From a bacterium (GTDB lineage Bacteria; Patescibacteriota; Minisyncoccia; Phycocordibacterales; UBA12079), in the NCBI GenBank assembly GCA_018401295.1, contig JAGYLJ010000005.1, positions 1 to 52,615 of the forward strand: a stretch of DNA of 52,615 bases, in the 5' to 3' direction. Shown piece by piece: positions 1 through 52,615 of the stretch. The notes below the pieces were generated by a model, which saw only the letters and a program-made list of their open reading frames with translations, did not search any database and was not told the DNA's origin. The position numbers were made by a program, and so were the translations under genes. Numbering within the stretch: the stretch's first letter is position 1; the number at the start of each line of letters is the position of its first letter.

Positions 1-8
1 CGCTCGTG

Positions 9-90
9 TGCCCAGGATGGGACTCGAACCCATATGCTCTAGGAGCCACGGCCCTCAACCGTGTGTGTATACCAATTCCACCACCTGGGC
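9..90 (-). tRNA. tRNA-Leu (GAG)
   Basis: Reverse complement GCCCAGGTGGTGGAATTGGTATACACACACGGTTGAGGGCCGTGGCTCC...GGGTTCGAGTCCCATCCTGGGCA; acceptor, anticodon and T arms pair; anticodon loop TTGAGGG. CCA not encoded. Confidence 0.93.
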
Positions 91-181
91 TTAAACACAA
101 AAGTAGTATAACGAATTATAAGAAAAATAAAAAGAGCCGAGCCCTAATTAGGAAGACTCGACTCTGTTTAAAATCTAATTA

Positions 182-727
182 TTATTTTTCTATTTCTTCC
201 TTATTTTTTACTTCTTCAATAATTTCACCAGACTCTTCTACTACTTCACTTTCTTCTACTTGTTGTAGTTCAGCCTCCTTTTTATTTTCCTCTTCTTGCT
301 TTAACATTTCTTCTTCCTCTTTCTTCATTCTATCTGCTTCTGCTATATCACTTTTAGTAGAAAGGTCCACCATCTTCATTTTTCTCATTTGTCGTCTTAT
401 CTCTCTAGCCACTTTTTCACGAATAAAGTAAAGTTTTGACCTCCTAACTCTAGATCTCTTTATAATTTCAATCTTATCAATAATAGGAGAAAATAAAGGA
501 AAAATTCTTTCTACCCCGACTCCACTAGCCACTTTCCTCACAGTAAACGTTGCACCTGCTTCATTACCGTGTTTCCTCGCTAAAACTAAACCTTCAAAAG
601 CCTGTAATCTAGTCTTTCCTTTTTCTTGAATTTTAACCCATACACGCACAGTATCACCAGACCTAATTCCTAGTTCTTTTCTCTCTTCCATATTAACTGG
701 GGAAATTTGAATTGTTTCTAATTTCAT
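182..727 (-). CDS. rplS: 50S ribosomal protein L19 with acidic C-terminal extension
   Basis: [54 protein letters not shown] is L19-like; start placed at internal ATG 727 rather than the ORF start at 763. Confidence 0.93.
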
Positions 728-815
728 GAGCCAAACTTTATCATAAATTGTTATATTTCGCAATATTAATTAAGAAAGTCAGAGAATATGAAACCCCCAC
801 AACTAAACATCAAAA

Positions 816-1538
816 TTATTTAATTAAATCTATGGCTTTTTGAAAATCCTTAGGTAAAGGAGCTTCTATTTTTATTTTTTTTCCATCTAATAAAGAAAAC
901 TCAATAAAAAAGGCGTGTAAAGCCACACGGTTAAAACCTAGGGCAAATTCTCTTTTAGGCGCGTACAATCTATCCCCTACAACTGGATGATTAATAGCTT
1001 TCATATGGACCCTTATCTGATGAGTTCTCCCTGTTTTTAAATTAACCTCTAAAAAGGAAAAGTCTTTATTCCTCTTTAAAACTTTATATTCAGTAACAGC
1101 TTCCCTTAAGACACCCCTTGCCCCTCTTTGAGCCGACCATTGTCTAAAATCACTGCTACTTCTTCCTATTGAGCGATCAATAACACCTTCTTCATCTTTT
1201 ATTTCCCCCCAAACGAAAGTTTTATATATTTTTTTTATTTTCTTATCTTTAAACTGTTGTTTTAAGTTTAAAAAAGTCTCTTGATTCTTTACAATAATTA
1301 AAATACCGCTGGTCTCCCTATCTAATCGATGAACAATTCCCGGTCTTTTTATTTCCTTACCGTTTTGAAGAATCAAAGACTCTCCAACATTCTCCAATTC
1401 AGGATACTTTTCTAAAATCCAACCACATAAATTTGGCTCTTTAGTTTTACCGTCAAAGTGGACAACCAAACCAGCTGGTTTATCAACCACTAAAACATTT
1501 TTATCTTCAAAAAGTATTTTGATATTATTCAAGCTCAT
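816..1538 (-). CDS. RluA/RluD-family pseudouridine synthase
   Basis: HRLDRETSGILIIVK and TGRTHQIRVHMKAINHPVVGDRLY motifs. Confidence 0.92.
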   Translation of the reverse strand: MSLNNIKILFEDKNVLVVDKPAGLVVHFDGKTKEPNLCGWILEKYPELENVGESLILQNGKEIKRPGIVHRLDRETSGILIIVKNQETFLNLKQQFKDKKIKKIYKTFVWGEIKDEEGVIDRSIGRSSSDFRQWSAQRGARGVLREAVTEYKVLKRNKDFSFLEVNLKTGRTHQIRVHMKAINHPVVGDRLYAPKREFALGFNRVALHAFFIEFSLLDGKKIKIEAPLPKDFQKAIDLIK

Positions 1539-2703
1539 TCAATTGTTCCCTTGTTAATTCCCCTACAAATCCTGAAGCCGGTGATATATTATATTCTTTC
1601 TGAAAATCTTTTACAGCTTGCAGAGTACAGTTACCAAAACTACCAGAAATAGGACATATATTCAAATTTGAACCAGAAGGTGGATAGAATCCTTTCTTGG
1701 CCAAAAGAAATTGCAATGCCAAAACCCCTTCATCATTATTTATTCCTTTTCTTAAATTGGAATTCCACTCGTAGGGTAAAATAACATTTTCCTTTTCTGA
1801 ACTTTTATCAAAGTAATCTAAAATACTCAAATAGGTCTGCCAGGCCATTTCTTGCAAAACGTCTTTTCTTGTATTTGAATTAGTAAATTGTGGTTCATAA
1901 ACGTAACCATATTCAATTAAAAGACCTGCTGAATCCAATGTATTGTAAGCACCCAAAGCGATGAATCCCTGTATCTCCTTTATCCCTCCTTCACTCTTTT
2001 CATATTTTAAATCACTATAGGCAGAATATTTACCTAAAAATTCTGATACTGATTCAGCAATCGAACGACTTACTTTAGAATTTGAATATTGTTTATCTGG
2101 TATATAAATAGTCAAACCAGAATATTTACCCACACCATCTGAATATCTTCCCGGATAATCATTAAAATGAACATGAATAACAATATCCATCTCATTTTCA
2201 TTTGACCATTTATTTACACCATATAGCCTTGTTGCCACTTCTGGTAATGATTTACGGTTAGAGTTAAAACCAATATCAGAATCAATTAAACCCGAATCGA
2301 CTAAAGCACTCATAAGATCCTGATTTTCCTTCTGAAAATTAAAAATATCCTCCTTGTTATTTTTTATATAAGCTAAATAATCTTCGTCATAGCCTTGTCT
2401 ATTTCTCAATAAATAAACTTGAAATAAACTCTCCTGTCGCAAATAATTGGTTAAATATTCAGCAAGTTCTACATTTAAATCTGCTTCTCTCACTCCCTCA
2501 AATTCAGTTCCCCAGTATTCATTATCATGACCTGGGACAACCAAAATTCTCACAGTTGATTTCGCTTTAAGTTGTTTCTCTGTTAGGCTATCAACAAAAA
2601 ATATTCCTGCTAACATCTCGCGAGGATTAACATCTGTATATTTTGTTAAAACAAAAATTGTTATAAACAAGAAACCAATAAAAATAAAAATTTTCTTAAA
2701 CAT
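1525..2703 (-). CDS. Secreted N-acetylmuramoyl-L-alanine amidase-like protein with C-terminal peptidoglycan-binding repeat
   Basis: VVPGHDNEYWGTEFEG..., VIHVHFNDYPG, GLLIEYGYVYE; C-terminal LQAVKDFQKEYNISPASGFVGELTREQLNE. Confidence 0.75.
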   Translation of the reverse strand: MFKKIFIFIGFLFITIFVLTKYTDVNPREMLAGIFFVDSLTEKQLKAKSTVRILVVPGHDNEYWGTEFEGVREADLNVELAEYLTNYLRQESLFQVYLLRNRQGYDEDYLAYIKNNKEDIFNFQKENQDLMSALVDSGLIDSDIGFNSNRKSLPEVATRLYGVNKWSNENEMDIVIHVHFNDYPGRYSDGVGKYSGLTIYIPDKQYSNSKVSRSIAESVSEFLGKYSAYSDLKYEKSEGGIKEIQGFIALGAYNTLDSAGLLIEYGYVYEPQFTNSNTRKDVLQEMAWQTYLSILDYFDKSSEKENVILPYEWNSNLRKGINNDEGVLALQFLLAKKGFYPPSGSNLNICPISGSFGNCTLQAVKDFQKEYNISPASGFVGELTREQLNELE

Positions 2704-2790
2704 TTCACTTTTAATTATACACTATTCATTGATTTATGTGGATAATATTGGTATAAATAAGTTGATTTTTAATTACTAATTTGAAAATTC

Positions 2791-2862
2791 GTCCCCGTAG
2801 TTCAATGGATAGAACGAAAGCCTTCTAAGCTTTAGATGTAGGTCCGATTCCTACCGGGGGCA
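2791..2862 (+). tRNA. tRNA-Arg (UCU)
   Basis: GTCCCCGTAGTTCAATGGATAGAACGAAAGCCTTCTAAGCTTTAGATGTAGGTCCGATTCCTACCGGGGGCA; anticodon loop CTTCTAA. Confidence 0.9.
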
Positions 2863-2882
2863 CAAATCGCAAAAAAACAAAA

Positions 2883-2925
2883 GCAACAGTTTAAAAACTG
2901 TTGCTTTTGTTTTTTAAAAGAGCAA
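2883..2925 (+). terminator. Rho-independent-terminator-like hairpin after tRNA-Arg
   Basis: AAAACAAAAGCAACAGTTTAAAAACTGTTGCTTTTGTTTTTT. Confidence 0.7.
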
Positions 2926-3000
2926 ACTGCTTTGCTCTTTGACGATTTGTGCGGGCACAGGCATATTTTTGCGACCCACAGGGAGCAAAAAAGCCGAGGA

Positions 3001-3089
3001 GGGGATAAAAAACAAACTGCTTTGTTTTTTATCCAGTTTTTCTGAAAGAAAAAATTTCCTATATCGAGCGAAGCGAGATAGGAAATAGG
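3001..3089 (+). repeat. tRNA-associated palindromic repeat core, copy 1
   Basis: GGGGATAAAAAACAAACTGCTTTGTTTTTTATCCAGTTTTTCTGAAAGAAAAAATTTCCTATATCGAGCGAAGCGAGATAGGAAATAGG; near-identical to 8279-8367 (reverse strand) and 23356-23445. Confidence 0.9.
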
Positions 3090-3155
3090 TGGGTCAACAA
3101 ACACTTAGATATTTTTGAGTCCGGAGGACAAAAAAAATATTTAGTGATTTGTGTG

Positions 3156-3175
3156 CGATTCCTACTGGGGGGCAC
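3156..3175 (+). repeat. tRNA-Arg 3' fragment (T-loop to acceptor end)
   Basis: CGATTCCTACTGGGGGGCAC preceded by TTAGTGATTTGTGTG; no tRNA body upstream. Closest to the end of tRNA-Arg(GCG) at 11666-11737. Confidence 0.8.
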
Positions 3176-3435
3176 AAATTGAGCAAAGCGAAATTTGGGA
3201 CCCCAGAACGAGCCAACTGCTTGGCTCGTGTTAGAAATCGAAAGCCGGAAGATGTTGCAAACAAGGAGCAACACTGAGGCGGGGTCGCGGAACACTTAGT
3301 AAGATTTTCGAGCCTGCCTGCCGATAGGCGAGGCAAAGCGGAATATATTTAGTGATTTGTGACCACATGATTATGTATACGAAGTATTCCATTAACCTAA
3401 CAAAAAAAGACCTTCCGGTCTTTTTTGTGTGTCTG

Positions 3436-3453
3436 TGGGCGATGAGGGATTTG
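3436..3453 (-). repeat. tRNA-Val 3' fragment, copy a
   Basis: TGGGCGATGAGGGATTTG then GTCAC instead of AACCCCCGACC. Confidence 0.85.
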
Positions 3454-3600
3454 GTCACAAATATTTTGCTTCGCAAAATTTCGCTACCCCGACTCGGCGA
3501 CAAGCACTCGCTTCGCTCATCTTGTATACCGCCTCCGTCTTTCAAATCCCTATCGCTCCTACAAAATCAAAAATCCCAAAGCATTCGCTTTGGGACTTAA

Positions 3601-3994
3601 GATTTTGTGGGCGATGAGGGATTTGGTCCCCAGTTCTAATTATTTTAGTTCGCTTCACTCCTAAAATAATAAGAACTCTTGACCTCGCTCAGTCATATTT
3701 TTCTTTCGCTTCGCTTCAGAAAAATATATTCCCTCGGTTCAAATCCCTATCGCTCCTACAAAATCAAAAATCCCAAAGCATTCGCTTTGGGACTTAAGAT
3801 TTTGTGGGCGATGAGGGATTTGGTCCCCAGTTCTAATTATTTTAGTTCGCTTCACTCCTAAAATAATAAGAACTCTTGACCTCGCTCAGTCATATTTTTC
3901 TTTCGCTTCGCTTCAGAAAAATATATTCCCTCGGTTCAAATCCCTATCGCTCCTACAAAATCAAAAATCCCAAAGCATTCGCTTTGGGACTTAA
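3601..3994 (-). repeat. Two tandem copies of a 197-bp unit, each with a tRNA-Val 3' fragment (3608-3625, 3805-3822)
   Basis: 3601-3797 and 3798-3994 appear identical by eye; the supplied ORFs at 3679 and 3876 share the same first 48 residues at a 197-nt offset. The intact tRNA-Val continues the register at 3995/4002. Confidence 0.92.
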
Positions 3995-4001
3995 GATTTT
4001 G

Positions 4002-4074
4002 TGGGCGATGAGGGATTTGAACCCCCGACCTTCGCAGTGTAAATGCGCTGCTCTACCAACTGAGCTAATCGCCC
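4002..4074 (-). tRNA. tRNA-Val (UAC)
   Basis: GGGCGATTAGCTCAGTTGGTAGAGCAGCGCATTTACACTGCGAAGGTCGGGGGTTCAAATCCCTCATCGCCCA. Confidence 0.93.
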
Positions 4075-4177
4075 AAGTATAATTTTACTTGGTATTGTGT
4101 ATTTAATTTTCAATTCTCTGTAAAGCGCATTTACACTTAAGTGTAAATGATAGAAACTCCACCGTTTCTATCTCCGT

Positions 4178-4195
4178 CAACTGAGCTAATCGCCC
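4178..4195 (-). repeat. tRNA-Val 5' fragment (acceptor + D arm)
   Basis: GGGCGATTAGCTCAGTTG then ACGGAGATAGAAACGGTGGAGTTTCTATC hairpin instead of the rest of the tRNA. Confidence 0.8.
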
Positions 4196-4243
4196 TTTTG
4201 TGTCCATAATTATATAGAAAAAACTAATCAAAATCAATCTAAT

Positions 4244-4834
4244 TTACAAAACAAAAATCAAGATCACAATAATCACAAAGACTACAAGAATCCAATTAAA
4301 ATATTCAAAAGCATTCTTCGCCACTTTTTTACCGAACAATTTAACAATATAACCCACAGCGAAAAATCTCAACCCCCTCCCTATCAAAGAGGCTAATAGA
4401 AATGTAAAGATATTTATATTGAAAAAACCCGCAGAGATAGTAAAAACCTTAAAAGGAATAGGAGTAAAGGCTGAAATAAAAATTGTCCAAAAGGCATTCT
4501 GAGAAAACATCTGAGAAACTGTTAACATCTGACTTTGTAAATTATAAGTATTCACAATAAACTCACCCACCAAACTAAAAAAGAAAAAACCTATCAAATA
4601 ACCAAACAATCCACCAACAACAGAAGCAACAGTAGTAATAAGAGAATAATATACCCACCTAGCTCCATTTTTTATCAAAATTGCCAAAAGGAAAACATCT
4701 GGTGGAATTACGAAAAAAGAAGCCTCTGTGAAAGAACAAATAATCAACCAAATTTTAGCCCTTCTCCCTTGAGATTTATTATCGACCCAGTCTTCAGTCC
4801 TCTCTTTTATTTTTTGTAAAAAATTTAAAATCAT
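4244..4834 (-). CDS. YqaA/DedA-like (VTT domain) membrane protein
   Basis: Multi-TM; FISAFTPIPFKVFTISAGFFNINIFTFLLASLIGRGLRFFAVGYI. Confidence 0.78.
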   Translation of the reverse strand: MILNFLQKIKERTEDWVDNKSQGRRAKIWLIICSFTEASFFVIPPDVFLLAILIKNGARWVYYSLITTVASVVGGLFGYLIGFFFFSLVGEFIVNTYNLQSQMLTVSQMFSQNAFWTIFISAFTPIPFKVFTISAGFFNINIFTFLLASLIGRGLRFFAVGYIVKLFGKKVAKNAFEYFNWILVVFVIIVILIFVL

Positions 4835-4839
4835 ATTAA

Positions 4840-5223
4840 TTATATTTTTCTTTTTTTATCTAGGTAACTTGTCAAAATAAGAGCTGCCGCCGACGCATCT
4901 ATTTTATCACTTTTACCTTGAATCCGCTCAGCTTCAGCACTAGTTAAGAATTCTGGTTCTAAGTGAACTATTAAATTATTTCTTTCTAAATCTGTTTTAA
5001 ATCTTAAAATATCTTTCATAATAAAATTAGGCTCTCCAGAAAAATTAAACGATTCTCCGAGAACCACAACTTCAATTTTTTCCTCAAGACAAATTTTCAG
5101 AATACTTTCCAAAAGTTGTTTACCATTATGCAAAACAGTTTTAGCAAAAGCTAAGTTCCCACCATCATCCGAGACAGCAATTCCTACGTTCTTTTCTCCA
5201 TAATCTATACCTAAATATTTCAT
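4840..5223 (-). CDS. ruvX: RuvX/YqgF-family Holliday-junction resolvase-like RNase H fold protein
   Basis: MKYLGIDYGEKNVGIAVSD...VVVLGES...DKIDASAAALILTSYL. Confidence 0.88.
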   Translation of the reverse strand: MKYLGIDYGEKNVGIAVSDDGGNLAFAKTVLHNGKQLLESILKICLEEKIEVVVLGESFNFSGEPNFIMKDILRFKTDLERNNLIVHLEPEFLTSAEAERIQGKSDKIDASAAALILTSYLDKKRKI

Positions 5224-5227
5224 ATAA

Positions 5228-5623
5228 TTAGTCTAATCGATGTCTCGATTTATTCCCTGTTTTCTCTTCATAAACCTTATTAAACAATTTTTCACCTAAA
5301 TAAGAACCTTGATACTCCTTATTCTTAATGCTTTTCACTATCTCATAAAATTTAGTAAGTTCATTCTTTATTTCTCCATTATCAGCCTTAATCAAAAATT
5401 CTTCTAAGCTCATATCATATAATCGATTTTTTATAGCCTCTAAAGCTATATTCTCAGAGTAAAGATAGCCAAGAAAATACAAAATTGCCCTAGCGCGATA
5501 GACTTCATCTTCCGTGCATCCTTTGTTCTCAATAATATGTATATATTTACTCCACAGGTTTTCAATGGCTTGTGATAATTTTTCTAAATCAAACCTATAT
5601 GTGTATATCAAAATTTCTTCCAT
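5228..5623 (-). CDS. Hypothetical protein
   Basis: Intact 131-aa ORF in a compact minus-strand run. Confidence 0.6.
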   Translation of the reverse strand: MEEILIYTYRFDLEKLSQAIENLWSKYIHIIENKGCTEDEVYRARAILYFLGYLYSENIALEAIKNRLYDMSLEEFLIKADNGEIKNELTKFYEIVKSIKNKEYQGSYLGEKLFNKVYEEKTGNKSRHRLD

Positions 5624-5901
5624 ATTTTTTTATCGAAATCTACTTCAATAAAGTCTCCTGTTTCAAGTTGTGAAGTAACTTTTGCTTGCCCCATGATTAA
5701 AGGGATATTATTTTCTCTAGAAATAATAGCAGCGTGACATAATAAATTATTTATCTCAGTAATAATTCCAGAGGTTCTTGATAAAATAATTTGTACATCT
5801 GGAGTCGTATTTTTAACCACAAGAGTATCACCGGTTTCAAAGCCAACTAAATCCTCATCCTTCCACAATCTTTTTTTAATAACAAACACTCTTTTTTTCA
5901 T
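5608..5901 (-). CDS. Stand-alone PEP-utilizing-enzyme mobile-domain-like protein
   Basis: SRTSGIITEINNLLCHAAIISRENNIPLIMGQAKVTSQLETGDFIEVDF resembles the phosphohistidine domain (GGxxSHAAIxAREx.IP). Confidence 0.75.
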   Translation of the reverse strand: MKKRVFVIKKRLWKDEDLVGFETGDTLVVKNTTPDVQIILSRTSGIITEINNLLCHAAIISRENNIPLIMGQAKVTSQLETGDFIEVDFDKKIWKKF

Positions 5902-5965
5902 AGAATTAAAAAGAAAACTCTCGCTTCTTTGTGCTATTATAGCACATTAAAGCGAGAGTCCCTGC

Positions 5966-6301
5966 TCAATAATAATCGGCCAGTTGGGATAATAAATCAA
6001 CGAAATCCCATTTATTACCACCACTACGACAACCCTTTTCAATCATTTCTTTCCTCATATCCAAATTCTGCGAAGTAGAAATAACAACCTGAGATATTTT
6101 CAACAAGTCAGAGATAAAAGGAATTGTCGATTTCTCCCCCAACCATCCATCCAGAGCGACAGCGAAGAACTTATGATTAGAGGAAATCACAGCTCTTAAC
6201 TCATCTTCAGAACGAGCTACAATAATTTCTGCTTTTTTCCCCAACCGATGAGTAATAAGTTGCTCCCAACGAGCAATGTCTTCCACAATAAGAACCTCCA
6301 C
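5966..6301 (-). CDS. Receiver-domain-like small protein with strong SD (likely GTG start)
   Basis: VEVLIVEDIARWEQLITHRLGKKAEI...FAVALDGWLG; AAAGGGGGTGTTTCAA-GTG upstream. Confidence 0.6.
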   Translation of the reverse strand: MEVLIVEDIARWEQLITHRLGKKAEIIVARSEDELRAVISSNHKFFAVALDGWLGEKSTIPFISDLLKISQVVISTSQNLDMRKEMIEKGCRSGGNKWDFVDLLSQLADYY

Positions 6302-6384
6302 TTGAAACACCCCCTTTCAGGATAAAATTAAAAAAGGACTTCTCCTAAAAAGATTTATAACACAATTCTTAAAAAAATCAATTT

Positions 6385-7623
6385 CTAGAAGACCAACAAA
6401 CTTGGAGCAAAAAGAAGTAAAGCACCAAGTATTATCATTAAAATCCCTCCAATTAAAGACGATAAATTAGAGTACTTTTGTCCTACTGCGTAAAACTTAC
6501 TAAAACCGTAAAGGGCTAAACCGAAAATTAAAAAATCGTCAAACATATACGAGAAAGTATATAGAAGTATATAAAGTTGTTCTGTAACCAAACTCAAGCC
6601 ATTTAACTCCAAGATTTTAGTAAAAGCCTGAGGTATTCCAATTGAACAAGCAAACTCAACAACATTCACAGATAAAGCTACCCCGATAACTCCTAAAGCC
6701 GTCAAAATCGTCATCGGTCTATTAATAAGTTTTTTTATTTTTGATTCTGTTTTTGATTGTTTTTCTATATCGGTATTACAAACCAATTCCCCACGTGTCT
6801 TCCAGTATCTATAAAGAAAATAAAAACCTGCTCCAAGAGCCAGTAAACCGATTAACGGGGTTATAAATTCGTCCAAACCAATAAAATCCCACGTTTTAAA
6901 CCAAAAATTCAAGATCAACCAATACATTATGGTCTCTGCTAAAATAAACAAACCAGCCACCTGAAACATCTTTTTTCTATCTTTAACCTGCCATAGAATT
7001 AGTAGAAAGGTCATCAAAACCCACATAGCACAAGGATTAAAACCATCCACCAAACCTAAGATAAACGACAGTGAAAACAAAGAAAAATCTTTCGAATCAA
7101 CTACTCCTAAAAATGGGATGTTAAAATCAAAACCTTTCTGCGGGTCTTTAATAGCTCCTGATTTCGATTGTTCTATCAACCTAATTATTTCCTGACCTGT
7201 TGTTTCAGGAGAATCAAAACCTTGAAAAATATTCTCCCCAATTATAGTGGTTGGAGTAACTTTTGGTAGATTGTATTTGTTGGTCAATAAATCAAATTGT
7301 TGTCTGTTTCCTTCCTGAGCGATATCAACAATAATTAAATTAAAATCATCTCTCTGAGTAATTAAATCCTCAAAAAAAGCCATTTCTTTTGCACAAAAAG
7401 AACAGTCTTCTCTTTCAAAAAAATAAATGTCTACTTTCTCAACTGTGTTTGCTGCTATGGTCTCAGGATCAATAGGTGTTTCAGCTATAGAAACAAGGGG
7501 TATGGCACAGGCAACCGCCAAAGTTAAAATTAAAAAATTCCTTTTTAAAAGGTTGTACCCCATTAAAAATTTATTTTCATTTTTACTCGATTTTATAATA
7601 TTATACTTTAACGGGGTAAACAT
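6385..7623 (-). CDS. Thioredoxin/glutaredoxin-like domain fused to a CcdA/DsbD-type membrane domain
   Basis: DIYFFEREDCSFCAKEMAFFEDL; LGLVDGFNPCAMWVLMTFL and ACSIGIPQAF in a multi-TM region. Confidence 0.82.
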   Translation of the reverse strand: MFTPLKYNIIKSSKNENKFLMGYNLLKRNFLILTLAVACAIPLVSIAETPIDPETIAANTVEKVDIYFFEREDCSFCAKEMAFFEDLITQRDDFNLIIVDIAQEGNRQQFDLLTNKYNLPKVTPTTIIGENIFQGFDSPETTGQEIIRLIEQSKSGAIKDPQKGFDFNIPFLGVVDSKDFSLFSLSFILGLVDGFNPCAMWVLMTFLLILWQVKDRKKMFQVAGLFILAETIMYWLILNFWFKTWDFIGLDEFITPLIGLLALGAGFYFLYRYWKTRGELVCNTDIEKQSKTESKIKKLINRPMTILTALGVIGVALSVNVVEFACSIGIPQAFTKILELNGLSLVTEQLYILLYTFSYMFDDFLIFGLALYGFSKFYAVGQKYSNLSSLIGGILMIILGALLLFAPSLLVF

Positions 7624-7710
7624 AGTCTTCTTATAATATCACTATTGTATTAAATAATAAACTTGTTAAAATTAAGGGTAACAATTAGCAATTAAAATTA
7701 ATTAAAAAAT

Positions 7711-7944
7711 ATGGATCTTTTAACATCAACAACTACAACAACATTAGGTAGCATTGACCCCACAACTATTCCTCTCTGGATATTGCTGGTTATTATGCTC
7801 TGGGTCTTGCCATGGAAAGGGTATGCTCTTTGGCATGCAGCTCAAAATAAACACAAAAATTGGTTTATAATTTTATTAGTCATCAATACATTAGCAATTT
7901 TAGACATCATCTATATTTTCTTTGTTAGTAAAAAGAAAAAATAA
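7711..7944 (+). CDS. DUF5652-like small membrane protein
   Basis: IPLWILLVIMLWVLPWKGYALWHAAQNKHKNWFIILLVINTLAILDIIYIFF. Confidence 0.75.
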   Translation: MDLLTSTTTTTLGSIDPTTIPLWILLVIMLWVLPWKGYALWHAAQNKHKNWFIILLVINTLAILDIIYIFFVSKKKK

Positions 7945-8001
7945 AACAATAATCTCAAAATGACACAAAACAGTGCTTAAGCACTGTTTTGTTTTGGTCA
8001 A

Positions 8002-8020
8002 GCGGAGGGGGTGGGATTCG
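8002..8020 (-). repeat. tRNA-Ser 3' fragment, copy 1
   Basis: GCGGAGGGGGTGGGATTCG then GTCAC; adjacent palindrome ACAAAACAGTGCTTAAGCACTGTTTTGT. Confidence 0.88.
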
Positions 8021-8197
8021 GTCACTCTTATGGATATTTTATTTCGCAAGCTCATAAAATATCTCATCCCATTGACCTCCACTCGCTCGAGTTCGTCGTC
8101 GCAAGCTCTTCCTCACATACTCGCTCGGTTCGAATCCCTTACTCTCTTCTAGAAGTTAACAAAAATAAATACCTCAGTCGGTATTTATTTTTGTTAA

Positions 8198-8217
8198 TGC
8201 GGAGGGGGTGGGATTCG
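8198..8217 (-). repeat. tRNA-Ser 3' fragment, copy 2
   Basis: TGCGGAGGGGGTGGGATTCG then GTCACAAATCACTAA; adjacent palindrome AACAAAAATAAATACCTCAGTCGGTATTTATTTTTGTTAA. Confidence 0.88.
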
Positions 8218-8278
8218 GTCACAAATCACTAAGTATATTTTTTCGCTTCGCTCAAAATCTACTAAGTGTTTGCGTCCT

Positions 8279-8367
8279 CCTATTTCCTATCTCGCTTCGC
8301 TCGATAAAGGAAATTTTTTCTTTCAGAAAAACTGGATAAAAAACAAAGCAGTTTGTTTTTTATCCCC
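8279..8367 (-). repeat. tRNA-associated palindromic repeat core, copy 2
   Basis: Reverse complement GGGGATAAAAAACAAACTGCTTTGTTTTTTATCCAGTTTTTCTGAAAGAAAAAATTTCCTTTATCGAGCGAAGCGAGATAGGAAATAGG. Confidence 0.9.
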
Positions 8368-8463
8368 GACTCCCTCGCTTCGCTCAGTCCGTCTTTCGAA
8401 TTCCACCCCCTCATCAAAATGTTTGAAATTAAAATACCCCTTAAGGGGTATTTTAATTTCAAA

Positions 8464-8552
8464 TGCGGAGGGGGTGGGATTCGAACCCACGGTACAGTTT
8501 CCCGCACTCCAGTTTTCAAGACTGGCGCATTCGACCTCTCTGCCACCCCTCC
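8464..8552 (-). tRNA. tRNA-Ser (UGA)
   Basis: GGAGGGGTGGCAGAGAGGTCGAATGCGCCAGTCTTGAAAACTGGAGTGCGGGAAACTGTACCGTGGGTTCGAATCCCACCCCCTCCGCA with long variable arm. Confidence 0.94.
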
Positions 8553-8554
8553 AA

Positions 8555-8911
8555 TTAATATTCAATTATCAACAAATCTTTTTCTTGTAAACTTACAGAC
8601 CGACGCCTACATAAACACGTCTTAAATAAATATTCATCACGATTCTTACTCAAAACATAAAGCCAATCATAAGAATCTTCTTCTGTTTTTTTGATAACAT
8701 AGCCCTTTGAATTAGAGTGGATCCTTCTCAAATCAACTTCATTCCCGCTAGTATATTTTACTTGGACTCTTTTTAATTCGTTTCCAACATCAACAACCAA
8801 ATCATAAGAAGCAGACTCCGTTAGAGGTAACAAAACATCCCATCCTAATTTAGTAAAAGTAGATATAGCTTGTGCAACAGCAATATCTCCTTTCCTTTGT
8901 GTTGTTCTCAT
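8555..8911 (-). CDS. PD-(D/E)XK endonuclease-like protein (PDDEXK_5 / group-I-intron-endonuclease-like)
   Basis: KGDIAVAQAISTFTKLGWDVLLPLTESASYDLVVDVGNELKRVQVKYTSG: E...D-V-x-Q-V-K pattern. Confidence 0.72.
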   Translation of the reverse strand: MRTTQRKGDIAVAQAISTFTKLGWDVLLPLTESASYDLVVDVGNELKRVQVKYTSGNEVDLRRIHSNSKGYVIKKTEEDSYDWLYVLSKNRDEYLFKTCLCRRRSVSLQEKDLLIIEY

Positions 8912-9340
8912 CTTTCTATTATAAACGGTATAGGCAACCGTTGCAACATATAATTAAAAGATAATAATTATTATACCAAAATAAACACTAAAAATCTACT
9001 GATTATTTCATCATTTTAACAATCCCCTAGGATAAAATTCCAAAACTTGTATTATAATGTAAGATGTAAGATTAATTAATAAAAAATCATGTTATTAGAA
9101 CAAGAGACATCAAACATATTTTTTCTGAAGAAGCTCAACAAAATATGTCTAATTTAGATAAACAAATTCTAATTAAAAAAGCCGAAGCGACCGCTTTACT
9201 AAAATTACAAGGAAAGACCAATAATTAAAGCCAAAATTCTAAATAAACCTCTCTTTGCTTTAATTCCGATAAGAGTTTATACTTAAATAAATGGGTTAAA
9301 ACCTAAATTATTAATTGTTACCAACTAAAAAAATAAAATT

Positions 9341-10057
9341 ATGAAAAATAAAATTTTAATGTTTGGTTTGTTGGTCGGAATTTTTACCTTCACTAACAAT
9401 GCCTCAGCTGTCAGCCAAAATAGTCCTAAAGTGGTAGATACAATAAATCAAGTTCAACAAGTACAAGCTAACAACCAAGGAGAAAATACCCCTCTCCAAG
9501 AGCAAACACAATTACAAACACAAGAAGCAGAAACAAACGACGTTCCTGTTCAAAACCAGAATCAGCAACAAAACCAAGGTGAAGAAAACCAGATCCAAAA
9601 TCAAGAAACAATTGGAATAGAAGAAAGTGGTTCAGCCATAGCAGAACAAAGAAAAAGCCAAGTCGCCAATGCTGTCCACGAGATGCTACAAATTGCTGAA
9701 AGAAATAGTGGAATCGGCGAACAAGTCAGATTGATTGCTCAAGCTCAAAATCAAAATCAGGAACAATTAGAATCCAGTTTAGAAAAAGTTCAAAAAAGAA
9801 ACGAATTTACTAAACTCTTTTTTGGTCCAGATTACGGAGAAATTAGTAAAGCGGAACAAGTTTTGGAACAAAACAGAGAGCAAATTGAACAATTAAGTCA
9901 ACTACAGACTCAATTAACAAATCAGGCTGATCAACAAGTTTTAACTCAACAAATTCAATTATTAGAACAAGCTAATTTAGAAATTGAAAATTCTCTAAAT
10001 AAACAGAAAGGCGGGTTTAGTTTATTAGGTTGGATGTTTAAATTATTTAATAAATAA
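9341..10057 (+). CDS. Secreted Q/N-rich hypothetical protein
   Basis: Signal peptide MKNKILMFGLLVGIFTFTNNASA then Q/N-rich, predicted coiled region. Confidence 0.7.
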   Translation: MKNKILMFGLLVGIFTFTNNASAVSQNSPKVVDTINQVQQVQANNQGENTPLQEQTQLQTQEAETNDVPVQNQNQQQNQGEENQIQNQETIGIEESGSAIAEQRKSQVANAVHEMLQIAERNSGIGEQVRLIAQAQNQNQEQLESSLEKVQKRNEFTKLFFGPDYGEISKAEQVLEQNREQIEQLSQLQTQLTNQADQQVLTQQIQLLEQANLEIENSLNKQKGGFSLLGWMFKLFNK

Positions 10058-10080
10058 TTTTAGACAAAAAATAAAATAAT

Positions 10081-10119
10081 CAAATAAAAATCTCTTCGGT
10101 GGAAGAGATTTTTATTTGA
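10081..10119. terminator. Bidirectional terminator-like hairpin
   Basis: CAAATAAAAATCTCTTCGGTGGAAGAGATTTTTATTTG. Confidence 0.7.
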
Positions 10120-10387
10120 TTATTTTAATCGCCTGCCCTTTAATTAAGGCAAGAGAGATTTTTTTATAGGCAGAAGATAAAATTCTTTGAAAAGTGCTTT
10201 GAGATGTCTTCATTTCTTCAGCACATTCATTTTGATCCAAATTTTCTAAATTTTTCAAACGCAAAGCCTCTAACTCTTCTTTGGTTAACTCAACCTCATT
10301 CAAAATCCGCAAAGGTACTCCTCGCGGTTTAAAATATGTTATTTGCGGATTAAAACGTACCCGCCTTCCTAATCTTGGTCTTGGCAT
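10112..10387 (-). CDS. DUF134 family predicted DNA-binding protein
   Basis: MPRPRLGRRVRFNPQITYFKPRGVPLRILNEVELTKEELEALRLKNLENLDQNECAEEMKTSQSTFQRIL. Confidence 0.85.
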   Translation of the reverse strand: MPRPRLGRRVRFNPQITYFKPRGVPLRILNEVELTKEELEALRLKNLENLDQNECAEEMKTSQSTFQRILSSAYKKISLALIKGQAIKIIK

Positions 10388-10452
10388 AAAATTAAAATAA
10401 TTATACAGCAAAACCCCGTCTTGCCCACCTTAGACAAGTCGGGGTTTTTGAC

Positions 10453-10653
10453 TTAGGCATTCCGTCCGCATCCATTAGGACGGTTACGCAATCCTAGGCC
10501 CGTACCTTTACGTCTTCGGCCTTGCCCACATCCCATTCCTTGACCACGACCATCCATTGGTCGGTTTTGAGGATCAGCATCGGCACATCTACCCATTTGT
10601 CCGCCAGTTTTAGGACCTTTACCAGCAGGGCCTGTTCCATCAAATTTCGGCAT
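10453..10653 (-). CDS. DUF5320-like Gly/Arg-rich small protein
   Basis: MPKFDGTGPAGKGPKTGGQMGRC...; adjacent to DUF134. Confidence 0.75.
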   Translation of the reverse strand: MPKFDGTGPAGKGPKTGGQMGRCADADPQNRPMDGRGQGMGCGQGRRRKGTGLGLRNRPNGCGRNA

Positions 10654-11165
10654 AATATTATATTTAGTCGAAAGTCTCTAATGTCTAAAGTCGAAAGTGA
10701 AAAATTTGCTTCCTAAACCAAAACTTCGTTTTGGTCGGACGAACATCAAAGATGTTTTAGTCGCAAATTTTTTGACTTTATGGACTTTACGGACTTTATG
10801 AACTTCTGACTATATTTATTAATTCATTTTATTAAACAAGATAAATAGTTCGACCCACTGGCTATTCCAAAGCTATCTATAGTTATGAGTATATACCCAT
10901 TAGATTTTAAAGTCAAATGATTTTCTTGTCATCTACTTTTATGATAAAATATTTACCCTGTTAAATAAATTTAAATTTTTATAGAGATATGTTTTATGTA
11001 TATGTGATATAATTAAAAAGAGATAAGAAATCCTACACAAGACATACAAAAAATTTAAAGTTAAGATTTGACGAAAGCAAGAGATAAAATAGTATAAATA
11101 AAAAATATTATTAATTAACAATTAATATTTAGATATAGAGTCAAATCTTATTTAACAGGGTGAAT

Positions 11166-11655
11166 ATGGAAAAAGAAATAAAATGGCAGGCTTTTGAATA
11201 TGAACATACAACAAAATCCGCTGATTGGTTTTGATTGTTTGGATTATAGCAATCGGTATTGCAATCACAAATTCTCATTTATTTAACAACCCTCCTCTTT
11301 GGAAGATGTATTCTTATTAGTGCCTTTAGTCTTTCCATTTACGCAAGCAGAAAACCAGATTTATTAAATTTTACTTCCTCTCAGAGAGAGGATTTCTCAT
11401 CAAAGGGAAATTAGTACCATTTTCTGCAATACAATCATTCTGGGTAGAAAAGACCACCCGACCTCAACAAAGATAAACGGGCAAGGAAAGATCATTCTTC
11501 AATCCCAAACTAAAACTATCCCATATATTATCATTCCTCTATCAAAAGATGTTGACAAATTGAAGAGATAAGAGAGTATCTATTAAAACATCTTAAAAGA
11601 GGAAGAACACCAAGAAACTCTATTTCAAAAACTTTTCGAGAAATTAGGTTTTTAA
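11166..11655 (+). pseudogene. Frame-disrupted conserved membrane protein
   Basis: MEKEIKWQAFEYEHTTKSADWF then frameshift; fragments KINGQGKIILQSQTKTIPYIIIPLSKDVD and ILKEEEHQETLFQKLFEKLGF* in successive frames. Confidence 0.7.
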
Positions 11656-11665
11656 TTTTTTAAAT

Positions 11666-11737
11666 GTCCCCATAGTTTAATGGATAGAACGTGACTTTGC
11701 GGAAGTCATGATGTAGGTTCGATTCCTACTGGGGGCA
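11666..11737 (+). tRNA. tRNA-Arg (GCG)
   Basis: GTCCCCATAGTTTAATGGATAGAACGTGACTTTGCGGAAGTCATGATGTAGGTTCGATTCCTACTGGGGGCA. Confidence 0.88.
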
Positions 11738-11814
11738 CAAATTCGTCAAGACGGTAAAAAGCCACTGCTCTACATGTACCCATGTCTTGACCACAAAAAG
11801 GACCTGAACACACT

Positions 11815-12356
11815 TCAGTTCTTTGTATTTTTATCTATGTTATTTTGTTTTATTAAACTAATTATGTAACTTTTAGGAACTGCCCCAAAATTTCTAGAAT
11901 CTTTACTGTCCGTTATATTGTCACCGAAAACAAAACTGTATCTTTGGTAAATATCCATCTTCTGGTATATAGTCCTAACATTTTTATTTCATTAGGCTAA
12001 AAATATAAATCTGTCCTACTGAATTTTTCATTACATCCCCATTTATCAGTAAATTTTTATCTTATTTCAAGGAAATCTCTTTATCAGTGGCCTTTACTAC
12101 CTTTATTAATAAATTTTCATTGGCAGAATGCTTAAATAAAACAATATCACCTCTTCTCTACTGTGTTATTTTTATAATAATCATCAACAACATTTACCAC
12201 TTCACCATGTGAAAACATTGGTTGCATAGAACTTCCGTTCACTATAATCTAATTTTTGCCCAACAATTTCTAAACAGAATTGTTTTGAAAGAAAAATACT
12301 TAATACAATAACGAACACTGTAAATAAGATTAAATGTATCTTTTTTTGTTATGCAT
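11815..12356 (-). pseudogene. Frame-disrupted signal peptidase I-like (S26) gene
   Basis: Fragments in different frames: NGSSMQPMFSHGEVVNVVDDYYKNN; GDIVLFKHSANENLLIKVVKATDKEISLK; YSFVFGDNITDSKDSRNFGAVPKSYIISLIK. Confidence 0.75.
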
Positions 12357-12559
12357 AGAGTTGATTATATCATTTTTAATCTGATTTTTTAATAATTTTA
12401 TCACTTATTATTTAGCATCTTCTAAACCTTGAAAGAAGGGGAAAATGCTTTTTTATGCCTTTTGTTATACAAATGTATTTAGCAAAATCAAAAGAGAAAG
12501 ATTTTTATAAACAAGTTGACACAGTTATAGTTACAGAAAATTTATAAAAACAACCTTAA

Positions 12560-13606
12560 ATATGAATTTAAAACTGCTAAAAATTCTTTAGTTGATTTTC
12601 AGTTATCTCTCCATTTTGATTTTCTATAATCTTGTTCCATTCCATTATCTTTTTATAAAACTTCTTTTATTTCTTTGCCCAATATAAATACGGTAAGGTT
12701 TAATTATTACCCCTAAAAATGAAACCCCTTAGTAAAAACTGTAAATAAATTTTTTTAGGGTGAATTTCCAAACTGCCTTTTTCTTAAATAATTGTGCTGA
12801 TTTTCGGAATTTAGAGATTTTTAAATTATTCTTTTATCTTGATGAACAAAACCATATCATCAACATACCTTATGTAATATTTACACCTTAATTAGTTTTC
12901 ACAAAGTGGTCAAAATCATTCAGGTAAACATTTCCAAAAAGTTGCGAGGTTAAATTACCAATCGGTAGACCCTCCCTGTTTAGTACAAAATAGGGATTTA
13001 GTTTTCGGTAAACCTACCCAATCACTCCCTTTACCTCTAATACAAAACAATGTTTTGGTTGATCATGAAAGATATTTAAATTGATTAAATGAAGTAATAA
13101 ATCTTTATTAATATTCAATTGCCCACCAAAACGATCAATCACTTTTTCTACTTTTTTGAAGAAAATTTCTATCAATCGACATAAAATACCCTTTAATATC
13201 TAATTTCAACACGTAACAATCTTGAGAATAATTTTTAGAGCAAGTACAAATAAAATAATCAAGTCTTTAATTCCTAAAGAAACTCCTTTTTTAAGTCGGC
13301 AACTATAGTAACTATCATAAATAAAAAGCCGTTCAAAAATGGATTTAAATGATTATAAATCAAATGATGGACAATTTATCTCTAAAATTGTCTAAAAATT
13401 TCTTCGTTGCACGGGGACTAAAAGACACAAAACACAAAACTACGAGAGATATCGTATTGATTATTTATAATTTCCTGATAAAGTTGAAATAAATTTTTTT
13501 CATAATTCATTTCAAAAGCTAAACAGTCTGAAGATTTTCTTTTATTTTTTCGGGCATCATAATAGGCCTTAAATAAATCTACTAAAAGTTTAGGTGGTTG
13601 TTGCAT
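12560..13606 (-). pseudogene. DGR-type reverse transcriptase, frame-disrupted (or mis-assembled)
   Basis: N-term MQQPPKLLVDLFKAYYDARKNKRKSSDCLAFEMNYEKNLFQLYQEIINNQYDISRSFVF; then YVLKLDIKGYFMSIDRNFL, GLPIGNLTSQLFGNVYLNDFDHFVK (DGR SQ motif), YIRYVDDMVLF in shifting frames. Confidence 0.88.
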
Positions 13607-13620
13607 ATATTTTAAATTAA

Positions 13621-13645
13621 AGAGCGGATGCTTCGCATCCGCTCT
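13621..13645. promoter_or_regulatory. Perfect hairpin between RT and TR
   Basis: AGAGCGGATGC-TTC-GCATCCGCTCT, 11-bp stem. Confidence 0.75.
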
Positions 13646-13664
13646 TAATAATTCACCAGTCCTA

Positions 13665-13840
13665 TAGACAACGGACGGAAAAGCCGTTCGCCTGATCGTT
13701 TGGGTTGCGGTTGACAGTAGAGTTGCTAGAGTTCAGGTTGCGTTTCCAAGCATTAGCCCCTGAGATAGAAGACGACCAAAAGTTCGCGTTCGTACCCAAA
13801 TTGTTGAAAGACCCATCGGTATTGCGGTTGCCGGAAAGAA
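13665..13840 (-). other. DGR template repeat (TR)
   Basis: Gap-free alignment to 14439-14614 (offset 774); 20 mismatches, all at T on + strand (A in TR sense). Confidence 0.95.
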
Positions 13841-14019
13841 CCTATAGCTATAAGTAACCGTTTCATTCCTCTTTCATTCTGAAAGAAAAAAAGAAGTTTA
13901 ACAAAAAATGTCAAAAAATTCCTTAGTCTAAAAAACTAAGCAGGTTACGGAACTGATGTTATGTGTACTCTTATTTTTGCCTTAACAAAAATAACTCTGA
14001 CAACGATATTATATCATAC

Positions 14020-14364
14020 TTATTCACAAGATTTTTTCCAAGCTGATAATTGTTTACTGATTGATTCTATTTGTTCATTTAATATTATAAATTTTTTTAA
14101 ATTTATTTGTTTTAAATCTTTTATTAATCTTAAATATAATCGGATGGTTTCAGTATTTTTCTGAGCAATAATAATTTTTTCTTTTCTTTCAACAATTTCT
14201 CTATTGCTAAAATAAATATTACTTAGCAAGTCTACCACTTCCTTTTTAATACTTTCACCTAAAGTATATTTATAATCCTTAGAAAAATTATTGCTAAAAA
14301 TAAATAAATTTAATAACAATTCGTAACTTGTTCTATAAACTGGGAGATTAGAATAAATAGACAT
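14020..14364 (-). CDS. avd: DGR accessory variability determinant-like four-helix-bundle protein
   Basis: MSIYSNLPVYRTSYELLLNLFIFSNNFSKDYKYTLGESIKKEVVDLLSNIYFSN...; located between target gene and TR. Confidence 0.85.
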   Translation of the reverse strand: MSIYSNLPVYRTSYELLLNLFIFSNNFSKDYKYTLGESIKKEVVDLLSNIYFSNREIVERKEKIIIAQKNTETIRLYLRLIKDLKQINLKKFIILNEQIESISKQLSAWKKSCE

Positions 14365-14382
14365 TTTTCAAAAAATTAAACG

Positions 14383-14395
14383 AGGCTTCGCCTCT
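14383..14395. promoter_or_regulatory. Small hairpin downstream of VR
   Basis: GAGGC-TTC-GCCTC; DGR targets often carry a hairpin just past VR. Confidence 0.5.
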
Positions 14396-14429
14396 TTAAA
14401 AAAAGAGTCAAAGGGTCAAAGGGTCGAAT

Positions 14430-15932
14430 TCAGTTCTTTAGACAACGGACGGAAAAGCCGCTCGCCTGATCGCCTGGGAAGCGGTGGACAGTAGAGTAGC
14501 TAGAGTACAGGTAGCGTTCCCAAGCACTAGCCCCTGAGATAGAAGACGACCAAAAGACCGCGTACGTACCCAAACCGTCGAAAGACCCACCGGTACTGCG
14601 GTAGCCGGAAAGAAGACCTTCAAAACCTGAGGAACCCCCCGTTTTTAAAGCTGTTCCTGCAGGATCACAGTCCCATACCCCTGAACGGCTTGTGTCACAA
14701 GTCCCTGTTGATAAATATTGATCAAGAGTGTCCTGTTCTGCGTCTGTAGGAATATGCCAACCAGCAGGGCAAATTCCTTGAGCTCCTGCTGTTTCAACAT
14801 ATTGCATCGCTTCATCCCAATTGTAGAAACCGCCGTAAGTAGTACAGTTAGCATCACTGTTGTCATAACACCACTTTTCTATTGTTCCGTTGTTAGTCGG
14901 TTCGGTAGCTCCTGAGGCTAATTTTGTTCCGATGTTTAAGTTTTCAGAGAACCAACACTGTGCCCCTATTTGGACAGTTGCGTAACTTTGCCCTCCATGA
15001 CGAATTGTTTTTCCACAACCTGTTTCTTCCACAATCCAGTTACTTCCATCACAATAGGTTATGGCACTGGCCCCTTCATCCCAACCTAATTGGTTTTCTA
15101 TCCCAGCTGTACAAGTTGTTCCGTCTGGCCACAATTCTGTTTTACTGGTTCCTGAAGCAGCGTCTACATAAGCTTTGGTAGCTACGTGGTCATCGGCTGT
15201 AGGAGTATCAGCAATGATATTTCCATTAATTTCTAATTTAGCGATTGGCGTAGTCGTCCCCACCCCCACATTCCCACTTGTATCAATAGTCATCTTAGAA
15301 GTCCCATTAGTAATAAATCTTAAGTCTGTATTAGTGTAGGTACCTATGAGACCTTGGGAGGTTCCTGACCAGATACCTGTGGTAATAGAGTTAGTGACAT
15401 CTGTGACTTTGAGAGCTTGTTGTCCTGTACCTGATAGTTCTAAGAGAGCTGAAGGAGTGGAGGTACCTACTCCGATGTTGCCTATGTTGTAATAGATATC
15501 AGAAGAGCCACTCCATTTACCCATATCTCCTACAGCATCAATCAGAGTACCGTCAGGTAATTGGAAACCTTCTGTGGAATAGATTTTACCTACTACTGAT
15601 AGCTTCTGTACTGGAGTGGTAGTGCCTACTCCGACATTCCCTGTGTTGTAATAGAGGTTATCTCCTAGTTTAGTCCAGAGGGTAGCTAAAGCTGTAATGA
15701 TGTATTCTAGTCTTTCTATGAGACTACCGTCATTGTTAGCTGTAACGGTGGAAGAATCAAAGTCATTGTCTGCATTGTTAGCTCCGAGGATGTTTTGTGG
15801 GAAGTCTTGATTGGAAGAAGCTGGACCCACTGTGGGTTCGATGAAGGCAGCTTGGGTGGTATTAGTAACTACAATGATTAACATCATTGTAGTTAGTAAT
15901 ATCACTGTTAAATTTCCTAATCCTTTGTGCAT
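14430..15932 (-). CDS. DGR target protein: secreted, GNVGVGTTTP-type repeats and C-terminal FISUMP/C-type-lectin-like variable domain
   Basis: Signal peptide; repeats; C-term QCWFSENLNIGTK...CPAGWHIPTDAEQDTL...GYRSTGGSFDGLGTYAVFWSSSISGASAWERYLYSSYSTVHRFPGDQASGFSVRCLKN. Confidence 0.93.
   Translation of the reverse strand: MHKGLGNLTVILLTTMMLIIVVTNTTQAAFIEPTVGPASSNQDFPQNILGANNADNDFDSSTVTANNDGSLIERLEYIITALATLWTKLGDNLYYNTGNVGVGTTTPVQKLSVVGKIYSTEGFQLPDGTLIDAVGDMGKWSGSSDIYYNIGNIGVGTSTPSALLELSGTGQQALKVTDVTNSITTGIWSGTSQGLIGTYTNTDLRFITNGTSKMTIDTSGNVGVGTTTPIAKLEINGNIIADTPTADDHVATKAYVDAASGTSKTELWPDGTTCTAGIENQLGWDEGASAITYCDGSNWIVEETGCGKTIRHGGQSYATVQIGAQCWFSENLNIGTKLASGATEPTNNGTIEKWCYDNSDANCTTYGGFYNWDEAMQYVETAGAQGICPAGWHIPTDAEQDTLDQYLSTGTCDTSRSGVWDCDPAGTALKTGGSSGFEGLLSGYRSTGGSFDGLGTYAVFWSSSISGASAWERYLYSSYSTVHRFPGDQASGFSVRCLKN
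14439..14614 (-). other. DGR variable region (VR)
   Basis: See TR; ends just before the stop codon at 14430-14432. Confidence 0.95.
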
Positions 15933-16168
15933 AAATTTATTTACTTTATTATTATTTTAACATAAATAGTGGGGGGGGGGTAGAGAGATTTAAATTTATA
16001 TGTGGATAACTAAGTTATTTAACTTATTTGTTGTTTGTTTAATTACCATGAACTTACCATCTTGTGATAGTGTAGATTTCTGATAATATAGCATCAATGT
16101 AACGATGATTTATTAACTTTTTTAACCTCTGTGACTAAATTTCGGAAGTTGTCTCGACAAGGATAGCA

Positions 16169-17143
16169 CTATTTACTTAAAACCCTCACATCCAAAATCC
16201 TAGCCAAGGACTCTATCTCCCCTGTTCGTGAAAATGTTGGTGTGCCTAAATAACAATTTTCTTTAAGTAAAACAGCGGCTCCACCAGAGTTGCCTTTTTC
16301 CACCTTAGCTGAAGTGATAAAATAATCGGAATCAAAACCTGCAATAATTCCCTCTGTCACCGTCACATTTTTTTGGTCACCAATACTAGGATAACCTAAA
16401 ATAACCAACTCATCTCCTAAATTAGGATTGTTTGTACATAATAATGGGGAATTTTTTACAAGAGTCTTCACATATTCACTAGGAAAATCTATAGTAACAA
16501 TTCCCCAATCAAAACCTCCATCTAAGACAGAAATATTATTAGAGACAATAAAAACATCTTTCTGTGGAAATTTAACAATACAATTATTAGCAACAGTATT
16601 ATTATTTGAAGATATATCAGAAATAACATGTTTATTTGTTAAAACAGTAATCGAATCCCCTTCCCATTTAACCAGTAAACCTGACCCATTGGACTGTAGA
16701 ACTAATTCCCCTGTATTAGGATGATAGGAACGACATTCTAAAGAAACAACATAGGGGCCCCACTGATTAACAACACTCGTTAATTCAATTTTTTCAGTCT
16801 CTGCAATTTTTTCCTCTAAACTTAAAATCTGTTTTTGAGCTAATACTTTTTCGTCAGTTTGACTTTCCTCAAAGGAAATTCTCTTTTCTCTTTCTGAAAG
16901 TAAATCTGACTCTAGCTTTGACAAACCTTCTTCGTTTACTTTTTGTAGTTGTTTAACTTCTGAGTTAATTTCATCTAATTTATCTGACTGTTTAGCAATT
17001 AAATTATTTATCAATAAAAAATTAGTCTTTATTTCCCGTAATTGATTAAATCCGAACCAAACTGACAGCAAAACAACCAAAAATAGCAATATTAATAATT
17101 GAGTGACCTGTTTCTTTTTAATTTTAAAATTTAAATTTAACAC
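16169..17143 (-). CDS. Membrane-anchored trypsin-like serine protease with coiled-coil
   Basis: TM + coiled-coil; SGLLVKWEGDSITVLTNKHVISD, GGFDWGIVTID, KGNSGGAAV. Confidence 0.82.
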   Translation of the reverse strand: MLNLNFKIKKKQVTQLLILLFLVVLLSVWFGFNQLREIKTNFLLINNLIAKQSDKLDEINSEVKQLQKVNEEGLSKLESDLLSEREKRISFEESQTDEKVLAQKQILSLEEKIAETEKIELTSVVNQWGPYVVSLECRSYHPNTGELVLQSNGSGLLVKWEGDSITVLTNKHVISDISSNNNTVANNCIVKFPQKDVFIVSNNISVLDGGFDWGIVTIDFPSEYVKTLVKNSPLLCTNNPNLGDELVILGYPSIGDQKNVTVTEGIIAGFDSDYFITSAKVEKGNSGGAAVLLKENCYLGTPTFSRTGEIESLARILDVRVLSK

Positions 17144-17215
17144 TACTTATATTATATGATATATAAAAAAATCACGAAACTAATTTTTATTTTCGTGATT
17201 TTTTAATGTAATTTG

Positions 17216-17476
17216 TTAAATATTTTTAATCGCCCTTGCTAAACGAGATTTCTTTCTCGCCGCGGTATTTTTTTTAATCACTCCTCTCTTAGCTGCTTTA
17301 TCTATTGCTTTGTAAGCTGAAGACAAATTATTCATAGCTTCCTCCTTGTTTTTACCAAGGACAAGTTTATCAATAGTTTTAATTGAGTCCTTCATAACTC
17401 TCTTACGACGCAAGTTAAAAACCATCTTCCTCTGAGAACCTCTTAAAGCTTTTTTAGCTGATTTAATTACTGGCAT
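17216..17476 (-). CDS. rpsT: 30S ribosomal protein S20
   Basis: MPVIKSAKKALRGSQRKMVFNLRRKRVMKDSIK...KRGVIKKNTAARKKSRLARAI. Confidence 0.93.
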   Translation of the reverse strand: MPVIKSAKKALRGSQRKMVFNLRRKRVMKDSIKTIDKLVLGKNKEEAMNNLSSAYKAIDKAAKRGVIKKNTAARKKSRLARAIKNI

Positions 17477-17551
17477 ATGCAAAGAGATTACTATATTTTA
17501 TAAAAAAAAGCAATAAGAAAGGCGGTCCAGAGGACCGCCCTTAAGTAAAAA

Positions 17552-17941
17552 TTATTCATAGGTCTTCACCAAAAGAGGATCTCTATAGCCACACCTCTTA
17601 CCCTTCAAACGACCAGTTGCATCGGCCTCACAGAGCCTTTTATAAAAAAATTCTGCTTTTGTGTGGTTATCAAACCAGAAGTAAAAGCGCTTCTTAGAGA
17701 ACCATCCCTGAAAGAGACATTCGACTGAATACTGCCCAATTTTCTCTCTAAGATATTTTAAGAGAAAAGAATTGTCTTGATGACCTGTCCTTAAAATAAT
17801 CTGATCGGAATACCAAGAGAGAAAAAATTTTCCTTCTTCCCCATCCACGAGAACTTTCCCCGAAACTCTCTTCTTTTGTTTATTCACATTAACAGAAAAA
17901 AACAAATCTCCCAAAAAATCATCGGCGTATTTCTCAAACAT
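17552..17941 (-). CDS. Hypothetical protein with strong SD
   Basis: 129-aa intact ORF; AAGGAGGAAAACTAATG; hairpin GGCGGTCCAGAGGACCGCC just downstream. Confidence 0.6.
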   Translation of the reverse strand: MFEKYADDFLGDLFFSVNVNKQKKRVSGKVLVDGEEGKFFLSWYSDQIILRTGHQDNSFLLKYLREKIGQYSVECLFQGWFSKKRFYFWFDNHTKAEFFYKRLCEADATGRLKGKRCGYRDPLLVKTYE

Positions 17942-18038
17942 TAGTTTTCCTCCTTATAATTAGAGATTAACCATATAAAAAAGAGCGACAAAACTTTTAT
18001 ACTTTCTACTTTTCCTTTTTTAATCTATACTTATTTAT

Positions 18039-18608
18039 ATGATTAGTCAATTAACAGGACAAATTAGTTATAAAAGTGATAACTACACTATCCTAAACGT
18101 TTCGGGGATTGGTTATAAAGTCTTTGTTACAATAGAGATATTACAGGAATTACAATCAAATAAACCAGAGGATAAAATAACACTCTGGACTCACCTAGCT
18201 GTTAGAGAAAATTCTCTTGACCTATATGGTTTCCTAAACAAAACAGACTTAAACTTTTTTGAAATGCTCATTACTATCTCGGGAATAGGTCCTAAAACAG
18301 CTCTAGGAATTTTAAATGTAGCCACAGTAGATACTTTAATTTCTGCTATTTCTTCCAAGGATACAAGCTACCTGACAAAGGTATCCGGTATTGGCCAAAA
18401 AAATGCTGAAAAAATAATATTAGAACTAAAAAATAAAATAACCGATATTGAGAGCAATAATCCAAACAACCAAGATGACATTGATGTTATTGATGCCTTA
18501 AAAGCGTTAGGTTATTCTGGAAGAGACGCTATGGAAGCTCTCAAAAAAATACCTAAGACAATCACAGATGTTGGTGGTAAAATTAAAGAAGCTATCAAAT
18601 TTCTCTAA
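18039..18608 (+). CDS. ruvA: Holliday junction branch migration protein RuvA
   Basis: MISQLTGQISYKSDNYTILNVSGIGYKVFVT...LITISGIGPKTALGIL...VSGIGQKNAEKIILELK. Confidence 0.95.
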   Translation: MISQLTGQISYKSDNYTILNVSGIGYKVFVTIEILQELQSNKPEDKITLWTHLAVRENSLDLYGFLNKTDLNFFEMLITISGIGPKTALGILNVATVDTLISAISSKDTSYLTKVSGIGQKNAEKIILELKNKITDIESNNPNNQDDIDVIDALKALGYSGRDAMEALKKIPKTITDVGGKIKEAIKFL

Positions 18609-18642
18609 AGAAACTATATAGTTTCTTTAAAGAAACTTGAAT

Positions 18643-19054
18643 TAAAAATGATAAATTAAAAATTAAAAATGACTGAAAAAGATAATTTGATACAAAAGAA
18701 AAGTTTTGATTTTGCTCTAAAAATTATTTCTTTATACAAAGAGCTTATTGAACAGAAAGAATATATAATATCTAAACAGTTAATTAGGAGCGGGACAAGT
18801 ATCGGGGCGAATATAGAGGAGTCTCTCGGAGGTCAAAGTAAAAAAGATTTTGTCCACAAGATGACAATATCTTTGAAGGAATCGCGAGAGACTAGATATT
18901 GGTTGAATTTGTTAAAAGAAAGTAATCTAGTTAATATAAATATTGATAGATATCTAGTTGAAATTAACGAAATAATATGTATTTTAACAAAAATAATAAA
19001 AACATCGTTAAAAAATTTATAATCTTTCATTTTTAATTTTTAATTTTTAATTCC
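18643..19054. repeat. AT-rich inverted repeats flanking an orphan four-helix-bundle gene
   Basis: Left GATAAATTAAAAATTAAAAATGA; right TCATTTTTAATTTTTAATTTTTAATTCC. Confidence 0.6.
18669..19022 (+). CDS. Four-helix-bundle protein (23S rRNA intervening-sequence protein family)
   Basis: SFDFALKIISLYKELIEQKEYIISKQLIRSGTSIGANIEESLGGQSKKDFVHKMTISLKESRETRYWLNLL. Confidence 0.9.
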   Translation: MTEKDNLIQKKSFDFALKIISLYKELIEQKEYIISKQLIRSGTSIGANIEESLGGQSKKDFVHKMTISLKESRETRYWLNLLKESNLVNINIDRYLVEINEIICILTKIIKTSLKNL

Positions 19055-19058
19055 ATTT

Positions 19059-20324
19059 ATGGATAATATTTTATTTAAAATAAAAAAAATAATCCCCATT
19101 AAGTTATTCAAAAAACTTCAACCTTTTTATCATTATTTTCTTTCTTTATTAGGAGCTATAATCTATCGCTTCCCTTCCAGAAAAATCTTTGTCATTGGAG
19201 TTACAGGTACCAAAGGTAAAACTAGCACCACAGAATTGGTCAGTACAATCTTAGAAACTGCGGGCTATAAAACGGCATTAGCTGGAACTTTACGATTTAA
19301 GATTGGTGACCAAACCGAAAATAATAAATTTAAAATGACTATGCCGGGAAGATTTTTCCTGCAAAAATTCTTAAGAAAGGCTGTTCGAGAAAAATGTGAT
19401 TTTGTGATATTAGAAATGACTTCTGAGGGAACTAAACAATTTAGACATAAGTTTACTCAATTAAATTCATTGATTTTTACAAATTTAAGTCCTGAACACA
19501 TTGAATCTCACGGCTCCTACGAAAAATACCGCGAAGCAAAACTAAAAATAGTTAAAGCCTTAGAACACTCCCCTAAAAAAAGAAAAACCATTGTTGTAAA
19601 CAAAGACGACAAGGAGAGTCATTACTTTCTAGACAATAAAATAAAAGAGCAATACCAATATTCTCTCACAGATGCAGAACCTTTCGAGTTAAAAAAGTCT
19701 GGTTTATCAATGACTTTCGATGGAGAAAAAATAAATTCTTGTCTATCTGGGCAGTTTAATATCTATAATATTTTAGCAGCAATTAGTTTTGTGAAAAGTC
19801 AAAATGTCGGAATAAAAACAATTAAAGAAGCAATCGAAAATTTTAAGGGTATTCGTGGACGAGTAGAAAGAATTGAAGAAGGACAAGACTTCACTGTGGT
19901 CGTTGATTATGCTCACACAGCCGATTCATTAGAAAAAGTTTACGAAGCCTTCCCAAACTCAAAAAGAATTTGTGTTCTAGGGAACACAGGAGGAGGACGA
20001 GACAAATGGAAAAGAAAAGTTATGGGTTCTATTGCTGATAAATATTGTTCAGAAATTATTTTAACTAACGAAGACCCTTATGACGAAGACCCAAAAAAAA
20101 TTGTAGAGGATATTGCAGAAGGGATTGAAAAACCAATTTATGAAATAATTATGGACAGAAAAGAAGCCATTCAAAAAGCTATTTCGTCAGCTCAAACAGG
20201 AGATACTGTTTTAATTACTGGTAAGGGCACCGATCCATACATCATGGGTCCAAATAACTCCAAATTGGAGTGGGATGATGCTACAATAGTAAGAGAAATT
20301 ATTATTAACTCACTTAAAAAATAA
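19059..20324 (+). CDS. MurE-like Mur ligase
   Basis: VIGVTGTKGKTSTTELVSTIL; FTNLSPEHIESHGSYEKYREAK; VVDYAHTADSLEKV; GRDKWKRKVMGSIADKY. Confidence 0.88.
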   Translation: MDNILFKIKKIIPIKLFKKLQPFYHYFLSLLGAIIYRFPSRKIFVIGVTGTKGKTSTTELVSTILETAGYKTALAGTLRFKIGDQTENNKFKMTMPGRFFLQKFLRKAVREKCDFVILEMTSEGTKQFRHKFTQLNSLIFTNLSPEHIESHGSYEKYREAKLKIVKALEHSPKKRKTIVVNKDDKESHYFLDNKIKEQYQYSLTDAEPFELKKSGLSMTFDGEKINSCLSGQFNIYNILAAISFVKSQNVGIKTIKEAIENFKGIRGRVERIEEGQDFTVVVDYAHTADSLEKVYEAFPNSKRICVLGNTGGGRDKWKRKVMGSIADKYCSEIILTNEDPYDEDPKKIVEDIAEGIEKPIYEIIMDRKEAIQKAISSAQTGDTVLITGKGTDPYIMGPNNSKLEWDDATIVREIIINSLKK

Positions 20325-20326
20325 AA

Positions 20327-21298
20327 ATGGATGAAGGAGCAAAAGGAATATTATGGGTCTTCGTCGGGGTCGGTCTGATTTGGTTGTTTTTAGGTGGACC
20401 AGGGAGGATGGCAGAAAAAACTGGAATCTTTATTAAACCACCCTCACCAATAGACACTGGCGAAACCTATGGGCAAATATCTTTTTGGGAATCTTTCAAA
20501 AATAATAAAGAAGTAGAGCCTTCTCAAAACCTAACAGACCAAGAAAAAGTAGCTATAGAATTGGAGAGAGTAAAAAAAGAAACCGAGGAGTTACAAAAAA
20601 CTCTAATAGAACTTGAGATAGAACAAAATACCTCACCTTATAATAAAAAAGTAAGTATTAGAAGAAGCTTGGGCTCACAAACAGACGTTAATCAAGAGTA
20701 TATAGAATTAAGCGTTAATCTCCCGGCAGGGGAAAAAGTTTTAATATCTGATTGGTCTCTGAAGAGCGAAATGACGGGCACGGAAATTAAAATAGGAAAT
20801 GCCACTAAACTGCCATATACCTCACAAATAAACAAAGAGTTCCCTATTTTTGCATCAGGAGGAGATAAAATAATTATTACAACAGGGAGATCTCCTATCG
20901 GGGTTTCTTTCCAAATAAATAAATGTTCAGGTTATTTAGAGCAATTTCAAGATTTCAAACCTTCTCTAGATAAAAATTGTCCCCTTGTAAAAGACGAAAA
21001 TTTACCTGTCTATGGTCCTAACTCTTTTAATGATGATTGTTGGAACTATATAGATAGAATTTCCCGTTGCGAAACCCCCCTTGTCTTTCCTTTAGATATG
21101 CAATACGAATGTCGTTCTTATCTAACAACAGAAGTTAATTACAACGCCTGTGTAAATAAATATAAAAATGAGAATAATTTTTACCAACCAGAGTGGAGAG
21201 TCTTTTTTGGTCGCGTTACTGAACTATGGAAAAAAGAAAGAGAAGTCATAAAACTTCTCGATGCCCAAAACAAAGTTGTTGATGTTTATTCATATTAG
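20327..21298 (+). CDS. Hypothetical membrane-anchored protein, lamin-tail-domain-like region
   Basis: N-terminal TM; QEYIELSVNLPAGEKVLISDWSLKSEMTGTEIKIGNA. Confidence 0.5.
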   Translation: MDEGAKGILWVFVGVGLIWLFLGGPGRMAEKTGIFIKPPSPIDTGETYGQISFWESFKNNKEVEPSQNLTDQEKVAIELERVKKETEELQKTLIELEIEQNTSPYNKKVSIRRSLGSQTDVNQEYIELSVNLPAGEKVLISDWSLKSEMTGTEIKIGNATKLPYTSQINKEFPIFASGGDKIIITTGRSPIGVSFQINKCSGYLEQFQDFKPSLDKNCPLVKDENLPVYGPNSFNDDCWNYIDRISRCETPLVFPLDMQYECRSYLTTEVNYNACVNKYKNENNFYQPEWRVFFGRVTELWKKEREVIKLLDAQNKVVDVYSY

Positions 21299-21414
21299 TA
21301 AAATTTTTAATTTCGTAATTTTTCCACCCAAGCCTACCTGCTGATAGGCAGGACGAATCAACCTCGGGCTAACAATTTTTAAATAATTTTTAATGATTAA
21401 ATGTTCAATAAAAA

Positions 21415-21447
21415 AAGTGGTTCTTGCAAAGCAAGAACCACTTTTGA
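21415..21447. terminator. Terminator-like hairpin
   Basis: AAAAGTGGTTCTTGCAAAGCAAGAACCACTTTT. Confidence 0.75.
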
Positions 21448-21473
21448 CATAAAGTCATGGGTTTCTTCTTTCT

Positions 21474-21872
21474 TCAATAGGGGACTTCTTCGATAGAAAT
21501 AGGAAGAATTTCAGTGGCTGTGATCAAATCAGCGTGTTCTCTCAATGCTTTAGCTCTTCTGTTGAGATACTTCGCTATTCGCGGGCCTTCGTTGATTAGA
21601 AATTGTTCATATTTATGAGCTGTATCGCAACAGCAACCCCAAACGATTTCTTTTCCGCCGACGTTAAGCGTCCACACAGTACTGTCCCAATGAATATAAC
21701 TATCTGGATCAACCTTTTGTTTTTTCTGAATATCTTCAAGTTCTCCCTCTTCCCAATTCTGTGATTCATCCACAGAGAAGTAAGTTCTTCCACAAGCACA
21801 AACACGGATTTGCCCTCCGCCATGTGAGTCAAACACATCTCCAAACAACTTGGAACACTGTTCTTTTTCCAT
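21474..21872 (-). CDS. Cys-containing hypothetical protein with strong SD
   Basis: AAAGGAGGTGATTTT-ATG; 132-aa ORF with VCACGRTYF and WGCCCDTAHKYE. Confidence 0.65.
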   Translation of the reverse strand: MEKEQCSKLFGDVFDSHGGGQIRVCACGRTYFSVDESQNWEEGELEDIQKKQKVDPDSYIHWDSTVWTLNVGGKEIVWGCCCDTAHKYEQFLINEGPRIAKYLNRRAKALREHADLITATEILPISIEEVPY

Positions 21873-21982
21873 AAAATCACCTCCTTTCTTTGTTTAATTT
21901 AAGAACGACAAATCTATAAACAAACTAACATAAATAAAAAAGAACGTCCATCAAAAAAAGTGATAGCCACCCTTTTTTCTTC

Positions 21983-22459
21983 TTAGAGATCCAACATCCT
22001 AAACAAAGCCACTCCGGTAGCTACAGACACATTGAGAGATTCTTTTTGCCCCTGCATAGGAATTTCCGCAATGATATCACACTGTTTCAACAAACTTTCA
22101 GAAATACCTTCCACTTCATTACCCAAAATAAAAGCGGTAGAATTTTTAATTTTTACCTTTTTATAATCAACGGAATTTTTTACTTGTTCAATACCAATAA
22201 TAGTAATGCCTTCTTTTTGTAACTTCTCGATTATTTCCTCTGGTTGTGAAAAATATTCCCAAGCCACATGTTTTTCCGCCCCCAATGCTACTTTGGTTAT
22301 GGCAGACACTTCTCTCCCAAATCTATCAATAGGTGTGGGTGTATAACCAGTCAAAAAAATCTTGGAAATACCACAAGCATCCGCGGTTCTGAAAATAGAC
22401 CCGACATTATAGGTACTTCTAATATTATGTAAAATTAAAAAAGTCTTCATATCTTTCAT
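21983..22459 (-). CDS. SpoU/TrmH-family RNA methyltransferase
   Basis: LHNIRSTYNVGSIFRTADACGI; FILGNEVEGIS; IPMQGQKESLNVSVATGVALF. Confidence 0.92.
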   Translation of the reverse strand: MKDMKTFLILHNIRSTYNVGSIFRTADACGISKIFLTGYTPTPIDRFGREVSAITKVALGAEKHVAWEYFSQPEEIIEKLQKEGITIIGIEQVKNSVDYKKVKIKNSTAFILGNEVEGISESLLKQCDIIAEIPMQGQKESLNVSVATGVALFRMLDL

Positions 22460-22478
22460 ATTATGTTATAATACACTC

Positions 22479-22868
22479 ATGAATATACTAAATCCACTAC
22501 CAGATCTTCTTTCTTTTGCTTCTTTTGCTCCCCTTCTTCTACGTTTGGTCATTGGTTTTTATTTCTTAGAACAATTTTCCACTATAATCAATACTAAATA
22601 TATCAGTAAAGTTGATATAAAAATTAAGAGTATTTTTAAATATATTATTGGAATTAAAACTATAGCCACTATAGCTTTAATCATTGGATTTTATACACAA
22701 ATAGCTGTTTTAATTTTGATCACACTAACAATAATAGATATAATTTTGGAGAAAAAAGCGCATGAAATTAAAAAAACAAAGATACAACTTTACGCCTTTG
22801 TTCTAGTTATTTTACTTTCTCTCCTTTTCACAGGAGCAGGCTTCTTCTCAATAGATTTACCTCTTTAG
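22479..22868 (+). CDS. DoxX-like small membrane protein
   Basis: Four-TM pattern; APLLLRLVIGFYFLEQ. Confidence 0.6.
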   Translation: MNILNPLPDLLSFASFAPLLLRLVIGFYFLEQFSTIINTKYISKVDIKIKSIFKYIIGIKTIATIALIIGFYTQIAVLILITLTIIDIILEKKAHEIKKTKIQLYAFVLVILLSLLFTGAGFFSIDLPL

Positions 22869-22936
22869 CTTTCTCATAAACTGGACTTTTCTTCATTTTT
22901 TGTTATTATTTCTTTTGTATTTAAGTAAGTACTAAA

Positions 22937-23009
22937 CCGCTCGTAGCTCAGCCGGTAGAGCAGCAGCCTTTTAAGCTGACGGTCGCAGGTTCGATCCCTG
23001 CCGAGCGGA
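22937..23009 (+). tRNA. tRNA-Lys (UUU)
   Basis: CCGCTCGTAGCTCAGCCGGTAGAGCAGCAGCCTTTTAAGCTGACGGTCGCAGGTTCGATCCCTGCCGAGCGGA. Confidence 0.93.
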
Positions 23010-23080
23010 CATTTTTATTTATATCTTTGAGCGAAATAGCGAAGACGGTGGAGATGAAAGCGACGTCTAGGAGCTTTCAT

Positions 23081-23248
23081 GGCTTTTAAGCTGACGGTCG
23101 CAGGTTTGATTTCTCATAAAAGCCAATTGCTTGGCTTTTATGAGAAATCAAAAAGCTTTTGAGATATTTTTGATCCTGAGCTTGCCGAAGGAGAAAAAAA
23201 TATCCAAAAGGTATACTGTTCTGTAAGAAAGATCCCTGCCGAGCGGAC
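23081..23248 (+). repeat. Partial tRNA-Lys copy split at the T-loop by about 120 bp
   Basis: GGCTTTTAAGCTGACGGTCGCAGGTTTGAT (23081-23110), 120 bp of hairpins, then GATCCCTGCCGAGCGGAC (23231-23248). Confidence 0.88.
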
Positions 23249-23355
23249 AAATGTAGCGAAGCGGAATTTGTCCGCTTGGAGAAAGCCAACTGCTTGGTTT
23301 TCGTCAGGGAGCGAAAGCCGGAATATGTTGCGACTAAAAGGAGCAACAATGAGGC

Positions 23356-23445
23356 GGGGATAAAAAAACAAACTGCTTTGTTTTTTATCCAATTTTTGCG
23401 AAGCAAAAAATTTCCCATAGCGAGCGAAGCGAGTTGGTAAATAGG
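23356..23445 (+). repeat. tRNA-associated palindromic repeat core, copy 3
   Basis: GGGGATAAAAAAACAAACTGCTTTGTTTTTTATCCAATTTTTGCGAAGCAAAAAATTTCCCATAGCGAGCGAAGCGAGTTGGTAAATAGG. Confidence 0.88.
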
Positions 23446-23589
23446 AGGACGCAAAAACTTATGGTTTTGAAGCCCACAGGGCGAACAAAATCATTAGTGA
23501 TTTGTGTACGATCCATACTCACACATCTTAACCCTAAAGCATTAACTTTAGGGTTTTAGTATTTTGTCTATGATATAATTTTATTTACA

Positions 23590-24039
23590 ATGAAAAAATC
23601 AAATATAAAACTAGATGAATTTGATGAAAAATACCTTAAAAACCTCGACGATCATAAAAAAATCTTACTCACAGAAAAAGGAATTTATCATACCATCTTA
23701 CGTGATAATGAAAAGATTGGAATAGTCGGTTATATACCTGCAAAATCTCCTGACCACTCAGGCTTTGTTCAAATTGTAATCACCCCTAAACATAGGGGTG
23801 AAGGAATTGTTGAGGTTGCAGAGAATTTACTGGCACAAAAATATAATTTAAAGATTCTTTATGCCACAATTGAAAAAACCAATGTAACTTCAATTCGAGC
23901 CCACCAAAAAATAGGTTTTACTGCTCTGGATAACAAAAAATTAACTGATCTGAAAGAGAAAGGGCTCCTAAAAGGAAGTGAAGTTAGATTAGAAAAAACA
24001 TATATTCAAAACTACGATAAAAATAAAAATCTATCTTAG
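23590..24039 (+). CDS. GNAT-family N-acetyltransferase
   Basis: GFVQIVITPKHRGEGIVEVAENLLAQKYNLKILYATIEKTNVTSIRAHQKIGF. Confidence 0.85.
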   Translation: MKKSNIKLDEFDEKYLKNLDDHKKILLTEKGIYHTILRDNEKIGIVGYIPAKSPDHSGFVQIVITPKHRGEGIVEVAENLLAQKYNLKILYATIEKTNVTSIRAHQKIGFTALDNKKLTDLKEKGLLKGSEVRLEKTYIQNYDKNKNLS

Positions 24040-25383
24040 ATTCTTAACCAACTTACAAAACTGGTCTCCTCGATCAAATTCATTCTTAAAATATTTTCCA
24101 AAAGAAGCAAAAGCAGGACTAAACAATAGAACACTCCCCTTTTTAGAATTATCCAAAGCTCTTTTTAAACAATCTTTTAAACCATCTTCTTCAAAACATT
24201 CTATTTTCTTATAAGACAATAGATCATCTTTTATTTCATCAGTCCCTTTCTCTTTAAACAAAACAACCCTTTGACATTTTTGTTTTATGATTCTAACTAA
24301 ATTTTTTGTATCTAAACCTTTACTACTCCCACCTGCAATCAAAATAATTTCCTTCTTTCCGAAAGAATTTAAAGCTGAGATAGTTGCCTCTGGCGAAGTA
24401 GCATTATTATCATTATAGATTTCAATCCCTTTATATTTTCTTAAAAACTGAAGCCTACCTTCCACAGAATCAAAATTCTCAACACTTTTTCTTATATTTT
24501 TTAAAGAAAGTCCAAAACTTAAAGTTACCGCAATGGCTAAAGCTATATTTTCTTTATTATGTTCACCTAACAATTTCAATTTCCAATTTTTTGGCAAAAC
24601 ATCTGTGTTAACCAAAAATTTTTGACAAAGACTTTTGTTTTTAAAATATTTTTTGATATTTTTTTCAGCTTGTTTAGTAAAAAAGAATAAATCTTCCTTT
24701 TTTTGATATTTAAAAATATTGGCTTTATCATCAAAGTATTTTTGACGATTATTTTTATAATAATTTAAATGATCGTCATAAAAGTTAGTAAAGACAGATG
24801 TTTGAGGACTAAGTTTGGCCTCACCAAAACCTTGTAACTGCCAAGAAGACAATTCCATGACCACAATATCTGCTTTTTTAACCTTTTCTAATAAAGGTAA
24901 GGTTGCCACTCCTTTAATATTTCCTCCTAAATAAACTTTGCGACCTAATTCTCGTTCATTGTCTTTTAAAATTTGAAAAATTAAAGTCGCCACAGTAGTT
25001 TTTCCACGAGTTCCTGTTACCCCAACAACCTCAACATCTGCTAATTTTGCGAACAAAGACTCATCCATCTCGATAGGAATTTTATTTTCTTTAGCCTTCT
25101 CCAAAAACTCAGATTTTAAAGGAATACCAGCTGATTTTAAAATCATATCTCTGTTTTCAAAATCTTTTAAACGATGTTCGCCCAAAACATATTTAATACT
25201 TTTATATTTTTTTAATTTATTTAAAGAAGTCTTCAGGTCATTCTCACTTTTCAGATCGGTAATGATTAAACTAGCCTTATTTTTAGACAAAAAAACAGAG
25301 TCACCTAACCCTCTCCCTAATAAACCCAAACCCATTAAAGTAATCTTTTTATTTTCAAAATATTTTTTATAAGATATTCTCAT
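24031..25383 (-). CDS. murD: UDP-N-acetylmuramoylalanine--D-glutamate ligase
   Basis: VVGVTGTRGKTTVATLIFQIL; VFTNFYDDHLNYYKNNRQKYFDDKANIF; YNDNNATSPEATISAL. Confidence 0.9.
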   Translation of the reverse strand: MRISYKKYFENKKITLMGLGLLGRGLGDSVFLSKNKASLIITDLKSENDLKTSLNKLKKYKSIKYVLGEHRLKDFENRDMILKSAGIPLKSEFLEKAKENKIPIEMDESLFAKLADVEVVGVTGTRGKTTVATLIFQILKDNERELGRKVYLGGNIKGVATLPLLEKVKKADIVVMELSSWQLQGFGEAKLSPQTSVFTNFYDDHLNYYKNNRQKYFDDKANIFKYQKKEDLFFFTKQAEKNIKKYFKNKSLCQKFLVNTDVLPKNWKLKLLGEHNKENIALAIAVTLSFGLSLKNIRKSVENFDSVEGRLQFLRKYKGIEIYNDNNATSPEATISALNSFGKKEIILIAGGSSKGLDTKNLVRIIKQKCQRVVLFKEKGTDEIKDDLLSYKKIECFEEDGLKDCLKRALDNSKKGSVLLFSPAFASFGKYFKNEFDRGDQFCKLVKNLR

Positions 25384-25390
25384 AATAATT

Positions 25391-26680
25391 TTAATTTTCT
25401 AAAAACATATCCCCAACTTTCCATACGTCCCCTGCCCCCATGGTTATTACTATATCTTTATCTTTTATATTATTAATTCTTTCTACGGCTAAATTAAAAT
25501 TAGAAGCAAATACCACGTTCCTATTGTACTTTTTTATTTCTTCCACTAACATTTCAGAGTTAATACTTTCATCAAAACTCTCACGAGCTGCATAAATCGG
25601 CAAAATAATTACTTCGTCAACATCACCGAAACTTTGGGAAAATTCTTTTAAAAATATCTTCGTCCTACTATATAAATGAGGTTGGAAAACAACAACAATC
25701 TTTTTACTAGGAAAAAAATCTCTAAAACCCTTCAAGGTAATAGAAACTTCTGTAGGGTTGTGAGCATAATCATCATAAACTTTGATGCCTTCATTAATTT
25801 CTCCTTTATACTCTGATCTCCTCCAGGTTCCCTCAAAGCTATTTAAAGAATCTAGAGCCTGACGCCTCTCTATATTTAAAATTTCAGCCAAAGCTAAAAC
25901 GCTCTGGGCATTAACAATATTATGTTCTCCAGGGATTTTTAGTCCCAAACCTTCTCTTAAAATATTTTTATAATCAACTACACGGCATTTCGCCAAAGCC
26001 ACAACAGGTTCAAGATTTTTATGTTTAACATCACAAATTAAATAATCACCTTCTGACATTTTGGAAACAAGTTCATTAAAAGCACTTTGGATATCAACTA
26101 AATCTTTATAATAATCTAAATGATCTAAATCAATATTAGTAATAATTAAAATATGAGGTTTAAAATTCAAAAAGGACCTTTTGTATTCACAAGCTTCAAT
26201 AATTAAATACTCTCCTTGCCCAGAAATATAATTAGTCCCAGTTTCCTTAAGTAAAGAACCAACCACCACTGTGGGGTCAAAATTTGCTTCAATTAAGACT
26301 TTAGCCGTCATGGCTGTAGTAGTTGTCTTCCCATGAGTTCCTGACACAGCTATTAAAGAATAATTCTGAGAAAACAAACCTAAAGCTTGTGGATAAGACA
26401 ATGTAGTAATTCCTAATCTTTTAGCTTCAAGTATTTCTGGGTTAGATTCGTTTATAGCAGGGCTATAAACGATTAAATCAATATCCTTGGCTACATTAGC
26501 CGATTGATGACCGATAAAAATCGTAACCCCTAAATCCTTCAAACTCTGAGTTATTTTAGATTCAGACATATCAGAACCACTCACTTGCTTTTTACCGTCT
26601 AAAAACATTCGTGCCAAAGCAGAAACTCCAATTCCGCCAACCCCAACTAAGTGTATTTTCTTCAAATCTTTTAAATCCAT
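25391..26680 (-). CDS. murC: UDP-N-acetylmuramate--L-alanine ligase
   Basis: KKIHLVGVGGIGVSALARMFL; AVSGTHGKTTTTAM; VYDDYAHNPTEVSITLKGFR. Confidence 0.93.
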   Translation of the reverse strand: MDLKDLKKIHLVGVGGIGVSALARMFLDGKKQVSGSDMSESKITQSLKDLGVTIFIGHQSANVAKDIDLIVYSPAINESNPEILEAKRLGITTLSYPQALGLFSQNYSLIAVSGTHGKTTTTAMTAKVLIEANFDPTVVVGSLLKETGTNYISGQGEYLIIEACEYKRSFLNFKPHILIITNIDLDHLDYYKDLVDIQSAFNELVSKMSEGDYLICDVKHKNLEPVVALAKCRVVDYKNILREGLGLKIPGEHNIVNAQSVLALAEILNIERRQALDSLNSFEGTWRRSEYKGEINEGIKVYDDYAHNPTEVSITLKGFRDFFPSKKIVVVFQPHLYSRTKIFLKEFSQSFGDVDEVIILPIYAARESFDESINSEMLVEEIKKYNRNVVFASNFNLAVERINNIKDKDIVITMGAGDVWKVGDMFLEN

Positions 26681-26681
26681 A

Positions 26682-27488
26682 TTACAATTCTAAGATAAAT
26701 TTTTCTAAAGCTAAATCAAATTCTAAACCCCCACGACGAGCATCATGGTAAATAGAAACTAAGCTTGAACTCATATTTTCCAATTCATCTTTAGAATATT
26801 TTCTCAAATAACCTCTTGCCTTATTAAAAACAAAAGGTTTCAAACCTGATTCTGCCACATTTTTTGATTTTAGAACCTGAAACATTGTTTTCAGCTGCCA
26901 AAACAAAATACCACTCACTTCTTCTGTTGGAATATCTTTTGCTTTTGTTTTTTGATACAAGACCCATAAATCTTTTTTATTGCGATTTCCAAAACAGGTA
27001 GCTAAATCAAAAATATTAAATTCGCTTGGATTAAAACTACTGCTGTTTGTAGAAAAATCTCTCCCAACATTTTTCTTTAAAGGAAATTCCTGTACCTTGG
27101 CAGAATATTTTTCTATTTTTTTTAAAAAAGGACTCTTAATTTTAGTTTCAATAAAAATAAAAATATTTTCTGATTTTTCTAAATCTTCCAATTTATCTAA
27201 TAAAAATTTAGAAATGGTTAAATCTTCAAATAAACCGTCCATTTGAACAATATATTTTTTTTCAAATAGGCCTTGGCTCTCTATAAATTCTTCTAATTTA
27301 ATTTCTATAAAACTATCACTATCCAACTTAAAAAAACCAGCGTTAGGTTTTTTTAAAAACAAAGATTCTAGAAGAGATTTTAATTTTCCTCTTGATTTAT
27401 TGGTATCTTCTCCATATAAAAAATAAATCATCAAAATTAAGTATAAAGTCAAAAACCTATAAAGTCTACAAAGACTAAAAAACCCCAA
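26682..27488 (-). CDS. holA: DNA polymerase III delta subunit-like protein
   Basis: IYFLYGEDTNKSRGKLKSLL...; C-term FWQLKTMFQVLKSK...KARGYLRKYSKDELENMSSSLVSIYHDARRG. Confidence 0.65.
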   Translation of the reverse strand: MGFFSLCRLYRFLTLYLILMIYFLYGEDTNKSRGKLKSLLESLFLKKPNAGFFKLDSDSFIEIKLEEFIESQGLFEKKYIVQMDGLFEDLTISKFLLDKLEDLEKSENIFIFIETKIKSPFLKKIEKYSAKVQEFPLKKNVGRDFSTNSSSFNPSEFNIFDLATCFGNRNKKDLWVLYQKTKAKDIPTEEVSGILFWQLKTMFQVLKSKNVAESGLKPFVFNKARGYLRKYSKDELENMSSSLVSIYHDARRGGLEFDLALEKFILEL

Positions 27489-27563
27489 AATAAACTCTTC
27501 TCATAAACGGAGAGGTTAAACCTCTCCGTTTTTACTTTCGACTTTATAGACTTTTGAATAATT

Positions 27564-28088
27564 TTATTCTCTCTCTGAATAACGATTAAAACATTCAGTT
27601 TTATCAACTTGGATCTTTAGCCTATCTTTTTGTTTATATGGTTCTATTTGTCTATTACACTCTTCATTATTAAATAATTTTTCCCCGTTAAGACCCAAGT
27701 CTATATTTATACATTGCACCAACACATCATTATAATGTTTTTGTAGTTGAGTCCATTCATCCTCAGCTTTTGCTAAACAAATATCTAACAGGTCCCGATT
27801 AAGAGAGCTACCTAGTCTTACTTTGTTATCATCCTTATTTAGAGTTGTTGTTAATTCACTTATTTTTTCTTTATTTTGATTTAATAAAGCAACATTCTCT
27901 TCATCGTTTAGCTTAATATCAACAAACAAACCTTTTATAAAATCAACCATGGTCTGAAAGCTAGAATCTTGATTAACACTTTCTAAATTTTCAGCCCTTG
28001 TAATTGAAGCATAATAAACAGTTGCCATAATTAGCACAACCACGAATGATCCAATAACCGGCCATTTTAATTTTTTTTTGTATTCCAT
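27564..28088 (-). CDS. Hypothetical membrane-anchored protein
   Basis: N-terminal TM, 174 aa. Confidence 0.5.
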   Translation of the reverse strand: MEYKKKLKWPVIGSFVVVLIMATVYYASITRAENLESVNQDSSFQTMVDFIKGLFVDIKLNDEENVALLNQNKEKISELTTTLNKDDNKVRLGSSLNRDLLDICLAKAEDEWTQLQKHYNDVLVQCINIDLGLNGEKLFNNEECNRQIEPYKQKDRLKIQVDKTECFNRYSERE

Positions 28089-28290
28089 AATAAAAACATG
28101 TACCCCAACTGTGCTGGAGAAATATAATTGATTTTTTTAAAATTTTATTTGGTAAAAATAATTTAAATTTATAAATTTATATTATTTTCACCTGGTAAGT
28201 TTAGTCCCTATGTTAAGACACAACTAATCTAGTATTTTATAGAAAAAAATATTTTTGTCCACTTACCACAATAAAATATTTAATGTGTAA

Positions 28291-30741
28291 TTAAAAAATG
28301 TCAGTTAAATTGTTCCAGTTCTCTCCTTTTTTAACATTGACTCCAAAAATAATACCTTTAGTTTTTTGGAGAGGTAAGATAGTTTCCATAATTTCTTTTA
28401 TTTTTAAAATGTATTTCTCTTCAACATCTTTTTTTACTTCAAAAATCAACTCGTCATGCACTTGTAAAAGCATTTTGATTTTTTCTTCTAATTTATTTTG
28501 GATAATATATTTATCTATACGTACCATGGCTATCTTCAAGATATCAGCACTGGTTCCTTGCACGGGGAAATTAACAGCCATCCTCTCCGCCATAGCTCTA
28601 ATAAAGGGTATTTTGGACTTAATGCCTTCAAAATATCTCAATCTACCAAAAAAAGTTCTCATGTATCCATCTACTAACACCTGTCTTTTAACACCTTCTA
28701 AATAATCAGCAACAATCCTAAAAGTCTCAAAATATTGATTATAGAATTCCTGGGCTTCCTTACGAGTTATTTTTTCAACTCCATCAGAAGCATCCTCCAT
28801 ATTCTGTCTCAAAGAGTTAACCCCCATTCCATAAATCATTCCGAAGTTTACAATTTTGGCTTTCCTCCTCATTGATCTGTTAACTTTTTCAAGAGGCACA
28901 CCAAAAATTTTAGAAGCCACCGCTGAGTGAACATCGTCACCGTTCTTAAAAATCTCTATAAGATTTTTATCACCAGACAACATCGCGATAACCCTTAACT
29001 CTACTTGAGAATAATCAAAAGCTACCAAATCAAAACCTTGTGAAGCCTCAAAAACTTCTCTTATCTTTCTTCCGTGTTCAGTCCGAGTAGGAATATTTTG
29101 CATATTTGGATTATTAGAAGAAAGACGACCCGTGGTTGTGCCTGTTTGTAAAAAGGTAGCGTGAATATAATTATTTTTATCAACTAACTCTGGTAAATTA
29201 TCTATGTATGTAGAAAGAAGTTTTTGTAACTCCCTGTATTTTAAAATCTCTTCAACGACAGGATGAAGCCCTAGCATTTTTTTTAATTCCGACTCCTTTG
29301 TTGATTGTTTCCCTGTTGATGTTTTTCTTTGCCCTTTAACTTTTAAATCTAGTTTTTCAAATAAAAATTCAGCTAATTGCTTAGGTGAATTAATATTAAA
29401 TTCACCCTCAGAATATTTCCAGATTTTTTTCTCTAATTTATTTAATTCCTTGTGATATTCTATAGAAATCTTCTTTAAATTTTCAATATTTAATTTAATA
29501 CCAGCTTTACTCATCCTTTTTATGACAGGAATTAGAGATATCTCTATCTTATTTAAAACGAACTCTAATCCTTTAACTTTGATTTCATTCAAAATATATT
29601 GCTTAGCTTCCTGAAAAGTTTTTTTACCACTAAACAAGAACAAATCCTCCTTGGTTGGTTTGGTAATATTTGAATCTAACAACCAGAGAGCAATTAAAAC
29701 TTCCTGTAATTCATCTTCGTCTATAACTTCATCAGGTTTGGTTTCTTCTACTAAGACTTCACCTTCATTTTTATTATCAAAAAAATCACGAACTCTTTGG
29801 GTCAAAGTCCTAAAACCAAATTCTTGAAACAACGAAATTATTTCTTCTTTATTCACCCCTTCCCTCCAAGACTGCTTCGGTAAAGAAAAATTAACAGGAA
29901 CATCCAGCCGAATTGTCGCTAACTCTTTGGAAAAAATAGCCTCTTCCTCATTATTTTTTAATAAATTTAAAATTCTAGGGGTTATTCCTTTGTCTAATAA
30001 AGATTCTTCGTCTTCCCTTATTTGTTTGTAAATATCCTCAATACTCCCAAAACTTTGGATTAAAATAGTAGCTGTTTTTTCACCAATTCCTTTTACCCCA
30101 ATAATATTATCAGAGGGGTCACCTCTTAAGCCTTTATAATCAACCAAAAGTCTAGGTTTGAAACCAAAACGATCAATTACCGCTTTTTCATTATACAAAA
30201 TAGTATCGTTAATTCCCCTTTTGAGGGTATAAACACGAACCTTATCATCATTAACTAACTGCATAGTATCCATATCACCTGATGCAATAATAATATCAAT
30301 ATCTTCATCTTTTAATTGTTCAACAATAGTTCCTAAAACATCATCAGCTTCAAACCCTGATTTTTCATAAACAGGCACGTTAAAAACCCTGAACAAATCC
30401 CGAGATCGATCAATTTGTTTTATTAAATTTTCATCAGGTTTTTGACGACCAGCTTTATAATCATCGTAAATTTTATGACGATAGGTTTGTTCAGGTAAAT
30501 CATAACAAGCCACCATATAATCTGGCTTTAAATCTTTTAAAATTTTTAACAACATAGCAGAAATACCATACAAAGCTCCTGTTGGTTCTCCTTTTTGGGA
30601 AGAAAAATCAGGTAAAGCATGGTAAGCCCTATGAATAATTGCATAAGCATCGAGTAGAACTAACCTTTTATTTTTATCTTGTTTTTTCATAAGAAATTTC
30701 TCTCGTTTCTTCATTAATAAATTTAAAATATATTTTTTCAA
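28291..30741 (-). CDS. polA: DNA polymerase I (5'-3' exonuclease and polymerase domains); likely start at internal MKKQDKNKRLVLLD
   Basis: LVLLDAYAIIHRAYHALPDF; SSNNPNMQNIPTRTEHGRKIREVF; DYSQVELRVIAMLSGD; LQVHDELIFEV. Confidence 0.95.
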   Translation of the reverse strand: MKKYILNLLMKKREKFLMKKQDKNKRLVLLDAYAIIHRAYHALPDFSSQKGEPTGALYGISAMLLKILKDLKPDYMVACYDLPEQTYRHKIYDDYKAGRQKPDENLIKQIDRSRDLFRVFNVPVYEKSGFEADDVLGTIVEQLKDEDIDIIIASGDMDTMQLVNDDKVRVYTLKRGINDTILYNEKAVIDRFGFKPRLLVDYKGLRGDPSDNIIGVKGIGEKTATILIQSFGSIEDIYKQIREDEESLLDKGITPRILNLLKNNEEEAIFSKELATIRLDVPVNFSLPKQSWREGVNKEEIISLFQEFGFRTLTQRVRDFFDNKNEGEVLVEETKPDEVIDEDELQEVLIALWLLDSNITKPTKEDLFLFSGKKTFQEAKQYILNEIKVKGLEFVLNKIEISLIPVIKRMSKAGIKLNIENLKKISIEYHKELNKLEKKIWKYSEGEFNINSPKQLAEFLFEKLDLKVKGQRKTSTGKQSTKESELKKMLGLHPVVEEILKYRELQKLLSTYIDNLPELVDKNNYIHATFLQTGTTTGRLSSNNPNMQNIPTRTEHGRKIREVFEASQGFDLVAFDYSQVELRVIAMLSGDKNLIEIFKNGDDVHSAVASKIFGVPLEKVNRSMRRKAKIVNFGMIYGMGVNSLRQNMEDASDGVEKITRKEAQEFYNQYFETFRIVADYLEGVKRQVLVDGYMRTFFGRLRYFEGIKSKIPFIRAMAERMAVNFPVQGTSADILKIAMVRIDKYIIQNKLEEKIKMLLQVHDELIFEVKKDVEEKYILKIKEIMETILPLQKTKGIIFGVNVKKGENWNNLTDIF

Positions 30742-31123
30742 TATCCATTATTAAAATATCAGCAACTTTTTCTGGCCATTCAATAAAAATAATATTTTTT
30801 GAATCATTAACTATTTCTTCCCAACCAAGAGTTAACAATTCTTTCCCACTCCCCAATCGGTAAGCATCAATATGAATTAAATTTTTAAAATCAAATCCAT
30901 GTAAACCGACCCCATATCTTTTTTGAATCACAAAAGTTGGACTGGTAATATGGTTTTCTATCTTCAAAACTTTGGCGACACTTTGAACAAAAGTTGTTTT
31001 CCCTGAACCTAGATCACCAAATAAACCGACTATAACAGCCTTGTTCTTTTTTGGTTTAAGTTCCTTAATAAAAAAAGCTGAAAAAGCCATCATTTCTTCT
31101 AAGTTATTAATCATCTTTTCCAT
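30674..31123 (-). CDS. tsaE: tRNA threonylcarbamoyladenosine biosynthesis protein TsaE
   Basis: VGLFGDLGSGKTTFVQSVAKVL; SPTFVIQKRY; HIDAYRL; IEWPEK. Confidence 0.92.
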   Translation of the reverse strand: MEKMINNLEEMMAFSAFFIKELKPKKNKAVIVGLFGDLGSGKTTFVQSVAKVLKIENHITSPTFVIQKRYGVGLHGFDFKNLIHIDAYRLGSGKELLTLGWEEIVNDSKNIIFIEWPEKVADILIMDIEKIYFKFINEETREISYEKTR

Positions 31124-31222
31124 GATAAAATAGTAACATATTTGAGCAGTTATTGGGACAATTTTTATAATTTCCCCAATTGACTACTTAATACTTAACA
31201 AGTAATACTGTATAATATATTT

Positions 31223-32893
31223 ATGATACAATTTGACGAAGAAAAACAAGATGTAAGACTTCAAGAACTTTACAAAAGAGAAGCTGAACAGTTATCCAAA
31301 ATTCTTTCTGTAAAATATGGTCTTCAATATCTTGACTTATCAACTGTTCCAGTTAACACAGATGCCCTTCGTCTCATCCCTGAAGAAGTTTCTAAAAAAA
31401 CTCAAGTAGCTGCCTTTGAAAAAAATGGTCAAAAAATAAAAATAGCAGTGGTTTCTCCTAAAAATGCTGAGACAGAAGAACTACTAAAAAAGTTAGAGGA
31501 GGATGGTTATAAATTGACTATTTTTATGGTTTCTCCTCGAAGCATGGAAAAACTTTGGGAAATATATGCAGAAATTTCTTACTCAGTAAACACCAAGGCG
31601 GGAGTCATCGATATATCCAGTCAAAATATAGAGCAAATAGTTAATAAGATAACTAGCTTAGAAGCTACAAAAGAAATAATACAATCAGTATTAAATTCAA
31701 AAGATTCTTACCGTGTCTCACGTTTCTTTGAGAGTGTTTTGGCTAGCGCATTTGCACTAAATGTTTCCGATATCCATGTTGAACCAGAAGAAGAGTACGT
31801 GGCTATAAGATTTAGATTAGATGGAATTCTTGTAAAAGTTTTAGATTTTGATGTAAAAACATATAGATCCTTCCTGTCTCGTCTTAAATTAATAGCAGGG
31901 TTAAAACTTAGTATTGATAAAAAACCACAGGACGGAAGATTAAGTATTAAACTAGGAGATAAAGAAATTGAAATTAGAGTATCCGTCTTACCAGATGCTT
32001 ATGGAGAATCTGTTGTATTAAGAATTTTAAGCCCTGATGCTATTTCTGTCCCTATAAAAGACTTGGGAATAGAACCACAACTTTTAGAAATCCTTATAAA
32101 AGAAATCGGCCGACCTAACGGGATGCTCCTCAACACAGGACCAACTGGTTCTGGTAAAACAACAACCCTATACGCCTTTTTAAGAAAAATTCACACCCCA
32201 GAAATTAAAATTATCACAATTGAAAACCCAATTGAATACCATCTCCCAGGAGTAGTTCAAACTCAGGTTGATACCAGCAAAGGATACACCTTCTTAGAGG
32301 GACTTCGATCATCACTCCGACAAGACCCTGATGTAATAATGGTAGGAGAGATAAGAGATACAGAAACAGCCAAGATTGCTGTCAACTCAGCTTTAACAGG
32401 TCACCTTGTTTTTTCAACTCTGCATACTAATGATGCTGCTGGTACATTTTATCGTCTAGTTGATCTAGGAATAAAACCAGAGGTTATCAGTACAGCTGTT
32501 AATGTTATCATCGCACAACGTCTAGTTAGGAAACCTTGTAAATATTGTATGGAAAAAGTTGATGCCACAGAAGAAGACAAAAAAATTATTGATGACACTG
32601 TTAGTGGAATCACTAATCTTGAAAAGTACACAGAAAATACAACCCAAGTATATAAGCCAGTAGGTTGTGATAAGTGTAATGAAACCGGCTATAAAGGTAG
32701 GATAGGAATTTTTGAAGCAATCCTAATAAATAACGAAGTAGAAAAAATATTTGAGAAAAACCCAGACAAAAAAGAAATTGAGAATATTTTTAGGAAGCAA
32801 AATATTTTAACTTTAAGGCAAGATGGAATAATAAAAGTATTAAATGGGTTGACAACAATCTCAGAATTAAGAAGAGTTATTGATTTGGAATAA
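31223..32893 (+). CDS. Type II secretion / type IV pilus assembly ATPase (GspE/PilB family)
   Basis: NTGPTGSGKTTTLYAFLRK; GLRSSLRQDPDVIMVGEIRDTETA; CxxC pairs KPCKYCMEK / CDKCNETGY. Confidence 0.93.
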   Translation: MIQFDEEKQDVRLQELYKREAEQLSKILSVKYGLQYLDLSTVPVNTDALRLIPEEVSKKTQVAAFEKNGQKIKIAVVSPKNAETEELLKKLEEDGYKLTIFMVSPRSMEKLWEIYAEISYSVNTKAGVIDISSQNIEQIVNKITSLEATKEIIQSVLNSKDSYRVSRFFESVLASAFALNVSDIHVEPEEEYVAIRFRLDGILVKVLDFDVKTYRSFLSRLKLIAGLKLSIDKKPQDGRLSIKLGDKEIEIRVSVLPDAYGESVVLRILSPDAISVPIKDLGIEPQLLEILIKEIGRPNGMLLNTGPTGSGKTTTLYAFLRKIHTPEIKIITIENPIEYHLPGVVQTQVDTSKGYTFLEGLRSSLRQDPDVIMVGEIRDTETAKIAVNSALTGHLVFSTLHTNDAAGTFYRLVDLGIKPEVISTAVNVIIAQRLVRKPCKYCMEKVDATEEDKKIIDDTVSGITNLEKYTENTTQVYKPVGCDKCNETGYKGRIGIFEAILINNEVEKIFEKNPDKKEIENIFRKQNILTLRQDGIIKVLNGLTTISELRRVIDLE

Positions 32894-32962
32894 CTTTTAT
32901 GCTTAGATGTAAAGAGACCCATCAAATGAGTCTCTCGTCATTAAAAAAATCAAAAGTTGAGA

Positions 32963-33087
32963 ATATAATTCTCTAAGTAATTGCATTTTTAGACAATTTA
33001 TTTAAGGAAAGTTCAAGTAAATTAGTAATGAAACTAATAACTGGAAAAACCTCAATAAAGTGTTCTCAATTACTTAGAGAATTATAT
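32963..33087. repeat. 21-bp perfect inverted repeat between the GspE-like gene and ruvB
   Basis: ATATAATTCTCTAAGTAATTG (32963-32983) and CAATTACTTAGAGAATTATAT (33067-33087). Confidence 0.85.
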
Positions 33088-33149
33088 CCTTAACAACGCA
33101 TATAACTTAACATAGAAACTAATCTGTGTCAAGGATAAAAATAAACCCT

Positions 33150-34157
33150 ATGAAAAACCCCCCTCAACCAGATAAGACAATCGATATTAAAAAAGAGGGA
33201 GTATTTTTAGATCAAACTCTTCGCCCAGCCAAATGGAATGATTATATCGGACAACAAGATATAAAAAACAACCTATTTATTTTACTAAAAGCGGCCGAGG
33301 AACGTTCTCAGCAACCAGAACATATCCTATTTTATGGTCCCCCTGGATTAGGTAAGACCACTCTTGCTTATCTAATCTCAAAAGAAACAAATAAACAAAT
33401 CAAAATCACTTCTGGTCCAGCTATTGAAAAAGTTGGTGATCTAGCTTCCATACTAACTAATCTTTCCCCTGGTGATATTTTATTTATTGATGAAATTCAC
33501 CGTTTAAATAAAAATATTGAGGAAATTCTTTACCCTGCCATGGAATCAAGTTCCTTGGACATTATTATTGGTAAGGGCCCTTCTGCTAGAACCATTCAAC
33601 TAGAACTTCCCCCTTTTACCCTTATTGCTGCCACCACCAGAATGTCAATGTTATCTTCCCCACTTCGCTCTAGATTCTCAGGTGGAACATTTAGACTGGA
33701 ATTTTATTCCGACGAAGAGATCGCTCAAATAATAAAACGCTCAGCTTCTATTTTAGAAGTTGATGTAGATGAAGAGACTTCCTTAGAGATTGCTAAGAGG
33801 AGCCGTTTCACCCCCAGGACAGCTAATTTTCTTCTAAAAAGATGTCGAGATCTAGCTCAAGTAAATAAAAATGATTTAGACAAGGAAACTGTCACAAAAA
33901 CTTTAGAAATGTTAGGTATAGATACTCTAGGATTATCCCAATTAGACCGACAAATACTCTCAACTATTATTGATAAATTCAAAGGTGGCCCAGTTGGTTT
34001 AGGCACTATTGCGGCTGCACTTTCAGAAGAAAGTTCTACTTTAGAAGAAGTTAATGAACCCTATTTAATTCAACTTGGTTTAATAGAAAGAACCCCCCGA
34101 GGGAGAATGGCCACCGAAAAAGCTTTTAAACACCTTAAGGTAAAATTTGAGAAATAA
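33150..34157 (+). CDS. ruvB: Holliday junction helicase RuvB
   Basis: LRPAKWNDYIGQQDIKNNL; LFYGPPGLGKTTLAYLIS; ILFIDEIHRLN. Confidence 0.95.
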   Translation: MKNPPQPDKTIDIKKEGVFLDQTLRPAKWNDYIGQQDIKNNLFILLKAAEERSQQPEHILFYGPPGLGKTTLAYLISKETNKQIKITSGPAIEKVGDLASILTNLSPGDILFIDEIHRLNKNIEEILYPAMESSSLDIIIGKGPSARTIQLELPPFTLIAATTRMSMLSSPLRSRFSGGTFRLEFYSDEEIAQIIKRSASILEVDVDEETSLEIAKRSRFTPRTANFLLKRCRDLAQVNKNDLDKETVTKTLEMLGIDTLGLSQLDRQILSTIIDKFKGGPVGLGTIAAALSEESSTLEEVNEPYLIQLGLIERTPRGRMATEKAFKHLKVKFEK

Positions 34158-34197
34158 AAAGAAAACTAACCACATTTCTCTAATATAAATATCTATT

Positions 34198-35301
34198 TTA
34201 TATTTTTTGAACCCATGTTGTTCCATTATAATACCAAATTGTTCCATTCTTCCTAAATTCCCATTGAATATTGTCACTCCACACAACCTCAAAATTATCA
34301 CCATCCCAACGAACATAATTAGCGCCCCAGAACAATTGACCACTAGTACTAGTAATCTTAACATCACCATTTACCTCCAATTTCTCACCTGGATTCGTCG
34401 TCCCGATGCCGACGTTGCCTCCAGAAAAATTAAACACACCACCCTTAAATTGCATCTGTGTGTATTCGTTTATGGCATCATTGAAGGATGATATTGTAGC
34501 ATAACCATCATCAGTCATTAAACCTATGTTATTATTGGTTGCCATGTGTATCTGTAGTTTGCTATAAGTTGGGCTCGCCGTTCCGATGCCAACATTACCT
34601 TGTAATCCTAACCAAGTCTGTCCATTACTATTAAATGTTGCGTAGTCAGTTCCTTCATACTTTAAATCAAAAAGACTTGAACCATTATCCATACCTACTG
34701 ACCAATCCACAGTATCTTCGCTTATTCCCAAAAATGTTCCACTTATACCATCTTTGATATGTAGTTTCTGTCCCGGCCCCGTCGTCCCCACCCCCACATT
34801 CCCACTTGTATCAATAGTCATCTTAGAAGTTCCATTAGTTAAGAAACGAAGATCTGTATTAGTTAGAGTTCCTATGGAGCCTTGAGTAGTACCTGACCAG
34901 ATACCTGTGGTAATAGAGTTAGTGACATCTGTGACTTTGAGAGCTGATTGTCCATCTCCTGAGACTTCGAGGAGAGCAGAAGGTGTGGAGGTACCTATAC
35001 CTACATTACCTGTGTTGTAATAGAGTAAGTTACCTACTTTTGTCCAGAGGGAGGAGAGAGATGTAATGATGTATTCTAGTCTTTCTATGAGACTACCATC
35101 GTTATTAGCTGTGACATTGGTAGAATCAAAGTCATTGTTGTTATTGTTAGCTCCTAGGATGTTTTGGGGAAAGTCTTGATCTGAAGAGGATGGGGCTGTT
35201 GTGGGTTCGGTGAAGGCTGCGTTTAGTGTTTTAGTAAAGATAAACATAGTGAAAATCACTATAGTTAGTATTCTAATAGATTGTAAGTGGTTTTTTTTCA
35301 C
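34198..35301 (-). CDS. Secreted GNVGIGTTxP-repeat protein, N-terminal paralog of the DGR target
   Basis: PSSSDQDFPQNILGANN...NDFDSTNVTANNDGSLIERLEYIITSLSSLWTKVG parallels 14430-15932; no FISUMP/VR C-terminus. Confidence 0.85.
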   Translation of the reverse strand: MKKNHLQSIRILTIVIFTMFIFTKTLNAAFTEPTTAPSSSDQDFPQNILGANNNNNDFDSTNVTANNDGSLIERLEYIITSLSSLWTKVGNLLYYNTGNVGIGTSTPSALLEVSGDGQSALKVTDVTNSITTGIWSGTTQGSIGTLTNTDLRFLTNGTSKMTIDTSGNVGVGTTGPGQKLHIKDGISGTFLGISEDTVDWSVGMDNGSSLFDLKYEGTDYATFNSNGQTWLGLQGNVGIGTASPTYSKLQIHMATNNNIGLMTDDGYATISSFNDAINEYTQMQFKGGVFNFSGGNVGIGTTNPGEKLEVNGDVKITSTSGQLFWGANYVRWDGDNFEVVWSDNIQWEFRKNGTIWYYNGTTWVQKI

Positions 35302-35470
35302 TTTTATTATTTTATCTTTGATTTTCTATAGTTAAATTTGCTTTACCCTGTTCACAGTTTATTAGTTAACAAGGCTGTTTTAAACAGACTTAACTATATT
35401 ATTATAACTAACATTAGAGAAAAACACATCGTTAATATGTATGAAAATGTGGAAAAGAGAAAACCAATAC

Positions 35471-36874
35471 TTAATTAGATAATAAATCTATGTCCTTCTG
35501 AAACTCTATAGCACGGCTAGCCACTTTGTAACCATAACTGTAAGTAGGCCTCATGTGTTGCAATAATGTTCGACTGGTAGTATTAGAAAGACCTGAATAA
35601 TATTTAGCTGCTGTACAACTCCAGATGTCAAATTGACTACTAAAAGCTGTCTCACATCTTTCCATGGCATCGCTTAAATACAAAGCCGTGGCAGTGAAAG
35701 CATCCAGACTATTAAAAGGTGAAGGAGTATCAACTCCCAAAACTTTAGCTACTCTCTTCTTATAACCAAATTCATTATTTATATCCCACCAAGTAGTTGG
35801 CATAAACTGTGAAGGTCCCATTGCTCCACCATAGGCCCCATCAGAAGCAATTGGACAAGACACAGGGGTTGTTTCAGCATCCATTCCTAATTCTTCAAGA
35901 ATTTTTAGGAAAGAAGGTTTTTGTGTATTACTCATTACAGTCCCGGCTTTATTAGAAGCCGATTGGTTATAAGTGCACCTACCTAAATTTTTTCCAATGA
36001 CCCCATCAATACCAGATTCCTGAGACAATATAGACAAAGTCAAAGCTGCCTCCACACCTATTCTTTCTTCATAAAGTTGAACAAGTTTTAAGGCTTCACC
36101 AAATGTTAATTCTGTTCCTCCTACTGTTCGGAATAAACGATTAGTAATAGCTTTTTTAACTCTTTCCTTTTCAGCAATTGCTTTTTGATATTCAGCTTCC
36201 TGATCTCGATTAAGTGAAAGTAAAGTATCTTTTTCTTCTTTGTAATTTATTTGTTTTTGTTTTTCTGATTCCTGAGTTATTTTTAAACCCCTTTCGTTCA
36301 TTTCCTTTTCTCTTAAAACTTCCCTGGTTGCTACCGTCTCTTCTCTAAAATCCCTTAACTCTAGCAAAGACTCATTTAAATCTCTTTTTATAACCCCATA
36401 ATCATCAACATCAAGAAAAAAATTAGATAAAGACTCTTGTGCTAATATTGCTTCCAAAAAAGAAAATGAATCTAGTTCATTGGTCTTCCTAATGAGGGAC
36501 CCTAGATGTCCTACTATCACATCCATCTTTTCCTCAAGAGATAAAAGTTCCTCTTCTTTCTGTTCTATATCCTTTCCTAACTGATAAATTTTAACCTGAC
36601 TAGTTCTAATATTTAAATCAGTTTTTTTAATATTAGTATCGGCAATAAGTATGTCTCTTTCAATAGTAACAGACTCTCTCTGTTTTAAATCAAGCAAAGC
36701 TTTTTGCTCTTGGACCTCCTTTTCACATTGTTCTGCAATTATTTTTAATTCCTCATCTGTCTTTCCTTCAATATTTAAAATAACACATTCTGTAGAAACA
36801 GCTAGAACAGAAAAAGGGGAAAATAAGAGAGTATAAAGCATTAACGAGAAAATAGTTTTATAAAATTTAAACAT
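35471..36874 (-). CDS. Secreted coiled-coil protein with lytic-transglycosylase (MltB-like) domain
   Basis: LSILSQESGIDGVIG; GGAMGPSQFMPTTWWDI; FTATALYLSDAM. Confidence 0.8.
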   Translation of the reverse strand: MFKFYKTIFSLMLYTLLFSPFSVLAVSTECVILNIEGKTDEELKIIAEQCEKEVQEQKALLDLKQRESVTIERDILIADTNIKKTDLNIRTSQVKIYQLGKDIEQKEEELLSLEEKMDVIVGHLGSLIRKTNELDSFSFLEAILAQESLSNFFLDVDDYGVIKRDLNESLLELRDFREETVATREVLREKEMNERGLKITQESEKQKQINYKEEKDTLLSLNRDQEAEYQKAIAEKERVKKAITNRLFRTVGGTELTFGEALKLVQLYEERIGVEAALTLSILSQESGIDGVIGKNLGRCTYNQSASNKAGTVMSNTQKPSFLKILEELGMDAETTPVSCPIASDGAYGGAMGPSQFMPTTWWDINNEFGYKKRVAKVLGVDTPSPFNSLDAFTATALYLSDAMERCETAFSSQFDIWSCTAAKYYSGLSNTTSRTLLQHMRPTYSYGYKVASRAIEFQKDIDLLSN

Positions 36875-36954
36875 AGGATTAATTATAGCAAATTATACAA
36901 AAAAAATAGACCCCCGACAAAAACCGAGAGTCTATTTAAAATAAAATTTATTTT

Positions 36955-37617
36955 TTAAGCTTTTTCATCTTCTACTTCTTCCTTCTTTCCCTTCTTTTCT
37001 ATTTCTATATCAGCAATATCAGAAACTACTTTTTCATCTTGTTCTTCTTCCACCTTTGTAACAAGGGCAACAACTTCTTCGGGATCATCTAAAAGGGTGG
37101 CAGAAGCAGGAATAATTAAATCTTTAGCTAAAATTCTACTTTCAAAGTCTTTCAAAGAAGAAACATCCACCTTTATATCTTTTGGTAAATCCTTAGGTAA
37201 AACTTCAATCTTCAATTCACGTAGAGTTTTCACAAGAGTTCCTCCCAACTCTTTAACAGCAGGGGCTTCACCAATAAATTCTAAAGTAACATCAGCTTCC
37301 ATAACTTTACCTCTTTCGATCACATAGAAATCAACGTGACGTATAATTTCAGAAACTGGATCAAAGTCAATATCTTGGATAACAGCTTCTTTGTCTTCTC
37401 CTATACCTTTAAGAGTAATCAACGAGGAACCACCAGCTTCTTTCCAAACTTTTTTAAAAGCAATGTATGGAATTGAAATCGGAGTAGTTTTTTCTTTTTT
37501 TCCATAAAAAACACCACGAAGCAATTCAGTCTTACTTTCCACCTTATTAGGTTTTGGGAATTTTTTAGTTAAATCCCTCTCTTTTATATTTAAAATTAAT
37601 GACATATTAGGTAGCAT
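36955..37617 (-). CDS. rplY: 50S ribosomal protein L25 (CTC-like)
   Basis: LRGVFYGKKEKTTPISIPYIAFKKVWKEAGGSSLITL; VIQDIDFDPVSEIIRHVDFYVIERGKVMEADVTLEFIGEAPAVKELGGTLV. Confidence 0.92.
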   Translation of the reverse strand: MLPNMSLILNIKERDLTKKFPKPNKVESKTELLRGVFYGKKEKTTPISIPYIAFKKVWKEAGGSSLITLKGIGEDKEAVIQDIDFDPVSEIIRHVDFYVIERGKVMEADVTLEFIGEAPAVKELGGTLVKTLRELKIEVLPKDLPKDIKVDVSSLKDFESRILAKDLIIPASATLLDDPEEVVALVTKVEEEQDEKVVSDIADIEIEKKGKKEEVEDEKA

Positions 37618-37756
37618 TATAGCTAATTTTGACTAAAAAGCAACATTATTAGAACCAAACTCAATCTCCTGCTGGACAATAACCAATTTCTATGATATAC
37701 TGTTCTAAGAAGTTAGTTCTTTTTTCATAAATCTCGAGGAAAGGAGGTGATGAGAG

Positions 37757-37807
37757 ATGAAGAGGTTCATGATACCAAGAGTAGCCCATTGTGGTGAAGG
37801 CTGCTAA
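37757..37807 (+). CDS. Candidate 16-aa microprotein MKRFMIPRVAHCGEGC
   Basis: AAAGGAGGTGATGAGAG-ATG and terminator GGGGAGATTTCGACTTTGTCGGAATCTCCCCTTTTTTT (37812-37850) 5 nt after the stop. Confidence 0.5.
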   Translation: MKRFMIPRVAHCGEGC

Positions 37808-37910
37808 ATGCGGGGAGATTTCGACTTTGTCGGAATCTCCCCTTTTTTTATCCACTTAAAATAGAAAAAAATAATCCAATGAAAATTTTTCTATGTTATA
37901 ATTTGTACTA

Positions 37911-38945
37911 ATGATAAATAAAAAAAATGATTTTGATTTTGTTGCAATCGGTGACATTGTCATCGATGCGTTTATTAATCTAAAAGCCGCCCGAGTTCGT
38001 GACGAAAAAGGAAGGCCCGAACTCTGTCTAAGCTTTGCTGATAAGATCCCTTACAATTGGGTTGAAGTTGTGGCAGCCGTTGGAAACAGCGCTAACGCCA
38101 GTGTTTCCGCTAGTCGCCTAGGATTAAAATCAGCTCTAGTAGCTAATATCGGAGCTGATGATAATGGAAGAAAGTGCCAAGAAGTTTTAAGAAATGAAAA
38201 AGTCGCAACTGATTTTATTAAGATTCATCCTAACGAAAAAACCAATTACCACTTTGTTTTATTATACGAAGCTGATAGAACTATTTTAGTTAAACACGCT
38301 GAGTTTGATTATCAATTACCAGACATCAAAAAACCAAAATGGATTTATTTAAGTTCTCTAGCAGAGAACTCGCTTCCCTTTCATAATAAAATCACAGAGT
38401 ACCTAAAAGAAAACCCTGAAATAAAATTGTCATTCCAACCTGGGACTTTCCAGATGGAATTAGGTTACGAAAAGTTAAAAGATATTTACCAAGCTGCTGA
38501 AATATTTTTCTGCAACGTTCAAGAAGCAAAGAGAATTTTAGGAGAGATAAAACCAATGATTTTAAATGACTGTCTTAAGATTGATAAAAAGAAAACTATT
38601 ATCACACTGCTAAATGAAATGAACAAATTGGGACCAAAAATTGTAATTATTACAGATGGACCTGATGGAGCCTATGCTTTCAATGAAGGAAAAACTTTTT
38701 TCATTCCTATGTATCCAGACAAAAGACCTCCTATAGACCGTACAGGAGCTGGTGATGCCTTTTCATCTACAGTCACCAGTGCTCTTGCCTGTGGAAAAAA
38801 CTTAGAAGAAGCTCTTCTCTGGGGTCCAATTAATTCAATGTCCGTTGTCCAATATGTCGGTGCCCAAAAAGGGTTGCTCACTCTAGAAAAAATAGAAGAA
38901 TATCTAAAAAACGCCCCGGAAGAATATAAAGTCATTACAATCTAA
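37911..38945 (+). CDS. PfkB/ribokinase-family carbohydrate kinase
   Basis: VAIGDIVIDAFINL; VVAAVGNSANASVSASRLGLKSALVANIGADDNG; PIDRTGAGDAFSSTVTSAL. Confidence 0.9.
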   Translation: MINKKNDFDFVAIGDIVIDAFINLKAARVRDEKGRPELCLSFADKIPYNWVEVVAAVGNSANASVSASRLGLKSALVANIGADDNGRKCQEVLRNEKVATDFIKIHPNEKTNYHFVLLYEADRTILVKHAEFDYQLPDIKKPKWIYLSSLAENSLPFHNKITEYLKENPEIKLSFQPGTFQMELGYEKLKDIYQAAEIFFCNVQEAKRILGEIKPMILNDCLKIDKKKTIITLLNEMNKLGPKIVIITDGPDGAYAFNEGKTFFIPMYPDKRPPIDRTGAGDAFSSTVTSALACGKNLEEALLWGPINSMSVVQYVGAQKGLLTLEKIEEYLKNAPEEYKVITI

Positions 38946-39146
38946 AAAACAGCTACATATATAGCTGTTTTTTAGATTGTAAAATTTTATAATTTTTAAT
39001 TTTATAATTTTGTAAATAATTTTTAATGACTAAATTTTTAGCCCCGGCAACGAAAATTTACTTTGCAAATTTTCGTCGAGTTTAGAAATTAGAAATTTTG
39101 ATTTATTTAAAAATTACAAAATTAAAAATTAAAACCCTCATAGCTA

Positions 39147-40145
39147 TTACAAGTTAGAATTCAATAATTTATACACCACCTCTTTTATGGCACGACTATC
39201 TAATTCATAATGCCTCAGCAGTTCCTCTGCTTTGCCTGACTGACCGAATTGATTTTTGACTGCTACAAATTCAATTTGGATTGGGTGATTCTGAACAAGA
39301 AATTCAGCAACAGCTGAACCCATTCCCCCTGCCAGTTGGTGATCTTCAACGGTTACTAAAGCTTTAAACTTTTTAGCAAAATCTAAAATTAATTTTTCAT
39401 CCAGAGGTTTTATGATAGACAAATTAAGAACCGTTGTTTTAATCCCCTCTTTCTCAAGTTCCAAGGAAGCTTGTTGAGCTTGATAAACAAGATGCCCAGT
39501 CGCAATAATCCCCACCTGAAGAGAATTAGAAGCTAAGCTTCTAAATGGACTTAGAAGCTCGGCTTCTAAGTCTAGGTCTGGGGTCGGGAGACGAGATAGG
39601 CGTAGATAAACAGGACCTTCTATTTTCACGGCCTCTAACGTCATCTGTTTAGCCTCCTCAAAATCAGCTGGTGAAAAAACCGTCATTCTTGGAATAACTC
39701 TCATTAAGGCAATGTCTTCAAGCATTTGGTGGCTACCACCATCAGGACCAGTCACCACTCCAGCATGAGAACTAGCAATTTTTACATTGGTATTGTTATA
39801 AGCAATAGTTGTCCTAATCTGTTCCCAATTTCTCCCAGGAGAAAAAATAGCAAAAGAAGTCATAAAAGGGATCTTCCCCATGGCTGCCATGCCTGAAGCA
39901 ACGCTAGCTAGGTTTTGTTCAGCTACTCCTACCTGAATGAATCTTTCTGGAAATTTTTCTGCAAATAAATTAGTCCGAGTTGATTCAGTTAAGTCAGCTG
40001 ACAAGGCCACTACATTTTCATTTTGAATTCCAGCTTCTAATAAACCTTCACCAAAACCATCTCTGGTTGATCTTAATTCTCTTTTTGTCATAAACAGATT
40101 ATATAACACAAAAAATAATTTGGAAATAAAAAAAGGGAGCCACAA
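39147..40145 (-). CDS. Transketolase C-terminal subunit (split transketolase); likely start at internal MTKRELRSTRDGFGEGLLEAG
   Basis: VVALSADLTESTRTNLFAEKFPERFIQVGVAEQNLASVASGMAAMGKIPFMTSFAIFSPGRNWEQIR. Confidence 0.9.
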   Translation of the reverse strand: MWLPFFISKLFFVLYNLFMTKRELRSTRDGFGEGLLEAGIQNENVVALSADLTESTRTNLFAEKFPERFIQVGVAEQNLASVASGMAAMGKIPFMTSFAIFSPGRNWEQIRTTIAYNNTNVKIASSHAGVVTGPDGGSHQMLEDIALMRVIPRMTVFSPADFEEAKQMTLEAVKIEGPVYLRLSRLPTPDLDLEAELLSPFRSLASNSLQVGIIATGHLVYQAQQASLELEKEGIKTTVLNLSIIKPLDEKLILDFAKKFKALVTVEDHQLAGGMGSAVAEFLVQNHPIQIEFVAVKNQFGQSGKAEELLRHYELDSRAIKEVVYKLLNSNL

Positions 40146-40178
40146 GGACTCCCTTTGAACAGTCTGTTGTTTGAAAGA

Positions 40179-40394
40179 TCAAACAGCTGCTCGCCTCTTT
40201 GCAGAGGCCAAAACTTTTTCTTGAAGAATTTCAGTGGACGTTTTTTCTTTTTCAACTTCAATCCCAGCTTTTTTATATTCCGCACGCTTCAGACACTTCC
40301 TGATCGGAAAGTTATCTACCGAAAAGTAAATCCTTACTCCTATCCTATCAGCCTGCTCATTTGCCCTTCTTACCAATTCGCTTTTTTCCAAATT
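40179..40394 (-). CDS. Small hypothetical protein (probable TTG start) with SD
   Basis: GAAAGGAGAAAAAATAAT-TTG; (M)EKSELVRRANEQADRIGVRIYFSVDNFPIRKCLKRAEYKKAGIEVEKEK. Confidence 0.45.
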   Translation of the reverse strand, partial: NLEKSELVRRANEQADRIGVRIYFSVDNFPIRKCLKRAEYKKAGIEVEKEKTSTEILQEKVLASAKRRAAV

Positions 40395-40458
40395 ATTTTT
40401 TCTCCTTTCTACTTTTAATAAAATTAAAAACAAAAAAACCGCCCAACCGTTTCCTCCT

Positions 40459-40602
40459 CTACTTTCGCAACTTCTCGAAATCAGGACAAGATTCTGTCTC
40501 TGGAGAAGAAACCGGTTCATCTCTTTTCTGGCACCAAGGGACAAAACAAGGTCCCATAAACTTTTCCCCCCGAAATTGACAATTCTGACAATTTTCTTCC
40601 AT
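40459..40602 (-). CDS. 47-aa Cys-rich small protein
   Basis: MEENCQNCQFRGEKFMGPCFVPWCQKRDEPVSSPETESCPDFEKLRK; AAAAGGGGAAAATC-ATG. Below the ORF-track length cutoff. Confidence 0.6.
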   Translation of the reverse strand: MEENCQNCQFRGEKFMGPCFVPWCQKRDEPVSSPETESCPDFEKLRK

Positions 40603-40758
40603 GATTTTCCCCTTTTTTTATATTTATTTACAAGAACACTCTAATTAACATGATAACACATTTCTTAAAAAAGATAAAGAGGAGCTAGTCGTTGACTCAC
40701 TCCTCTCTCTTTTCTTATTGTTTGCAATACTTTTCAGTACTCAGACTACTGAAAAATT

Positions 40759-41538
40759 TTAATCTTTTATTTCAAGACTAACAGGACAATGATCAGAACC
40801 CATTATTTCATCATGAATTTGAGTTGATTTTATTTTATCTAAAAATCTCTTAGCTACAATAAAATAATCAATCCGCCAACCAATGTTCCTTTCCCTAGCC
40901 ATAGCCCGATATGTCCACCAAGTATATTGTTTTTTATCTGGATTCTCTTTACGGAAAATATCTACAAAATCTTTCTTCAAAAAAGCATGAATCCATTTTC
41001 TTTCCTCTTTAGTAAAACCAGCGTGTCCTTTATTATTTTCTGGCCGAGCCAAATCAATTTCATCATGGGCAACATTAAAATCCCCCCCTAAAATAACTGG
41101 TTTCTTTTTATTTAATTTTTCTACATACTTTTCCAAAGCTAAATCAAATTCTATCTTATAATCCAGTCTAGTTAATTCACGATTAGCATTAGGGAAATAA
41201 ATATTTAACAAATAAAAATCAGTAAATTCTAAAGTTTGTACTCTTCCCTCTTTATCGAATTTTTCAACCCCAATTCCATTTATAACTCTAGGAGATTGTA
41301 TCCCTTTAAACCTAATAAGAGCGAGAGTTCCGCTATATCCAGGCCTTTCAGCCGAATTCCAGAAAGCCTGATAACCCATCACCTCAAAATCAATATTCTT
41401 TGTTTGACGAGCCTCTTCTGTAATCTTAACTTCCTGCATTAATAAAACATCAGGACTTTCTTGTTCCAAAAAATTCTTAAATTCAGGCTTTTTTAACACA
41501 GCCCTAATACCATTAATATTCCACGAATATATTTTCAT
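40759..41538 (-). CDS. xth: Exodeoxyribonuclease III
   Basis: MKIYSWNINGIRAVLKKPEFKNFLEQESPDVLLMQEVKI; VILGGDFNVAHDEIDLARP; GSDHCPVSLEI. Confidence 0.95.
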   Translation of the reverse strand: MKIYSWNINGIRAVLKKPEFKNFLEQESPDVLLMQEVKITEEARQTKNIDFEVMGYQAFWNSAERPGYSGTLALIRFKGIQSPRVINGIGVEKFDKEGRVQTLEFTDFYLLNIYFPNANRELTRLDYKIEFDLALEKYVEKLNKKKPVILGGDFNVAHDEIDLARPENNKGHAGFTKEERKWIHAFLKKDFVDIFRKENPDKKQYTWWTYRAMARERNIGWRIDYFIVAKRFLDKIKSTQIHDEIMGSDHCPVSLEIKD

Positions 41539-41590
41539 CCATGGATTATAACACAAAAAAGCAGAATATTATATATCCTGCTTTTTTTGA

Positions 41591-43329
<1,739 letters not shown>

Positions 43330-43732
43330 CCATATCTACCAGATAACCAATCTTGATTATTTGGTGATTTTTTTAATTTGATCCTGCTACTAAAATCATC
43401 AAAGGTTGTTTTTTTGTCTAAAAATTCGCACAAATTTTTAGACGACAACAATGTTTAGAATATCATAATTAAACAATATTCTATGGATTATTTCATTTTT
43501 AAAGAACGTGTATCATTATAACTAAAATTAAAAGAAAAGCAAATAAATCTCATTAGAATATAGAAAATAAAAAATTCCTATATTTTCTAACAGGATGAAA
43601 CAAGGCGAGCGCTTCGCGTTCGCCTCTATGTGTAAAATAAAACATTACCACTTAAAAGACCCCCAAAGCATATATTGAGGAATATTTTTTCAAAGTTGAC
43701 AAAGAAATATACCAACTTTTAAAGTTCTAAAT

Positions 43733-44695
43733 TTATTTCCTTTTTTGAAAAAGAGTTAACAAAGGCGAAGCCAAGAAAATTGAAGAATATGTTCCAAATA
43801 TAACTCCGATAGATAATACTAACGCAAATTGTTTAGTTGCTTCTCCCCCCCAAAAATACAAAGTTAATAAAACTATCAAAGTCGTCAAAGATGTATTAAT
43901 TGAACGAGCAATTGTTTGCTTCAAACTTTTACCAACAATTTCATCGAAATCCTCTTTTTTGGATAGTCCTAAGTTTTCTCTAATCCTATCAAACACCACA
44001 ATAGTATCATTAACTGAAAAACCAAGAATCGCCAAGAGAGCCATAACAAACACTGTATCAATTTGATAGTTTATAAAATAATGGCCTAATAAAGCAAAGA
44101 TACCCGTAGGAATTAAAATATCGTGAACCAAAGCGACAATGGCAGCAAAACCATATTTCCAAGAGGATACTTTGTTATTTGAATTAGCCACTTCTGCTAC
44201 CTTACGAAAAGCAAAGGCTACAAACAAGATAATTGCCAATACCACTATCAGAATCGCCCAAATAGCTTTTCCTCTTAATTCTTTACCAATAACTGGACCA
44301 ATAGAATTATATCTTTTTTCTTCAATTTGATATTGACCCTCCTGACTAATTGTAGAAATTATCAATTCCCTCTCCACCTCTGTTAAATCTCTCGTTCTTA
44401 GAATGACTCCCTCCACTTTATCCTGATCTTCCCCAAAAGCAGTTTCCTGAACTGTAAAATTACCTAAATTAAGAACTTGAAGATTTGTCTTTAATTCTTC
44501 TATAGAAGGATGTTCAACATCAGAATAAGCGACTTCCAAAATAGAACCGCCTTTGAAATCAATTCCAAAATTTAAACCGAAGACTGAAATTATAAAGATA
44601 GAAGAAGCCACCAAAAGACCGGAAAAGATAAAAAATATTTTTTTGTGATTAATAACGAACATATAATTAATTTTTAAACGACTCATTTTCTCCAC
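43733..44695 (-). CDS. secF: Protein translocase subunit SecF
   Basis: FGLNFGIDFKGGSILEV; VALVHDILIPTGIFALLG; SVNDTIVVFDRIRENL; SINTSLTTLIVLL. Confidence 0.93.
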   Translation of the reverse strand: MEKMSRLKINYMFVINHKKIFFIFSGLLVASSIFIISVFGLNFGIDFKGGSILEVAYSDVEHPSIEELKTNLQVLNLGNFTVQETAFGEDQDKVEGVILRTRDLTEVERELIISTISQEGQYQIEEKRYNSIGPVIGKELRGKAIWAILIVVLAIILFVAFAFRKVAEVANSNNKVSSWKYGFAAIVALVHDILIPTGIFALLGHYFINYQIDTVFVMALLAILGFSVNDTIVVFDRIRENLGLSKKEDFDEIVGKSLKQTIARSINTSLTTLIVLLTLYFWGGEATKQFALVLSIGVIFGTYSSIFLASPLLTLFQKRK

Positions 44696-46049
44696 TTACT
44701 AAACCAGAACTAAACAAAAATCTCTTAAACGAGCTATCTTGTTTAGGGCTAATCGCCAAAAGAAAAGAACGTGTAACAGTAATAGCAGTAAACATACTGA
44801 CAAGAACACCCAGACCAAAGGTTAGGGCAAAACCTTCTACTAAAGAAGTTCCAAACCAAAATAAAATGACAGCAGTAATGATACTAGAGATATTACTATC
44901 ACGGATACTCAACCAAGCCCTCGAAAAACCTTCTCGAACAGCCGAATCAATATCCCTACCACTTTTCAATTCTTCCTTTAATCTTTCAAAGATAAGAACA
45001 TTAGTATCAACGGCCATCCCAATAGATAGAATAAAACCAGCAATACCAGCTGAAGTTAGTGTCACAGGAATTAATTTAAAAACAGCTAGCACCAAAGAAA
45101 TATAAATCAACAAAGACACTGCAGCTAATAAGCCTGGTAATCGATACCAAACAATCAAAAAAATCATTACTGCTAAAATTCCATAAAGGGCAACCCAGAT
45201 CCCTTTATTCAAAGTTTCTGAACCAATAGAAGCACCAACTGACTGTGTTGAAATTAATTCAATCGGCAAAGGCAAAGCTCCATAATTGATATCTCTAACT
45301 AAAGTTTTAGCCTCCTGAGGTGTAAAACTACCGCTAATTTGGGCTTTTCCATCTCGGATTGCTTCCCTAATAACCGGAGTAGAAATTATCTGATTGTCTA
45401 AAAAGATTGCCAAAATTTGACCAACATTTTCACTTGTCACCTTAGCAAATAAATCTTTACCTTCACTATTAAAAGATAACGAAACAGTTGGTTCTCCGGA
45501 AGTTGAGTCAAATTGAAGTTGAGCCCTTTCAATAACACGTCCGGAAATACCTGTCTCAATAAAAACAAAAGTTGGTTCTTGTGCAACAGTGCTTGTGCCT
45601 TGTTCTAATGATATATCTAAATCTTCAGCTGGAACTTCTTGAGCTAACTTAAATTCTAAAAGAGGGGTTTGACCAATCATCTGAACAGCTTGACTAATAT
45701 CAGTCACTCCAGGCAACTCTACAATCAGACGATGTTCTTTCTTTCCTCCTTCAAGAGAGGAACCCTCTTCGGTTTGAACAAGAGGTTCCGACACCCCAAA
45801 AAGATTAGTTCTTTTTTCAATGACATCTCTCAAGGCTGACATAGAATCCGTTATTTCTGAAGATTCAATTTGAGAAATATCAGCTCTATAAACAAGGTGG
45901 GTTCCTCCCGCTATGTCTAACCCAAATCTATAAGGAAATTTAGTATCTTCCACATGAATAACAAAATAGCCGACTAAAATACTGGCGACTAAAAGGGAAA
46001 TAGCAATTAAACGATTTTTTAACATAATATAATAATGAGATATTACCAC
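44667..46049 (-). CDS. secD: Protein translocase subunit SecD
   Basis: YRFGLDIAGGTHLVYRAD; VEKRTNLFGVSEPLVQTE; GMAVDTNVLIFERLKEEL. Confidence 0.93.
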   Translation of the reverse strand: MVISHYYIMLKNRLIAISLLVASILVGYFVIHVEDTKFPYRFGLDIAGGTHLVYRADISQIESSEITDSMSALRDVIEKRTNLFGVSEPLVQTEEGSSLEGGKKEHRLIVELPGVTDISQAVQMIGQTPLLEFKLAQEVPAEDLDISLEQGTSTVAQEPTFVFIETGISGRVIERAQLQFDSTSGEPTVSLSFNSEGKDLFAKVTSENVGQILAIFLDNQIISTPVIREAIRDGKAQISGSFTPQEAKTLVRDINYGALPLPIELISTQSVGASIGSETLNKGIWVALYGILAVMIFLIVWYRLPGLLAAVSLLIYISLVLAVFKLIPVTLTSAGIAGFILSIGMAVDTNVLIFERLKEELKSGRDIDSAVREGFSRAWLSIRDSNISSIITAVILFWFGTSLVEGFALTFGLGVLVSMFTAITVTRSFLLAISPKQDSSFKRFLFSSGLVSGENESFKN

Positions 46050-46135
46050 CAGAAAAATAAAAAAACAAGAACTCCATTCAATTTAATCCCCTTCTTCTAA
46101 AAAAAAAATAAAGAAAATATGTTAAAATATTTTAA

Positions 46136-47326
46136 ATGAATGTCATATCTAAAAATAAATATCTTGATCATAAAATTTCCAAAGGTTTTAAAGCCCTCTA
46201 CAAAAGTCGGCTTATAATCTATGTCGCCACAGGTTTATTAGGTTTGTATACCCCAATTTTCTTATTTGATATTTTTGGTCAAAATTTAAGAAGTGTTGCA
46301 TGGTTTTACCTTATTGGAAATGTTACCTATGGTTTATCAGTAATGTATGGTGCAAAGTTTCTAAACAAATTCGGTTTTAGAAAATCTCTTCAAACAGCAG
46401 CCTTTGTGGGAGCGCTTTATTTTTCTTTTTTTTATTTTTTAAATGAAAATAATATAAAATTATTGATACCATTAATAATCTTTACCCTCTTAATTTACCG
46501 TCTTCTTTATTGGATACCTTACAATGTTGACTTTGCTAAGTTTACCAATAAGAAAAGTCGAGGAAGAGAGATTAGCTTGATAGGGGCTAGCAGTAATATT
46601 GTTGCTATTTTTACCCCTTTAATTGCTGGTTTTATAATCACTAAATTTTCTTTTCAAGTTCTCTTTATTACTGCGGTTCTCCTATATGTCGTATCTGTTA
46701 TCCCCTTATTTAAAATACCCAGAACATACGAAAAATTTACATGGACAATTAAAAAAACCTGGCAAAATTTTTTTTCTAAAAAAAGAAGACCCGAGGTTTT
46801 AGCTTTTATGGCAGACGGAGCAGAAAGTTCAATCGGAACAATCGTCTGGCCAATTTTCATGTTTCAAATCTTAAATGGAGACTATTTAAAACTTGGAGTA
46901 ATTTCAACCATAATTGTCGCGGTAACTATCATTTTACAGCTACTCGTTGGTAAATATAGTGATAAAAATAAAAACCGCCAGAAACTTTTACGTTTCGGTA
47001 GTACTTTTTACGCGATAGGTTGGATTATCAAAATATTCATTGCAACAGCCTTTCAAATATTTATTATTGACTCCTATCAAAAATTGATGAAAATATTTAT
47101 GCGGATACCTTTTGATGCTATGACCTACGAAAAAGCAGCTGATGAAGGTCATTATGTAGATGAATTTACTGTCATCAGAGAAATGGCAATTAATGCTGGG
47201 AGGGCTTTAATGCTAGTCTTTGTAATCTTATTTTCCTTTTTTGTTGGAATCCAAATAACCTTTATTTTAGGGGCAATAGCATCAATGCTTCTTAATCTTT
47301 TAAGAGTAAAAGAAACTGTTAAGTAA
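46136..47326 (+). CDS. MFS-like transporter
   Basis: About 12 TM segments; ATGLLGLYTPIFLFDIFGQNLRSVAWFYLIGNVTYGLSVMYGAKF. Confidence 0.75.
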   Translation: MNVISKNKYLDHKISKGFKALYKSRLIIYVATGLLGLYTPIFLFDIFGQNLRSVAWFYLIGNVTYGLSVMYGAKFLNKFGFRKSLQTAAFVGALYFSFFYFLNENNIKLLIPLIIFTLLIYRLLYWIPYNVDFAKFTNKKSRGREISLIGASSNIVAIFTPLIAGFIITKFSFQVLFITAVLLYVVSVIPLFKIPRTYEKFTWTIKKTWQNFFSKKRRPEVLAFMADGAESSIGTIVWPIFMFQILNGDYLKLGVISTIIVAVTIILQLLVGKYSDKNKNRQKLLRFGSTFYAIGWIIKIFIATAFQIFIIDSYQKLMKIFMRIPFDAMTYEKAADEGHYVDEFTVIREMAINAGRALMLVFVILFSFFVGIQITFILGAIASMLLNLLRVKETVK

Positions 47327-47338
47327 TTATTATTTAAA

Positions 47339-48328
47339 TTAATATCTTCTACGGAAACCTTTCCTTACTATTTTCCACATAAAATATAATAAAACTAAAA
47401 TTGAACCTAATAAAATCCACCAACTATTGAATATATAAATTAATATGGCAAGAACAAAACTATAAACCTCTTTTAACTCTGGAATACTTCCAAGGATAGA
47501 AGCAACATAGGGGTTTCTGTTTTCATCTATTTCTGGAACACCCTTTAAAGTTTCTTCCTTTTTTGATTGAGCTAATTCCTCATCAACCTTATCCTTCTGT
47601 TTTTCTAAAAAATCCTTAGTATTCCCTACAGTTTCTATGGTTTTTTCTTTAGCTATATTAGCCAATTCCTTACTTTTTCCTACAACATTTTCAATAAAAG
47701 TATTATCTTCCGTGTCTTTATTCCCATTCGTCTCTAACTTTTTTTCTGATGTCTGAGATTCTGTGACTTTTTCCACAACGACTGGTTTATCAAAGATAAG
47801 AGGATTGGTCCCATTTTTTTCTTCCTCTTTATCAGTAAGACCATCATCGTCATCATCTAAATCGTCTTTGTTCCCTAAACCATCACCATCTGTATCTAAA
47901 TCAACCTCGTAGGTCTCAGTTATAGAGGTGCGTGCCTCTAGATTAATAACTTCTGGTTCTTTCCCAATTTCAATCTTTTTTGTATTTGAAATTTCAACAG
48001 AGACATTATGTTTACCATAGGTTGTTTTCCAATCTGCCCACTTTTCTATTAACCTTCCATTAACGATAGAAAAATCTGATTGCCCTAGTAAGGAATCATT
48101 ACTAAAAAATTTAACCGTGCCTGTGATATCAAAACCAGATTGATTTTGAATAACAGTATAAATACGAATTTCTTCTCCTGCAAAAAAAGGTGTTTTAGAA
48201 TACCAAAGCCCATTTACAAAACCAGCATTAAAGCCCGCTTGAGCAACAGAACCCATTAACCCCCAAAATAAAATTGTTAATAGAAAAACTTTTGACGATG
48301 TTTTCATTTGTACCATATTATACAACAA
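47339..48328 (-). CDS. Secreted membrane-anchored protein with thrombospondin type 3-like Ca-binding motifs
   Basis: DLDTDGDGLGNKDDLDDDDDGLTDKEEEKNGTNPLIFDKP; signal peptide and C-terminal TM. Confidence 0.75.
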   Translation of the reverse strand: MLYNMVQMKTSSKVFLLTILFWGLMGSVAQAGFNAGFVNGLWYSKTPFFAGEEIRIYTVIQNQSGFDITGTVKFFSNDSLLGQSDFSIVNGRLIEKWADWKTTYGKHNVSVEISNTKKIEIGKEPEVINLEARTSITETYEVDLDTDGDGLGNKDDLDDDDDGLTDKEEEKNGTNPLIFDKPVVVEKVTESQTSEKKLETNGNKDTEDNTFIENVVGKSKELANIAKEKTIETVGNTKDFLEKQKDKVDEELAQSKKEETLKGVPEIDENRNPYVASILGSIPELKEVYSFVLAILIYIFNSWWILLGSILVLLYFMWKIVRKGFRRRY

Positions 48329-48407
48329 TTATTTTTAATAAAAAAATCCAATTCAAAATTAACCTATAATTTACTTATAGCACTCGGAAGTTGGACCTCC
48401 AAGTTGA

Positions 48408-49325
48408 TTATTTTAAAAAAACAGAAACTATGTCTCTAATTTTCTTAACATCCGATAATTCAAACCACTGAATTCTTTCATCTCTTTTAAACCAAGTCAT
48501 TTGCCGTTTTGCGTACCTTTGTTCTGATTTAATTGATTCTTCTATAAATTCTTCTTTTTTGATTTTATTTTGTAGATACAAAACTAAATATTTATGAGCC
48601 AAACCAATTTCAGAAAATCTTTCGTAAGTTAATCCTTTTTTGTGTAATTCTTTTGCCTCTCCCACAATCCCTTGTTTTACTCTTATCAAAAATCTCTTTG
48701 CAATTCTATCTTTTAAAATATCTCTGTCTGTCTTTATCCCAATCTGCAAAACATCCCATTTGGTAATCCGATTACCAAATGACACGGATTTGGTAATCGG
48801 ATTACCAAATAAAAATGATTGAGCAACTTCAATGGCGCGGATAAGGCGACGAGGATTATTTGCATCAATTGTATTTGCTTTTTCTGGATCCAGTTTCTGC
48901 AATATCGCAAATAGCTCACTTGGAAACCGAGTTTCCAAGTGAGCACGGAGTTCTAGATCGGGCTTAACTTCAGGAAAGATTGTACCATCCACGATAGACT
49001 GAATATAAAAACCCGTGCCTCCGCAAATAATCGGCAACTTCCCTCTTTCCAAAATATCTTCAATTTTTTCTTTAGCTAATTTTTGAAAATCTAAAACTGT
49101 AAAAGTCTCCTGTGGATTAATCACATCTAAAAGATAATGCGGGACTCCTTGCATCTCATCTGGAGTAATTTTCCCAGAACCAATATCAAGCCCTTTATAA
49201 ACTTGCCTTGAATCAGCTGAGATGACTTCCCCATTAAATTGTTTAGCCAAACTAACAGCCAAATCACTTTTGCCTGAGGCAGTCGGACCGAGGATAACTA
49301 AAATTTTGTTTTTATTCTTTTGCAT
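48408..49325 (-). CDS. miaA: tRNA dimethylallyltransferase
   Basis: ILVILGPTASGKSDLAVSLAKQFNGEVISADSRQVYKGLDIGSGK; NPRRLIRAIEV; YAKRQMTWFKRD. Confidence 0.95.
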   Translation of the reverse strand: MQKNKNKILVILGPTASGKSDLAVSLAKQFNGEVISADSRQVYKGLDIGSGKITPDEMQGVPHYLLDVINPQETFTVLDFQKLAKEKIEDILERGKLPIICGGTGFYIQSIVDGTIFPEVKPDLELRAHLETRFPSELFAILQKLDPEKANTIDANNPRRLIRAIEVAQSFLFGNPITKSVSFGNRITKWDVLQIGIKTDRDILKDRIAKRFLIRVKQGIVGEAKELHKKGLTYERFSEIGLAHKYLVLYLQNKIKKEEFIEESIKSEQRYAKRQMTWFKRDERIQWFELSDVKKIRDIVSVFLK

Positions 49326-49412
49326 AGATAAAAAGTAGCATAACTTTTATTAAAATAAAAAGCACTTCCAAAAAGACAGGGAGTGCTTTGTTCGTCAGAG
49401 GATCCTCTCAAA

Positions 49413-49714
49413 TCAGGAGTAAATTATGAGAAGATATGTACCTTTACAGCATTTAACGTCAGAGATCTGCCCTATCAAGTTTTCTTGGCCCATCCTTACT
49501 GCCGAAAGAGCTGCCTGACAAAACGAGTCAACAGATTTTATGTCATAATTAGACGATATGATAATTTGTCCAATACCCCCCGAAGGTAAAGCTCTAACAA
49601 ATGACACAACCTCTGCCAATGCTTCAAAAAATTCATGTTTTGTCACATCTCCGCTTTCCAAATAGGCAGCACGAATTAATGGCTTTCTTACCTCAAGCAA
49701 TTGTTTTAACACCC
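49413..49714 (-). CDS. Hypothetical protein with SD (probable GTG start)
   Basis: GGAGGAAAGGGG-GTG; (M)LKQLLEVRKPLIRAAYLESGDVTKHEFFEALAEVVSFVRAL. Confidence 0.5.
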
Positions 49715-49811
49715 CCTTTCCTCCTCTCAAGATTAAAATGAACAAAAAACCCAAAATCAATATAAAAGAAAAAATAAATTAAATCAAGGATTTTGTTTGA
49801 CAAAATACAAT

Positions 49812-50006
49812 AAGGTAATAGAATTAAGAGACAAGTGATTGCTATGACTACCAATCATAGGTTCGCAAAAGCGAATTCTCTCCTAGGGACTAAACTTCAG
49901 ATAAATAATTAAGTTGTTTGCCTTAGGCAAAAAATTGGGTGGAACCGCGGAGAAATTCGTCCCAATATTTTAAAAGTATTTTTAAGATATTGGGACGAAT
50001 TTTTTT
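49812..50006 (+). promoter_or_regulatory. T-box riboswitch leader upstream of thrS
   Basis: AATTGGGTGGAACCGCGGAGAAATTCGTCCC T-box motif (GGGTGGAACCGCGG 49937-49950); terminator TTCGTCCCAATATTTTAAAAGTATTTTTAAGATATTGGGACGAATTTTTTT; ACC triplet in loop of CTATGACTACCAATCATAG (49842-49860). Confidence 0.9.
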
Positions 50007-50056
50007 GTTTATAAAAACAAAACTACCAGTAAATTATTAATTAACAATTAATTTAA

Positions 50057-50175
50057 AATCCACAAAATTAGATGCAATTCGAGGAGACAAAGAAAAATTT
50101 TCTGAGCCTTACTATTCGGTAAGGTGAAGAGAATTTTTCCGAAGACGACAAAGAAGTGCGCTAATTTTGTGGATT
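50057..50175 (+). promoter_or_regulatory. Second structured leader between T-box and thrS
   Basis: Perfect 15-bp inverted repeat AATCCACAAAATTAG (50057-50071) / CTAATTTTGTGGATT (50161-50175) enclosing nested hairpin CCTTACTATTCGGTAAGG. Confidence 0.7.
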
Positions 50176-50183
50176 ATAATACT

Positions 50184-51896
50184 ATGGAAAAACAAAGACA
50201 CTCATTAGCACACTTACTAGCTATAGCTGTTCTAAAAAAAGACCCCCAAGCTAAATTAGCCATCGGTCCAGCTATTGAGAATGGTTTTTATTACGATTTC
50301 GATCTTTCCGAAAAGTTAGAAGAAAAAGACTTACCAAAATTAGAAAAAGAAATCAAAAAATTAATTTCTCAAAAATTAGATTTTAAAAAAGAAGAAATTA
50401 CAAAGAAAGAAGCCGCGGAAATCTTCAAAGACCAACCCTATAAATTAGAACTCCTATCTGAATTGGAAGACCCAACCATTTATCGTACCAGTGAATTTGC
50501 TGATTTATGTTCAGGTCCTCATATCCCTGATACTTCAGAGTTAAATCCCGAAGCCTTTAAATTAACCAGTATTGCTGGAGCTTACTGGAAAGGGGATGAA
50601 AAGAATAAAATGTTAACCCGTATCTACGGATTAGCTTTTGAAACTAAAGAAGAATTAGAAAAACATCTAGAAATGTTAAGAGAGGCAGAAATGAGAAATC
50701 ATCGTAAAATAGGTAAAGAAATGGAATTATTTGCTAATATTCAAGAAGTGGGACAAGGTTTACCAATTTGGTTACCTAAAGGTTATGCTATGCGTCGGGT
50801 TTTAGAAGACTATATGCTAAAGATGGAAAGATCATACGGTTATCACCACCTATTGTCACCTCATATCAATAAAGCTGGACTGTTTGAAACTTCTGGACAT
50901 CTTGGTTTCTACAAGGATTCCATGTATGCTCCTCTAGAAATAGATGGCGAAACTTTTTATTTAAAACCAATGAATTGCCCTGCTGCTATGATGGTCTATA
51001 AAATAAAACCAAAAAGTTATCGTGAACTTCCTTTAAAATGGGGGGAGTTAGGCACCGTCTATCGTTACGAAAAATCTGGAGAACTACACGGGTTACAAAG
51101 AGTACGCGGATTTACCCAAAACGATGCTCATATCTTCTGTACACCAGAACAATTGGAAGATCAATTTATGGAAGTTATGGAAATGTTAGAAAGATTCTAT
51201 AAGGATTTAGGATTCACTAATTATACCTACCGTCTTTCGTTATCAGGAGATGATAAAAACAAATATGTAGGAGACCCTAAGGATTGGGATAAGGCTGAAG
51301 AAACTCTCCGAAATGTTTTAATAAAAAGCGGAGTAAAATTCAGGGAGGAAAGAGACGAGGCTGCCTTTTATGGCCCTAAATTGGATGTTCAAGCTATAAA
51401 TGTCTTTGGAAAAGAAGATTCTATTTCAACTATCCAAATTGATTTTAATTTATCAGAAAGATTTGATTTAGAATACATAGATAAAGATGGGGGAAAAAAG
51501 AGACCCTTCGTTATTCATAGAGCTCTGATAGGTTCATTTGAAAGATTTTTTGCTTTTTTGATTGAATACTATGCAGGCAAATTCCCTCTTTGGTTAGCCC
51601 CTGTTCAAATCAAAGTATTATCAATTTCTGATAAACATAAAGAATATGCTCAAGAAATTTATAAAAAATTACTGGCTGAAGACTTCAGAATAGAAAATGA
51701 TACCGATGATGAAAGTCTAGGCAAAAAAATCAGAAAAGCTAAAATGGAGAAAGTCCCCTATCTCTTAATAATTGGTGATAAAGAATTAGAAAGTGGAAAA
51801 GTAACAGTTGAAAGCAGAGATAAAGGAGATCTCGGACAATCATCTTTAGAAAATTTTATTGAAAAAATTAAAACAGAGATTAAAAATAAAAAATAA
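50184..51896 (+). CDS. thrS: Threonyl-tRNA synthetase (no N-terminal TGS domain seen)
   Basis: MEKQRHSLAHLLAIAVLKKDPQAKLAIGPAIENGFYYDFDL; MNCPAAMMVYK; RVRGFTQNDAHIFCTPEQ; start moved from 50124 to 50184. Confidence 0.95.
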   Translation: MEKQRHSLAHLLAIAVLKKDPQAKLAIGPAIENGFYYDFDLSEKLEEKDLPKLEKEIKKLISQKLDFKKEEITKKEAAEIFKDQPYKLELLSELEDPTIYRTSEFADLCSGPHIPDTSELNPEAFKLTSIAGAYWKGDEKNKMLTRIYGLAFETKEELEKHLEMLREAEMRNHRKIGKEMELFANIQEVGQGLPIWLPKGYAMRRVLEDYMLKMERSYGYHHLLSPHINKAGLFETSGHLGFYKDSMYAPLEIDGETFYLKPMNCPAAMMVYKIKPKSYRELPLKWGELGTVYRYEKSGELHGLQRVRGFTQNDAHIFCTPEQLEDQFMEVMEMLERFYKDLGFTNYTYRLSLSGDDKNKYVGDPKDWDKAEETLRNVLIKSGVKFREERDEAAFYGPKLDVQAINVFGKEDSISTIQIDFNLSERFDLEYIDKDGGKKRPFVIHRALIGSFERFFAFLIEYYAGKFPLWLAPVQIKVLSISDKHKEYAQEIYKKLLAEDFRIENDTDDESLGKKIRKAKMEKVPYLLIIGDKELESGKVTVESRDKGDLGQSSLENFIEKIKTEIKNKK

Positions 51897-51948
51897 AACA
51901 AAAAAAGAGCACTGATAATATCAGCGCTCTTTTTTTATTTAAAAAATT

Positions 51949-52611
51949 TTAATTAGCCATAAAGAAAACCTGCTCTACAACAACCTCTTTCCTAAGTAAT
52001 CCCGTATATGGAACCTGACTAAGGTATATAAATGTTGAGGTTGGTTCCTGAGGCAAGTAAGAACTGGCTAGATTAACAGTTGGTTGGTTAGATCCGCCTC
52101 CCCCACAATTTTCAGTACAGCCACTGGAAGTAACTGAAATTGAGACTGCACAATTAACAGTTCCACTTGGGCCAGTAAAGATACCACTGTAAGTAGTAGC
52201 ATCACTTGGGGTAATAGACACCGAACCATTTGGATTAACCGAACCGATTCCGTTATCAATTGTAACTGAAGTTACATTAGTAGATGTCCAAGATAAAGTT
52301 GAATTACCTCCTCTCGCTATGGTACCTGGGTTAACCGTTAAGGAACAAGTTGGGGTTGTTATTGGAGGCGTTGAAGTTACAGTAACTGCAGTTGAACAAG
52401 TAACTGTCCCACCAGCACCGACAAAAGTCCCTGTATAAGTAGTAGTTGTAGTTGGGCTAACGGTCCTAGAACCGCTGATAGGACTGACACTACCAATGCC
52501 TTGGTCAATAGTTACTGAAGTCGCATTAGAGGCCGTCCAAGAGATAGATGAACTACTACCTGTTTGAATAGACGCTGGTGTTGAAGTCATAGAACAAGTA
52601 GGAACCGGCAA
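51949..52611 (-). CDS. Secreted Ig-like/beta-sandwich repeat protein, truncated by window edge
   Basis: Tandem units CSMTSTPASIQTGSSSSISWTASNATSVTIDQGIGSVSPISGSRTVSPTTTTTYTGTF / CSLTVNPGTIARGGNSTLSWTSTNVTSVTIDNGIGSVNPNGSVSITPSDATTYSGIF. Confidence 0.75.
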   Translation of the reverse strand: MPVPTCSMTSTPASIQTGSSSSISWTASNATSVTIDQGIGSVSPISGSRTVSPTTTTTYTGTFVGAGGTVTCSTAVTVTSTPPITTPTCSLTVNPGTIARGGNSTLSWTSTNVTSVTIDNGIGSVNPNGSVSITPSDATTYSGIFTGPSGTVNCAVSISVTSSGCTENCGGGGSNQPTVNLASSYLPQEPTSTFIYLSQVPYTGLLRKEVVVEQVFFMAN

Positions 52612-52615
52612 AGCC

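Follow-up and report, generated by a model that had tools for sequence, protein, structure and literature searches.

Between the genes for tRNA-Arg(TCT) and tRNA-Val(TAC), which face each other in the 52,615-nucleotide stretch of DNA analysed here (the window), lie ORF-less blocks built of tRNA fragments and palindromes. How did these pieces of tRNA genes arise, and what put them there? An earlier note, made from the letters of the window, had proposed that a small non-autonomous element inserts recurrently at tRNA 3' ends and restores the end it displaces or, as an alternative, that the blocks are a structured tRNA-trailer RNA. The window is contig C23 of G000, a Patescibacteria-type draft genome of 619 kb in 27 contigs. 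G000 and the closed genome of a relative, G005 (752,630 bp), were sampled whole, and four further genomes were sampled via their tRNA regions, giving 177 tRNAs from six related Paceibacterota-type genomes, mostly drafts. The observation was confirmed and proved larger than first noted.

Both neighbouring tRNA genes were confirmed by ARAGORN and Rfam. tRNA-Arg(TCT) is intact at 2791-2863 on the plus strand, with C56 at 2845, and tRNA-Val(TAC) is intact at 4001-4074 on the minus strand, with C56 at 4019. The modules of each lie between them on the strand of the respective tRNA. Their order is a terminator-like palindrome, an inverted tRNA 3' end, hairpins, a long imperfect hairpin (P4) and the tRNA 3' end once more, as a forward copy. 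The terminator palindromes and inverted T-arms read earlier are present. On the plus strand, a perfect palindrome with fully complementary 21-bp arms (2872-2915) directly follows tRNA-Arg. The repeat search placed an inverted copy of the tRNA-Arg 3' end and trailer (2860-2881) at 2931-2952. Nested in this first Arg module is a three-hairpin element, the core, at 3004-3092 (104.6 bits with core model R1; similar copies occur at other tRNAs), and its right end is a P4 hairpin at 3092-3155 (53.1 bits with P4 model R2) that ends in TTAGTGATTTGTG. The displaced tRNA-Arg 3' fragment follows at 3156-3175 and starts at C56, as seen by repeat search and direct reading. Arg module 2 (3176-3363) contains a side hairpin, an inverted T-arm-like segment and a P4 at 3282-3363 (R2, 28.3 bits; predicted fold); no recognisable tRNA fragment was found after this P4.

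Three Val modules lie on the minus strand: V1 (3804-4000), with a displaced Val 3' copy at 3804-3822, P4 at 3823-3882 and a terminator hairpin at about 3952-4000 (repeats, P4 model, fold); V2 (3607-3803), with the copy at 3607-3625 and P4 at 3626-3685 (repeats, P4 model); and V3, the oldest (3435-3606), with the copy at 3435-3453 (repeat search). All three displaced copies begin at C56. Two of the modules are identical 197-bp tandem units, to be read with the caution that identical tandem units in draft genomes may be mis-assembled. On the other side of tRNA-Val, a 5' module (4075-4195, minus strand) holds an inverted anticodon-arm segment at 4124-4137 and displaced tRNA positions 1-18 at 4178-4195 (repeat search). 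Elsewhere in the window, the Ser and Lys fragments mentioned earlier were confirmed, at 8002-8217 and 23231-23248. Repeat searches and folding delimited Ser module S2 (8002-8198, minus strand; displaced Ser 3' copy 8002-8020) and, together with the models, S1 (8199-8464, minus strand; displaced copy 8199-8217, P4 8218-8278, core 8276-8364). The Lys array (23011-23508, plus strand; repeats and models) comprises a broken tRNA-Lys copy at 23083-23110, the C56-type fragment, a core at 23360-23448 and a P4 at 23446-23508.

The T-loop cut, described earlier as nearly constant, is indeed fixed and could be narrowed to one nucleotide. Among the 177 tRNAs, exact starts at C56 were counted 43 times for forward 3'-end copies, compared with 4 such starts in 525 swaps in which tRNAs were paired with the flanks of other tRNAs; a further 13 forward copies began at position 55. 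The inverted 3' copies ended at positions 52-54 (59 matches), and a mirror-image system was found upstream, where copies of the tRNA 5' end stopped at D-loop position 18/19 (27 matches). At least one module feature was present at 102 of 175 tRNAs. The orientation of the modules was always that of the tRNA strand, and the tRNA part always matched the local tRNA, while the bodies were common to different tRNA types. Direct repeats of the tRNA 3' end lie at both module borders and the tRNA is restored, as is the case for tRNA-targeting integrative elements. Absence of modules from other tRNAs and scattered breakpoints had been named beforehand as results that would speak against insertion; modules were found at other tRNAs of G000 and its relatives, and the breakpoints were fixed. 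We conclude that these are very probably insertion modules at fixed tRNA breakpoints.

Syntenic sites allowed empty and occupied states to be compared directly. At tRNA-Arg-CCT, G007 is empty and G005 carries a 225-bp insert; both genomes have the same tRNA sequence, and in G005 the displaced fragment runs on into the native trailer that also follows the empty site. On the 5' side of tRNA-Thr-GGT there are no inserts in G005, one in G007 and two in G003, the second of which is interrupted by an N stretch. Every insert at this gene follows G19 and is succeeded by a complete tRNA. The insertions at both genes are clean and leave the tRNA whole, and both sites show a gene end duplicated between insert and displaced native end. 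Occupancy also varies at other syntenic tRNAs among the related genomes. In tandem arrays, older copies have lost all but the initial part of the fragment, and units can be as short as 63-65 bp. The proposal of a small, end-restoring insertion is supported by the exact breakpoints, the two syntenic pairs, the tandem growth of arrays, the fixed orientation and the conserved terminal hairpin; its restriction to 3' ends is not supported, since modules also occur on the 5' side, in the D-loop, and next to tmRNA.

The terminal hairpin is a real, covarying structure, of which TTAGTGATTTGTG, noted earlier as a conserved ending, is the 3' arm. Of 55 copies, 47 have P4 ahead of C56. A short stem that covaries (GTC..GAC, TCC..GGA or ACC..GGT) closes the hairpin. 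Its CTT..TTAG columns are invariant or nearly so, and a T.T mismatch occupies a fixed place. The covariation score was 0.635, compared with 0.205 for shuffled and 0.08-0.17 for slid alignments. Among P4 matches in families outside model building, 13 of 16 had a tRNA on the same strand 90-516 nt upstream, and four of these 13 had an exact C56 copy. The core, an addition to the module scheme first described, is about 90 nt long with three hairpins (covariation 0.297 versus 0.142 shuffled). Direct reading puts it in two places, behind GG in the D-loop of 5' modules and within T-modules, where GGGG/TCGCG becomes GGGG-core-CGC; this double placement suggests that it inserted separately and is nested in the modules. 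A tRNA is close to 41 of the 43 cores, and 40 of these 41 share the orientation of the nearest one; the remaining two are behind a tmRNA and at a contig end. An orphan P4 of G000 and orphan modules of G005 are directly behind tmRNA; overall, two orphan modules are behind tmRNA, one is at a contig end and one (G000 C24:29941) is unexplained. This last one is a P4-bearing module pair (L063:9941-10013) with no tRNA or tmRNA nearby and a LOOT RNA (RF03000) about 1.3 kb upstream. The core and P4 models each matched 7 of 380 genomes of the phylum, all within one order. Neither pattern matched in viral contigs, where no phage vector was seen.

These features bear on whether a dedicated element is needed at all. 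Template switching or recombination by the host at the terminator and T-arm palindromes could duplicate parts of tRNAs and hairpins with no special enzyme, and the exact 197-bp and 89-bp tandem repeats favour such an origin, as do inverted 3' ends beside terminators that resemble fold-back copies, for example a 31-nt inverted copy at tRNA-Glu-CTC. However, host-made duplication would have to account for a C56 start that is constant to the single nucleotide, for a right-end hairpin conserved with its invariant CTT..TTAG, and for cores common to different tRNAs and genera. We consider it unlikely.

The modules might instead be processed as tRNA-like minihelices with an RNA role, for example as decoys. 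The inverted 3' end is equivalent to the acceptor 5' strand plus the T-stem 5' strand, and the predicted fold is an acceptor/T-stem minihelix with hairpins held in its T-loop; the strong covariation and the constant tRNA strand would also suit a trailer RNA. These points keep the earlier alternative in view, but a terminator-like palindrome precedes each module, occupancy differs at the same tRNA between related genomes, and many copies are degenerate. Nor was there an Rfam match: at the gathering score the window yielded only tRNAs and SSU rRNA, and a permissive search of 2700-4300 returned miRNA- and sRNA-type palindromes below the cut-off, non-tRNA families never coming near the gathering score. 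A trailer RNA is accordingly rated improbable. Group I or group II introns and other Rfam families were also considered and had no covariance-model match. The SSU rRNA is a complete bacterial gene on the minus strand at 41753-43246.

If the modules are insertions, a small GIY-YIG endonuclease is our favoured candidate for the driver. In an unbiased count, about 11 of 26 small single-domain GIY-YIG ORFs in the family lay within approximately 250 bp of a tRNA, which has a chance probability of about 2e-9 at a 4% background. These proteins, from related loci and not from the window modules, match PF01541 with a UPF0213-like catalytic domain and have the conserved Tyr, Tyr, Arg and Glu. Typically, a 5' piece of a tRNA with a hairpin in its D-loop comes first, then the GIY-YIG ORF and then an intact tRNA. 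One such ORF in G005 lies in the T-loop of a copy of tRNA-Thr whose D-loop carries a core. A GIY-YIG ORF also follows a tRNA-Gly with an inverted 3' end. An alignment of 14 GIY-YIG proteins was too diverse for scanning the collection, and five tRNA-adjacent proteins were used instead. With this seed, which biases the proportion (69%), 55 of 80 GIY-YIG loci from many phyla had a tRNA or tmRNA no more than 400 bp away. At 40 of these 55 loci the tRNA has a second copy on the far side of the ORF, in many cases interrupted by a short palindrome. In other phyla, most breaks linked to GIY-YIG genes are palindromes in the D-loop or on the anticodon side rather than at C56. The link to modules is not strict, because no small GIY-YIG gene was found in G003, which is among the most module-rich genomes. 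A search of G000 for GIY-YIG ORFs gave none on the window contig. The association between GIY-YIG genes and tRNAs is nonetheless strong, and no description of it in bacteria was found in the open-licence literature searched.

Several details of the GIY-YIG loci were recorded on the way. In several phyla, palindromes of 14-28 bp, for example TCCGCC..GGCGGA, interrupt the tRNA copies beside these genes (L197, L203, L218, L226, L245, L251, L253, L255 and others). Small GIY-YIG genes are also framed by the inverted repeats CCCGTTAGAGATA..TATCTCTAACGGG or CCCTGTTAAATA..TATTTAACAGGG (L116, L119, L127, L134, L142 and G005 C1 at about 544,400), the right one of which encodes the GIY-YIG C-terminus (..FLSLTG) in some loci. 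ORF-less copies of the framing repeats occur at tRNA-Arg-CCT of G005 and, in G000, within a tRNA-Ile copy at its T-loop (C24:36908).

We propose that the tRNA gene would be broken open in its T-loop, immediately ahead of C56, or, for 5' modules, in the D-loop after position 18/19, and that a structured module of about 100-300 bp would enter there. A 3' module would bring a fresh tRNA end and its own terminator, and a 5' module a tRNA end and the upstream region. The tRNA would remain whole, the old end would be left as a relic beyond the module, and repeated rounds would build arrays. The cut would be made by a GIY-YIG endonuclease of the type that many bacteria have between an intact tRNA and its broken copy and would be repaired by recombination, the modules being non-autonomous followers of the enzyme. 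Judging from sequence and gene neighbourhood, we give this mechanism as a whole, endonuclease included, an even chance of being correct.

The phage enzyme SegB offers a parallel. According to the report on it, this tRNA-associated GIY-YIG enzyme cuts within tRNA genes at the motif RAWTSGAAC, and tandem amplification of a tRNA plus segB depends on SegB (PMC13096335, 2026). By our own inference, not that of the SegB authors, the reverse complement of this motif corresponds to T-arm positions 53-61 in 84 of 177 tRNAs; the motif is absent from 29 of 64 tRNAs with T-modules. The likeness lies in a GIY-YIG enzyme adjoining tRNA genes and a motif that is the reverse complement of the T-arm. SegB, however, belongs to a phage system, for which the accessible part of the report mentions neither tRNA copies broken by palindromes nor P4 hairpins nor arrays of modules. 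Presumably SegB is also longer than the small GIY-YIG proteins considered here.

Replacement gene ends are likewise brought by the mobile mORFs of fungal mitochondria, described for atp6 of Allomyces and for atp6, atp9, cox2 and nad3 of Glomus; insertion into an essential gene supplies a new end from the element and displaces the native end beyond it, and one Glomus case uses a GIY-YIG enzyme (PMC3630166). The modules similarly restore the gene end and displace the native one. Whereas mORFs sit in protein genes of mitochondria and have a resident ORF, the modules occupy bacterial tRNA and tmRNA neighbourhoods, are mostly ORF-less, and have inverted tRNA ends and structured bodies. No endonuclease ORF, nor any other, lies in the window modules; such ORFs are present only in related tRNA inserts.

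A more familiar driver would be a tyrosine recombinase that acts in trans and recombines a circular module at the T-loop. The modules share with tyrosine-recombinase islands and IMEs the tRNA target, the T-loop crossover at the 3' end, which is the textbook site, the restored end and the displaced copy, and at least one PF00589 protein was found in 9 of 11 family genomes (two in G000, neither on the window contig). In contrast to those elements, they are only about 200 bp long, carry no recombinase and also use the 5' D-loop, which does not suit a 3'-end integrase; their bodies are common to tRNA types, yet the tRNA part is always local. An integrase as the driver is less likely because closed G005 has many modules and no PF00589 match, although a tyrosine recombinase, like a reverse transcriptase, could have been lost from this genome. 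We regard classical integration as quite improbable. A reverse transcriptase as the driver is weakened by its absence from G005 as well as from G004 and G008. An integron attC-like origin was set aside, no integron-type consensus being seen and G005 having no tyrosine recombinase.

Single-strand transposition of fixed-orientation hairpin elements by an HUH/Y1 enzyme (IS200- or RAYT-like) would suit the imperfect hairpin ends, the conserved T.T mismatch, the strict orientation and the Y1 transposase genes present in 11 of 11 family genomes, but is highly improbable given that the four Y1 genes inspected had other palindromes or none at their flanks, unlike P4 or the core, and that module insertion is accompanied by a duplicated tRNA segment. 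The modules do resemble REP/RAYT and palindromic MITE-like repeats in being short, hairpin-rich, oriented and of high copy number; they differ in being bound to tRNA or tmRNA with a local tRNA copy, not dispersed. RAYT-like Y1 genes at G000 C12:26777 and G005 C1:344928 have palindromes of their own, different in each (TTTGGTAATCNGATTACCAAA and ACAGGGACCGAGTCCCTGT). Large serine recombinases were found in 6 of 6 genomes tested, the four located ones lying 2-15 kb from the nearest tRNA. Both enzyme groups are widespread and are kept as candidates, the serine recombinases having no established link to the modules.

Insertion modules that resupply the displaced tRNA end thus remain the preferred reading, and the results point to a family of small mobile elements aimed at tRNA genes, which was not found in the RNA-family database or in the open-licence papers searched. 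At the least, two covarying nucleic-acid families without an Rfam match are defined, along with the GIY-YIG/tRNA association. It is possible, though on the doubtful side, that they belong to an undescribed, minimal class of mobile elements that targets the tRNA elbow (D-loop 18/19 and T-loop 55/56) and the tmRNA T-arm, with GIY-YIG nucleases of about 85 aa in several phyla as the putative driver and, in one order of Paceibacterota, modules that lack ORFs, covary, mimic tRNA and end in a hairpin that is recognised. Essential tRNA genes of genomes of approximately 0.6-0.8 Mb have been invaded repeatedly without loss of function. If the mechanism is true, one small nuclease or hairpin module would form a minimal system for safe insertion at a universal site, the tRNA-neighbourhood mosaics of several phyla would be tied to a single cause, and the reason why tRNAs are favoured landing sites would become directly testable.

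Two further loci of G000 were observed. On C1 (L009:2214-2643), four tandem units of 89 bp, nearly exact repeats of each other, come after a tRNA-Thr; they resemble tRNA-Thr with a hairpin replacing the D/anticodon 5' part and were called tRNA-Ser(ACT) by ARAGORN. On C22 (L061:10699-12700), two tRNA-Ala modules lie about 1.6 kb apart with two ORFs between them, encoding proteins of 253 aa (NYN-type nuclease-like by eye) and 137 aa (NUDIX hydrolase-like by eye); this pair is a possible tRNA-bounded cargo island.

Follow-up and report, generated by a model that had tools for sequence, protein, structure and literature searches.

The window analyzed here, a 52,615-nt stretch of contig JAGYLJ010000005.1 from a Patescibacteriota genome, carries four repeat arrays, each located behind an intact tRNA gene (all four genes identified by ARAGORN and Rfam RF00005). 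Behind tRNA-Arg(TCT) (2791-2863, +), the sequence and its fold revealed a spacer (2864-2952, +) containing a hairpin with a CTGC loop (2917-2940) and a long, A/T-rich hairpin, after which the first copy of a three-hairpin core (3003-3089, +) is inserted following GGGG, as indicated by the core covariance model R1 (107.5 bits) and by comparison with an empty site. Folding of the unit delineated hairpin E (3099-3155, +; ACACTTA...TTAGTGATTTGTG) with the apical insert TCCGGAGGA, and sequence comparison identified a direct copy of a tRNA-Arg 3′ end that starts at the T-loop CGA (3156-3175, +). Farther along lie a CTGC hairpin within an inverted copy of the tRNA 3′ end (3208-3229, +; sequence and fold) and a second 3′ unit (3236-3371, +) forming a three-way-junction D-E module (model R2, 48.3 bits) with the empty core site GGCGGGGTCGCGG. 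On the opposite strand, the array behind tRNA-Val(TAC) (4001-4074, -) comprises two identical 197-bp tandem units (3541-3934, -; repeat and sequence comparison), each with a terminator plus inverted and direct copies of the tRNA-Val 3′ end, and a D-E module (3450-3547, -; R2, 48.9 bits); no core is present in this fourth array. The tRNA-Ser(TGA) gene (8465-8552, -) is directly followed by a hairpin that scores as intrinsic-terminator-like (8422-8463, -), the second core copy (8279-8365, -; R1, 108.4 bits), and a proximal (8199-8217, -) and a distal (8002-8020, -) direct copy of the tRNA-Ser 3′ end, each 19 nt and exact by sequence comparison. Behind tRNA-Lys(TTT) (22937-23010, +), a tRNA-Lys copy running from the anticodon arm to the T-loop (23079-23110, +; sequence comparison) is broken in the T-loop by a 22-bp perfect palindrome with a TTGC loop (23105-23152, +; hairpin search). 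The rest of this split copy, an exact 18-nt tRNA-Lys 3′ end (23231-23248, +; sequence comparison), precedes a D-E module (23309-23393, +; R2, 31.1 bits) interrupted by the third core copy (23358-23445, +; R1, 90 bits).

The initial annotation, made from the sequence alone, had reported a palindromic core in three tRNA arrays, with copies at 3001-3089 (+), 8279-8367 (-), and 23356-23445 (+). All three copies were confirmed at these places, behind tRNA-Arg(TCT), tRNA-Ser(TGA), and tRNA-Lys(TTT), respectively; the covariance model placed the 87-nt, three-hairpin core at 3003-3089 (+), 8279-8365 (-), and 23358-23445 (+) with 108, 108, and 90 bits, and the repeat search returned identities of 96% and 87-88% over 86-99 nt among the copies. 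Every quoted hairpin and apical insert was also found at the loci described. The description of the conserved loop needs only a small correction, as the common loop is a CTGC tetraloop closed by AA/TT and not an 8-nt loop. Among the 25 perfect hairpins of the window (stem ≥7, loop 4), five carry CTGC (one on the minus strand) and one carries TTGC, and no perfect hairpin of either type occurred in 20 dinucleotide shuffles of the window. The GCGAAGC motif was found 11 times in the sense and 0 times in the antisense orientation of the arrays. Two features had been missed: the surrounding repeats are direct and inverted copies of the neighboring tRNA's own 3′ end, and elsewhere the core occupies the D-loop of an additional 5′ tRNA half.

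Comparison of the loci resolved two architectures. In 3′ units, the intact tRNA is followed by a spacer, often with a terminator-like hairpin, an inverted tRNA 3′-end copy that often contains the CTGC hairpin, hairpin D, an optional core, hairpin E, and a direct tRNA 3′-end copy starting at approximately nt 54-58. In 5′ units, tRNA nt 1-18/19 are present as an extra copy, which is followed, after the D-loop GG, by the core, a short piece continuing or folding back the tRNA arms, an A/T-rich stretch, and the intact tRNA. Most core copies either follow the D-loop GG (nt 18/19) in an additional tRNA 5′ half or lie in arrays of 3′-end copies, which are split near nt 55/56; in three genomes of one genus, a tRNA-Leu(TAG) copy has its break within the anticodon arm. 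The left flanks matched nt 1-18/19 of the Phe, Leu, Ser, Val, Thr, Ile, Lys, Tyr, and Asn tRNAs. Exact partial tRNA copies, mostly ending at nt 18/19 or starting at nt 54-58, flank (at ≥13 nt) 13 of the 31 tRNAs in the genome of the window, 21 of the 36 in a complete relative (G005), and 3 of the 34 in a genome from another order of the same class. Separately, the tRNA-Thr(TGT) gene (G000:C1:2214-2640; L022/L103) is followed by four exact 89-bp repeats, each containing the last 30 nt of the tRNA, which ARAGORN labels as tRNA-Ser(ACT). Widespread palindromes of the TTTGCGAGCGAAGCGAAACAATCC type also adjoin some tRNA arrays (L053, L090, and others), with the GCGAAGC tip in common.

The core behaves as a discrete unit with defined boundaries, near-identical dispersed copies, and both empty and filled sites. 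Nine core copies were found in the 619-kb genome of the window, a metagenome-assembled genome (MAG) estimated to be 77% complete: three in the window, two each in contigs C12 and C21, and one each in C24 and C25. The same architecture is also present in the complete genome G005 of the same family. Cores at the Phe, Ser, Arg, and Val tRNAs of the window's genome are 97-99% identical from GG to AGG, while their outer flanks are unrelated, and near-identical cores with identity confined to GG...AGG were also observed at Ser/Lys in G013 (99% identical) and at Ser/Thr in G003. D-E junctions without a core (GGGGTCG...) exist in the genome of the window and are filled at other tRNAs. For 29 of 103 core copies, the nearest neighbor was in the same genome (permutation mean, 3.4; maximum, 11), and for 15 of the 103 it was at the same tRNA in another genome (permutation mean, 3.8; maximum, 11). 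This excess in both categories therefore reflects recent spread (or homogenization) together with some vertical inheritance.

Placement of the core is strongly tied to RNA genes and to their strand. A tRNA lies within 1.3 kb of 118 of the 139 core copies, and the nearest one is on the same strand in 116 of the 118 (80 copies upstream and 36 downstream of the tRNA); because orthologous copies are not independent, this count does not follow a simple binomial. Of the 21 copies without a nearby tRNA, three lie inside 23S rRNA domain I (G024, G106, and G089), with rRNA matched on both sides and no flank duplication, and one is located 3′ of tmRNA. Others start at or near the stop codons of open reading frames (ORFs), including what we take to be rpsI and rny, read from the C-terminal residues. 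Core hairpin 1 together with its T-run scores as terminator-like, which might account for the copies at ORF ends. As further observations at these loci, the core-bearing 23S rRNA insertions (L064, L188, and L193) adjoin further expansion of the same region, and four genomes (L150, L168, L204, and L235) have a putative rpsI (ribosomal protein S9) 3′ end that either is folded back on itself or has the same modules behind it, the last codons forming one arm of core hairpin 1 in two of them.

The compensatory stems had been interpreted as implying selection on folding or a palindrome-generating mechanism, a claim that would have been refuted by the absence of covariation across copies together with stems explained by sequence identity alone. 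This test was run, and covariation was found. Across 41 copies, 94.1% of cells were paired, versus 84.8 ± 0.4 after shuffling, and 131 double-change cells were counted, versus 34 in the shuffles, with double changes in 21 of 33 pairs. The covariation score was 0.312 versus 0.142 in the shuffles and 0.04-0.115 in slid controls, and none of 500 shuffles reached the observed paired percentage or score. Kinship among copies is not removed by the shuffles but is retained in the slid controls. For the D-E module, a pattern with one base left free per side was searched in 238 genomes of the class, and all 26 matches had Watson-Crick partners, with four pair types represented; the reversed pattern had no match in the same 238-genome search. 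Both core covariation and D-E complementary partners therefore show that folding is preserved, and the earlier interpretation was supported. A sense-strand G-U pair in the E stem was invariant in the D-E alignment (18/18), although the invariance of this module is partly imposed by the search pattern. In the core, G-T pairs outnumbered A-C pairs (40 vs 24), and 16 cells of one column pair were unpaired, apparently as A-C. Sense-strand placement and sense-strand G-U wobbles probably reflect a process or selection acting on the sense strand. Templated correction of palindromes could nonetheless keep the stems paired and is a live rival, and the alternatives originally listed (RNA, single-stranded DNA [ssDNA], or a palindrome-generating process) are not fully separable by the present data.

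The core and the D-E module differ in range. Model R1 detected the core in 85 of 297 genomes of one order of Ca. Paceibacterota and yielded only two weak positives outside the order in the phylum sample, whereas R2 detected the D-E module in 23 of 240 genomes across the phylum. The D-E module adjoins inverted and direct copies of tRNA 3′ ends, and a same-strand tRNA end lies ≤400 nt upstream at 18 of the 25 loci examined; some of the remaining loci are contig ends or may have been read in the wrong orientation. E-values from shortened calibration are rough, and deep relationships were judged on short sequences. No match was obtained by BLASTN of the array against phages and plasmids, in IMG/VR contigs searched with three patterns, or for any family of the element in Rfam at gathering threshold and E ≤ 1. 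No prior description of tRNA-linked palindromes in CPR/Patescibacteria was found in the literature searched, most subscription papers being outside its scope.

The extra 5′ copies closely follow their own tRNA. Identity over 17 nt was observed at 35 of 68 5′ loci, and where the tRNA differs between genomes, 159 of the 160 comparisons showed the copy to be closer to its own tRNA. Immediately upstream of the extra copy, matches over 17 nt were mostly at chance level, with approximately one-third of loci retaining an old upstream duplication. Such tracking requires selection, frequent renewal of the array, or conversion over a very short tract.

The best explanation for these data, which may as easily prove wrong as right, is that they represent small mobile elements, non-autonomous and dependent on structure, that act on the sense strand. 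The working form would be a folded single strand of the sense sequence, occurring as two linked kinds: the ~90-nt three-hairpin core, which would insert next to GG, and the ~75-130-nt three-way-junction D-E module, which would occupy the T-loop of tRNA 3′-end copies. Both would be carried in RNA-gene loops (the D-loop after G18G19, the T-loop at approximately nt 55/56, and occasionally an anticodon or 23S rRNA loop). Insertion at a tRNA would be accompanied by duplication of one side of the tRNA (nt 1-19 or approximately 55-76), leaving the whole gene intact, and arrays may later grow through tandem duplication and further insertion. Our data show covariation, discrete boundaries, near-identical copies in dispersed positions, and sites in both empty and filled states; they also show the loop positions, the strand bias, the duplication of flanks, and the patchy distribution. 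We infer from these that insertion proceeds through the sense strand (as RNA or non-template ssDNA), that duplication accompanies insertion, and that an unidentified trans factor is at work. The identical sense-strand loop positions in tRNA, rRNA, and tmRNA suggest, by inference, insertion into RNA or an exposed non-template strand, and a flank duplication that keeps the gene functional would explain the survival of tRNA insertions. Several points weigh against this proposal. No mobilizing enzyme was identified, no insertion or excision event was observed, and transcription data are lacking. The 5′ copies stay identical to the tRNA although the preceding sequence has diverged, which a passive scar would not predict, and the duplication step cannot be universal, given that the 23S rRNA copies show no duplicated flank. 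A reverse transcriptase of its own was considered and is not required, since RVT_1 is absent from the complete genome G005 and from G013, G002, G004, and G008, all of which bear the core. G013 had neither a Y1_Tnp nor an RVT_1 match despite its 99% identical core pair, so, as far as the completeness of the MAGs allows this to be judged, the genome itself need not encode the usual enzymes.

Among the rival explanations, a functional non-coding RNA remains possible. The tRNA-like units (acceptor/T-arm mimics with extra hairpins) would serve as a tRNA leader or trailer kept for regulating processing or abundance, for example through pairing competition with the tRNA 3′ half. The tracking of the tRNA by the extra 5′ copies despite upstream divergence is consistent with this reading, as are the many invariant positions of the D-E module across the phylum, though some are required by the pattern. 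A fold pairing the extra copy with the tRNA 3′ strand was favored in 52 of 56 5′ loci. However, the same preference appeared with shuffled spacers (mean, -4.3 versus -6.2 kcal/mol), and just 17 of the 56 loci exceeded every shuffle; no fold switch is therefore claimed, and the result is only suggestive. The patchy distribution (10-29% of genomes), the presence of the core at different tRNAs in congeners, and the terminator-like hairpins between the tRNA and the 3′ units also argue against a functional RNA.

A mutational process alone is unlikely. Template switching and slippage at hairpin-forming tRNA genes, without any dedicated element, would yield direct-inverted-direct triplications and perfect palindromes, with palindrome correction keeping the stems paired. 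In its favor, the 3′ units repeat a single tRNA end in direct-inverted-direct order, 5′ units frequently include a D or anticodon arm in inverted orientation, exact tandem duplicates exist (197 bp twice in the window), and rpsI ends are folded back on themselves. However, local switching cannot place one 90-nt core, 97-99% identical, at unrelated tRNAs; it leaves the conservation of the core across the order and of the D-E module across the phylum unaccounted for, and the 116/118 strand bias is unexpected.

Mobilization of REP-like palindromes by RAYT/IS200-type Y1 transposases through folded ssDNA is very improbable. Y1_Tnp genes occur in 43 of 61 relatives, including 11 of 11 family members, and hairpins tipped with GCGAAGC would suit ssDNA; d(GCGAAGC) forms mini-hairpins. 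However, RAYT genes are flanked by their own, different perfect palindromes and not by the core (18 RAYT loci), and core-bearing G013 (99% identical copies) and G047 had no Y1_Tnp match. An apparent RAYT beside the core in G002 and G008 was rejected as a linked mobilizer, being the same-strand neighbor gene of tRNA-Leu. The RAYT-like genes themselves (~220-245 aa) are each bracketed by a short perfect palindrome that differs per gene (e.g., TTTGGTAATCCGATTACCAAA and ACAGGGACTCGGTCCCTGT), as seen at G000:C12:26777-27001 (L119) and at 17 loci in relatives (L120-L138). Scars of site-specific integrative elements, which would leave att direct repeats at tRNA 3′ ends, are scarcely credible: direct copies do start in the T-loop, a common att site, and the control genome has a few such 3′ copies, but 5′ D-loop copies, inverted copies, and a conserved folded insert are not att features, and the tested sequences had no phage, plasmid, or IMG/VR match.

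For the structure-dependent mobile element, the closest working likeness, drawn by analogy, is with the mobile hairpin elements of mitochondria, namely, yeast GC clusters including GC42, fungal double-hairpin elements, and sponge RHEs (PMC4478555, PMC2800124). These are fold-constrained and enter rRNA genes, GC42 has the dinucleotide target AG, and the mobilizer is unknown (PMC4478555, PMC2800124). Both sets are short dispersed hairpins with structural constraint, occurrence inside rRNA genes, a dinucleotide target, and an unknown mobilizer; dispersed near-identical hairpins with empty and filled sites, and rRNA-gene insertion (three genomes), two tests of a mobile hairpin, are both met here. 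The sequences and host are different (homology to described members was not assessed), and the present element, unlike the mitochondrial hairpins, concentrates on tRNA loops, duplicates tRNA halves, and follows the tRNA strand.

Other known systems share fewer features. Rickettsia palindromic elements (RPE) are selfish palindromes tolerated inside genes because the product folds, and a folding product would likewise make insertion inside genes tolerable here. They sit in frame inside proteins, whereas the copies examined here are in RNA genes, beside tRNAs, and at stop codons; in-frame protein insertion was not observed, as the ORF-associated copies examined are located at or immediately downstream of the stop codon. 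The rtT/tyrT repeats of E. coli (RF00391) lie 3′ of a tRNA as tandem units that incorporate its 3′ end, a feature shared by our arrays. However, rtT as known lacks inverted copies, the D-E module, and the core, and its Rfam model gave no match at gathering threshold or E ≤ 1. REP/RAYT systems (PMC3733652) are likewise small dispersed bacterial palindromes, but the RAYT genes here bear other palindromes and the core keeps to RNA genes and to their strand. By the features tested, the present element is thus not a member of REP/RAYT, rtT, or RPE. Intervening sequences of 23S rRNA are extra hairpins in rRNA loops; the present element, in contrast, also occurs at tRNAs, tmRNA, and mRNA ends.

The element looks like mobile sequence of a sort that has received little attention, organized by the shape of the RNA; its structure is conserved, and it resides inside and beside tRNA, rRNA, and tmRNA genes in a large phylum whose members are mostly uncultured. 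It touches more than one-third of the tRNA genes in its own genome and more than one-half in the complete relative, and would account for numerous unusual partial tRNAs and 23S insertions among Patescibacteria. A bolder reading, which is no more than possible, is that of phylum-wide transposable RNA structures inserting into tRNA elbow loops (G19 and C56) via RNA or transcription-exposed ssDNA, carrying off a copy of the neighboring tRNA half and persisting as co-evolving tRNA-like structures. Such an element would be defined by its RNA fold and not by an enzyme or terminal sequence. Whether elements lacking their own enzyme can spread via exposed single strands or RNA becomes testable, as does the question of why partial tRNA copies remain identical to the real gene.

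The spacer type behind tRNA-Arg (AAATCGC...hairpin...CTGC hairpin...GCGATTT; window 2864-2952) recurs in near-identical form behind a tRNA in another family (G064, L239), a recurrence that might point to a third conserved module. The window also contains large imperfect direct repeats (79-88%) at 15253-15868/34781-35237 and 13657-13840/14431-14614, which are unrelated to the tRNA arrays.
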